A DNA stretch of 64,000 nt, from NCBI GenBank assembly GCA_009869945.1, contig WIXG01000169.1, forward strand, positions 102,664-166,663. Reading direction: 5' to 3'. Under the pieces are notes generated by a model. The model worked only from the letters and a program-made list of their open reading frames with translations, searched no databases and had not been told where the DNA came from. The position numbers were made by a program, and so were the translations under genes. This document shows, in pieces, positions 1-64,000 of the stretch; within the stretch, counting starts at the first letter, position 1, and every line of letters begins with the position of its first letter. Source of the stretch: Mesaphorura yosii. Lineage: Eukaryota; Arthropoda; Collembola; Poduromorpha; Tullbergiidae.

Positions 1-3000
1 TGGTTTGGCAATAAGAGAAGCGGAAGATAACTCTAATAAAAGATTTGAGAAAGGAAATTATTATTTATTTTAGCTTCTATCTCGAAATGTTCCTGATTAT
101 TCTTTCTTCGCTCTTTTAGGAGCGTGCAGTCGACGGATTTTAGAAATTCTGCATTTTGTTCTTGCGTTCTGCACACAGAAAACCACACTTTCATATTTGA
201 ATTTATCTTCTGTGAGGTAGTTCTACCATTGTAAGTGTGGTAAAGCATTGTTTCTGTTTCAGACTCAAGCTGCAGCTTACTTGAAGGAAGGGAAGGGAAG
301 AGTTTAAATTCTCAAATATTTCATGTTCTAATAAAAACAAATTTGTAGAGTCTGAGGAGGAAGCAGGAGAGAGAGAGGAGTCCAGTCTAAGCTCCGCATT
401 AGATTCGACTAAATGCTACTAAATCCTTGTCTGATCTGAATGCTACTTGCAAGTGCAAGGTAGGGCGACTCTAACTGCATTGTAAGTAATGGTTTTAATG
501 ACTCAAAGTCAAAACCAAAATGTATCAAACGTAATTGCTCTTTCACCGTAGCTGCCGCTGCTATCCTGGAACTCTCTGCAAAAGTACTCGTCTGACACTA
601 TACATAATTACAATCCAGTGCTACGTGGACTGTGGACTGGGTTTAGCCGAGCCGTGAATAGCGCAAAATGAGTCGCTAGAGTATAAACAACGGAAAACGA
701 GGGCTCATTCCTTCCTCGACTATTCACGATTCCATATAACCAGACGTCGTTTATATCTTCGATATGGTATGTCTACGATGTTACACAATAGGATCAAATT
801 GACACTTGAGTAGTTTTCCTGAAATATTTATGGGAGTATTTAATTGCTCTTTTTCACCGCCACAATGCAATAACAATGCAAAGGCCTTGAATGGAAATAG
901 AAGTGGGAGACATTCTTCTTCGGCGTGGAATTGACAGTTAGATAGACGATGGAGAAGTATGCATATGTATTATCTTCTACTCTGAGCTATAGAAGCTTTC
1001 GTTGAAGAGGTGAACTAATGCATTCTGAATTTTGCATGTGCCTTGTGACTTCTTACCTCTAAACTCATCATCGTCACGCATGTCCCATGCCACAAATTCT
1101 ACTTGCATGAACGTTGAACTTCATCTGTAACACAGGGAATACGCCGATTCGCTGACTGCTAATGTTCTACAACGAAGTATCCAAATATTTTATTGGATTG
1201 GTGAAGGAACTCTTTCGTACGAGTTGAATTGATATTGTTATTAGGTTTGTATCGAAAAGAGATAAGCAGGATTCCATAACCCATCATGCTTGAGGTCGGT
1301 TAGGTGGAGGCCTGTGAGTATTCAGATTCTCATATCGAGATTCAAATGATTCGAAGGAATATCACTGCTGCAAAGAAATTTGTTCGGTAAAAATTTTGTG
1401 TGCTATCTATAGTTTCGGTTTAGCTGGGCTACCTCGACTCACCTGCAATTGAATCCAAAAAGTAAAGCGAGGCAAACACACACTAAAGCGAATATTATGC
1501 TACAAGAATTGTCTTTTCATGTAAAATAGTCCAACGTCGGCTTGTCTTCCATTTTTCGCCTTTGGAAACTTTGCCCATATTTTCTGTTTCGTGAACTCCA
1601 TGTTGAATGAAGTTGTTCCAGAATGTACCCATTTTTCTCGCATGTTTCCATTTTAGACTCCGTTCATATTGCTCTCCAGCCAGGCGTACTTTAGAAGTTC
1701 TCGCCAACGCAGCGTTTGCGTTTATGATAGTGGTGAACATTTAGAGTACTTCAGTTTTTCATTCAAACGAAAAAAAAGTATCACCCACATATTTCATAGT
1801 CAAAACTATTATTGCACATGCCGACATTTTTGAAGTTAAGCATATTTACCATATCACACCCAAAGAATCGTCCTGTGCTCTCCTCTAGACTTTTATCCAT
1901 GAAAGTCTCATTTCTTGAAGAAGAGACCCAATTTTTCTTTCGTCTTTGTCTCAGTCGAGAACGTCTTCATTTCCTTTCTCGTACAACAAACCCATAAGAT
2001 ACCGCTATATTCAGCACCACCACCAATGACAGAAACCAAAAGGGCCTTGTATAAGATTCACAAATGGCAAATTTCGTGAATAGACAAAAAGAAAGCAAAA
2101 AATTCAGAAATTAAAATTGAGATTAAGTTTTCCCCAATTTACTAACTACTTCCACGAAAAGCTGATTTTTATGAGAAGGAACATCCAAACTTAAAAGTTG
2201 GACGGTTGTTTTATTTGCGGTTTAAATACTGTGATGATGAGGGTTTGACCTCTCGTAGTTTCCAACTCTTTCCAACATTCATTTTGCGAAACTTTTAAAT
2301 TCAAATTCCGCTCTCCGAAATTACTGCGGAACATTTCTTTGAGGCTTTCAAGTTTTCGTGATGGTACTTCGATTTTTCCACAAAATTACAAGAATGACTA
2401 ATTTTCTACAGTTCCTCTCCCTTTCCTTTCCATGAGCAAAGTTCTGTTTTCCTTTTAAATGTTGGGTTTAGTTGAGCAAAATAGACTTGAGGTTACCTCG
2501 CCTGACGACAGGGCTACAATACCCTAAAATAACCAACAATTTTGTTCTCGTGCTTTCTGTATACGTACAGAAATGTGATTTCTTTTCTGTTCCCCTCATC
2601 GCGTGCTTTGCTTTCACTTACTCATCCTCGTCTTCAGTCTTCTGTTTTATGTCAGCCGTGTTTGATAATCGTATTTTATTCTAATCTACGAAATTCCCGT
2701 TCCCCTCTCTCGACTTTTTTCCTTTCGCTCTTTTTACCAATTTAACATTTTAATTTGACAAAGACTTTCATCATCATCATTTGAGCAATCATGATGAGGA
2801 TTCTCATTCCTCCATCGCATTAAATGCATGCCACGCTGTGCAAAAGCGAAGATGAGCTAAAGGCAAATGGTACTAGTTTGTTCGTTTAATTCCATTTCCT
2901 AAGATTATTTCACATTCCCTGCCAAAGTGCTTAAGTAAAAGTGGGGGCAAAAGAGTTGACAGATCTAATGACTTGAAATAATTGGATCCAACTACGCTGT

Positions 3001-3167
3001 GCCCTCAAATGAATTGGGACATGGTAATAATTATACTAATTTTTTAACAAGACGGCCGGCGCTAAGAGGCAGAGAACGCAAACGGGCAAGGATGGGAATT
3101 AAAGAGAGAAGTCTATCACCGATAACAATTAAAATCATAAGGACTAATTCATTTCTTTCATTCGCAG
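1..3167. other. Intron or upstream region of the side-like gene, no exon found
   Basis: Ig1 of the receptor should precede 3168 on the + strand. I found no stretch with the expected cysteine/tryptophan pattern and a phase 1 donor. The few short ORFs look like chance. Confidence 0.5.
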
Positions 3168-3377
3168 GTCGTCCACCGCCAAAAGTGACTTGGTGGCGCG
3201 GTGGCGAGCTCATTGACGATTCCTACCACTTGCTTTCATCGGATGGCACCGTCGTGCAGAATAAATTGAACGTGCTTCGACTGACGAGAGCCGACCTCCA
3301 TGCCATATTTACGTGCCAAGCCTCTAATAACAATATAAGTGAACCAGTCACAACTTCTGTCCAACTTGAAATGTTCT
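3168..3377 (+). CDS. side-like: side-like exon: C-terminal half of Ig domain 2
   Basis: Acceptor TTCGCAG ends at 3167 and donor GTAAGTAA starts at 3378. Both borders are phase 1, the usual Ig-domain boundary phase. The exon reads GRPPPKVTWW early on and FTCQASNNN near its end. The first residue is a glycine whose first base lies in an exon I cannot find within positions 1-3167, so the preceding intron is longer than 3.1 kb. Confidence 0.93.
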
Positions 3378-6300
3378 GTAAGTAACTAGCATTAATTTTT
3401 TATACGGCTTGTGTCAGGATTGCTTTCTGAATACAGTTAGGTTGCACTTACACCTAAAAACAGGGCACCTCACATTGACATTAATGCTATTGTCATAAAT
3501 AATTTCTGCAATTTGTCTTGATGGACACACGCTGCTGCATGACACAGCATGTGACACATCGAGTGGAATCATGCTTAGTTGACGTAATAATCTACCTGCA
3601 ACTTAAAATTACACATTGTGCACTCATTCGTGTTGTCCTTATCAGCAATGAGATATGCAATATTAAGTATCTGACACTGGTGCTTCGTTACTTGTTACCC
3701 AGAGTCTGACATCGGGGCTAATTCGTTTGGAATACTGCTTCTCTTTCCGGGCACTGGGGAACGCGACCCTTAAATCCTTTACTGAATACTAAATGCGTGG
3801 TCCGAATTATTATTATCGCTGGAATAATTCATAAAGTACGGTTGCAAAGCCATATTTAATAGGACACGATCTGATACTGATGTAGTCAGTAGGCATTTCG
3901 TACGTATTTGTTGTCTGGTGTCAAGAGGACCACCACCGCCACGTTGCGATTCTGAACAGACACGACAGACACAAGGAGAACATATTTTATATCTTTGTCA
4001 ACTCAAATACGCTGCGACAGACAGGCAACACGGAACAAGCATAATTTAGAATTCTGCTTCTAAAATTCAAAATTGCGATGAAAATTGTATGTGAGAGCTG
4101 GAAAAATTGAGGATGGAAGGAAAAACACTTTCGACTGTGCTGCTGGAACGTGAAACGTGTGGTGGCGTGTATAATGCACGATATGATATACGATTTGAAA
4201 TTTATAATAGAGACACTACTGTTATAACCAGACCCCTGCAACATGCATAAAAATTGCTTCAATGTTATAATTCTCACGTCTCTCCTCTTCCTATTGTCTG
4301 CGACATCATTAATCTTCAATACAAAGGCATGTGCCATTCAAGCACGCATTTGTCATATCAGAGTCAACCACCAACATGAATACCAGTGCACCATTCTCCA
4401 ATGCAATGCCAATGCAGACTGTACGGTCAATGAATAGGCTGGGCCTGGCTTGGAACTCCGAAGCTCGTTCATTTCTACTCAGAATTCGTCATGCTATTTT
4501 TAGATAAAATTATTCAAACACGGTTTTAAATGTGAATTAACGAAATTCCAGAGAATACTTTGCTACTGCACACGGTATACGCTTTCAATCCCAATTAGGA
4601 CTGAGGAACTAGCGAAAGTACAAACTCACGAAAAACAACGGGCAACGCCCTAAGAAGTTGTGTCATCAATTCAATTGACTCTCCACTACGTTAGCACTAC
4701 GCTCAACGGTTTGCTTGATAATCAATTATTGCCTGGTTTCTTTTCTTTGAATTGAATGAATTACTTATTTTTAGTGCTTGCCACCTTTCCGAACTCCCAT
4801 GCGTTTGTTTCTTTCTAAAGAAACTCGTGTGCGGGTGTTTCGCTTGAATTCAGTCGACACGGGTACAACACAAATTCCGATTCACAAAGAATTTCGGTTG
4901 CTGCCTGGCCTCACACCACTTCCGACGTTTTGTCGCTTTACACTTCATATTTGCTATACAATCAGCTCCATAATGCGATTGAGTTAACCCTTTCCACGGT
5001 TGCGAATCAAGTGTATTGAAAATCATTCCGCTGTGAAGACGCCAAGCTGGGCGTGTCACTGTTGAATCATTTCATTTTTCTTTCCCGAGTTGAAGAAGTG
5101 GGAAGCATATAATTTGTCTCCCCTTCGTATTCGCATTCCAGATGAAAACTCGTAAAGAGGATAATGAGGTTCTGAACTGTCGTCATTCACATGCACATTA
5201 CTTCACTGCACTTGGACTTGAACTCGTAATACTAGAAATATCATTAACGCAGTCGTACGACGACGGCGCATTGCACAGAAATAATAAATGAATAGAATTG
5301 GAAGTTGAATGAGGAGGGGAGACGAAAAATTCTCGTGATTTCATTAACTCAAAACACCCGAGTGCGAGTGGGAGAGTACTCGATGGTTTTAACAAGGACT
5401 CCTCAAGTCTTTAAAAAATTTGAAGTTGAGTATCAAAATAACACGAACGGGCGACCGAAGCGAATGCAATGCAGAAATTCGGCTGGATGGGGAATGCGAC
5501 TGGCGCTGCCTGTGGAAAAGTTTCAAGTATGTTTGTATTATTATGTCATCAGAAGTTCTGCTTGCATTGCCAAATGCTTTCACTGAATCTAAATCATTGG
5601 AAATTTAAGCAGTTCATCTTTCTTCGCGTAAATATTTTAACCCGCTCAATTTAGTGGAAGCTCTTCACAAGCAAACAAGCAAATACGCGTAGTGAAAATA
5701 ACTGCCACCACCGAAATCAACGGCGACAAATCGATCAGACTTATCTAGTTACGGTCGCATCCTTCAAACACGTGGGAGTCAGCCGTCAGTCAGTCGTGAA
5801 TGAAGCTGCTGAAAGACAGGCAGTTGAAAGTGTACAAGTTGTCGCACTCATTGTGTTGCTCGTTCTAAAGGATGCTTTTCTTCCACGCTTGTATCTCGTA
5901 ATTCCTTTGTTTGGAATGTCTACAACTTTGGGCGTATTTCTTTTCCCGTTCCATTTTCTCCGAAGCTTGCTGAATGAAAAGAGTGCGAAGAATTAGATGA
6001 AAAGATGCAAATGTCAGCCCTACCTAATGAAAGTGAGCGTGAATTAGGAAGAAAAGAGGTGTTGAAGTACAATGTACGACGAGTAAATGGAATAACCCAA
6101 GTCGGCACGTTGCAAGAAATGAAAAGCACTTGTAACGCACCAATATTGCTCTAGACTCCGAGCATACGAACAAAGAGATAGAAAGTGTAATAATTATAGC
6201 TGCTCATGTAAAACAAGTCGCATGCTTTCTTGTTCGTCGAGACGAGAGTTTACAATGCGCAAGTCGTAATTCCTAATAAAAGAAAGCTCGCAACAACACA

Positions 6301-9300
6301 GCATAGTCGACATAGCGCAAGCCACAATAAGCCTTTTAATTCACGAGATCTCATTCACACGCACACTAGCACTCATGCTCGTATTCAAATGAGAGTGGCG
6401 AGTAATAATGTAAAGGATTGCAGGCAACACGTTTTATGCCGTGTGGAGAAGGAAATTAAGTAGCAAACAAAAGATTAAATCCAAGCAAGTGGCAACATAA
6501 GCAGTCGTCGTCATATATTTGTGAGTGCGACAAAAATTATGCGCTGGCTAGCACAAGCACGAAGCAATAGCTAGGAGCTCATCCAGTCATCCAGTCGCCT
6601 TCACACCAAGCGCCGCAATTTGTGTCTCGTTTTTATTATGTTAACGACTTCTTCCAATTCCATCCAGCGTACCAGCAGCGCACTAACTTTGGAAATCAGC
6701 AGGACGCTGCAGAAAAAGCAGAAGTGCGTAGCATTGAGGCTACAGAAGCTTGTGAACGCCTAGTTTTCGAATTGGGGAATGAGAGAAGATCCGAAAATTA
6801 AAGTCACAACCACACCACAGGGGTTTTTAAATTATTGTCTTGATTCTTGGACAAAGTTGTTGTGTGCTGGGCTGTACTGACAACAAATCATAATCACCAG
6901 GACACGGAGTGAGCTGTAGCAATTCCATGCCCGCACTTGGTTGCGAGTAGGGTGAGAAAAATGAAACCCTTGCGACGGTGGTCATCACCGTCACACTGAG
7001 AGGATTTTCATTCAACCTCAAACAAGAAGCAATGGAGTCAATGCGTTGACTGGCATTTTTGCCGAGACAAAATAATCATAAAGTGGAAAGTGGATCAGAC
7101 TAAGCACCAACTTTGCCATCGTCACAATTTAGCCAGTACACAGGACTGCTAGTTATCTACTCTTAATTTCAGAATTTACCTGTGAGATGCATATGGATTA
7201 TAAATTCTAACAAATATAGAGCTCATAAGGTCTGGTTCTTTCTGAGTCGTGAAGTTTAGCAACCCTAACCCATGCTTGCGACTTGGTTCCGAGAAACTGC
7301 AGTGTGGTAGGTAGTCATTTCGTGCTTCTCCATGAAGCTTATCGCCTGGCAGAAGTGTTTTAATTGTTACTGAAAAACGGTGCATTATTTTTTCGCAAGG
7401 CGTTCATAATTAGAGGTTTAATTAAGTTAAGCAGTGTACGCATCCAACTATACTCCAATTGAAGTTCGTTTTGTGACTCGTTGTTTACTTAAAGGCTTGG
7501 TAAAAAAAACAGCCAGGGATCTGCGTAACATTAAATTTGCACAAATGAGCCAGGGTGAATATTTTTTGGTAATTAGGACTAGTTTATGTTTGTAAAACGT
7601 CAAGAACTTCATTTCCACGAAATTGGGAGTACCCCATATGGTTTTAATATTTTTAAGGGAACTGGGATGGCTTGGGCTTGCAATACAGACAACAGCATGC
7701 ACTTGGACTGCAGCAGATCAGATTGTGCTCATTTCTGAGCTGTCACACTTTGTTATGAGCACCGACTGAAGTTGCCAATCAAATCCAGCAGTTGATGTGT
7801 TTCCATTATTCGATTCTTGCAACGCATCGCATAAACATGAACGCGATCAATGTCAGGAATTTTTAAAGCACAAAGTTCCATCACCTATCTGGCTATCTGT
7901 GCTCGGCACTGGAGCAGTTGGAAACTCCTCCAACAACGTTCCTTCGAAGTTTTGAGGCAAGGGGATGATTTGATGAATGCCTTCTCTCTTCTTCTCCGCT
8001 GCGATGTTTCAGCAGATGCAATTCGGTTGCAGTGCGAATCGAAATGCATGTACGCTGCACGCGTAAGTGCACACATGGGAATCAAAATGAGAAGTTCGAG
8101 GAAGACAAATCTATGCACACATTTCGATGGAAGCAACGTATGCAGTGTGCATTCCTATATTCTGCTTTTGTTTAGTTTTGCCTTGGTAGTGATTTATATT
8201 CGAACACATCTTGGATTCGGTGCAACCTGTCTCTGTGAGACGCGTGCTGCAGCTGCAGTTGCATTTCGATGTGCTTGGGAATAGCAAGGTGGTGGAAATT
8301 GTCATGCAATTATCCACGCATTAATTTTTCATAATTATTTGCATAATTGAGATGACGATGCATTTCATCCGATGAACATGGCACTCATTTGACTTGCAAA
8401 TTCGGTGCACTGCACCTTACGCATGTCAGATGAATCAGAATTGAACTTCGACTTGAGCCATAGCCCTTGGATTTGACCAGCCTCTGAAAGCATGTTATCG
8501 TAGATTAAAGCAGAGAAAGCAAGACGGAGGCGAAAACATGAGTGTGTTTGATAAGTGTAAAAGTAGTTCTCAATTTCACTCACTTTGATCAAAATATCAA
8601 ACTTCAACTTGTTGACTTCATTATAAAGCTGAAACGTCGATCGGCTCAGAACTTGAACGTGAATGTATGAGTAACAATCGCCCTCACCCTACCAAAGAAA
8701 GGCCAAGGCTAGAACAAAAGCTAAAATAGTGCACGTGTAGACGGTTTTTCTAATTGCATCGTAGCGTGTCGGACTTAATCCCAATTTAAATGCTGGTGCA
8801 CATAATTTGAATGCGAACGTGTTGCTCGTACTTGAATACGCTTCAATTATTGGAAATGCTTGGCCAGGTGCGGTTCTTTGTGAGAAACCGAAACGTGGAA
8901 ATTGCATGAATTTTTATCTACACAATCGCACAAGTCGCTTAGCTTCGATTTAATAGAGACGTTGGAAGGTGGCAGATAATCATCGCGAACGCTTAAGGCA
9001 TAATCGATGAAGATGTCAGGGAAGACCGCAGCGCTCTCCATACGCAGCCAGCGCCGTCATTTGATTTCCACCACAGATTTTCACAGCGATAAGGGATTAC
9101 TCTAGTGACAGTTTTTAACGCTCTCAAGCCCATAATGCAAGCAGAGCAGGCAGTATTCAATACTCTTTATGAGGAGAAGTGGGAATTTTTCTCATGTAAG
9201 GAATATAATGGAATGCTCTTGAAATTTAATATATTTTTCTTGGGAATCTTGTGCCGTGGATTTTCTTCGCATAAATTCAAAACCCGAACACGACCGTTTA

Positions 9301-12300
9301 TTATTTTCATGCCCATATCACAAGTTCGTTCGAAGAAATGAGTTTCATGTTCGTATTGTACGCTTAGGTTGTCATTGTGCTCATCATTAACTGACGTTGA
9401 TGCTCAAGCCAATGCTTTTAAAATTCATTTCCATCATGCACCAAAACTTGGGGCAGACGGGTTTTGCTGACTTGATTTGGCTTTGCTGGTGCATCACGCC
9501 CAAGATCTGAGCATGCAGCTTACTCGGGTGCTTCCCGTGACAATGCGCAATGTCGGCCGTGTCCAGTCTAAATAATGAGATGGATCTGCACCCAGGATTG
9601 CGAGCAATAAGAAAGCGCGAGCGAAGAAGATTTAGAGTTTAGATTATAAATTATATGCCTGCCTGCATGAGAGACGAATGGGCTCCAATATGTAGTTACT
9701 TTCTTCAGCATTTATCTTTTCCATTGTTCTTTTCGTTGTCTGTTCGGAACGAAGGGAAATAGAAAAGGAGAAAAATGTTGTTTTTATTTCTCTTAGGATA
9801 CATTTAAACTTAAACTCACAATGCATTTTAAAATGAAAGTGTACGTAAGACCACAGCAGCAGCAGGCACACGATACAGTCGGACAATTCTCCAAGGAAAT
9901 TTACGAAGTAGAGCCTTTGGCTCCACAACAATTTTCCAGTCTGCCCTGCTTATCAAGTTGGCGGTGCACATTTGTAATTTGCTGTAACTCAATGGTGGGC
10001 AATATTTCTGTCTTCCTCCATTGTTTCATCACACTTCTGGCATAATTGATTGGATTTATTCATACGGCATAACCGATTTGGTTAATTTTGACCTGTGTTT
10101 TCAATTTGTGGTTCTTGGCTACCGAAGAGCCCACACTCATGATTAGACGGCAGAAAAGTTTTAAAGTTATTGGATTCTTGCGTTAGTTTTTTTGTGAAAT
10201 TCAGAGTGCGTAACCTTTTTGTTTGTGAAATAAAATGGATGCATTCTCGTATTTATGAATTGCGCGTGGAATGGTTTACAAATTCTGCTCTATCCTTCGT
10301 GCTTTTGTTTCCCTACGTGCATTATCTTATTTCCCATTCTGGTGAGCACTTCTCTTGACATTTGAAAGGTATGAAGCTCACCTTTGCAGCAATCAGGAAC
10401 AAAGCCTGGTTGCATTCCTGGCCAGAATATGAATAAAATGTAAATTCCATGCTTCTTGATGCGGAGTGAAAAGGTTATTTATACCCTTTTGTACAGCTGT
10501 GATGCATTAGAAATTTAGCCCAATTTTGTGAACTCTAAAGAATTCCTTTGTGTATGTGTGGTCGATTTATGGTTTACCTATTGAACTCTTCGTGCACAAA
10601 TTTGTATAAAATTTGCATCACTTCCCTGCTCTATTTCGTAAGGGGCTATTTAGAAATGCTTTCCATTCAGTGTAAATGCAGTACAAATGTAAATGGGCTC
10701 AGAGCAAAGCAAACGGCTAATAGGCTTCGAGTAGAATCAGGGGAATGCATTAACAAAATCGATGATATTCGGATAGCTGCAGCAATATGAAATGAAAACC
10801 GTTTATTTGGCTGGTGCGGTAAAGCAGTTGATCCAGATCCAGTTTACTCTCGTGTAAGGCCACATGAGAGCACTACTGCTGATGTCATTTGAGCCTGTTC
10901 CTGCGGTTGCTAAATCAAAGAGATGAATGGACCATAAAAGAGAATGATTTCACAATAAAATGTGAAAAACGGTGCGGTCGGGCTTACAATAATACACTTT
11001 ATATTATGGGCTATTAAACCGCATGATCAAATGCCCATTGCCTTTACAAATGGCGAACGACAACATACATTTTACCAAATTCTGAATGAAGTTGGCTACT
11101 AGCCCAAATCCCCAAATACCATTGTAGATTGTAATAATGCTACGTAAATGGACGTCCACTACTTCATTTGCTTAAATCTAATATTCTCGATTGACATTTG
11201 CGACCAAGTTTTGACAAATGCTCGCTGCACATTTGCCGAATTGAATTTCTTTCGCCAACACGTTACACATTCCAAAATTCGCTCAACCTTGTTAAATAAT
11301 GTTCCATCTTTTTTATTGCAGTTCGTCCTTTGTCCGTAAAACTTCTCGGGAGTAATCAACCAATGTCTGCCCTGAAAGATATAGAAATTGTTTGTCAAAG
11401 CGTTGGTTCAAGACCCCCAGCTGAGATATCGTGGTTCAAAGATGGCCAGTTACTCAAACCTGAACGTGAGGAGGTAAGCGTCCTGGCAGGACAAGCCTGA
11501 TTTAATAATGGATGCAGTTGGCTCTTGGCCTGTCCACATTTCCACGGCTATTTATGGCCCACGCAGCCAAAAGAGAGGAAGAAGAAAGTTTCTTCTACTT
11601 TAATTTGTTTGTGTCCAGACAAAAAAACTTGAAGAAGCTCAATTTTCTTTTCTTTTACTTGTCACTTTGCAGGAATCACAGACAGGAAATGTGTCAACAT
11701 CTGTTATCAGATTGACACCGCGAGTCCATGACCATGGTAAACACTTAACATGTCGTACATCTAATAGCCGCGTGCCTGGTTTCGCAATGGAGGACACGTG
11801 GAAGATGACTGTGTTCTGTAAGTTTCTTCTTCCTGTTTCTCTATTATTTAAACCTGTCAAGGCATTAGGCGCTTGTAACATGTTCATAAAATGTGCGCGG
11901 TGCATTGTGCTTTCAAAGAAAATTCCTGCTTTGTGAAGACGACGTACAAAGGAAAGACGAATTGAGTGCTGTTGCGCGGTGCTGACTGGAGCAAGTTGTG
12001 TGGAGAGAATTAGAAAATAAAGGAAAGTGAGAAAAGGGATATTGCACTATTACTTTTACCACTGCCAATACTCTGCCTGCACTCTCTTTGCTTGTAATGC
12101 GCTCACCATACGTGAAATACCACAACTGATATTTCTCCGTGCGCAATAATGGAGTGGACGTGTACATAAAGAATCCTATCCATCATTTTTATGCCGTCAC
12201 CTTTAAACCATCATTTCTCGGCTCAGACATGCTGGGGAATGCTTTTTTACTTTGATATTCTTGCGAACGCATTATTCCGAGAGCAGCAACAACAACAGCC

Positions 12301-15300
12301 TGCTGCACACGTTCACTCCGCTCGCAATAACTCTTCACAGCCGCACATAACATTAAAGTTAGTCGAAACTTTCCGTACTACGTTTTGCCACGTTTGCTTT
12401 CACTTTCGGTGCCGTGCGCAAAGTATTTATATTTTATATTACTTGGAAACATCCGTCTTCTCGCAAAGTCCGGTCGCCACACTGCCGAAATCCATCTGCA
12501 TTGCATCAGTGAGCTTTCAAATACTTTTGATTTCGTTTATTCCTGCTTTCACTCTCTATCAACATCTGATTCATCTTTTGCTCTCCTTGCCTTCATTGTT
12601 ATACTAGAGCGCTCTGCCGTCTAGATCTAACAGATTTGAATTCCAACGCAATAAAGATGACTGGTCCGTCGAAAACGATCTTGGTATTCCGCTCAGGAAC
12701 GCGGCGGTGCAGCTGACCATGTCAAAATGCATTTCTCATATTTCCACCTTCACTTTAATAAAGAGGGGAATGGACCGAATGTTCAAAGTGCTCAAATCAA
12801 GCTGGATTTTTTACTTCAGCTAACCTGGAAACATAACGATATCATAAAATCTAATATAACCTTCAACATTTCCCGCATCCAATAAATTCTGGAGCGTATT
12901 TTTGAAATCTGTTTCGTCCCCTCCTCAAGAAAATGGTCTTTTCATAACGGTAACTTACCCGCATAAAATATGTGCACATCAGAAGTATTGAGTCTTGTTA
13001 TCGCCCTGTTGATTTGTAGTAGCTGGAAAGTATTATTTAATAATTAAATAATACTAAACAAAACATAAACAATTATTGCTTATTCCTCCACTTGAGTTAC
13101 CGTATTTACCGAATTACTAAGTCCCGTCGAATTGTAGAGCCCGGTCGTTTATTTCACTGTGCTCAGTCAAAATCGTGCATTTGAAACAATAAAACACCCC
13201 GTCGAAATAGAACGCCATACGATTTTCTTAACTTGGAACCAATACGATTTCTCCCTCACAATAACGTGTGACCAAACAGCCGTATGGCTTGATTCCGTTG
13301 ACACGAGAGGTGCAAGGCAGGTCATCTTCAAGTCTAATGGATACGACAAGGCTCGCATAATCGTGGTGTCCGCAGCCAGCGACGGCAGGAAATTCAGACT
13401 TTTTGTTCTTATCAATAGAAAACGTCCCATCAAGTCCTTGGACAGTTTTAAAAACAAACTCGCGTTCGAAAGGACGTCATGGACGAATAATAAGCTTAAA
13501 TATATTCACGGTGTTCCGGGAAATTCAGTCTTCGTTCGTCGGTTACTGGTCTGGGACTGTTTCCGATCACATATAAGCGAAAGCACACTCAACGAGCTAA
13601 GGAAGAGACAAGTTGACTCGGCAGTTATACCTGGTGGGTGTATCAAATTTGTACAAGCGCTGAATGTAGGTTGGAACAAGACGTTTAAATCGAACTATAC
13701 ACCGTCTGGCATACATCTACTGGGCACAAGTTCTACACCAAGGGCAAGAACATGAAGGCGCCGTCCCTGGAGGAGGTTGGTGAGTGGATAATAGAAGCTT
13801 GGGAATCGCTCCGGCAAGACTAAATAAAGAATCCTTCCTCACTTGCGGCATAACCAATGACTTGAGTGGACAGCAAGATGATCTAGCAAATTGCCTACGC
13901 CAGGGTGAAGCATTGGAAGGAGGTTTAGGATTATTGAAGAAGAAACAAAATGACCTGGAGGAGGTTTTATTACTGGCGGAGACTGACGAGAATGAAGATT
14001 TTCACAACATTCGCGAGATTGACTCAGAGGATGAAAAAAGTTTTGAATAAAATTGTAAAATATTGTGTTCACTTGAAACTATAAAGCACCCCGTCGTATT
14101 ACATCGCCCGGGCGGTCTATTTTGTGATCACGTCAAAATTTTGGCATTGAAACAATACAACACCTGACTTAGTAATTTGGTAAATACGGTAACTAGAGTA
14201 GAAAATTTCTGCCATTTGGAGAATTGGCAATGATATAAACGCGATAAGCGTAAATACGCCGTGAGCATTCCAGTAAGAAACTGGCACACCAGAAGCCGCC
14301 GTTGTCTGCAGGAATAATGATTATTGCCGAAAAAATGAAATTGCGATAGAAAGAAAGCTCATTAATTACTTGCGAATCAATGAGATTACATAGGTTTTAG
14401 TTCGCTCCAATTTTTATCATCACTTTTCGCGTAAGTGCTGCTCTAATTTCGCACTAGTTGGTATCAACCTCAACATTAAACAAGCGTGTTGTTCGTCAGT
14501 TACCACCTTGATATCCCATAGTCAGGGAATACCCTGACTGTTCATATGCATTGTACTTCATGTTCTAATTTTATTTCCACGTTGACTTGTATTCAACCGG
14601 GGTTTAATGCGTGCAAGAATTATTACCTCTCTCTCCTGAAACTTAAAACTTCAGATCTTCTCCCCTCTTGTTGTCCTCTGGGGCGAAAAGTTTTAATACT
14701 TCAATAGCCATAAAAGACAAATGCAATTTTAATTGCACTTAATGCTTGGCTGAGTTTAATGTTCCGAAAGTCCTTCCGTTTACGACTTTGGTTTGACGCA
14801 TGCAAACGTTTGTGTATGTCGTTGCCATTACTCTAAGTCTTTACCGAAGTACATGACAGGAACGCGTAAAGTGGCTTTGGCTTTATTAAGAGGACGTAAA
14901 TTATACGACGGGTAATAAACCTAAGTGACATATTTCGCAGTGGAGGGCAATATTAATGTCATCTGGGCAGCGCTATTTGCAACGACCGACCTTTAAAGCA
15001 AACTGCCCATTATTTGCTCTTTGCTTCCTAGTCGTCTCGTATTAGCTATGCTGCATTGAGAACTTCCTTCATTAAATTTATGCTAGTGTACGAGGCACGA
15101 AGTTGCTGTACTTTACTCACAAATCACACAGCCTGCTCTCCTTTGATCGACTAATTTCAATTCTTGCGACCTTTATTCTAAATTTTTTGTTCATATGCGA
15201 CGCTTCAAAAGCAAACATTTGCTGTGCTGTCGAGCAATAAAACACAGTGCAACAATATTTCACTTGTTCGAATTCGAAGGCGACCGGGAATATTTCCTTA

Positions 15301-18300
15301 GCGCAAGAAGACGCTGTCCTCCGCAGGCTCAGAACGGCACAGCAGGACGCTCCAAAGTTACCAACTGAATTGCATAAATCTAATTTATTGAATATGCTGG
15401 TATTGTGAATGAAGGCGAAGGCGTACAAGAATTTGAAATGAGCATAATCTAATGTATGCACATGCGTGTGTAATATACGAGCGACTTTGAATGTGAGTGA
15501 CAATGGCCCGACCCGCGCAGCACATCAATCCTCTGTTTATGTTATTTGCATCCAAGAACGCATGAATGCGTGCATTTCACTTCGTCGGTATCAAACACAT
15601 TGTTCCAAATTTCGGCAGAGAATATTTGTTGTCCTTTGTTGCTTCTTTTAAGATTCAGAAATATTTCCGGTTCCATGAAGAAATTTTGCATTTATCTAGC
15701 AGAAGCGGGCATAAATATCGCGCGAGGGAGATCGGCATGAGCACTGAATGTGAAAAGGCAATGAATCTTTTTGCTTATTTCGACTCAATTCCTAATCCAA
15801 GGCACCAACGCTAGGCATATGAGGCACATGAAGGAATTTATTTATCATTTCACAGCATTGGTGTGCAAACGCGGGCAAATATTTTTGGGTTCCATTAGAA
15901 CTAGCAGAACAACCCATAAAATATCGAAATAAATGGCATTCCACCCGCTTAATAGAATGGAATCAGTTTGCAAATATTGTTTCAATATTTAGCACAATTG
16001 AACATGGCTGTGGCGAAGGGAGAGAGAAGATAAGAGTGAAAGTTATTCCATATATTTGCCTTCCCCTTGCCAAATTCTCTTCTGTTCGCGCTTTCACTTG
16101 AAACAGGAATCTAGCCTACTTATTTGATAAAAGTTAAGATAAATATCGCACACGAGATGCTGTGTGGTGGCTGGGGCGCGTTTTGGCGAATGTAAACTTA
16201 CTTTTGTTTTTGTTTATCTTTGAATTTGCAGTTGTACCCATTCTCAACCTTGTTCTCGGATCAAATTTGAATCCCAACAATATACGCGAGGACTCCGATG
16301 TCTACTTTGAGTGCAAGATCCACGCAAATCCTCAGATCTACAAAGTTGCTTGGTTACACGATGTAAGTACCTTGTAAAGCATAAACTGGGCTGTTTTGTT
16401 TTACAACGCAATTTTATTCGTACTGATAAAACCGATGACAATATGCCAATGTACAAAGCGTATAGCTTATGCTTAAGAAGGTAGCATCATACCTGCATTT
16501 GCTACAGCTTTTGAACAAGTTTGCACACAATGCAGAGGCTGCAAAGGCTTCTCGATAAAATTGCATCTTAGATTAGCCCTACGTTGTTTAAGGTAACTAG
16601 ATATTTCCAGTTAGAGCTCGGATTTCAGCTTCAGTGGATCAGTCACCGGAATTGCATCTAGTAATTTCCAGGATTCTGAAACTGATTCTGAAATTATGAA
16701 AATGAGGACACTTTAAGCTAGCACATAGGAATTATCTTAATGCGAATATTGACATTACTAGTTAGTATGCATAGATTAAGAAAGTCGAGAATGCGAATAC
16801 GGACTGCAGCGTACCATCTGACTACCACCTTCGAATCCATCTGTAGCGTTCTTGCTCTGACTTCGTGTCGTATAATTTAAGGCTTTCACTTCCTCGTATT
16901 TCTGTCGTTTGCATCATAAATATATTCAGCCATCATCATCCTTCTGCATTAGAAGGTACACAAGTGCAAGTGTTGTCTTCGTCGTCGTGCTCTTCCAAAT
17001 TTATAGTCTGAGGCCACGTCGTCGTCGTCTTCGGAGCTGGCTTCATCTTTTATTAGTTGATTGCCCCAAAACCTTTCTCTCTTTCTTGTCTTCCACCGAC
17101 GCAATGTAATTTTGAAGAAGATGATAAGGAAATGTAAAAGAACAGGAAGAAAGGCCTGAAGCTATCTGCGTGCAGAGAGACGAAAAGAAAAAGGAAAGTC
17201 AGTCAGTCACAACTTGTGCCATGCCAGCGACGCTTGTAAAATAAAGAGCTTTGCACGTCTCTGAGCAGGCTGCGAGCAAACCTGTTCTCTTCTCTCCAGT
17301 CAACTATTATATAATCTTCTCTTTGTTACTTACACATGGACTCCGTCGTTTGCTATTCTCTCGCTTTCATTTCATGTCCTGCTGTAACAGGCAGCAGGTT
17401 GACATTTTTACTCTCTTTCTCTCGAACTCGTGCCTTTCCTCTTTTTTATTTGTGACCTGACTCGTGCCATGCCACGCTTCTTGCTTTCTCTCCGTCTCTT
17501 GCTATTATCGCAGCACTGCACTGCATTCTTGTTGTGAGATAACCTTAAGATAAATATTACAACTAAAAAATGAACTTTTTTCTGCCTGAACGGCACATAC
17601 ATAAAATACTTTATTTTTTGTTTTCATATTTTATGCCTGCAGTACATACACACGCAGAAATGTGACTGAATCTCGGCTAGTCCCTCCAAGCTGCTGCTGC
17701 CAGTGAAGGCACGAGAGACCCGGGTCTTTGACTTCCTCTTTTCCCTTGTCTACTTGTTATGCTCTAATTTGCCTCCCAAAATATAAAAAACATAAAACTT
17801 CGTGCATAATTTAGCCTGATTTAATTTTTATTATCCCGTGGTTCAAAAGAGCAAGCGCTGGCAGTCGAAACTCAATTTTGACCCACGATACACGAGTCAA
17901 AGCGCAATCTAAGATACGTAATAACATGCTACAGAAGTCATTGGACGAAGAGATGCAATCTTAGCCATCGCGAAAAGCAATGCATTTTTAATACTTCAGG
18001 GACTGTGCACGGCGAATGACTTTTGGTAGTTAATTCGAACATTTTCAGTCCATCCGACTTTTGGCACAACACAGCAAGAGAGAGTTCGCAAATCGCAATT
18101 CTAAACCTGCAAAAACAAGTTGTTTTCAAGCTTAAATGAAACTGTGCCATATCGCCAGATCGTGGCTCTTTCCTTCCTTTCCCAGAAGCTCCTGAGCATG
18201 TACGAAAGAGAAAATGAGCAGAGGTAAATTCGGTGAATTGGTTCTCAATTCTGTGCTCTCATTCTGCTGCCGCGTGCTCAAGGAATTCCTCTAAGCAAAG

Positions 18301-21300
18301 AGCGAGAGTGGAAGGGAAAGTCCACGCCATGCCAGGGTTATAAACTAAACTAAGAATAGCGTGACCTCTCGGCTGTATTGAGACGTAGTAAAATTTGTCA
18401 CTGCCACTTATCATTTCACGACATTTTTGGCCGTGGTGCTTTTAACCTACATTCCTCTGGTAAGGCCATGATTGTTGATTGTATTTGCTTTGACTGCTCC
18501 TGGACATTACCGGACCGGCCAAGTTCGCGAAATAAATGCGAAAGAAACGTTCAAAGGCTCCGGCCAGGAATTACAATTACGAGTAATATGAAGATGCTTG
18601 GAAGTCTGCACTGCTGCTGCTGGCTGGAATCCATGCCTGCAACTGTAAAATTGTAACTTTGCGTTGCTTGAAGCCAGTCCGTGCGTCGTCCAGTCTCGGT
18701 TTGATTTCAAGTTTGCACCAAACTGGAATAACACTCAGACCATTCATGCTCCTTCCACGCACCGTCCTTTTCCTAAAACTATTACGCCACTGCGAAAGGT
18801 CCACATGCGGCTCGGATACTTTGCTCTTTGAAAGCTCGGACTCGACGGTACGTGACTTGATGTCCAATTTTCTGCAGTAGCAAATTGTATGGTATATAAT
18901 GCCCTATTCCTGGTTATTATACACCCACATGTACAGCTTAACTTACGATTACGGCCCGTACTTTCGACCGGCAGCAACTTCCATGCCACTCTCGCAGCAG
19001 AGCAGAGAGGAAAAATTGTTGTAAAATAAAGTATTCGCCATTTGCGTGCAGCTTACTTTTACTTTTCGCATTTTTGGCACACAAATGACCATGATTCTTT
19101 CTCTCTCGGCTCTCCTGCTAGGAAAGAGGAAACTACTGATTACCCTCGCATGTGCGCACAGAGCACGGAGAGCACGTACATATTATGTAGCCAAAGTTTT
19201 CCGTGTACTTTTGTGTTATTTCTTTGAAATGTGACATGTGATGTAGGGATAATATCGCAATAACGACTATTTTACATTATTATAAGCCGATTTCATTGGA
19301 AGTACGCATAATTCTAATTTCCTTCTGCGCGTGCTTTCCACAGTGATACGCTACGTGTTTTCGTACGACGTTCTAATGAGTACAGTTTACATTATTGTTA
19401 TTGCAGCATTATCTGCGTAAATAGTTGTTCACAATTACGTGTGCACTAGACGGCACTGAATACGGTTCTTCAATTAAAATCGAAATACATACAAGTAAAA
19501 CGAAGCCGTAGAAAGGAATGGAAATAAGTAGCGCTATTGTCACTGAGTTAGTACTTCTTCCTAAAACTTTCTGAGCTTCACCACACGAGTACGCACCAAG
19601 ACCTACGTGGTCGGGTACTTGACGGAAAGACAAAGGCCAGAGGCATTTCGCGGAATTGTTTTCCCCGAATGTTCCTTTCTCTGACTGACTTTTTGATCGA
19701 ATGGACACTGGGTTGGCTATTTTTGAAAGAAGTCGAAAATTTATTTATGCAAAATTTGAACCTCGTGTCAGATCAAATCAAGCTTCAATTGGTCGAAATG
19801 TAGAACATGTATGCAAAGATTCCAATAGTGATTAGAAATTATTGGTGCAAGCACAATGAAATGGCCGCCGGTCATAGTACTGGAGCCAAAGCACGATTTT
19901 AACCATCGTTCTTTCCATTTTGGCTAGTCTAGTCTGACATAATATGAGCATCTGTACTTGCATTTTACACTTTAGGCTACTCTTTAGCTACATTCAGGCA
20001 AGTGTCCATTCGACCAAAAGCCCAGTCAGCCAACTAGGCCATTCGGGGCAAACAATTCTGTGAAGTGTCACTCCGCCAAAAGTGCCCTAACACCGTTTTC
20101 TGTGGTAACTTGAAAACCCATAATCGGATTCATGTGCCATACAAGCATTACAGGAAGGTACAACATCATTAATGCCTGGAGTGTGGTACTTGTGCAAATT
20201 TCTGATTGTGGTTGGATCCTGCTGGGACGATACCTCATTCCGTTCCGTATACGTGTTCGACCATCAGATGACAAGCCTTTAATCTGCAATTAAGTTGTTT
20301 TTGGAATCGCTGCACAAATTAAAGTATTAAACAAAGACTTTTTCCTCTCCGTGTAAGGTAATTTAACAAGAAAATGTTGCAATATATAGATGTGATTCCT
20401 GAATTTTCGAAATGGTAATTATTGATTCGCATGCCGGATTATCTTGCGGATAAGTGTTTAGCATAGACTTCTGGGTATTAAGCGGGAACTCTGACTCCAG
20501 ACCGAAACAGAATAGAAAACAGGTTCGACTAAATAAGAATGCGTCTGTGTCGCACAATCACTTTGTGCGTGAGTGACAAATATAGCTACCAGTCCTTTGA
20601 CATAAACGCATGATATAAATATTAGGAACACAAAGTTTTGACTAATTCATAATGGTAAGTGTCAACTTTGTGTTTGTGCTTGTTCGTTCTTTACTTTTTT
20701 CACTTTCATTTTCGTGTTCGTCAACAACGAAAGGAGCATGCAAAGACAACTTATCGATCCGAGAGAAGTAAATAAAAAGAAAGTTGGTTGTGCGAAGGCG
20801 GAACGCATGGGCTTAAGGTTTATGAACTAATTAAAGACTTTGGATCCAGGCTGTGCCGTGCCAGCACACAAAATACAGGACGGCGTAGCTTTACGCACTT
20901 CAAGCAAGCTCGGCTTAAGTTGACGTAATGTTACAAACTCGGCAACCAAAGAGAGCCGATAATGAACAATGAAAGGCAAACAATTTTCTTAAGAAACTTT
21001 CTCCGGCTCCATATCTGTGCGTTTTGCATTCTGAAATTTCACACAGTTCGCGACTCGTTTCTGGATAGCACGATTTTGTGCGTGCAAGGTGCGATAATAA
21101 GTGAACAAGTGCAAAAGTTTTCGCTCACGAACCCTGCTGAATATTGCATTAATTATTTTATATCGCATAATAAGCAAATTATAATGGGCTTACTGTTAGT
21201 CACTTGGCTAATGCTTAATCTTTATATATGACAGAATAATTGTCACAGAATATAAATTGGTACTGATAAAGACTAGGTCCAGCGTATAGCTAAGTCAAAA

Positions 21301-24300
21301 GCAAAGCGTCTAAAAGTGTGGTTTTATTTCAGGGCGCGACCGTGTCGCATAATACCTCGGCCGGTATTATAATGTCTAATCAAAGCCTCGTGCTGCAACG
21401 TGTGAAGAGGTCGTCCGGAGGTGTGTACGTCTGCAAAGCAACTAATATGGAAGGCGAAGCAAGTTCAAACCCATTTCACCTTAAAATTATGTGTAAGTTT
21501 ACATTACGCTGGTCGGAGTTGTCAGGCGAAATCCTCTTTGCTTTTATTTTCACTTAAAATGCGGAGCAACCGCGAGCTCTGTCTGTAAAAGGACGACGAC
21601 GGTGAAAGTGAAGGCAAGAGTTGGCCTGAGTCATTAACAATTTATGTATTAACATGTTTGTTTTCTCTTTTTATTTTGCTCTCAACATGTAACTCATGTC
21701 CTGGTCCTCGTGCAACCGGTAAATGTGCACTCGCAATGAATCACCAAATGTCAACAAAACTCTCCGCTCTGCTCCTCAATGAATTCCACGAAACGTCCAT
21801 TGAATTCCAAACAACAGACAAGCCAGTTTGTAAAATAGAACAGAAACTCGTGTTTGGGGTGGCGAAAGGTGAACAAGTTGAGATTGAATGCAAGGTAAGG
21901 CTGATGGCTAATACAGTGAAAACCCTGCCCAGTGACAAGTCTAACATAGACTAAACATTTCAGATGGACTCAAATCCCGAGGCAGATAGTTTCAAATGGG
22001 CCTTCAACAATAGTGCGGAAAGTATCGACGTCCCACAGGTCAATCCATTTCTTTTCTACTTCCTGTTCCTTTTTCAGTGCAATGCAAAATAAACCACACA
22101 AGAGTGCTACAGGCAGTACAGAATGACAGAGTAAAATACACAATAGATACTACCTTGTCGGTATTGGTCCCAACTACGAACCACTTGGATTGAATGTGTC
22201 TCTTTCGAACTGCCATCCATCTTTTCTTTCCTTCCACTCGACAAACTTTATGACTTTGCCTATACCTGAACGTCTGAACGTCTACGGTGGAATGTGCAGT
22301 GGAACGGATACGTATGGAGACATTGATTGACAAAATTGTACAACATTATTGTGGCTTTGCGACCTACGATGGTTGAACCAAGCACGCAGCAAAGCAGACG
22401 GATGACAATAAATAGACTTTCCCCCTGTGCTATCTTCACTTGCGCTCTTTGATTTCTCCGTCGATGTTTCCTTTATCGCTTAAAACCTCCGCACTCGCAT
22501 TCTGTGGAAGATACATTCAGAGTTGATTTAGTTCAGATGTTGAATCTTGAATGGTTGAATCCCACCAGTATCATCATAGAGTAACGACACAATTTGACTT
22601 CCTAGCACAGACTTCTGTCAAACTGACTCCATTTCTATCTGACTTTTGCTGATGCTGAGGACATTTTGACTGCTATTTTCTCTTTTATCATCCTGAACCT
22701 AAATCTGAGCGTAAAATAAAATTCTAAAATTTTATTGTAACCGCAAATCTGACTTTGTTTTATTGCAATGTGCAATTTTCTTAGTTTTTTCCCCATATTG
22801 GGTACAATTTAGTTGCGAAATCCGAATGCGGGTTTTTGTATTGTGGAAACTACACGCTTTTTCCAAACACAATATGGCCGTCCCAAATTCAGGAGGAATT
22901 GCACCGTCTTCTAATTAGTCGTGAGACAATACTAACGATTATCTTTTCTTACGCTTTACAGACTCGATTCTCGCATCCTCATTCAGCCAAATCTACATCT
23001 TCCAGTATTCTTTCATACACTCCAATGACTGAGCTTGACTACGGTAAGTCAGACGCCCAATGCATCCTCCAACGTAAAGTTTAAACATTTCAGTGGTTCA
23101 GATTTGTATCAGATTAGTTAATTCGCGTTTCCTTTCTAATTTTAGGGTCCGTTCTTTGTTTCGGAAGTAACATGATTGGCATCGGTGAACGACCGTGTGT
23201 TTATCAAATTGTGCCAGCAGGTAATAAATAAAGTCACAGAATGACAAGAACACGATGTAGTGGGACATGTTAATAAGTAAAAGTTATATTTTGATGATAC
23301 AAAGACACCTCCCCGAGTCGTTCTTACTCCCATTATCTTTATTAAGTTAATAAAGGTGGTAATAACTATAATGGGTCAAACTAATATACAGAAACAAAAG
23401 ACTTACGAACTCTTTGCTCGGTGGCTGGCTTACTTCTGTCTTCTGGCTTCTGTTGTGCCTTAATATATGGCGATGACTCTACTCTTGTCAGTTGTCAAAG
23501 TTTTCCTATTAGTGTGAAATAAGAGCATTACTTCTTGTAACACCACCAGTTTTCTTGGCTCTCTAACTCTTCGTTCACACCAACTTTCAGTTTTCAGCCA
23601 AAGCCAACTGTGGCTGTACAAGCAAGAAAGCTGTAGAAAGGAGTGAAAGCATGTTGTACTTCTTCTCTCTTCTTGATTGAAGACATGATTGATGATATTT
23701 GATTTCTTTGAGATGCTCGGTGTGTTGCGTTAAAAGTCTTTTCTTTTGTTTCAGGCAAGCCAGATCCACCGTTTAACTGTTCAGTCCAAAATATAACCTC
23801 AGACTCGTTGGAGATTAATTGCGTGGAAGGCTTCGACGGTGGCTTGCCGCAGGTTAGTTCTTAGTTCGGAGTCACTCGGGGTTTAAGACTCTGTTCTTGC
23901 TTGTGAGCTCTGAACTGAGCATGTCTTTGTGTGACTCCTTTTCAGCTATTTCACGTGGACGTGTTCGACGCAGGAAGTCCCAGACGTTTATCAAATTTGA
24001 CGTCATCAACCCCTCTATTCGCTGTCACCGGATTGCGCCCGGGTCAAGCCGTGAGGCTCTTCGTGTACTCCTCCAACAGAAAAGGAGGCTCGGAAAGAGT
24101 CATTCTCGAAGGTGACATATATTTGCAATTGTAACGTGTACTATTTTTGCATCCAGTTTTATTTTAAAATATATTTGAATTTGTTCAGGACAAACCATTC
24201 AGGAAGCCGAAAAGCGAACAGGTGAATTCTCTTCCATTCACTTGGGGCTAATGTAGAAATTGCACGAAAAATGGAAATTGATGAGTCGCCGTAGCAAAGA

Positions 24301-25666
24301 ACGTAGCAATTTTAGTTGGGGAAGTTGCAATGAGAAAGTTCAGGCGGAATTATTTGTTGTCCTTCACGTTTACGTATTTTCTTATTCGACATGACGTAAC
24401 GAAAGATGATTACGCATAGTTCAACAAGTCTCCTACGTTCAATCCCGCAACCACTCAAGGAAATGAGTTTCTATTCCTGGAATACGTCTCTTGGAAGAGA
24501 TTATACTATCCCATGCACATGTCCTATTTCAAGAATAATTTTCTGCGACGAATGGCAGTAATTTGTCGTGCAAATAGAAGCTCCTTAGAGAAATACGGCG
24601 ACATGTGATAGTGAATGTACAAGTCCGAATCCTAACTTATGATTCATTTCACTTTTCAGCTGCATCTCAAGTCGAGTTTGAGCTCACTCCCATTCTCGGA
24701 GTGTGCGTTGGAGTCGTTTGCGGACTTTTGGTTGTCGGACTTGGAGTTGTCTTCGCCTTGAAGTTTCGAACAACTCCTCGGCGAGGCCCTCCACTCAAAG
24801 TGACAAAGACGGAGTATCGCGTTGAGATGCCTGACGCGGAAGAAAAGAACCCTGACATTATTCCTAGCTCAAAAGGTAGGCGAATAGCATGTTGCAAAAG
24901 GACCTCCATATTAAAATTAATTTCTAATTTGTATTTTGCTTAGTAGGTGAAGACTACTACTACAAAGACGGACTGTTCAATGGGCCAAATAGAAATGGAA
25001 ATATTACGGAAAACTTTCGTAATTGCACCTATTATAGTGATAAGGTGAGTTCAGGAGGGTCAGGTTATTGAGTAGGCATGGACATCAGAAACTTGAACGA
25101 TCTGTAAACATGAGATCATTTCTTCTCGAAGCGCAATGAATAGCAGTGCGCAACACGCTAATTAAATATTTGTATGGTCGACGAAACCATTCGGCATGAA
25201 ATATTAGAGTGTACATGTGCCATACGATTCATAATAAAAATGATTTGTTATTACATGCAATTTTCTTTCTATTTGCCTACAGAGTAATACTGAGATTACG
25301 TACGCTGAACTGTGCCTGGATAACAGCATGGGCAACAGTGCTCACACTTCGTTTACTGGTCATAACAGCAGTGGGCTAATGGTCGGAAGTGGAAGTGGTG
25401 GAGGCAGCAGTTGGACGTCCACCATGGATCGGAAGAGAAGACGGAGTCCAACAGAAGATTCCAACGGAGGCATTGCATACAGTGGGGTTATTGGTGGCCC
25501 GAGTAATAACGCCATAATTTATGCCACAATTGATCATAGCAGAAGACTCAATGGTGAACCGCCGTCTCACGCTGCCACGCATCATCAAATTCCACCGCAT
25601 CAACGAGAAATTGTTTCAGTTAGGACGCCACTGCTGGTCAACTCACAGCAAGAGAGTTGTGTGTAA
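3168..25666 (+). CDS. side-like: Sidestep-family Ig/FN3 transmembrane receptor, 3' 15 exons (5' end outside window)
   Basis: Exons read by eye: 3168-3377, 11322-11473, 11673-11817, 16232-16362, 21333-21492, 21818-21894, 21964-22038, 22962-23043, 23146-23220, 23755-23852, 23946-24111, 24189-24221, 24660-24875, 24947-25044, 25283-25666. Phases join without a break into 699 codons plus stop. The product is a type I membrane receptor: rest of Ig2, Ig3, Ig4, Ig5, one FN3, a helix at 24692-24760 and a tail of about 190 residues. Sidestep hallmarks include VTWW, FTCQASNNN, VYFEC, SNQSLVLQ and VPAGKPDP. Family knowledge: fly Sidestep guides motor axons by binding Beat proteins; the partner here is inferred. 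Which paralog (side, side-II to side-VIII) cannot be told. The signal peptide and Ig1 are missing, so the first coding exons lie upstream. Introns are long at the 5' side (up to 7.9 kb) and short at the 3' side; those of 325-923 bases (21493, 22039, 23221, 24222) show nothing else. The donor at 22039 (GTCAAT) is weak. Confidence 0.95.
3378..11321 (+). other. 7.9-kb intron of the side-like gene
   Basis: It is bounded by GTAAGT and TTGCAG. I see no conserved coding block, tRNA or repeat array. The longest ORF inside (7850-8284) has an unremarkable composition and matches nothing I recognise. Confidence 0.7.
11322..11817 (+). CDS. side-like: side-like exons for Ig domain 3 (11322-11473 and 11673-11817)
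   Basis: Two exons split by a 199-base intron. The first begins RPLSVKLLG and carries the first Ig cysteine (IVCQS) and the core tryptophan (ISWF). It ends in phase 0. The second carries the second cysteine (LTCRTS) and the family motif MEDTWK, and ends in phase 1. Order and spacing match Sidestep Ig3. Confidence 0.93.
11818..13097 (+). other. Left part of a 4.4-kb side-like intron
   Basis: Intron sequence before the transposon. The ATG-started ORF at 12191-12607 is Ser/Leu-rich and has no family features; I treat it as chance. Confidence 0.6.
13029..13055. repeat. Imperfect AT-rich palindrome
   Basis: Arms AGTATTATTTA and TAAATAATACT surround a five-base centre. It lies 45 bases outside the pogo-like element, so it is not one of its ends. 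It could form a small hairpin; no function is apparent. Confidence 0.6.
13124..13200 (+). repeat. Left subterminal direct repeat of the pogo-like element
   Basis: This resembles 14091-14167 in direct orientation. Shared blocks include CCGTCG, GCCCGG, GTCAAAAT and ATTGAAACAATA/TTGAAACAATA. A further partial copy starts at 13194 (CACCCCGTCGAAATAGAACG). Repeats just inside the ends are a known feature of some pogo elements and may bind transposase (inference). Confidence 0.75.
13159..14050 (+). pseudogene. Decayed pogo/Tigger-family DDE transposase
   Basis: The frame from 13159 to 13755 holds the DDE_1 core: DQTAVWLD with the first catalytic Asp at 13270-13272, RRLLVWDCF with the second at 13555-13557, and VIPGGC followed by QALNV where families usually have Q-P-L-D-V. 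The third catalytic Asp is therefore Asn (13663-13665). The sequence then moves to another frame near 13752 (APSLEEVGEWIIEAWESL) and to a third frame near 13800 (KESFLTCGITNDLSG, then an acidic C-terminus to 14050). The missing N-terminal CENP-B/HTH region, the D-to-N change and two frameshifts all indicate no activity. It would have cut and pasted DNA at TA sites; now it is only a fossil. Confidence 0.9.
14091..14167 (+). repeat. Right subterminal direct repeat of the pogo-like element
   Basis: Direct-orientation partner of 13124-13200, roughly 70% alike by eye. It sits just inside the right inverted end. Like the left copy it begins CCGTCG. Confidence 0.75.
14192..16231 (+). other. Right part of the 4.4-kb side-like intron
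   Basis: Nothing recognisable between the transposon and the acceptor at 16231. No second copy of the element was noticed. Confidence 0.6.
16232..21492 (+). CDS. side-like: side-like exons for Ig domain 4 (16232-16362 and 21333-21492)
   Basis: The first exon contains VYFECKI and the core tryptophan (VAWLHD) and ends in phase 0. The second, after a 4.97-kb intron, contains SNQSLVLQ and the second cysteine (VYVCKATN). The joined sequence is collinear with Sidestep Ig4. Confidence 0.92.
16363..21332 (+). other. 5.0-kb intron of the side-like gene
   Basis: It is bounded by GTAAGTAC and TTATTTCAG. It contains pyrimidine-rich stretches around 16.9-17.5 kb and short ORFs on both strands, none protein-like. 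No RNA gene was seen. Confidence 0.65.
21818..23220 (+). CDS. side-like: side-like exons for Ig domain 5 (21818-21894, 21964-22038, 22962-23043, 23146-23220)
   Basis: Four small exons. They carry KPVCK, the first Ig cysteine (IECK), the core tryptophan (FKWAFNN), TPMTELDYG and the second cysteine (VLCFGSN), then PCVYQIVPAG at the join to the FN3 exon. The acceptor at 21817 is chosen because the neighbouring AG puts a stop in frame. The donor after 22038 is CAG|GTCAAT, which is weak at +3 and +5. Confidence 0.88.
23755..24111 (+). CDS. side-like: side-like fibronectin type III domain exons (23755-23852 and 23946-24111)
   Basis: The exons read GKPDPPFNCSV, then VEGFDGGLPQ, then FAVTGLRPGQAVRLFVYSSN, the end of an FN3 fold with the typical L-x-P-G turn. 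A single FN3 next to the membrane is the Sidestep architecture. The 93-base intron between them is phase 0. Confidence 0.9.
24189..24221 (+). CDS. side-like: side-like 33-nt microexon in the juxtamembrane stalk
   Basis: This exon lies between TTGTTCAG (ending 24188) and GTGAATTC (starting 24222). It is phase 1 on both sides and adds a short hydrophilic stretch (QTIQEAEKRT) between FN3 and the membrane helix. Because it is symmetric and divisible by three, it could be skipped without a frameshift. Confidence 0.75.
24660..24875 (+). CDS. side-like: side-like exon: membrane helix and start of the cytoplasmic tail
   Basis: A hydrophobic stretch at 24692-24760 (ILGVCVGVVCGLLVVGLGVV and following residues) is followed by a basic stop-transfer segment containing K, R and PRR. 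The exon ends in phase 1 with donor GTAGGCG. Confidence 0.93.
24947..25666 (+). CDS. side-like: side-like cytoplasmic tail exons (24947-25044 and 25283-25666)
   Basis: The tail holds ITYAEL at 25295-25312 and IIYATI at 25514-25531, both matching the ITIM pattern [ILVS]-x-Y-x-x-[ILV]. Between them lies a Gly/Ser-rich linker. The C-terminus is SCV just before TAA (25664-25666), which matches a class I PDZ-binding motif (S/T-x-V). The acceptor of the first exon is a tandem TAGTAG. Confidence 0.9.
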
Positions 25667-26335
25667 TACTACAATGTACATAATGGCCAGATATCTGATA
25701 ATTTATTGATAAGCTATAAGCTTCGAGTACGATGCGATACCATGTCGAAAATTTTATACAAACTCTCTCCTTTCATCGCATTAAATATGTCGATATGTTG
25801 TTAATCATACCTTTAAATCTTGCTAACCATGAATGCATTTTGCTTCTATTGTAAGTGTGTATCAAATTCTTACTCGTCTTGTCTTTTGTCTAATTTTTAT
25901 CCTTTAACTTCATGGACTCTCAATGTTCAGGTTTCTAATGTCTGGAAGTAATCAATTGCAAGTTTTGTAGTATGTAATATTAATTATTGTATAAAGATGG
26001 CGGCTATTGTTATAAAGGCTACGAATTCTGTATAAAAACTTTGACTTTTATGATTTTGTCAAATGTGTCCAGTCTGTGATCTTAAACTCAATGTTTCACC
26101 TTAAAAATTAGTTAAGCTAAGAATTGAAGCTATTGAAAGTTCGGTTGGCTGTCATATGGACATACTTTCAACTCCTCTAAAGTTCTTTAAGCTCTTAACT
26201 AACATAAGGTCGCGATCGACTACGATATTTTATATTTTCAAGTTTGTACTGAACAGTTAAGCTTGGTCATGTTCAACGCATTCTAAGGGCAAAAACTAAT
26301 GAATAATGGAAAGGAATAAACTTTACAGTTTCGAT
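25667..26335 (+). other. 3' UTR of the side-like gene with poly(A) signal
   Basis: AT-rich sequence after the stop, with many stops in all frames. The best poly(A) signal is AATAAA at 26315-26320, giving a 3' UTR of about 0.65 kb. The exact cleavage site cannot be seen. Confidence 0.5.
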
Positions 26336-29300
26336 CTAACTAACCTCCGTGCACTTCATTTCCATTTCACTGAGCGAATCATAATTGGATCTAATTTTAA
26401 CAATTATGGTGACTCGAACTGAACGCTGCGCTTGGCTAAAAAATTGGGAAAGACGTCTCCATCTACACCGTGAAAACACTGACAAGTAAATCGAAACGCA
26501 ACTTCGTACGAAGTAAATGCAGGCTGAAAGCGAACTCTGTGAGGAGGAAGTTCAGAATGATTGGAGTTCTTTGTTGCGAATGCCTCAACAAGCTCTGGCG
26601 TAGAGGAAATTACTCTCTCCTTGCACCAGATGGTGAAAAGATTGAAATCGTTCGCTGGTGCTTCTGTGATTTAGTTACAGCTTCTACGTACTGGGCGTTA
26701 GATAAATGGAGCTCACAAACGCTTATAAAATTTAAAGTCAGATGTCTCCGCCATACCTCACTGGTTTGTCTTAAAAATTAATATGTTACAGGAATATCAT
26801 TAGCTCCTGTTCATCTACTTTTTTATTGACGCCGCAAATAAAGACCATTTAATGGTGCTGCAGGCATGCATGAGGCGTCTCCGAGCTCGAAGTCCAGGTT
26901 TTTCTAAGATTTATGAAATGTGTACGCGAACTAAAAATTCACTCTCTCTTTCAGAACGCATTCGATCTGTGTTCCTTCTGACTTGTTTCTCGGACCGTGA
27001 AAATGAGCCTGAGTCTACTCAACAGGAAAAACCTCGATTCTTGCAATTAAACGTGGTCGTTAATGTTTAAATTTCCCGAGAACTTGGTGCATTATTCACC
27101 ATCTGCATCTGGCAAGTTGAAAGAGCGAAGAATGCATATATTCTTCTGAGATCCGAGTTTGGTAATTGGAGATTCATATGAAACATTCATCGGCAAAGTA
27201 ATTTATTGCTAGGACCATGAAAAACTTGAACTTTGAAGTTCACGGGTCGCGTGGGAGAATTGGTTTACAAGAGAGTCATCTGTGGAAACTTTCGGTCCTA
27301 TGATACCGTAATGATTTACACCATATCTGTCGCTTGAATGAGTTACCTTAAATAATTGTGCCCCTGAAGCTGGGAAAAGTATGCTGATATCGAGGATTTT
27401 ATTCAGGCTAAGGTGATAGAGGCTCTCGCCCTAGTCACACTCGGTAGTTGGTAGCAAAAAGAAAGAGAGGCGGATTGTTGGGCACTGGAGAATGTCAATA
27501 AAACTGCATGACACCGTTGTGGCCGCAAGTCGGCACACGGATGACTTGAGCAAGCGTAATCTGCCCAGCACGCGTTCTTTGACTTGACGCTTGTTCCCCT
27601 CTGATCCAAAGAAATGAAGCTGGGCAACAGAATTTCCCATGCCTTGCCTTTCCTTCTACTGAATTGTGATATTTATGAATTTATGCATCTTGAGAATAAT
27701 TAATTAATGCTTGATTTAATTTTGAAGGGCTTTACTTTCTCACCATTGTCTCTGATATTGGCGCCTCGACATAACTTCAGCTACCTTAAACTTGAGTGCT
27801 GAGGTTATATGTAGTTGAAGAGGTACTATTTCCATTGTTCAATATTCCCCTGCCACCAAAGCAGCCCGAATTTTCTTCTACCAGAATTTTAAGCTACTGC
27901 GACTGACTGAGACACAAGCGGAATACCAATGCATGAATTCAAGCATTCTTGCGGTGTCCGAAATTACTCTGCAGAACCAAACTCGACCGAAAGTTTTGGA
28001 GTGCTTAAATCAGGTAAATGCGGAGCACTTTTTGCTTCTGTGCGATGGGATGGGTTTCCACCAGAATGAATAAGCTAACACATTCCACTTATCCACCCAT
28101 ATTTACTTGCACTTAGGAATGGAAAAGTGTTTGCTTGGGAAATGAATAATGCATTAGGAATTTTAAATTTCAAATTCATGCTCGCTTTCGTTTTACAGAA
28201 AGACTGCTAATGCTAAAGAGAAACGGCGTGAACCGCTGACGCCAATTTAATTTGCACGTTTCTGCATTCTTCTAGTAACATTCAATTCGCTTTGGTTGCA
28301 TGTTGCATGGATCACAAATTGCACTTTAGTCGGTTAATTATTGAGTAAAAGTAATTGCAAAGATTTGATTACTGAAGTTCATGGGCCTGCACCTATGAAT
28401 AATACGTGAAGTCTCAGCTGAGCTGCGCTGCGACCTGCACTGCATAAACTCAATCTCATGATTCGAGAAGAGTAAATAAACATGCTTTTATTCGATTGTT
28501 GTACTTCATTCATGCTTCTTCGTATTGTGAAAAGGATTCACGGATGAATTTCGTTTGCTTCACGTTCCCTCCCGCCCTCACCCTTTAAGCACTTTGATTT
28601 GATCCATTTCACTTTAACAACTGATCCATATAAACCAAAACGGGATCAAGCTCATGTCTCTTCTGTGCACACTATTTTGTAACGCTGAAAGGAATCAAGC
28701 ATTTTTGTCCATTTTCTTGACATTTTAAGAAACAATATTTAAGGATTTCTTTGTACGACCGTCAGTGTGCAATTGAGTTGGAATCTTCGTTATTTGTATT
28801 TTCTTCCACGTGGCTGAAGTTGAATAACTTTCCAACCAGACGTTTTCATTTCTCAACTCTGCATTTGTTGCACCTGACTTGTTGCTTACAAAAATTATGA
28901 TTGGCTTAGATCTTGAATTATCAAATATAAACGGTTCCCATAAATGTATGCTCGTTATCTTCGGTGGACCCTTAAAATCATAAATGAAAAAGTTAAATTA
29001 AATTCGTAGTTGACTAGACCTGGCAAGGAAATGCTTGGAACTTCAGATTTCGTGCCGGAAGCCGATTTTTGCAACGGGTCAAGAGTTCAGTTCTTGTGTT
29101 CTTAGTGAGATTATTGTTTTTGTTACGACTTGAAACATAACAGTACTTTGAATAATCTGAACCTTGCCAGGCTGGCCGGGGAAGGATGGAACACCTGATA
29201 GGGAATTGACAAACTAAAGGTCGACTGAAATAATGCGATTAAGCGATTAGGATCACGCTGACAAGTGCCACCATATTATGACACTTATTACGGTATTCAA

Positions 29301-32300
29301 GACAAGTTCGCGGACATTTGAGCTGGGTGGTCAGCTGCGAAAGCTAAGATGCTGTCGTTGTCACCGTCATTCAAATACTGCAGGGTATATCCTTTGGACT
29401 TTCTCGCCAATGCTTGTTAGTTTTGACAAGAGTGGATTTGAGGTGTTGTGTTTGTTTTGCTTCGTCTTTTCCAGACGTTTTCGCATGGAAGTTATTCGTA
29501 CAGTCGTTATTGGAAGGAAATCCCTACCATATCTCAAACGATTATTTCATGGGATCAACACTTTCGTGGGCTTGAAAGATGAGCAAAGAGTGAAAGAGTT
29601 TAAAATGGATTTTGAGTAGCTGGTAGGCTGACGTTGTCATCAGCTTCTTAGGCCCGAAGCCTGAAAGAACACAATGCATTCACTTTCTGGTACAATGTTA
29701 ATACTTAATGCATGACTAAACTTCAAAAGGGATTTCTGTACTCGTACGAGATGCTATTTGGTTTGAAGGCAACAACTGTCAGTTTTCATTCACATGAACG
29801 TCCATTCCATTTGTTTGAGATTATCTAAATTATCCTGTGATTAGGTGTAAGTCTTTAAACGCGTGAGCTCACATCCAAAATTGAATAAACTAGAATCATC
29901 GTCTCACTTCAGACGGGGTCCTCGAGCTTTTAGCTCGAGAGTTGATGCACTCTGGTACTATAGGCTTTACGAGCGCATATAACGGGTTGAAATAAGGGTA
30001 CTAGACACCAACACAAGCGTATATTGCCCTGAGTGACCGGTTCGGCTGGAAGCTTAAAGAAAACCTTTAAATTCAGTGATTTAATCCCGACACATACGAC
30101 GACAGACTTGCACGTGACAGCGAAAGTGAATTGCAATAAAGTTTTGCTTGTTGGATCCGGAGAAAGTGCCGAACATGAGATGAGACGCTTTGTTTGCCAA
30201 ATGCGTAGGCTTGTGGTTGGGAAATAAAGGAAAGATAAATATTGCTGACATGAACTTTAATTCGATGGATGGACCGAACGGACCGCGAACCGCGGCGCGA
30301 CGCGATGGTCGAACGAAAGCGGAATCTGTTCTTTATCGATCCGAATTCAAGTGGTTCTTTCTCATATTATGATAGTTTCTTATTTACTGTGTTCAAATAA
30401 ATGAATTTTTGTTCTATACTAGGCTGATTCGCTTTACTGTGACCACAAACGGCGTTTGTCGTTGCTTGCCTGCCCCATTCGTAACTTCGAGTCAAAGACG
30501 ATTTTTTGAGTAAGCGAACGCAAATTCGTCCCCGCTAACTGACAGAATCTGGTCGGTGATCGCATTCAATGTGTTATAAAAACTTCAGTTAGTCACATAT
30601 ATAAAAATGACATTAGATGTGCCCGATTTTGCGATGGGCATTGTCCGCATTGAATAAAGGATCTCCGTTTCCATTTCAAAGATGAGATCATGATTGGTAA
30701 TTGTTTCTCGCACGGCTCATTTACCTGGAACCTTTGTATCCTTTTCTAATGCGCAATCTGATAAGATCATCCGCCTCGTAATCCCTGCTGTCAATTCTTT
30801 GATACTGAAAGCGAGCACTTTTGTTACCTTTTCCGAGTGATCGGTCTGGCTTTGTTCAGCCTGATTCGTGTTCAGCACACCGTATGGTTGCCTGAACTTG
30901 TGATGACATTATTATTGTATTATTGTGACGTTAGATAAATCCATTGTTGTGCAATACAGAGTTTTAACAATTCTGGTAAGGCGTATCCTTACAACTGAAG
31001 AACATTGGCTCCGTGTGTTGCCGTTGATTTCTTGAAATTGATTACATAATAATTTAAGCTCATGTTTTACAAAAGATTTGACGTGGCCCGCTTCATTAAT
31101 CTCATACGAAAATAGTTTATTTAGACAGGGAACTCGAAATTGCCAAAATACACGATTATCATGAATCCAAAAGAATGAATGCCTTCTGTTCTTTTATGCA
31201 GCCACTTTCTTGACCTTTCTTACTTCTCACAGATTATTGTGGAGTATTGTATTGTGATGTGGATCGTAAATGCAACAATGGTGTACGCACTGGTTGCAGT
31301 TGATCCTTCAATCCAAAGACGCTCATAATTTCTATATGAGTTAAGATAGGCGTACACCCATTCTATTGTGTTGCTCTAAAAAAGTTAGTGCACTCACATT
31401 CTTATGAGTTGCTTATTGCTCCGGTGGCTCCGTACTTCAAAATGGCCTCGCCACGCTATCATAAACACAGAAACCACAAAGCTGCCTGCACATATGCCAC
31501 CCCTTATGAAAATACTGGCCTTTGTAATTTCAGTTTTTATTATTGTTATGGATTATTGCATTCATTCAAGCAAAGCAGCAAAGCGCATAAATATTTGAGC
31601 AGTAAAATATGTCACGCTTGGCGCAAAACTACCGAGCAGGCTGTTGAGTCCGCCGAACTTAATGATTTGCTGTTTAAACTCACATTTATCACGATTCATG
31701 GAGCTACGAAAGAAGCTACTATTTTTAATTTCTAGCGAATGTGAGCGATAATGCTAAGAAAGGCGTAAGAGGCACTGTAATCTCAATTATTCTTCATTAT
31801 CACTCACGATTTAACATTTCGTAATTGACATAATGATAAAGAATGAGTACAAAACTGCTTTTGAGATTTTGAAAGGAGTTTGTGCGATTCCTTTCTAAAT
31901 GGTTGAGTGCTCGGCTGTTCGTACGAAAGTTCGAACACTGAATCCCATTAGTCTCCATAATGAATTCTATTTTTGAGTTTTCAATTGGTAATACCTTAAT
32001 AATTAGTATATCAACACTGCCATGATGAAATCATTTATCCAATCTCCGAAAAAGGCGAACGGAGAATTAAATGCATTCCATAAAACGTCTGCTTTTGACA
32101 TTTGTCTCCGAACCGAGACAAAGGGCGAACGCCTGCGAGCGTCTTCCTTTGCAATTTGTCGCCTCGTTGAAAACCGCTGTTAGCATCCGAATAAGGCTTG
32201 GAACCAGGAGGTTTCTGGTAGACGGCGGAATCCGAAGAGATTTTTGCAACGATGACTAAATAGTGTAGTTTTAGCAGAGCCTGTTGAAAAGTAATGTCAA

Positions 32301-35300
32301 GAATATAATGCGTAGCTATTTCGATTTGATACCACAACAGCCTTTAAGTAAATAGTGCATCAAATAAAGTCGGGGGAGGTTCAGCATTAAGTGAACGGCT
32401 GTGAAAGCCAAGAAGGATATTGCCATTGGAGTTCTTTTATTGACTCATGGCTTAGGAATTAAATGAACTTTGGGTGATTAAATTCGAATTCCAACTCGTC
32501 TCGGTTTACTTCTTCCTCATTTTAAGACCAGCACTCCGAATTCAAATTACCCACTTCAACGAAGGGAGCATTCGGCAGTTTTGGTTCTACAGAATGCCAG
32601 AGCGCTACGGTTTCGGTTTCAAAGACTTTATAATAAAACTTCTGGCCTTTTATTTGCATACCATCCAGGTATTCAAGTGGAAGGGGATCATCAAGAACGC
32701 ACTCTGGAAACGATGGATACAGAAGTCGTGCTATAAAAGGTTCGTCCAGTTCGAATTGGAGCACGACTACAGATAGGGCTCGGAGCAAGGTAAATCAGGA
32801 TGGTCGCAGTGGAAGTGGCAGCTCGTCCTCTCATCAGCACGGCTACGACAATCTTTGCAATGCAAGACAGTGTTAACAAGTTACAAAAATTCACACCGCT
32901 TGTACTGTCTTTTTGGCTATTCAACGGAATAGTATGATTTTGGAACTGAATCAAGGATTTAACTGCAATGATTCAGGAATCGAATTGAAACTGTACTGCT
33001 ACTACTTGACCATATTGTGACTTCTGGATCAGGAAACGGGAGCGTGATCCTGATTCACGTTCGGCTTGGAACGAAAAACGATTATAATTCCCGAAAATTA
33101 TATTTTTTCCATAAGTAAAACGGAACTTCATATTGTATATTTGAAATCCCAATATTAGATATTTTGGTACAATTTATTGTGCTGGCATATTTTCAAGTGT
33201 CTCTTATAAACGGACGGATCGAGAATTTGTTAAACCCGCAGCAGCGGCAATGTCATGATTGTGCCGCGTGTGCTTGCCTGTCTCTACTATTACCGTCGAA
33301 ATATGTTCGGAATGAAGTCAGCTCGCATCCAGTTGCCATTGCTAATATTGTTGATGCTTGTGCACTATACCACAACTGTGTGCAAGCACCGAAGTTTAGA
33401 TTGTACGAATTTAGATTTGGAAAGAGGACGAGAGCGAGAGCAAATGGAACAAACACAACACAAATACGGCAGGTTGGTTCGCGTTCGGTTCGGTTGGTAT
33501 GGTCTTGGGTCCTTGAGATTCTCTTTGTATAAATTTCGGACTCAAGAACTCTTGAGTTTGCAGCGTGCTTGCGGGATAGAAATAGAAATTGAAATACGGA
33601 GCGAGAGGAAAAAGTACGAGCACGAGATGAGGGATGCGATGCGTTGAAAGAACAGAACCATCAGTGTACGTGAACAGAACGCGAACTCTAAATCACCTTT
33701 CATTTCTGCATGACATCGCATTGATCGCGGCAGAGCGTTATTATTATTCGGTCGTTCTCACTTGGCCATGGTCTCCGCATGGCGAGTATCTAGCCGCTAT
33801 TGTTATTTTGCAATTGAAAGCAGTAGTGTAAATGTAAGGGTGAGCGAGTTCGTTATAATAACCAGGCGGGAAACTGTTGAATTGTCAACTTCAGCATTCG
33901 CTTTCGCACATAGAACCCACGATTGCATTAGGAAAGGGTGATGATGACCTGCGAAGAGATCTACGAGATGAGTCGTTCATGATGCGCGGACTCGACTCAA
34001 ATTAATAATGGAGACAAGCAAGACATCTTGCTTATTGCATATTGCTGGTGTTGCAAAGTGAAAGTCGCATTTGTTGGTTTTTACTTGAGAGCAGTACGGC
34101 GCACACGCCATTTGTTATTTGAAAAAGCACGTTGTATTTAAATAGACAATAAATAGAAATAATAGCTTTTAATTAATTTGAACTTCTCTCTTCCGCCAAG
34201 CTCAACGTCCTTCGGCAGGTCTTGCGCGAAGCGCCAAGCCTAAAATTGACAGTCACAACGTATGGTTTCTGGCCATTTCCTTCGCGTAAAATTGAATGCA
34301 CGGTGTATGTTTAAGAAGTAAGAATGTATAGGCTTATAAAATGTCTGGGTGTAGTTTAAAAACAAGCTAATAACTTATGAAATTCATGAGAACCAACTTT
34401 CATACGGGACTTTCAAAATCGTAATATTAAAAATTTCATCATAAAACAATCCGTGCAAAAGTTTTCTCATAAGTCTCCATAAAACTTGCCAAGTGGGTCC
34501 TCGATCCTAAACTTCGTGCTAGTATCTACTAATAATGGCTCATCGTTTCACAAACTTCATGCAAAGTATATTTCGCATTTGAATTCTCTTGAAAAGTTAA
34601 TATAAATTCTTTTTTACTTTGAACTGGCCGAATTATTAGACCTTTGAAATGGCCTTTATTGCTTTGCAAAACCCTTGTCTTATATGATCTCGTCGCAAGA
34701 CACAAGAATTTACTGCTGTAAAACTTCTTGAACTTGCTTTTCCTGTCACGTTAATCGCATTTACCGTCACATCAACGGCAAAGGCAACTGCGACTGACGA
34801 CTATTGAATGAATGCAACAAAATCGAGAGCGTGTCTGTTCTTCGCATTCATTGCCCGAAGATATCACTTTAATGTTGACAGCTTTTGCTTCCAGTCTTTT
34901 GTGTAAGGATATTTTGATACTTTTATCTTGCCCATCTTCAATTTACCGAAAGGGCATTAGAAAGGGGTTTGAATGAATGGATAGAGCAACATTTTGTATA
35001 ACCCATCCGGTCTTAGCCGCGCCGGTAGAGAAATGTCACTTTGCCCCAGTGGCCCAGTACATATTTTCAACTTCTCAGACAAGACGCGACGCGGCACAAA
35101 TTGCCCGTTGTAAAGTTATAGTAATTTGAATTTAATGGCTTGATTGACTATGGATATTATTGATTCATGTTTGCTGCAAAAGTGATGGCCACCTGGACCG
35201 ACACTTGTACTCTTCAGGGTACAGATTTCAATCTTGAATGAACTCTTAAGTGAAAGCTAAAATAGCGTTTCAATACTCATTACTTTATTACCATCCAACG

Positions 35301-38282
35301 CAAGTAGGAGAGATGAAAGTTTACCTACCCTTAAAATCTCAAGAATATCATTCATAATGTGCTCCCGGAACCAAGCGTTCGAACAAAGAAAACACTTTTT
35401 CTTTCGATTGGAAGATGCGATAAATTGAATCGAGCTGCGGGACGCAGTGGAATTCTTTTCTGGGAAGTCCTTCAGAATGAACGGTTCTATGACGGGGCTG
35501 GATTAAAGAAATCATTTACGCGTACATTTTGAAGTGGCACTGAATTTTTAGATTCATGCAGAAAGTTTTCCACATTCTCAGTAAAGTTTAGGCGAGAAGG
35601 CATTAATTTGGAGCAAAAACTTGGACGGTCACATGCGCGCAAAAAATAACAAAGTTTCTCTTAGATTCAGACAATATATTATGCCATCCGGTTTTTGACC
35701 AATGATTTGGATAATTTGTCATTGCTTAAAAGTTTGAAGCAATGGTTTAATTGAATGTGTTGTTGGAACAAATATTTAAACTGGGTGATAATGATCCAAA
35801 GAACTAAATTGTCGTACTTTGGTCAGGATTACTTTCGGAGGACGAAGAGCATATTCAACAATGCTTGAAACGACGAAAGTACACTCGTACACTTAACAAC
35901 GGCTCAGCTTAGACTTAACAAAGCACAAGTTCAAGACAAAGCTGAGACGTGATAAAAGTGTAGTGTGAAGGAGTTCATCCTGGTGATGATAGAGGCGATT
36001 ATGTAACCGGCGAAGAGCGTGAAACCTGCCGCAGCAGCAGTCAAAGTCAAGGGCCTCCTGAACTAAAGGCTTCCTGTGTAATGAGGGCATTTGATCGGGG
36101 TGCCATGTTTGCTATTCTTTCACTCTGGAGTATCATTTCCCGTGCTTTTCATTTTTTCGATGGCTTCTTCCAGTCTCCAGTATCACTAGACAATTCATAA
36201 TGATATTTAGAGAGCTCTGCACCATCATAACCAGTTCGTGCTAGGATTCGTGCCATACTGGCTAAGGAGCAAGCCACAAGGATCATCCAGCCGAGAAGTA
36301 TCAGCCAGAAGGACCGTGTCTCATCGAAAAGTGTATTCAGTGGCTGGTACTTGTGAGCGAAGAGAGTGCACTAGAACGAGTGCACTTTTTGGTGCAAGGG
36401 TAACTTGAATGAGGACTTGGCTCAACATCAATAAATTGAAGAAGACTTGAGCGAAGAGAAGTGAGAGCTTCTCCCATGTTCGATTGGGATGAAGAATCCT
36501 TTACTTTAAAGTGGCAAGAACAGCCCCATCAAAATTAAGATGAACAACTCTTCGAATTGCCACACACGATACAGAACGGCGAGTGTCAATTCGAGTTTCT
36601 GCATTTTTCATTTAACATTGATCGACTTCTGGTTTGTCGTCGAATTTGATTTCGGCGGCATTTTCAATATTCTGGGAACTTATTGGAAAAATTCATGAGA
36701 GTAAAGTAAACAGCCATAAATTCCACACAGTCATGAATTATTGTCATGAATCGATGTACCAGGGCATATGCAAATACCTTCGCTTGTTATTATTTGGTTA
36801 GGCCGGGCTGTCAATGTGCACGGGCACAATTGGAAATTCTAACGATGCAATTGCAAAAGAAAGACGTATTCCAATATTTGGCACTTTCAAGAGCTGTACT
36901 GCAATGTACAAGTGCTTCACGTATTGTATGTGACAATATCAAGCCGAGAGCAGGACGAGTATGAGGAAAATACACATCGCGCTGGAAAAATATAAACTCA
37001 AGTGTTTTCTTTTCTTTTCTCCGAACCTCCTCGCTTGTCGCTTCTTACCTTTCCAGTTTCTTTCCCTTGAGAGCACGCACGGCAATAATTCCTCCACTGT
37101 AGCCTCACCTCGGCTGCTCGGTTGCTCCTGGCAGGCAGAGCACTTGAGACTCGAGGAAAAAGAGATGGAGCGTAATCAATACAGGTTACGAGCGCGAACT
37201 CGTATTATTATTACGGTCTCGGTCTCTAGTCGCTGGCTTCGTGAATGAGTACAATGTACAATGAAGGGATGTATCATTATTTGCCGAGTTGCCTGCCTTG
37301 GCTGTAGTGCATGTCACCAATGACATTCTCCGAATTATCCAGAGCTAACCCCCGACAATGACAATGACAAACATTAAATTGTCATTCTTTTCTTTTCTTG
37401 CGCTGCCACATAGAGTGTCTTCATTGCGATACATCATCTCAAACTCCTCTCCCTGACATTTCATTTCTTTAGCACGCAAGCAAGCAACAGAACTGAATGA
37501 CTTCGTTCTGTTATTATTGTAAGCGGGCATTATTATGATTGTCAACACTTATGCAAGTACAAAGCAAAGAAAACTAAAATATTTATCGTAATTCATGAAT
37601 AAATATTAAGATCCACGAATTTTGGAATTTTAGATTGCCTTTGTATTGTGTAAGCTTAAGAAATACGTCAAATTACGACTGCATCTTGTTATTTTGATGA
37701 AGACTACGCAAAATATCGTGCCATTCTGGTGTTAACGAGACTCACGAACGAAAACTTGAAATTTTAAATTTGATGGAGTGGGCTCTTAAGTTGTCATTTT
37801 CCACGAATCTCAAAAATTTTGCCATTGACACATTTTCTAGAGGTTCACGTTTTCTTGTGTTGGCGGATTCCCAGCTTCGGCGAAATCGTTTTGTTTTCTG
37901 TTTTCTACGCAAGCGGAGCTAGATAACCGGCCCCACGTTGGACGTCTACAAACTTACATAATGAACGGTTTTGCAATTAATTGTAACCAATCATTGCAGT
38001 AACTGAATTTCCTCAATGCTATTTCAAAATGCAACGCAACCATTTACTATATACAAGCTTTAATAAGGAAAACGCAACTAGTAATCGCGACTATGGACGT
38101 TAGATATTCAGTAACTAAATCAACTAGCGTTCATACTCATTAAGTAATTTATTGTGTGTACATGACTGAGAATACTACAGGAAGCCTGAGAAGGAAAATC
38201 AAACCCTTGGCGTATGTGGTCGTCTTTGTGGTATTGGTATTCCATTCTTTCCAGACTCTAATTTGACAGTTAAGTTCGAGTT
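26336..38282. other. 12-kb intergenic region without a supportable gene
   Basis: ORFs here (for example 26470-26781, 29278-29619, 31388-31735 and 33255-33647) mostly start at non-ATG codons, lack family motifs and are not linked by matched splice signals. A minus-strand ORF at 32522-32788 has a somewhat protein-like composition but no recognisable family. No tRNA cloverleaf or long repeat was seen. Confidence 0.55.
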
Positions 38283-38320
38283 TATTTATAGAGGCGAATA
38301 AATAATTTCAACTTCCAGTT
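38283..38320 (+). promoter_or_regulatory. Core promoter of the small precursor gene: TATA box and initiator-like site
   Basis: TATTTATAG at 38283-38291 is followed about 30 bases later by CCAGTT (A at 38317), close to the arthropod initiator TCAGTY. The start codon lies at 38376, which would leave a 5' UTR of about 59 bases. The spacing is textbook, but no start-site data are available. Confidence 0.5.
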
Positions 38321-38375
38321 TAATGCTGGAGTGGTAAATGTTGATTGCGCTAAGACCCGTTAACTTCTTAACATA

Positions 38376-38931
38376 ATGAAGTTCCTATTTGTCTTCACAC
38401 TTCTCTACGGAATGACACTTGCAGTAAGAGTACAAAGTAAGTTCAAAATTGCAGTTCTTCACTTCATATTTTGATGGTCTTGAAACTGTATTCATTCATT
38501 CATTCATTCAGAGAGACAATACATTGCCGATTCAGATTCCGATGCTAAAGACCTCTATAAACGTGACTTTGATGATGAGTTTCAACTCCCAGACTTCCAA
38601 AAAGGTAGTGAATGAATATAAGCTAAACTTGCGTTTTGAGACAAACGCAAACATACTTATTACATTTCAAATCAACATCTAGAGGACGATCTGGATGTTA
38701 GAGCGTACGCCAAAGATCTGGAAAAACGACAATACAATTACCACTACAAAGATGCGAAGGACGTCGAAAAACGTGATTATGGTGAGGCCTTTCTGAACAA
38801 CGTCACATTAGCCAATAAATTGCAGTAGCATTATTGCTGTTGTTGCTGAGCTGTTTCTTACCCAACTTGCAGATGATGTGTACGCAAGAGACAATTCCGA
38901 CAATTACGATGCAGATGCAATTCGAAAATAA
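38376..38931 (+). CDS. Small secreted precursor with four Lys-Arg sites (candidate neuropeptide-like prohormone)
   Basis: Four tiny exons join in frame: 38376-38436, 38512-38604, 38683-38781, 38873-38931, with introns of 75, 78 and 91 bases, all phase 1 and GT-AG. The product has 103 residues. Residues 1-16 (MKFLFVFTLLYGMTLA) form a clear signal peptide. KR pairs lie at 21-22, 37-38, 66-67 and 81-82. Cleavage would release QYIADSDSDAKDLY, a 27-residue peptide starting DFDDEF, QYNYHYKDAKDVE, and a C-terminal piece starting DYDDVY. The unit AKD[LV][YE]KR[DQ][FY] occurs three times, so the precursor grew by internal duplication. There are no cysteines and no Gly before the KR sites, so no amidated ends; the two N-terminal Gln could form pyroglutamate. 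I do not recognise the family; D[FY]DD resembles orcokinin NFDEID only weakly. A secreted acidic structural peptide is the alternative. Confidence 0.8.
38490..38509 (+). repeat. ATTC x5 microsatellite at a splice acceptor
   Basis: Five perfect ATTC units run directly into the AG at 38510-38511 of the first intron of the small precursor gene. They replace the usual pyrimidine tract, so changes in length would alter this acceptor. Confidence 0.9.
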
Positions 38932-38959
38932 TCGAATAAGGGATTGTAATCCAACCAGT

Positions 38960-39000
38960 AATAAACACATCAGTTGAATAGCTCCACTTTGCTCAATAAA
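38960..39000 (+). terminator. Poly(A) signals of the small precursor gene
   Basis: Two AATAAA hexamers, at 38960-38965 and 38995-39000, lie 29 and 64 bases after the stop codon. They close a compact transcription unit of about 0.7 kb. Confidence 0.65.
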
Positions 39001-42000
39001 ATTCAATGCAAAAGAGCCTAGAAACGAATTATGAGATTTTCTTGACAACCATTTCCTCCTCTATATCTTCCCTTTAATGAGTAAAATTCAAATTCGCTTT
39101 GCGTGCGTAACGTATAAGCATATTGCGGTTCACAGTGTTCTGAACATAGCTTGGAAAATGTTTCGAATGGACAGAAGACAGCGACTGGAAGTCGGGGTTA
39201 AAGTTCGCCTTTCCCTGCCTGCCTCGAGATGGAAATGACGTGTTTCGGAAATTGAAATAATAAATCCAAGCAAATTCATCAAGTTCATTTCAAATGTCAG
39301 CCTTTTGAACAATTCTAACGCACACATCGCTTCCGTTCTTCAAACTACCACGTTTCAGGCATAGTTTCTTTCATTACATGATTTTACATGCTTCCAGTTC
39401 CGAGTTCCACTCGACGACTTACCGTGCTCCCGTCGTAGGGATTTATTATTGAAATTCTTTTCTCTTTGCTTTTACCTGTTGTTCCTCAATTACTTTCCTT
39501 GCCCTTCATTCCTCGTTGCCCTCCCGCTTTCTCTTGAGCCCTCGTTAGCTCGTTACTCGTTTTATTATTAGACCTGGCACGGCTCTCGAGAACAACTTGA
39601 ATCTCATCAATATCAAAGGCATGACTAATATGCATTATAAGCTTCTATCATCTCACCATTTCGTATTATGTTATTACTCTCGATCTCATCTCTTTTGCAC
39701 GCGTACGAGCGCAGAGATTTCATCTTCAGTTTCAACATTCAACTGACACTGGTAAATAAATACCTGTGAAATTAATCGTATTTGTTTGATGGGTAGAACT
39801 GCGAGCATTTTATTAGTTTCCAAAGGCATACCTCTCGTTCTGGATTACAATTACAGAGAGCAGTTTTCATACAGGATTTAGACTCTTCAGTTCTAATGCA
39901 TCATTATTACTGTCTCCATCGTTAGTACTTTATTACAACGAAGTTTGAATCGTATTGATCGCATTCTACCTGCATTATCTTCGAAGGCTTGACTTTTTGA
40001 AGAAAATCTGCTGTGACGATGACGGGAAAAACAATATCACATTGGTGACTGAATCGAACGTGAAAACCGACGCAAGGGGCTGCAATATTAAAGGAAACAA
40101 CGAAATCCACGCCGCGCGTGTTAACGAAAATGCCAAGCCGAAGACAGTCGTGCGTGTCAAGTGGTTTTCTCACTACGTGACTTGAGAATAGAAATTTTGG
40201 AGAAAACACACGAAGGATAGCAGAAGCAGTCGAAATGCTCAGCCACGCTTATTAGAAGCACACGAGAGATACGTCACGGGATTCATTCAAGCTGAGCGAC
40301 GACTGTCAGTCAAGTTGATTTCTTTTCATATTCTCGTTACAGGCGACTCGTGTTTATTTTCCGATTTCTCTTAATTGTGTTAGGATTTTTTTCAAATGAA
40401 CTCCGTACTCAATCAAAACTGTTCCAATGGTTTTTCCAATTATAATGCAATATGAAATATTCGATTATTCCAATCGTGTACACACGAAGCTACCCAAGTT
40501 AGCAGGAAAGCACGTACCCTGCTGTTGTACGCGTGCTGCTGCCGCGTCAACTGTTTGCTTCAAATTACCTTCATAACCGTGAAATATTCGAACGAACGAC
40601 GATCACAGTAGAGCAAACGAGTTCAAGAGAAGTTCTCATCAACAACCAGCAATTTCAAAATAGCTCGAGCTTTCTGATTTCATTATTACAAACTAAAGTT
40701 CTTCCCAGGAACGAAATTAATCAGAGCCCTTTCTATCGTCCCCGGCTCACGGCAACCCTGTGCTTTCGGAATGCAACAACAATAACGAGATGCATGGATG
40801 ATATACTGATACTGACTGCGGGTGAGCGGTGGCGACGACGGCAGGTAGACTTTCAAAGTCATTGGCAAATGTTGACTCGTCAAACAATCAACTATCAACA
40901 ATCAGTTCACAAATATTTTAAATGGACTCCCTCTTGCAAGAATTTATGGCATCGTTCTTAGTTATTGACTGAACGTGGAATTTGGTATTTGCATGGAATG
41001 CGGAATGAAAATACAGGAGAATTAGCAAGACAGTTAAAAGTTTACGCGATTAATTCATCAACCTTTCTTCTGACTTGATTTTGTGGTCAGCTCAAGTGTT
41101 CAAGACATTGTCGACGCTCTCTCAAACAAAGCTCGGTGTGTGTCCTATTTCTTTGTCCAATTTGTCCTTGCACATCAGACTAACACATTATGATGGGATG
41201 GAGCAGCCGATCGGTGCATTACAATCACGGGTCTACCTTTTGTACTTTGTGTCTGTTGTTGATGGAACGAATGGATGGTGATAAAGTGTCAAACACTTGT
41301 CTTTCCAAAATACATTACTCAAGTAGTCAACAGGCCTCCCACGCAGATCAGTTAACGCGCTTGTACTTTACCTACTTTTCTGCATTTAATTTCTATTCTT
41401 GTCTCTTGCGATCCACGTCTTAATATTTAAGTTTGTTAAATCAATACTTAAATGGTCGGGTGAGTTCATCGCAACGTATTGGGAAAAAGTTCATGACTTG
41501 CAACTTTCAATTTCTGTCTTGGCAAGGCTCTAACTTGACTTGTCTATACAAAGACAAAAATTGTCCCGTGACGCGATGCTGAAATGCTGGATTTCAACAA
41601 TCACTGTGCTGGTCGGTCGCTGCCATTGGTGACTTCATTGCATTGTGTGCATTAATGGTCTGGCTGGCCGGCTGGCTAGCAGAAGAGAACAGGAACAAAT
41701 TGACTGCACCATGAAAAATTAATGTTGGAATTTATAATAAGCACACAATAGACAAATAAATGTACTTGCTCGCGTCTCGCGTCACTATGCGCTAATGTTG
41801 ACTCCGATGACTAGCCAACTGCGTAATGTAAGTAGAAAAGGCAAGAAGTGATAGGTACTTTAAAGTTGAAGTTGTTGGGAGAGTACGAATAATGATGACT
41901 ATAAAAATAGTATTGATTTTATTATTCGAGTGAGTTATGTAGTCTGCTGGTTCTGGTTGGAATATTTAACCAACCACCGTGGAACGGCATGGTATGGCAT

Positions 42001-43020
42001 ATCATCACATACACCAGAACATTATGACTGCATTGCTAAATGAATGATGATGTGACGAATGGCTCGCCTTCAATTTACACACTCTTCAACTTAAACTTAA
42101 CAACTCTTCAGCTTCTGTGCATTTCTCTCTCGCGCACTGTGCTTGCACTTGGCACCTATTTACTTATTCATTTATTATTGACACACCCGCGCGTACAATA
42201 ATCATAATATTGCCAGCCAAGTTCACTTATAACCACTCATTTACATACATCAATAATGATATTTCATTCTGTTAGAGCAGCCATTGACGAATTCCTTCAA
42301 TTTAAATCCTTTAGCTCGAAATTTCCATAATCATCATGTTCCGTATCTCAATCGCTGTCATTTGAAATTCCATTACAAAGTTTCTTCGCTTGAGAGATGT
42401 CCGGTTCATAAAACATTCAGCCCGAAACTCATAGCTGTAGCAGGTAGCCAAGCCGCAGCGAATGGTTGGACGCCGTTTCCGGGCTGTCAACTGCAGACAC
42501 TCGCTTATTTTCTGCCTGCATTCGCTCGACGTCCTCCCGGTTTTGTCATTCCGCATTTCATCAATAAATATTTGGGCACGCTTGTCCAGCTCTCAGCAAA
42601 ACGCAACACACAAAGCAAGAGAGCAGAGTCTTGTTTGGATGAAGTATGAAGCGTGAAAAGACTAAATCGAATGAGCCGCGAATGTGTTGAATGAATGGTG
42701 TTGGACTGGGTCGTATCACACAGAAGGGATCGTCTTTCCTCCAATAGAATCCGGCATTCAATAGCCACTGCGCCAAAGTAGTTTTTATTGCGGGGAGGGA
42801 AACGCCTGAAGAGCCCTATGGCTTGGTAGATGCTGCTGTATCGACATTGATGTACAGAAGAACGAGATCCACATCCGAATAAAAACCAGATTCAATAAAT
42901 TGAAGTAGACAACTGAAACTTGACACTTCCAAGTGCTAAGAAATATGTGGTCAACCTTCAGGTTAATTTGCTAAAGGTGGAATGCTGGGAACTCGAGTTT
43001 TGTAGTTCGAATTACAAGCC

Positions 43021-43116
43021 ATGGCTGACGAGGAGTCTTTCTTCGTGCACAAATCAGACGATTTAGGACATCGTCACATACCGGGTAACATTTCGGTACG
43101 AAATTTCGGTCGGTAG
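43021..43116 (+). CDS. Possible start exon or short ORF with a strong Kozak context
   Basis: AAGCCATGG surrounds the ATG. The frame reads MADEESFFVHKSDDLGHRHI and continues to TAG after 31 codons. Possible donors inside it are GTAACA and GTACGA. It could be the first coding exon of an unseen + strand gene, a short peptide ORF or chance. No partner exon was identified. Confidence 0.15.
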   Translation: MADEESFFVHKSDDLGHRHIPGNISVRNFGR

Positions 43117-43743
43117 ATATTGTAATGGTTATTCGGAATGAAATCATCGGGCATTACGCTCATTCAATGAATGAACTGTAAATCCTGCGATCGGCATGAA
43201 ATGAAATGAAAACAACACACGCCGCTCACACGTTCATATTTGTGGGTTTATGGAAATTATCAGTGTGGTTCACAATATGGAATCTGGAATTAATGAACAA
43301 ATCTCGTCGCCTTGCGACGCATGCACTACGTGACTACGTGGAAATGTTCTAATCTCTTCCCATGGCCCAATAACCAGGGGATTTTATTGTTGACCTTAGA
43401 CTTTTCTCCGGATTATTAACAAACTGCATCAAGATTCAGACACACTACTCGTACCATACAAATGAATGCAAGGGCAAATACATTAGAGTCTCGACACTAA
43501 GCATCAAGAAGCTCAAGTCAAATATGCTCAGCAGCATTTTGAGTTCGTGGCAAATGCTCCCGCACGTGAGAGGACAAAAGCGACTACGACGAACCACCAG
43601 CAACACGAGGCGAGCTGCTCGGATACCGAGTTAATCATAAGTGTGAATGACAGACCCCCGGTTATGACAGCTTTTCATTTCTCGTCTTCACCCTTTGGAA
43701 TTATTATTCCAATCCTATTCATTGTACAAATACATGCACGCTC

Positions 43744-44445
43744 TCACACGCTCTTCATTTGTAAGAAATTATGTGTAAAACCAACAACAATCAGAAGGAA
43801 TGCGAACGCAGGAGCAAGCGTAGGCTCCGATGAATGCAAGATGCGAATTGATGCTCGTATTTTGTATCTGGGAATTGAATTCAAATTAAATCCACCATGC
43901 GCACGGCACATTTCCTCGCTCTCGGCCGCATAAGGTCTGTCGTCTGTACGAACTCTCGTTCGCTCCCGCGTCTCGAAATGAATAAAGTCACCGAAACCGA
44001 CTGACAATGCAATCAAGATAGAAGTGATAACAAGACGAACGTATCTCAGGTTCATAACATGTGAATGAAAATGTAACACGAAATTAGTCAAATGCAAATC
44101 ACTTAAGAGAGTACGTGGGAGTTCTGGCCAAGTCACCAGACGACTGTCCGAAGTGACTCCAATCCTGATGGTGAATTGTATGAGAGACGACTGACGGTCA
44201 AATTGAGACCAATTTGAGAAATCTTTACGTGAAAAATAACAGAAAGCTCGGAAATAAACGAGTTTTAAAATTCTCTTCATTTTAAAACTCATTTCGTTTA
44301 CGGTCAATTCTTTCACCAATTCTTGCATCAACCAAAGTCCATCAGCCCATGCATGTATGAAGTTGCGTTGGCTTCGTCGATGCTGCCGGGCTTTTTCTGC
44401 ATTTAACGTTTTCCATTCATGTCCAATGTGCAGGAACAAATTCAT
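43744..44445 (-). CDS. Unrecognised 233-codon open reading frame
   Basis: It starts at ATG (44445-44443) and is uninterrupted to 43744, unusually long for non-coding DNA of this base composition. Two hydrophobic stretches are visible: LVITSILIALSVGF in the middle and LAPAFAFLLIVVGF near the end. No motif, signal peptide or family likeness is seen, and the opposite strand is also partly open (43547-43933), which weakens the case. It may be a lineage-specific gene, the remnant of one, or a chance ORF. Confidence 0.2.
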   Translation of the reverse strand: MNLFLHIGHEWKTLNAEKARQHRRSQRNFIHAWADGLWLMQELVKELTVNEMSFKMKRILKLVYFRAFCYFSRKDFSNWSQFDRQSSLIQFTIRIGVTSDSRLVTWPELPRTLLSDLHLTNFVLHFHSHVMNLRYVRLVITSILIALSVGFGDFIHFETRERTRVRTDDRPYAAESEEMCRAHGGFNLNSIPRYKIRASIRILHSSEPTLAPAFAFLLIVVGFTHNFLQMKSV

Positions 44446-45567
44446 CGATGGTTTGATGAAGATAATAAGAACGGTACGGTGACTGGATGTTTCTTTTTAC
44501 CTGGCAAGGAGTAACAATGAGCTCCGTATTAATAGTCTGCTATTCCAACCCTGCCTCATTGTTATCACGTCCCTATTGTGTCCGCACGACGACTACGACT
44601 ACCGTGCCCATCCATCGCAACTTTGCTTCATTCAAACTTTTCATAGTTCACGGCGTTTTAGTTTAATGCAATATTATTATGGCTATTAGTACGGTTCTAT
44701 GAATGACTCATCAACCATCTCAAATGGTTTGTGGCAACAATGATTATGAACTGACAAGTAGTTTTTTATTGTTGAATAAAATGTGAAGATCATAATTGGT
44801 CACTGTCTGGTTTGCTGCCAGTCTGTTCTCAAATGTAAGCTGCGGCAAATGCGAAATGATTCGATTCATTCAATTTGGTCGGGAGTTCATTCACAATTTT
44901 TACGAGATTATTCGCAAATCAACTCAGCTCATACGATTCAACTGATGAGCGCCTGACTAATTGGTAGGTTTTCTTTTCGTGCGTAGACTTGCATGCTTGT
45001 TTTCATTGCATGAATCAATTACGGAAGGCAAGGCAAGTTGTTGAAGAGTCAATATTTTCCCGGCTTTAATGAAGTTAGTCGGGAGCAGCGACAGGATTAT
45101 CTTCACAGGCTCGGGTAGGTAGTCCAAATAAAATTATTCTGCTTCACGTCACCTTTTCAGATACGTGCGTCGCGCACCGCACCGCTCTTACCACTTATTG
45201 TACGTCATAAAATCACATCTTGTTTAAAACTTGAATGAAACACAGCCGAGTCGCAACACAACGACGACAGCAGTCTAATCTCTGTGCTCGCAGCGGAATC
45301 GGTTTGTAGATTCGAGTGTGTTGATGCAGAATCCAATTGTGAGTGGATTTGAATGAGAATGGCACAACGCTCGTTTGAAAGCGTATAAACGTGCTAAAGT
45401 GGCATGGGAAATTTTGTGATCATGGAAGTGGACAGCGAGTCGAGAATTATGAAAACGTGATCATTATTTCGCGTTTCGCCAGTAATAAAAGGGTGAGACT
45501 CATCGAATTCCCCAATTCACTCAATGATCAGATTCAAGAATTACCAAAAAAGTTAGTAATGAAATGA

Positions 45568-46004
45568 TTTATTCGTATGCGTAAAAACTCAGAAATTACA
45601 CCTTTATAAACAATTATTAACTTCTAGTCCTACGCCCTAATAATACTGAATGGAATCAAGTCGGTTAAACTAAATGTTCAGCTCGGTAGAATTCAAAATA
45701 CGTACGTACGATCTAAATGCAATTCACTAAAAGCCCACAGTCACGGTCCTGCGATCAGAATCTCCAAATTCAACCTCTATTCCATCTCCAAATGCAAATC
45801 GTGTCAAATTGTAGATGAGTACGAGACTCATTTAAGAATTCTAATTATATCACTACATTCACGTTCTGATTCTCGCTTCAGTGTCGACATCCAACATTAG
45901 CAAGTGACCTTGAAAAACCGATTACATAACTTAACTGTCCATTAAGAATGCTGGAATGCTCTCTCGTTCTCACACGATGCAATGATTTCACGTTTCTTTT
46001 CTTT
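45568..46004 (-). other. scro 3' UTR and poly(A) signal
   Basis: On the minus strand AATAAA lies at 45573-45568, giving a 3' UTR of about 0.43 kb. No other strong signal is nearer the stop. Confidence 0.5.
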
Positions 46005-46262
46005 TTACCACGCCGCCCTGGACTGTAGCTGTGGTAAATATGTGGCCGCCGCACACATCAGCCCTGCCTGCTGTTGATGGTGGTGATGCTGCTGTTGCGA
46101 GTGATGATGTGAGAGACTGTGATGAGAACTCATCCCCAGCGTCGGTGTCAAATTATGTCGCTGATAACCACCTAACGCCGCCAATGAACTTGAACTGCCG
46201 AATGACGCGCTGCCGGCATGCGACGGAGGAGTTTGGTGGCAGAATGAAACCATGTGTCCACT
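46005..46262 (-). CDS. scro: scro last coding exon
   Basis: The acceptor is CCATAG before 46262. It contains a His/Gln-rich tract and ends [11 protein letters not shown] followed by TAA, comparable to the fly scarecrow C-terminus YLPLQGRAW. The pyrimidine tract before the acceptor is short, so the first few residues are less certain. Confidence 0.85.
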   Translation of the reverse strand, partial: SGHMVSFCHQTPPSHAGSASFGSSSSLAALGGYQRHNLTPTLGMSSHHSLSHHHSQQQHHHHQQQAGLMCAAATYLPQLQSRAAW

Positions 46263-49200
46263 CTATGGAACAAACACACGGTGTTGACATTTCGGCAATT
46301 CATATAAAGTGCATTGGACTCTGGACTGTCTGCGAAAAGAAGGGATTGACGGGAATTGATTTCCTTACCTGGGAGCAATTTGGTAACCCAAGCGTGCTCT
46401 GAGAATTCGGTGATGTTGAGTTCCCCAAACTGCTAATGACAGACCCAGAACTTCCACCAGAAGGAGTACTTCCGTCTCCATTTGAACTTCCGCAGGGTTT
46501 GCCGTCTTTCACAAGAACAGGAACCGCAACGCGCCGAGGCGAACTCTGAAATGTTGATCGATTCTTGTGCTTAATTGAATTCCCATTGAATCAGTAGAAT
46601 GAATATTTAGGATGTGATACTGGTAAAACCTACCTGATTGCTGCTCTGATCTGCCATGGCCTTTTCCTTGGCTTGCCGTTTGCATTTGTAGCGATGGTTT
46701 TGGAACCATATTTTAACCTGAATGAACATAGATTCAGAAGTGGGGTTAACGAGTCGGTTCAGAAACGTGAGAACAGGCAATTGACGAATAACGAAACACG
46801 AGCCTCTTTTATCGGAGAAATATGTTACTCGCTCACCTGTGTTGGGGTCAGATGAATATGATTTGCAAGGTGTTCCCTTTCTGGGGCGGATAGGTATTTT
46901 TGTAATTTGAATCGCTTCTCGAGTTCGTAGACCTAAAGTCAAAGAAGCACAAGTATGAGGGAACTTGATACTCATATTTTGATTCTGTCAAAATTCTTTT
47001 GTCAAGAAACCCACAACAAAGACAGAAAATCATTGAAACGACTGTAAAACGACATGTAAACTGTGCCGAAACAGTACAAGTCTGAACAAAGTCTTAATGT
47101 ATGGATTTCAGGTCTCACGAGACAGGTAGCAATTTAATGTTATCTTTGCACTGAAATCTTTGAATGATTTGATTGATCTGGCACAAGTTCAACTGAACAC
47201 CAACTTGTATTGCTGTTCCAACTTTGTAGTTCTGGAACGGCGTCCGTTCGTTTTGCTTTATTGCGGGAAACGAATTTAGCCAACTGGACAACCAAGTTTA
47301 AAGTCACAACTATTGGAAAGGTTTAACTCCAAACCCCGGACCTAAAGTCAAACCGAATGTGTAATATTGGCTCTTCCAATTTTAGCGAGAATCAGGAAAC
47401 CATTTTAGAGTTGAATCCCCAGACGCCTTCTGATTCATCGACTCTCTACTCGACCGACTACCCACCATCGTTGTCTTTCCCTTGCCTTAATGCAGTTGCA
47501 GTGCAGTTTTAAGCAATTCAAACAAAGAATTGTGCCTACTCCGCTTTTCAGTTTCAGCTCTTGCTCTTTGACGAGTAACGTAAATTTGTTGACACAAAAG
47601 ATTAGATTGAATCTAACGTTGAGTCGCTTTTTTGTCTTACGAGTCCCCAATTTCATTTCCAGCGCTGTTGCACTGCAACTACAGTTTGACTTTCTACTTT
47701 GAACTTTGCAACGTGGCACTCTTTCAATTGATTACTTAGCGGATAAAATAAATTCATTACGCCAAGATGCGAGCGATAAGCGTTCAAATTCGTCGAATTG
47801 ACAAATAAATTAAGACCTCTGCGTAACACGCTTCTCATATTTTGTACCTGGGCTTGCGTGAAAAGCACGCGTCGCTTTCTTCTTTGTGACAGCGGGAACT
47901 GCATTACTGGCTTCACGTCGCCTCCCATGTTACATCCACTCAGGCCAGACATGTTGGAAACATTCATATTCGAAGATCCCATCAGCCTAGTTACTGTAAT
48001 GCAAAAAAGGTAGAATTCATTATTGATAAAACGTGCACTTTTATGCGCACAATCGATGATCGGTGCCACAATTTAGATCTTCCAATCGATGCTGGTTAAT
48101 AAAGTCAGAAGCACGTACGTTTTGTTTTGTTTGTGATTTTTTGAATGCACTTAAACACAGATGGTATTTTGTGTTTGGTTTTCAAATCAAATCTGTTTAC
48201 TAACTCACGCTACTCCAAACACAGAGGATCCAGTCATGTTCACGGAATTGGGTATCGCATTACCCCAAGCACTGGCATTTTCGGTATTGAAAATTGTAAT
48301 AATCAGCGTTTTATCGACTTACTCGCAAATCGAGGATCCGTAGCTGATGCTCCGTACCAACCAGCAGCCGCTGCGGAGGCAGAACTCCGGACATCCCCGT
48401 AATGAGTTGTCATTCCATGTAGATCGGCGGTTCCATTGCAATACTGTGCTTGGAAAGCGGCCGCAGCAGCTCCCGGGTGGGAAAGTTGAGACATATGCAT
48501 GTGAGTGTATGGTGATCCAGCTGAGACGTTCATTGCTGAATTCAAGTTGTTCGCTGTAGTTGGAGAGAATTGTGAATTCTTGGAATTATTTGTACTGCTA
48601 ACGCTGCTGTTGTTATTGTTATTATTACTTAAGTAAGACGCTAACGAAGTGGCAGTTGACGTGGCTGAATTCATATGAGGGGCAACTTCCAGCGCTTTGA
48701 GACGATAAGATTCTTCCAAAGGACTCAGAATATCAGTGACAGAAAATGGAGTTGTGTGTTTGGGGCTCAAAGACATGGCAAGCTCACCGGACAGTTCGGT
48801 GAGCGAATTGGTTGGGAATTCAGTTCCAATGATGAGACTCCTCGACAGATTCTGAATGCCTTGATAAGATGAGGGTGAAAACTCTTTGTGACCTTTATAG
48901 CTGTGGTATTTCTCGGCCGAGCGTGGGGAAGGAGAGCCAGCTTCGAATTTACATACATTTATGCCACTACTTTTGATTTTTTTAGTAATCTCAGGTTCTA
49001 ACTGCTTGTCTTCATCTATTTCGTTCTTAAAATCAAGTCCGCTCTGAAGATTCTCATATTTAATGCATGATGAACCTGATGTGGAGGACAGTGGTGGCGA
49101 TGAAGTATTGGAAAGGGAGTGAGAGAAGGGCGAGAGCGGAAATTCTGCTTGGACGTCGGCACCGATCGTTTCCGCGATTGTGGAACTGCTTGTGACCTGC

Positions 49201-49461
49201 GCTTCCGTCCACTGTTGACGCTGCTGATTGGGCCAGTAGGCGGATGGCGAAGGCGAAGAATCGTTGTAATCGCCTTCCGGGTCCACTTTGGCTGTGTGAA
49301 CTGGTCAGTGGCACAGTTATAAAATCACACCACCCTCTTCATTAGCCGCGTATAAACACAAAACTCACGAACTTTCGTTAACAGGACTCTTGAACTTGGC
49401 ACGTCGCCGTTCGTATTTAGTTCAAGTATCGATAAAACCAATCCAACTCACAGTTGACCAT
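46005..49461 (-). CDS. scro: scarecrow / NKX2-1 (NK2.1) homeobox transcription factor
   Basis: Seven coding exons on the minus strand: 49461-49452, 49291-48323, 47993-47848, 46932-46837, 46717-46634, 46545-46369, 46262-46005. The phases join into 579 codons plus stop. A nuclear DNA-binding regulator; in flies scarecrow acts in brain and pharynx, and vertebrate NKX2-1 in thyroid, lung and forebrain (family knowledge). Diagnostic parts in order: TN repressor motif [20 protein letters not shown] (residue 177 on), GWYGAS..DPRFAITRLMG, homeodomain at 364-423 with Tyr54 (WFQNHRYK), NK2-specific domain [17 protein letters not shown] (437-453), His/Gln-rich tract and C-terminus [11 protein letters not shown] like the fly end. 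Low-complexity Asn, Ser and Ala runs sit between motifs. The start in a 10-base exon is the least certain part. Confidence 0.96.
46369..46545 (-). CDS. scro: scro exon with the NK2-specific domain
   Basis: The exon starts [18 protein letters not shown], the NK2-specific domain with its hydrophobic Val/Leu core. It is then Gly/Ser-rich and ends NCSQ at donor GTAAGG. It has 59 codons, phase 0 on both sides. Confidence 0.94.
46634..47993 (-). CDS. scro: scro homeodomain exons (47993-47848, 46932-46837, 46717-46634)
   Basis: The first exon runs from ITRLMG to homeodomain position 12 (VLFTQAQ). The second covers positions 13-44 (VYELEKRF to LTPTQ). The third covers 45-60 and the tail ([20 protein letters not shown]). 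The introns are 915 and 119 bases, all phase 0. Arg5, Trp48, Phe49, Asn51 and the NK2-class Tyr54 are present. Against the usual NK2.1 homeodomain, positions 18 (Lys), 22 (Leu), 36 (Asn) and 37 (His) differ. Confidence 0.96.
48323..49291 (-). CDS. scro: scro large exon: Ser-rich N-terminus, TN motif and pre-homeodomain region
   Basis: A 969-base exon. The TN motif starts at Met 48776-48774. About 170 residues open upstream of it are Ser/Pro-rich and acidic. Downstream come Asn6 and Ala5 runs and DPRFA at the donor A|GTAAGTC (48322). Confidence 0.95.
49452..49461 (-). CDS. scro: scro candidate first coding exon (10 nt, MVN plus one base)
   Basis: On the minus strand ATGGTCAACT is followed directly by the donor GTGAGTTGG. 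Joined to the acceptor before 49291 it gives Met-Val-Asn-Ser-Lys-Val-Asp in the long open frame. No ATG precedes the TN-motif Met within the next exon itself, so either this start or the internal Met at 48776-48774 is used. Confidence 0.5.
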
Positions 49462-51900
49462 ACGAAGTTTCCTTTATGTGAATAAGTACAGAGTTTGTAG
49501 AAAAATCCTCAGGAAGCACTTACTACAGTTTTTAATGCCAATAGCTAATAACTCCTATCCAAATCAAGTTCAAGATTTTGCACAAATTATTTTTGTTAAT
49601 GATAAGGATGATTATGATGAGATGACGATGTTGAATGAAGAGGGAGAAGGAAAGTGCACTCAAGTGTCACTCAGTCAGTGTCTCGAGACTTGAAAAGGAA
49701 AGAACCACTACTGACGCCAGTAATGCCCTGGCTAGCGCTGCACTGGAGAAAGGAAGTTAATAGACAAGTACTGTTACTGCTGACGAGAGATGCACTGAGA
49801 GAGACTTGTCGTTGATGATGATGATTTGATGGTAATTGAGTACGGTTAGTAGTACTCTTAAAAATCTAGAAATGGAGTGCAACACTTTTGTTCTCTAGGC
49901 TTTCGCTTGATGACGACGACGGCGGTGCTTGGCTGCCTGCTGCAGTTGGCGTTGTTGAAGTTGAAGAAGTACTGCTGGGGTGCTGGCCTCCGTCGACTGT
50001 ATAATCTGTGCTCCCTGACTTTTAAACTCAAGCACTCTGCTCGAGCTGCTCCACCACCGGCACTTGGCTTGGCACTAGCACTGCACTTCCACCACCACCA
50101 CCATTGATTATGTAATGGGTATTATTATAACATCAACAATGTACTAGGGCTCTTGGAAAATGTTTTAAGTCTTTCTCAGGAGCAATCCTTCGGTGATGGT
50201 ACTTTAGAGAGAAAGGTGAAGTGCGTAATGAGTGACGAGAAGAGTCTTGCGATTCTTTCTCCAGAAAACACTTTCTCAGTACAGACCAACTGCACTGAGC
50301 CAAGCCACGCTCTTAAATCTCTTGTACTTTCAAGCGTCAAGCCCCAACCCAGTACCAATCATCGACTCCCTTCCTCCATACTCCACGACGACAACCGTTC
50401 AACAACCCTCATCTGGCTCTTCTCGTACTATAAACTGACCTGTGACGCTATGCACGGTCCCTCTTCGTTGATTTCGGGTCCTTCAGCTACAAACTCCACT
50501 TACGAGCAGTCCCAAAAGCATTGGATAGTTGAAATAATTGCTACAAAGATTTTGATGTGCCTCCTTTTACCAATCAGGATGCGGGGACGGATTTATCGAG
50601 TTGCACAAGCACGCAGCGACACAGAATAAAGATGAGAATCTTGGAGTTGGGTACTTTCTTCCTGGTCCAGGAACGCACAAGTAGCGCAAGTACATGAAAT
50701 ACCTCCACAAAATATTGCACCCAGAGTGAGTATGACGAAGACGAGAAGGTTGTCTTAAACTTTTACCTTCGTCTCGTCGCGTCCCTCAAATAGTTAACCG
50801 TACATGAGTGCAGAAGCAGAAAGTACGCGTACTAAAATCGCGTACAAATAGGAACAGGGAGTTGTTGCTGACGACGCATTGTTAGGAACTTCGCACACAT
50901 GCCGTCCATAATTTAACATATTCTCTCGTTGAAGAGGGACTCTCAAATCAGAAAAATTGCATTTATTGCCACTACATTCTGAGTTTGACAATACTTTTAA
51001 TAACGCGAGGAAAACATGAGCGCGAATGCGAATCATCAACAATGCACGACGCGCTTACAACAATTTTTTCGTTTTCTCTTCAAGTGGCAGTTAATGGACA
51101 AGGTCTGCTCGAGGAGGGAGCCGAAAGCAGCTAATAACATTTATTTTTAAGTCTGGGAAGGTGGATTCAATGCAGAGGCACGAACCAATACCGACTGGCT
51201 CCTCGCTCCCGTGAGAGGCTGGTTCTAATCCGAAGAAGGAGGACTTCATTTGGTTCCACAACAACGTGCAGCGCACATCTGCTTGGAAAGCCTTGCTAGT
51301 CGATGGTAGTTGGTAGCGTAGTCGTGGCGGACAGAAACTATATGCCGGTGACTGACAATCAAAATAGAACCAGGTTTTCGAGGGTCTCATTTCTGTTTCG
51401 ATGTTGACAGCTTTCAGCATTCACCGCTCTGAAATCGCTTCGACGGGACGACAAATAGTGTAGATGGAAGATTTATTCGATTCGAGCTTCGCAAAGCAAT
51501 GTAATTAAGAATTAAGGTCGCGCTGAACGAAATTGCATTGCTCGATGAATGATTTATGAATATATGAACGAGGTGTGTCCACGTACAAAGTATTTGATGT
51601 CTTTGAGACGGAGACTGAGTTGAGGCATTCTACTTTGAAACAATGAGAGTCCAGAAAATGAAATTCAAGTATTGGTTCGTAAAGCTAATGAGTGGATATT
51701 AGACATTCGGATGCTAGATCCCCTCTAAGATTGTCGTAAAAGTTGATCATCCGGCAAAAAAGCTATTAACGCCAAGACCCGATCAAGCAAACAATATAAG
51801 AGGTTGAACAATGAAAGAGACAAATAGACAAAATAAGGATTTCGAGCTCAAATTCGACGTCCATATTGAACTGGACATGGGCATAGATCAACGAGAACAG
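49462..51900. other. scro 5' flank: likely 5' UTR and promoter region, no other gene supported
   Basis: It contains GAT/GAC-rich and CCACCA-type simple sequence around 49.6-50.1 kb, as expected near a developmental-gene promoter. A + strand frame at 50153-50629 is open for 158 codons but begins at TTG and has no family features. I could not place the transcription start. Confidence 0.4.
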
Positions 51901-52840
51901 CAGTGAACTGAAGCTTAGAAGTATTAATTATGAATGACAATAAGGATAGTTAAACGATTTTGTGGAGTACGAGTATTGTGGATTCCACTCTTGCATCCCT
52001 TTCCGTCTTCCGTAATACTCTTTCGACTTTCCGTTCTTGCAAGTTGAGTTCAATCGCACCCTCTCGCAGCCTACATTCAAGTTATGATGGGCTCACCAGA
52101 GTTCGAAGCTCGTCCACCGCGATTTCTCCAAATCTAATTTTAATCCCAAGCGAAAACATTGAACGCCGAAGTGAGTGTCAGTCCCGTGTGCTGCGTGCGG
52201 TAGCTGGTTCCTGATCTAGAGTCAGCGACGGGTCATTCAAAATATTCAGCTATCCCGGCAGCGTTTGTCACCTTTGCTGAGTTTAATTTTCAATCGTCCA
52301 ACTTCATCAACACGCCAATGAACGCGGACAATAATTGTAGTGGACAAAATTGGAAGAGAAAGCTACAGAAAGCAACAATTCCTACAAACTAATATAAGTG
52401 TCCTCACGCCTGCTGAAAAATCTGTAAGTTTCAACTTTATCTATTAGCAGTACCACTTGCATTTATCACTTGCAACACACGGTTAAATACTGACGAATTC
52501 GACTTTTCTATACCGAAGCTTCGACAACGAACAACATGAGTCTTAAAATTGTAACCGGTTAAGACAGTTAAGACAGACACTTTACTACTTTGGAACTAAT
52601 TTCAATCTAATCAGCTCAGAGTCACCTCATCGGTCATCGGTTGGGTGTCTTGATATCGATACCATTAAATAGCCTAATGTATGAAAGACTCTCTGTCTTT
52701 TTCGGTCATCATCGAACGGATATTTAAGATTTAAAAGATTTAGAGGATCATGGATAATTGAAGTTAGGGTAAGTCGAAGTATTCGCAGGACATCCGCCTT
52801 AATTTTGATTTGTTCGTTCAATTCGTTTGTTCAACTTCAG

Positions 52841-53110
52841 CAACAAATTGAGTTTACGAAGCAGCAGCAGAATAACAGCTTCAAGAATCATGACAGCACA
52901 CTGACAACCCTATCAGACGCGTACTACGATCAACTATATCAGTAGATAAGCTAGAGCGAATTGTGAGACTTAGCTTATTTTTCTAACATGACTAACGTAT
53001 TTATGTATACGGTTCCCGTATCATTTTACAATTGTTTTTTTTACTCGTACCGGTTTTTTTCGTTTCGTAAACAAGATTATACAGAAATAAAGAAATATGA
53101 ATTTGTGAAT
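52841..53110 (+). CDS. Candidate 3'-terminal exon of an unrecognised gene (end A)
   Basis: The acceptor CAACTTCAG ends at 52840. The frame reads QQIEFTKQQQNNSFKNH, then STLTTLSDAYYDQLYQ, then TAG at 52946-52948, with AATAAA at 53086-53091. A possible preceding exon ends at the donor TCT|GTAAGT (52423/52424) in matching phase, with frame ending LQTNISVLTPAEKS. The family is not recognised. The acceptor, stop and poly(A) signal agree, but the upstream exons are unclear. Confidence 0.35.
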
Positions 53111-53229
53111 TGAAGAAGTCATTAGTAGCAGGCTGAAATTTGGGTCAAATATAGAGCAAATTGTAACTGTAAAGAAAGTAAAATGACTAACATCGGTTAC
53201 GTTTTGATTGCTTACTTTTATGATTTCAG

Positions 53230-53970
53230 AATTAAGAGAAGCTTCTGAAGAGGCATCCATGGGGTGGTCTCCTGGTGGGAAAGCTTCGCCAGCTAATCCG
53301 AATGGCGAAGCTGTTCTCACCGAATCATCAATTGTATCATTGGTAAGTAGTGTTAAATACACAAAATGAATAAAAGAATTATTAGGTAGTGTCTGAACCT
53401 GCAAAGTTCAGTGCGAAGTGTTAGGCCATATCTCGCAACAGATGCATTAAAAATTAAATGTAAAGTTCAGGCAGGCATTGTATTCTGAGGCCGGTACGTA
53501 AAATCTTCATAAGTTTGTTCTCTTTGATATTCTAAGGAGAAAATTCAAAAACAGCTCTTTGCTGAAGAACAAGAACTCTGAATCCCTTGCTATACTCTTT
53601 CGTAGAAGCGTATTCTGTACCAACTAACGAACATTACACTACTCCGTCGCATCTTAGAAATCAGTATCTAGATCGTTAAATCCTTGCTCACACAATTTTT
53701 CATTACAACCTATAAAGGGTCAAACCAGTGAAAGACCAATGTAATGCTAGTGCTAGTGATTCTCTATTCAATAATTTATAGTTACATTATTAACAAATCC
53801 TAAAACTCGACTACAGTGTTCATGGTTAAGCATTAATTGCTGTTTTTCATTTTCCTCCACAGCTTGAAATATGGCATGAAGTGGATTGGATAGACGGATG
53901 GACCTCACGATTGACACGGAACCTGACAGTAACGGAGCATGGATGCGAAGATTTTGATGTAATTAAATGA
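53230..53970 (+). CDS. Candidate last two exons of an unrecognised gene (end B: 53230-53342 and 53863-53970)
   Basis: The first exon lies between TGATTTCAG and GTAAGTAG and reads LREASEEASMGW, then SPGGKASPANPNGE, with a required phase 1 start. The second, after TTTCCTCCACAG, continues in phase 0 as LEIWHEVDWIDGW and stops at 53968-53970. AATAAA follows at 54026-54031. A fitting phase 1 donor (CGA A|GTGAGT) is at about 52170. No domain is recognised. It could be an alternative end of the same gene as the exon at 52841. Confidence 0.35.
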
Positions 53971-54059
53971 TCCGAAATGATGCGACGTTTGTAATTTGTA
54001 CTTGGAACAGCTTCCACTTGGAATCAATAAAATCTGATCTTGTGAATCGGTTCGAGATT

Positions 54060-55830
54060 GTTGTTTGTATTCGTGGTCGTGATACAATACCGTAATACTG
54101 TCTGGCCAGGCACTCGTACGTATTCAGTATTATTGCTGTAACACAGGTATTATTTGTTTATACTCAGGAGGACAAAGACCTTTGATAATCGATTCTTTGT
54201 TAGACTTGTATTTGCTCTAATTTTATGACTTCCATTCAGAACATGCAACGTCCAAACACATACCCCTGCATTTAACCGTCTGCAAGCAAATGGACACGGC
54301 ATGAAAGGCGTAAAAGTAAACCGGAACATTACTGGCACATGCCACTGTGGCACTCATTCCAACCGGTGTCTGACGTGGTGAATCGAACAAACACGAACAA
54401 GTGGAACTTCGACGTGGACCCCTTGCATGAATGCGATGAAGATAAATTAATTGAAAGTGGCCAACATCTGTCCTCGATTCGAATTCCTTCACGTCACTGT
54501 CCCCAACTCTGCATCATACTTTGATTTCATTAAGGCTGTTTGTTATGCAATGTCAATTAATTGACACCTCATTCATTGCTCTGAAATTAGCACGACTGTT
54601 CGGCAAGTAACTTGGGTTCTATTAAGATTTGAGATTGAGATTTGACATTCATATACATTCCATAGCGATGAAGTGCACTATAGTAATGACTTCTTGAACA
54701 TCGCATCGCACAGGGAAGATTGCCGACCAGAAGGATTATAATACTGGAGAGAAAGGTCGCATCATAAGGCTGGTATTGATTTCAGCTTGTCTCACCCTTC
54801 ATCCGCCAGGCATGCCGGATTTAATGAGGCAATGATGGCACGACAAATGTAAAATTGTGAAGGCAAGAATTTGGCATTTGACGAAAGAGAATTCATTCTT
54901 CATTCTTTCTTTTCCATCGGGCTCGAGAGTCGACACGCTGCACGTCTTGTAATCTTGATTTTATACTATAAACCGCTTGGGGCTTTCTTGCACTGAATGT
55001 CATTACTGGCATGGAGCAACAATTCATCGCTTCATTCCAAGTCATAACCAAGCCACGTTACCTAACACAACGTCGCAGTGCCATAACCGAGCAAATGAGC
55101 AGTTTGAGCAGTGGAATGAACGACCGCTCGAACCCCCACAATCCTGCAGCCACTGCACAAGGTGCACGTTTCCTTCAATTCATTTTCCCATTCTCCTTAT
55201 AGAAAATACAGCCACTTTATTGCTTGGTGCTGCGACTTACGTACAAGCTCCTCAGTCGCCCCAGCCATTGCACTGTCGAGATAAAACGAAGGAGTAAGTC
55301 AAGACGTTTGTGTTTGGGTTGCGTTTTTTACAACGCACTCTGAAGTGGTTCTGGCTAAGAAAGTTTACATACTGTCGTCCTTTGTTGTGAGCATTTTCCA
55401 CCGTATGTAGTATGCACTCGGCCGGTTTGACTTACCTGTTCCTCAGTTCTCATTTGGTATGTATTGAGTTAACAACAACAATAAAAGTGGTTTAAGTGGA
55501 AGACGGACCTACTCCATTAGCATTGTGCACGAGAGTAACCCTTGCCTTGCCTTCCATTTCCATCGCCTCCTTGAGCAGGTTGAATTCTTTCGTTTTGTAG
55601 TGTTTAGTACAAGGCTGCACATGTATGGTATTAAGTTTCTGGAAGGAAGTCAAACCTGCTGCTGCAAACACGGACGAGGTCTCATTCTTAGTGTTGCATG
55701 AGCGCACCTCAGAAACTCGTAGCAGGTAGCTGCTCTCTTTGTATGGGGAGATCCTTAAGTGAAAGTGTTCCAGACACACAGAATACAAAAGAATGCGTGT
55801 GATCACATCAAGGTGACCTTATTTCTTAAA
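54060..55830. other. Intergenic region with no recognised gene
   Basis: Only short ORFs without motifs or splice context. The ATG-started frame at 55011-55202 and the TTG-started one at 54977-55297 show no family likeness. Confidence 0.5.
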
Positions 55831-55857
55831 ATGGCACGCTGGAACTATTTTCTGTAA
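55831..55857 (+). promoter_or_regulatory. Possible upstream ORF of the cysteine-rich secreted gene
   Basis: AAAATGGC gives a good start context. The frame is eight codons (MARWNYFL) then TAA, 84 bases before the main ATG. It would damp translation if it lies in the mRNA. The overlap of its end with a GTAAGTGG donor-like string means it could instead be part of a spliced leader exon. Confidence 0.25.
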
Positions 55858-55941
55858 GTGGAAAATTCATTCAAGACTAAAGCGATCAAGTGCGCCATAT
55901 CCGCTCCGAGCCGGCAATCGGCATTTTGGCATCTTGGAACC

Positions 55942-56257
55942 ATGGCTTCGAGAAACGTTCACCACTGGCATTGGCCGCCAGGTTCAAAATCTTCCCGACT
56001 AGTCGTCCTAGGACTGAGCTGTCTCATATTCCTAATTGGATCCGCGTCAGCGTCGGACACGTGCATCTGCAAAGTTGGCGTGCCATGTGAGAAGAATGCG
56101 ACCGCATTTGGCTGTCCGAGTGGACGTGTGATATCAAGAAGAGACTGCACTTGCTGCTTCGTTTGTGCCAAGCAATTAACTGAAAGTTGTAATGATAGTG
56201 AATTTCCATGTGACACTGCCTTTGGTCTAATTTGCGGAGAAGACTCGCGCTGCAAAG
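55942..56257 (+). CDS. Secreted cysteine-rich protein, IGFBP N-terminal-like domain, first coding exon
   Basis: ATG at 55942 is the first ATG in this frame. Residues 19-37 (RLVVLGLSCLIFLIGSASA) form a signal sequence with likely cleavage after Ala37. The secreted part has 14 cysteines in about 67 residues, including CICKVGVPC, DCTCCFVCAKQ and CDTAFGLIC. The CxCCxxCA core resembles the GCGCCxxCA signature of insulin-like growth factor binding (IGFBP-N) and CRIM/HTRA-type domains. The exon ends in phase 1 at donor GTAAAC (56258), so the protein continues; I found no convincing next exon in the window. It may bind a growth factor outside the cell, but that is inferred from the fold only. A single-domain IGFBP-like protein or a larger CRIM-like one are both possible. 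Confidence 0.75.
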
Positions 56258-59200
56258 GTAAACAGGATTTTTATGTTTCGCTTTTGTTCATTTTGCGTTC
56301 TTATCATCACTGTGTGTTAAACGTAAAATGCTGAGAATTTCCTTGTTGATCATCTAAAGATCGCAATCTTATCACACGATATTCGAAAGTGGTCGCCGCT
56401 CTATAAATATGCGTGTACACCGCGGCGCGGCACAATTAAAGCGTAGAGATAATTGGCCATATACAGTTATCCGTGTAATCGAGTATGAAGTATCGATAGC
56501 CGCTTTCAAGCACAACGATAATAATTGTGGGAAATCAGAGCAGAAATGCAAGGGTGAGAAAAGTGAATTTTCAATGCCAACTTTAGCAAAAACGTTAACT
56601 CTCGGAAAATCGTGACCTCCTTGTCCACGACGGACACGAGTATAACCGCCTCGTAGCCAACCAATTTGATTCCGCTTCTATTGCAACTGCAAACGAATGA
56701 GGCGCGTGGAGACCGCTAGTTTGATTAATGCCGAGTTTCCATTTCCATTTTGTTTGATCGTTCTGTGACTTTTAACGATCAAGTTCGCTTGAGTGCGCCA
56801 AACAAACGAAAGTCGAAGGTGCTTTATCCGGTTTTCAGGTGCATTTGTTTTCGATCTGCACTGCTAAACAGTGAAGTGCAATAGAGTCGTGGGAAGAATA
56901 AATCCGGGAGTAATTGGCTCATCTATCTTATACGTCGAGATTCTTTCTCTTCTCGTACTCAAGCTCAGAAATCTCGAGTTCCTGAATTAATGTTTTTAAA
57001 CTCGAGTTTGTTTACTCGAATGGTGAAGACGAATGCTCCGTCACGACTGTCACTGCGATTAAATCAATCTTGCCGGGATTTCGCCTCGCAATCAGCCAGG
57101 CAGTGACAAGAGACAAACGCATGATTCTGAAAGCAAAAGTTACGGAAGAAAATACGGCATATAAAAATTTTTGCAGCACAAAATCACAAATCACACAACC
57201 AAAGCAAAGTAGACAATAAATTTAAACTGGCCGTGAACATGAACCGTAGGAAATGTCACAAAGTGCACTCGTAGTTGGCAATGAGCGCGTTTATGATTTA
57301 TCTTTCTGATATTTGGCAACTTGACTCGCCTGAAGTCTTCTATATTCCTATGCTAAATGCGCTTTCAGTAGCTTCCATCATGATTTCATGATCACACTCA
57401 CAAAGCACCAATTTAGAACTTTGTGAAGGTATAAGCACATTTGTGGCTCAAACTTTAAAAAATCGAAACGGGCTTTGAAATGGGTTATAACCCTAACAGG
57501 CTTCATCGTCAAATGTTTACCGAGGCCAAAATTTCATTCCATCAAATCTGCGGCCATTCACCGATGATTTTAACAGCATAATTATGCCAATTGTTACCCA
57601 ACAATTTATTGACATGGCACGTCATTCATTTTACGCTTGATTGAGTCATTCATGAAACGGTTGGTATACGGATGTTTAAAGAAATTTCATGTGCTTACGT
57701 TACGAACTGCATGCCGCATGCAAATTAATGAATGACTCGTACCTCGCATTTAATTTCGTCTTACTCATTGTTTTGTCTGTTAACGACATTGTTGCGTTTG
57801 CTAATTTTGCGTTTTATCGCATCGCTTTGTGGGTTTTGTGACTAATAATAAGCCCGCGCAAGATACGACCGGCTCACGAAGTGCCGCGTGCGTATCCTTA
57901 TTTGCATTGCCACTCTTCTTGATTCTTGATCTCGCTCGTGCATTGTAGAGCTTTCTTAAGTTTACATTGTTTTGTTCCATGTTGTGCCGCTGTGCGCTTG
58001 CTGTTCTTTCATCTGTTGCAGCCCGATATGCTAATGCGAAGCATTACCTTTGTGTCGTGCTCTATTTTGATAGTGTACATTTACTATTTGGGTTAAAGCT
58101 CTGTAATTTCCCATTCACTTTCAAACTAAATCCTCGTCGCTACAAACGGCAAGCTACAAAGTGAAGCGGACTTTCATTGGGTCAGGATTAATGATTACCT
58201 GGAATAGGATATCCACGCGTTCAACTGCAACTAAAGCCATAATTCATATTTGAATTCTTTCGCATAATATTTACAGTTTACAGTTATGACGTTATGCAAA
58301 TTTTAATCCCTTATTAATTTAGATTCTCAAAAGCTTATTAAGATTTAGGAGCTGCATAGAGCTTTTTCTGTTCGCGCTTTGTCATTCTCGAATCACGTTC
58401 TGATTAATGAAAGTAGAAGTCATGTGAATGCGGCTCGATTTGATTTTTGATCCTGAGCAATTGCATCACCCTTCTTTAATGAACCCATACGTTGACGAAA
58501 TTGGCAGTTGGTGACAAATATTTGTGTATTGGACTGGATATTAATGAGTGATTAAATATTCTATATATGGACACGTCAAGCGAGTGCGGAAGCGAGTCGA
58601 TACGAGCAAGGCGATAAAATTGTAATTAACCATTGTTTTTGTGTCACCAATACCCATTTGTCGTGTCATCGTGAGATTAGTTGCAAAATGTCCAATATGC
58701 AAATACGCCAACATACCTGCTTGGATGTAATTTGCATAGGGCACAAACATACGACCGTGCAAAGCGTGAAAATGATCCGTGTACTTCGTATCGAATGTGC
58801 ATGGGAATCTCTTCGCGAGTGCTCTCGGCGATTGTCATCATCATCGTCTGGCATCAATGCTAATTAAAATACTGGTAATGCAAAATAATTATTACAATTT
58901 CTCGTCCGGCGCAACTTGTCGTCTCGTCAAGGTATTAAATGTTATCACATTGCACCACAATACAAGCTGCATTTCGCAGTGCAATGGAAGCAATGGCCCA
59001 ATGGTCAACTTGCACGATGAAGACAAGTTGCCAATTGGAAGTAAGAAGCATGAACCCCAAGAAGTTGTCTTAGCTCATGTTTGTTGCCTGCAAATTCAAA
59101 AATGTAAAATGGTAAAAATCTAAACACCTGTCTGCGAGAGGATGTTGTTTGCTTTCTTGTTCCCACCTTGGTGCCTCGTTCAGAGATTTTTGGCCCGGTC

Positions 59201-62200
59201 GTCTTCCCCTCCTCTGCCTTGAGTACATTTCAGTAGAAGTAAGAAACGGTTGCGTCATCAACTGCCTCAAGAAAGGAAGCACAACAATTACACGCCTGTG
59301 TCCATACACTGTATTTGATACATGTATCCATTGTTGCGCATTATATGCTTAGCTATTTTGGGAGGTTTATTAATCTCTGCTGACTGACATGGCTTGAGAA
59401 TACGAAGATGACGAATCTGAAATTCCACTTTCATATGTTCATTTCATTACTCTGTACGCATATTCCCGCCTGCTTGCGTTCATCATCTTTACAACCTGTT
59501 TCTGAGGTCATCACCATCATGATCATCTCATCGCATAGCTCTAAGGGGAAGGAAGGCGATAGCATAAAAAGCCATAAGGTGCTGTGGATTAGCAACCCAC
59601 TACTTGCATGGGCATTGTTAATTGGGAAGTTGAAATGTCAAGCAGCTCACGCCGTGCCGCTTAGCCGGGATTTCTTAGCTCATCTTCATTGTTAAACTCA
59701 TGCATGGTAGTATTGTTTGATAAGTAATAATTAAATACGTAAAACTTTGCATCCCGGCCCGCTCAGCAGCAGAAGCTCGAGCCTGGGCAGTAAGCTGTAG
59801 GGAGCTTCGTTCTATACTGCATTGCATGTAATTAATTTTGCGTAATTACTGCTCACTCAAACGATGGGCAGTTTTAGCCTACGATATGAGATTTCATTCC
59901 GGATAGGCAATTGCTGCATTGTTGAATTAGGCTCCGGAGTCTTGGTGGCCAGTTTAAATCGGCGCCGTGCCAACAGCCAGCATAAATGTGTTTTACATGT
60001 CATTCATATTATTGTATAACTTGTCTCGGGGCGGCTTTGATTACATACGCAACAAACGAATTGAGCTCGCAGTTCGCAAACCACGAATTTCAAGCGTACA
60101 AAATCTGAGAAATAAGCTGGCCCTACTTTTATGGCAGTGCACTTCTTCTTTTAAACTTGAATTGGAATTAATGATACGAAGTCGTATTATACGAGTATAT
60201 TTCATTGTATTCTAATGTGGTTTATTGTTGTTGTTTGCTGTGAAATGCGATACAGTGCAGCAATTTGATGATGAATGCTCGTTGCCGTTGCTTGTGGCTT
60301 GGCTGCAAGAGACGAGATGAGCTATGAAACCTACTCATCTGCTTCTTTTTTATCAAAAACAAAAACATAACTGTGGATTCACAAAATTCGTCTTAAAAAT
60401 TCAGTTATACAATACAATACACCGAAATGCAATAATAGCTGATGAGCACAAACGTAAAAGGAGAACCCACACGCTGACATTTTCTTCGCTTCGCAGTGAC
60501 ACGCATTCAATCCACGCTCTTCTCAAGCGGTTGCTATTGCCAAGTTTGGCTTGAATTTGGAATTCAATTGGCACAAAAAAAGTTGACGTACGAGAAAAGC
60601 ATAAAAGCACTACGGCATCGATATAGCTTTGTACACAACATTTTGTCCTCGATTTTAACCAAGGATTCAGTGAATGGTTGCAACTATTGACACAGATTAG
60701 CAAAAATCTCTTTATGGGAGTGTGATTTCATACAATGCGTGTTGATTTGCTTGAAATAAAAATGTTGAAGCAAGCGTTTTAGGAAACTCTATTCATGAAC
60801 GCGTGGTTGGTCCAATTCCGAGCAAGGCACAGTGGAGCAAGGCAAAGGTGGATGCATGTCAGCTTAGCAGAAATTAGGACCCTTTGGTGACTTGGTCAAA
60901 GTTAAGAGATTTGTGGATGTGTTTTTCACTTAAATTGGAAATGTAAAAGTAAATTCGAAGCAGTTGGCGGAAAGTGACAGTTGCTTAGTTTGAGATGGGT
61001 CTGTAATTCCAAGTTGCCACGCAATAACCCTTTTCAGCACTGAAGGACAAGTTGGCTATAAAATCAGGAATTCGTTTACTTGAGTCAAGGTAGAAATTGC
61101 GCAGTAATTGGGCTCTTCCACGAACTTTTTGCAATGCGCGAGAACAAAGAAATAAAACCAATAGAGCTTGTACGGGATAATAACATGTTCCAGAATCTGG
61201 CGTATCCTATCTTGTGTCTCGAATGACCATCGGCAAATCTGAATTCCTGCAGTTTTACGAGGCACTCCTTTCTTTCTGTTTCTCATGCTTGCCTCAGCCG
61301 GGAAAATTAATGACCGGTGTTCCAAATTACAGGTACTTTTTCAGTGTAACTTTCCATGAACACGAAGGGACAATGAATAAGCCGTGATTCTCTCGCTTAT
61401 TTCAAGTCAAGTTCCTTAAATTTATATTTCGCAAATAAAGAATAAAAGAGAATTATTTGCTCTTTCCTTTAGGCAAAACAAACAAACGAGGGCTTTGAAG
61501 TTTTGCTTTTGTTACCGAATCTCATAAAATGAAAGTTTAAGTTTTCAGAATGCTAACGCTTTGCTTTAACACGAGCGCAAATATTTAACCAGCGGTGTAG
61601 TAAATCAGAAGGTCACCTTGCGCAAAATGTTCCAGCTTCTTCGCAAAGGCAACATGTGCTCCTCGCGATTAGCAGATTTACAATAGCAGTGGCGCATTGA
61701 CTGGCGCTTGCCTGGTACCTATGAGAGCTCTTAGTTTTAACATATCTAAAATATTACGGTTTCAGACGAATAGTTATTGCTGGGCCTTTTTCAACTCGAC
61801 ACCAATTCGATGCTCCATGCCTCGGCTGAGTTAACAATAAAATTTGCAGGTTGATGGTTGGTGGAGCTCATAAAATTCTAATTTTGGAATGAGGAATATA
61901 CAAGCACGATCTTCTAACCAAATCACTAAGCACTCATCCGTACAAAAAGTCATCACAGTGGTGATTTTACTTCTTATGTTTAAAAACTGATCTGCAAAGT
62001 GACAGTCTACGCTTATTGACAAAGGGTAATCTTTACTGGATTAGCGCTATTCACTCCATATCTGGCGGACCGTAAATTAGACTATCACTGTGACTGAAGC
62101 AATAAAGAGATGACGCATACGAAGCAAATCAGTTGTGTGTACAATGAGGATTTCTTGTGAACAAGTGAGAGCGTCCTTTTCTTTGGTTTTGACATGAGAC

Positions 62201-63651
62201 TGAAAATTACAAAGACAATCCTATGACACAGAAGCAGAGTGAACAGTGCACAATAATGGCCATAGCTTTGTCGTAGCACTTCGAATTTCGATTTTGTTGT
62301 ATGTAATTAGAATTCTTCTTTTCTAAATTGGATCTAAATGACCATTACATCTCCGTCGTCTGATTTCTGCACGGCTCGTTAGGTTAGCTTTACTTCGCTT
62401 TCATTTGTGACACTGCGAATTTGAGAGAACCGTGCCTGAAATCTGCGAACTATACTAATCTCACTAATCTGTACCGTCTGATCACTCTGATCTTAAGCTT
62501 GATTCTTCTTTTCATAGCCGGCCTTTCTTCCGAGTGACGGTGCAATGCCGCTTATAATTGGCGCTAATGGAATTATGAAAGTTGACTGCGTTTTCTAATT
62601 GCTCGTAAAACAACCATTGTTGCCAAACTCTTCACTCAGATTGCTCTAAGCAGTTAGTTGGCAAGAACCTCACCAAGAAATAAACATGAAGAGTATTGCT
62701 CCTCTTGCACTTGTACAGTGCGACACGGCAGTAAACAGCCATTAGAGTCGTGGGTGGAAAATTGCTTGCAAACAATAAAGAATTGCGGCGGAGATGATGC
62801 ATTTGACGATGAGAAACCATTTTTGAACAAAAATCTTTGCCCACTGTAATTACTACCTATGGTGTGTCTTATTGTTGCTTTGTTGTTACGAATGATTTGG
62901 TTTTTATGGACATGCTTGTAATTACGAGTAAGAAACGCGGCGTGGCTGAGTGCGTTCCAGGGCGGTATTCAGGCAACATAATTGTTCTGCTTCGTCTTAT
63001 GGAAATGATTCATTTCAGTTCCTGCACGAAAGGCGTCAAATTGCCCACATTCCTCTGCTTCAACCGAAGTCAGTCAAGTCGGTCTACGAAAAAGTGATTC
63101 CACCGTGGACAATAGCTAACGAGAGAAAATGACAATATAGCATGTCCAATATGCCCACGCGGTGTCTAAATGCCTGACATTTCTCTACATTTTTTCGCAG
63201 ATAGGTAAATAACTCGAGAAGATGCTCCAATCATGAAGATTGATGTGTTAGCAGTCGCGTCTTCACGAGAAAAGTCGAGCTGGGTACGAGTGCTCATTCA
63301 TTAACCACGGTTTTACAGTTTACATAACTTTATTGATAGTGGATGCTGGTTACGGAAGTTTCCTCAAGACATCCCTCATTTTCAAGTTAAGTCAACCTCA
63401 ATTGCAATAAACACACTTGCAGTTGATGTCTATAAATTTTTCTTCGTTTCGTTTTGGTTTTGTCATTCTTGGACAATTCAAACGATGATCGTTCAGCAGA
63501 ACTGATTAGTGATGGCATCGGCTAGGGGTATAATGCAAATGTTCTTCTTTGTTAGCGTCAAGGATTGATATTTTCATTTCAACTTTACAATTTCTTAATG
63601 TTTAAAGTCGCAAGCTTCGTTTAGTTCGAAAGGAGAATTGGAATTTAGAAT
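56258..63651. other. 7.4-kb region: intron of the cysteine-rich gene and/or intergenic DNA
   Basis: No further cysteine-rich exon with a phase 1 acceptor was found on the + strand. The ORF at 62658-62849 is Cys-containing but starts at TTG, lacks a clear acceptor and does not fit a VWC or antistasin pattern. No RNA gene or repeat array was seen. Confidence 0.5.
63329..63334 (-). terminator. Possible poly(A) signal of the GH17 gene
   Basis: AATAAA on the minus strand, about 320 bases after the stop codon. If used, it would show that the gene is expressed as a eukaryotic unit. Other variants nearer the stop are weaker. Confidence 0.35.
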
Positions 63652-64000
63652 TTACTGAAATTGGTTGCCGGTCGCTTTCTCAATGTAGATGGCTTGATCA
63701 TTATTTGGTCTGTACCACCAACCATAATGTCCCTCTCCGGGAAGATCGCCATCACCCTTCCACGGCTCATCAAAGGCCTCAAACATTTGGACCTTAACGC
63801 GGTTACTATTGCTCCATGTCTTCATCGCGTTCCAATACGCAACAAGATTGCTTACAGTATTTGCGCTGGCATCATTGTTAAAGCTCTTGCCTTGGCTTGG
63901 CCATCCGGTTTCACCGATAATAACCTCCAAGGACGGATTGATTCTCCACATGCCGTCCCGGGCGCTGAAGTATTGATCGCTCACGGACTGCACGGCGGTG
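63652..64000 (-). CDS. GH17 endo-beta-1,3-glucanase, C-terminal part (5' end beyond window)
   Basis: An open frame runs from the window edge to TAA at 63654-63652, about 115 residues. IIGETGWPSQG carries the GH17 nucleophile Glu (63912-63910). FEAFDEPWK (63783-63757) is a second family block, and the end YGWWYRPN closes the barrel. The enzyme would hydrolyse beta-1,3-glucan of fungal or algal walls. The acid/base Glu and any signal peptide lie outside the window. GH17 is typical of plants, fungi and bacteria and rare in animals. FEAFDEPWK is closer to the microbial (BGL2-type) form than the plant one (inference). No intron is visible in this part. Acquisition by horizontal transfer is the leading explanation; assembly contamination must be excluded. 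Confidence 0.93.
   Translation of the reverse strand, partial: TAVQSVSDQYFSARDGMWRINPSLEVIIGETGWPSQGKSFNNDASANTVSNLVAYWNAMKTWSNSNRVKVQMFEAFDEPWKGDGDLPGEGHYGWWYRPNNDQAIYIEKATGNQFQ

Follow-up and report, generated by a model that had tools for sequence, protein, structure and literature searches.

The forward strand of the window (the whole stretch of DNA analysed, 64,000 nucleotides) carries at 38376-38931 a four-exon gene model with a spliced product of 103 residues. Exon 1 (38376..38436) holds the ATG, the hydrophobic leader MKFLFVFTLLYGMTLA, the residues VRVQ and the first base of the Lys codon of the first Lys-Arg (KR) pair. Exon 2 (38512..38604) encodes that KR, QYIADSDSDAKDLY, a second KR and DFDDEFQLPDFQK; exon 3 (38683..38781) encodes EDDLDVRAYAKDLE, KR, QYNYHYKDAKDVE, KR and DY; and exon 4 (38873..38931) encodes DDVYARDNSDNYDADAIRK before the stop codon. 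The order of the complete product is thus MKFLFVFTLLYGMTLA-VRVQ-KR-QYIADSDSDAKDLY-KR-DFDDEFQLPDFQKEDDLDVRAYAKDLE-KR-QYNYHYKDAKDVE-KR-DYDDVYARDNSDNYDADAIRK. All three introns are GT-AG introns, namely intron 1 (38437..38511, 75 bases, GTAAGT...TTCATTCAG), intron 2 (38605..38682, 78 bases, GTAGTG...ACATCTAG) and intron 3 (38782..38872, 91 bases, GTGAGG...CTTGCAG), and the exon lengths of 61, 93 and 99 bases place every one of them in phase 1. The second donor (AAG followed by GTAGTG) is the weaker one and deviates from the GTAAGT form of donor 1. Such intron sizes are ordinary for this genome: where adjacent matches to CCT chaperonins are separated by 24 gaps, 14 of these measure 44-100 bases. 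The sizes were taken from the match coordinates (19 of the 24 gaps were read) and, being alignment gaps, only approximate introns. On the same strand, a TATA-like box (TATTTATA, 38283..38290) is followed 32 bases later by an initiator-like CCAGTTT at 38315, and two AATAAA poly(A)-signal hexamers lie downstream at 38960 and 38995 (38960..39000). Re-reading 38376-38931 reproduced the coordinates, the exons, the short phase-1 introns and the translation of the original prediction, and the promoter-like pair and the poly(A) signals that it had placed around the gene are present as resemblances in sequence.

Several other features were seen in the window. Homeobox pieces lie on the reverse strand at 46610-49304, including an open reading frame (ORF) with a homeodomain end (PF00046, 20.9 bits, below the cut-off of 22.9); we take this gene to be of the NK2 type, judged by eye, and the two long ORFs adjoining the pieces have no Pfam match. 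A possible immunoglobulin-domain gene extends over 2972-25663 on the forward strand, where the ORF at 2972-3382 matches immunoglobulin families and a membrane-spanning-like stretch at 24578-24940 belongs, at a guess, to the same gene. The forward-strand ORF at 55858-56331 combines a signal-like start with an IGFBP-like domain (25.5 bits, below the cut-off of 28). At 63655-63999 on the reverse strand there is a glycosyl hydrolase family 17 exon (L062, 48 bits), and three weaker matches to this family (L063, L064 and L065; 28-30 bits, cut-off 28.2) lie on two other contigs. The family is mainly plant and fungal, and its occurrence in an animal genome possibly reflects transfer or contamination. 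The window yielded no hits to Rfam families or tRNAs, and COX1 was not found in the assembly. A globin search of the genome returned three matches and no large cluster; two of them (L016 and L017, contig C3, 691.1-693.8 kb) are similar and adjacent, and one starts with MGDRIL and has no obvious signal peptide.

The product of the 38376-38931 gene has the architecture of a peptide precursor, as the gene model, leader, KR sites and repeat all support. First, the predicted signal peptide is borne out by hydropathy and by the residues at its end: residues 3-16 have a mean Kyte-Doolittle value of 2.03, no 14-residue window starting at residue 18 or later exceeds -0.90, and the presumed cut after TLA is permissible, position -1 being Ala and position -3 Thr. 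Second, the re-read translation contains the four KR sites as described, with Q, D, Q and D in turn after KR and then Y, F, Y and Y. The sole further adjacent basic pair is the terminal RK. Third, the unit AKD[LV][YE]KR[DQ][FY] does occur three times (AKDLYKRDF, AKDLEKRQY and AKDVEKRDY), its AKDLYKR, AKDLEKR and AKDVEKR copies lying on the forward strand at 38544..38564, 38709..38729 and 38754..38774, respectively. The KR-bounded products are 13-27 residues long, and two of the predicted peptides start with Gln, so that they would be able to form pyroglutamate. The residues before the four KR sites are Q, Y, E and E; Gly, the mark of amidated neuropeptides such as AKH, RYamide and FMRFamide, precedes none of them, so the predicted peptides would have free C-termini, in agreement with the non-amidated products first proposed. 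The accompanying description of the peptides as acidic fits three of the four products (computed pI 4.05) and applies only mildly to QYNYHYKDAKDVE (5.5). Asp makes up 21 of the 87 post-leader residues, the pI is 4.6, and Cys is absent.

The repeat was compared with chance in the searchable genome of the source animal (93.0 Mb, 1127 contigs). Written as DNA, with NTN codons at the first x and NAN codons at the second, the motif KD-x-x-KR-[QHDE]-[FY] matched three times in the 93 Mb, each time in this gene, while its backwards control matched 0 times forward and once in reverse. The AKD-x-x-KR pattern, its x positions likewise restricted to NTN and NAN codons, gave 10 matches, three of them in this gene, and its backwards control gave 4 and 7; this total is not above the control, so the special point is the presence of three copies together in the frame of one gene. 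The frames of the seven other matches were judged non-coding by eye. When the 87 post-leader residues were shuffled, three AKDxxKR units appeared in 0 of 20000 shuffles and at least four KR in 101 of 20000. The repeat finder reported no direct DNA repeats of at least 14 bases, so the copies did not arise as a recent duplication of DNA. When their 21 bases are aligned, the copies differ in 8 columns; third codon positions account for 6 of the 8 (6 of the 7 third positions; hypergeometric p 0.0032). Third-position drift around a held core is the trace expected of selection acting on the protein. A longer comparison of the two modules, over 14 codons, showed 10 differences with 5 at third positions and was not significant (p 0.18), so the constraint is clear for the core only.

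Codon usage was scored with frequencies from 2905 codons in 21 of 34 CCT-chaperonin matches (nine were dropped for internal stops and four had no locus). For the null, four pieces without stops and comparable in length were taken from the neighbouring intergenic DNA and chained; the first piece began at an ATG and ended at a GT, the second and third ran from AG to GT, and the last started after an AG. Among 10000 chains drawn, 8144 were open, and 5 of these 8144 reached the observed score. Taken by itself, the choice among synonymous codons gave a weak signal, with p ~0.07 when codons were resampled and 0.24 when random segments served for comparison. The observation of the gene is confirmed as more than chance, and the open spliced frame, the leader, the four Lys-Arg sites and the three core-constrained copies point to a real protein-coding gene.

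Searches against known families returned no relative of the product. No Pfam-A family matched at E up to 1, and PDB gave nothing significant (six sequences at E up to 1, the best being an endo-beta-galactosidase at 0.061 and the others albumins). Eleven peptide strings were absent from the full text of 5.39 million open-licence papers, six of them searched alone and five only jointly with 'neuropeptide' or with one another. To our knowledge, none of 39 published arthropod neuropeptide and hormone genes has the cores of this gene. The claim that no family has these cores accordingly holds against Pfam, PDB, the open full-text strings and, as far as its cores are known to us, the 39-gene list. 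NPLP1 precursors are multi-peptide and dibasic-cut, like the predicted product of this gene, and we know of no NPLP1 core that is seen in it. NPLP1 is named among arthropod precursors in the paper from which the list of 39 genes was taken (PMC4770511).

Within the genome, a whole-protein search at E up to 10 returned four matches, all of them the gene's own exons; the search ran exon by exon on short exons and was complemented by exact patterns, and its sensitivity is bounded accordingly. The pattern KRD[FY]D[DE] had six genome matches, one here and five elsewhere (backwards control, 1 and 3). One of the five falls in the same window at ~43576, and none of them reads as a related secreted precursor. 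The gene is apparently single-copy in its own genome.

The same genome contains other genes linked to peptide hormones. The pattern [ND][LF]DEIDR matches four times, never in this gene, with three matches together between KR sites and one lone. The three mark an orcokinin exon (L052, contig C101, ~183.7 kb, minus strand) in which NFDEIDR stands three times within KR-bounded peptides, and this separate orcokinin gene means that the 38376-38931 gene is not the orcokinin orthologue. The peptides between the KR sites of that exon read NFDEIDRSGFGSFV, NFDEIDRVGLGFN and NFDEIDRTGFGSFV, none of which was found as a string in open-licence full text. Arthropod orcokinin precursors resemble the predicted product of our gene in having several non-amidated peptides between KR sites and [ND][FY]D[DE] after KR, whereas the EIDR core is missing from our gene and the genome has its own orcokinin exon elsewhere. 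On contig C59 at ~20.1 kb lies an AKH/RPCH-type precursor (L019) with QVNFSPSWGKR. According to PMC5537346, its QVNFSPSW differs by one residue from Daphnia pulex RPCH (pQVNFSTSWamide) and has the same sequence as the AKH listed for the dragonfly Anax imperator (pQVNFSPSWamide). Neither this sequence nor the small globin set establishes a water flea, which short introns and G+C had suggested at first, and the animal is taken to be an arthropod, probably a pancrustacean. The AKH/RPCH precursor shares with the predicted product of the 38376-38931 gene an N-terminal Gln able to form pyroglutamate and KR cleavage; unlike that product, which has no Gly before KR, it yields one peptide directly after the leader and has Gly before KR. 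Together with 7B2 (PF05281, 168 bits), the orcokinin exon and the AKH/RPCH precursor make it very probable that this animal processes peptide hormones at dibasic sites.

We give an even chance to the reading that the gene encodes a small secreted signalling prohormone, the source of orphan, non-amidated acidic peptides of which two could carry pyroglutamate. In its favour stand the gene model, the confinement of the KD-x-x-KR-[QHDE]-[FY] motif to this gene, the third-position drift, the codon score, the rarity of four KR among the shuffles, the ordinary intron sizes, and the presence in the genome of 7B2 and of the KR-punctuated orcokinin exon. The leader would be removed after Ala16, a furin/PC2-type convertase would cut after each KR, and a carboxypeptidase would then trim the KR residues, so that four peptides would come out: QYIADSDSDAKDLY, a 27-residue peptide DFDDEF...AYAKDLE, the peptide QYNYHYKDAKDVE and the C-terminal remainder, which starts with DYDD. 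Where Gln leads a peptide, as in two of the four, it may be cyclised by glutaminyl cyclase to give pGlu-YIADSDSDAKDLY and pGlu-YNYHYKDAKDVE. Recognition might rest on the AKD[LV][YE]-OH repeated at the C-termini or on the paired Q-Y and D-[FY]-D-D starts, and Tyr residues amid acidic ones could be sulfated. A role in neuro- or gut-endocrine signalling would be likely. KR cleavage is here a prediction, and such predictions are not highly accurate, as stated in PMC6756747. Several observations count against a signalling prohormone. There is no amidation site, and the weak synonymous choice, the weak second donor and the non-significant 14-codon test weigh in the same direction. No core of the gene matches a receptor ligand known to us, and AKDxxKR, the most conserved element, could be convertase-site context or a spacer and not the bioactive core.

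The main alternative, which we regard as rather unlikely, is an Asp-rich secreted protein without a signalling role (of the cuticle, the eggshell or a gland, or of calcium-binding use in mineral) in which the KR pairs serve furin trimming or are incidental. Its Asp content, low pI, absence of cysteine and absence of an amidation signal all suit such a protein, and short repeated motifs are common in proteins of this type. Crustaceans have small secreted Asp-rich calcium-binding proteins, for example orchestin, which are alike in size, secretion and composition but differ, by description, from this gene with its regular KR-[QD]-[FY] punctuation. What speaks against this alternative is that just 87 residues hold four KR sites, each followed by [QD][YF], with the terminal RK as the only other adjacent basic pair; the lack of a direct DNA repeat of at least 14 bases and of a Pfam match also stands against it.

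It is improbable that the gene is instead a secreted precursor of antimicrobial, reproductive or pheromone-type peptides cleaved at KR outside the nervous system; the processing logic would be identical and the sequence specifies no tissue, although acidic cysteine-free peptides differ from most antimicrobial peptides. That the locus is non-functional, its short pieces forming an open chain through decay or by coincidence, seems quite improbable to us: the shortness of the exons, the one weak donor and the weak synonymous-choice signal would fit it, whereas the exclusive three-fold motif, the third-position drift, the codon score, the in-phase introns of ordinary size and the flanking elements that resemble a promoter and poly(A) signals all oppose it. 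Finally, a very diverged orcokinin-type paralogue is highly improbable. In its favour, KR-[DN][FY]D[DE] resembles the orcokinin start NFDEIDR (compare KRDFDDEF and KRDYDDVY with KRNFDEID), and Gly is likewise missing before KR in the KR-bounded orcokinins of this genome; a decapod orcokinin spacer ending in YIANLYKR may also resemble the QYIA...DLYKR of this gene. Against it, the EIDR core is absent, the likeness covers about four residues, and the three NFDEIDR copies of the genome's orcokinin exon lie elsewhere.

Under the prohormone reading, the candidate would probably represent a new family within a known kind, the dibasic-cleaved peptide precursors. Somewhat short of even is the chance that with this gene an arthropod peptide-hormone family is described for the first time, one that would be defined by a free C-terminal AKD[LV][YE] and by N-termini alternating between pyroglutamyl-Tyr and Asp-aromatic, would act through an orphan receptor, and may be confined to one lineage. 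Small multi-exon peptide genes of this sort easily escape automatic annotation and homology searches. If the peptides are released, the arthropod list would gain an orphan ligand of unusual chemistry, acidic and with a free C-terminus; orphan-receptor screens would gain a concrete query, and the gene would offer a case for how new peptide hormones arise within one lineage.
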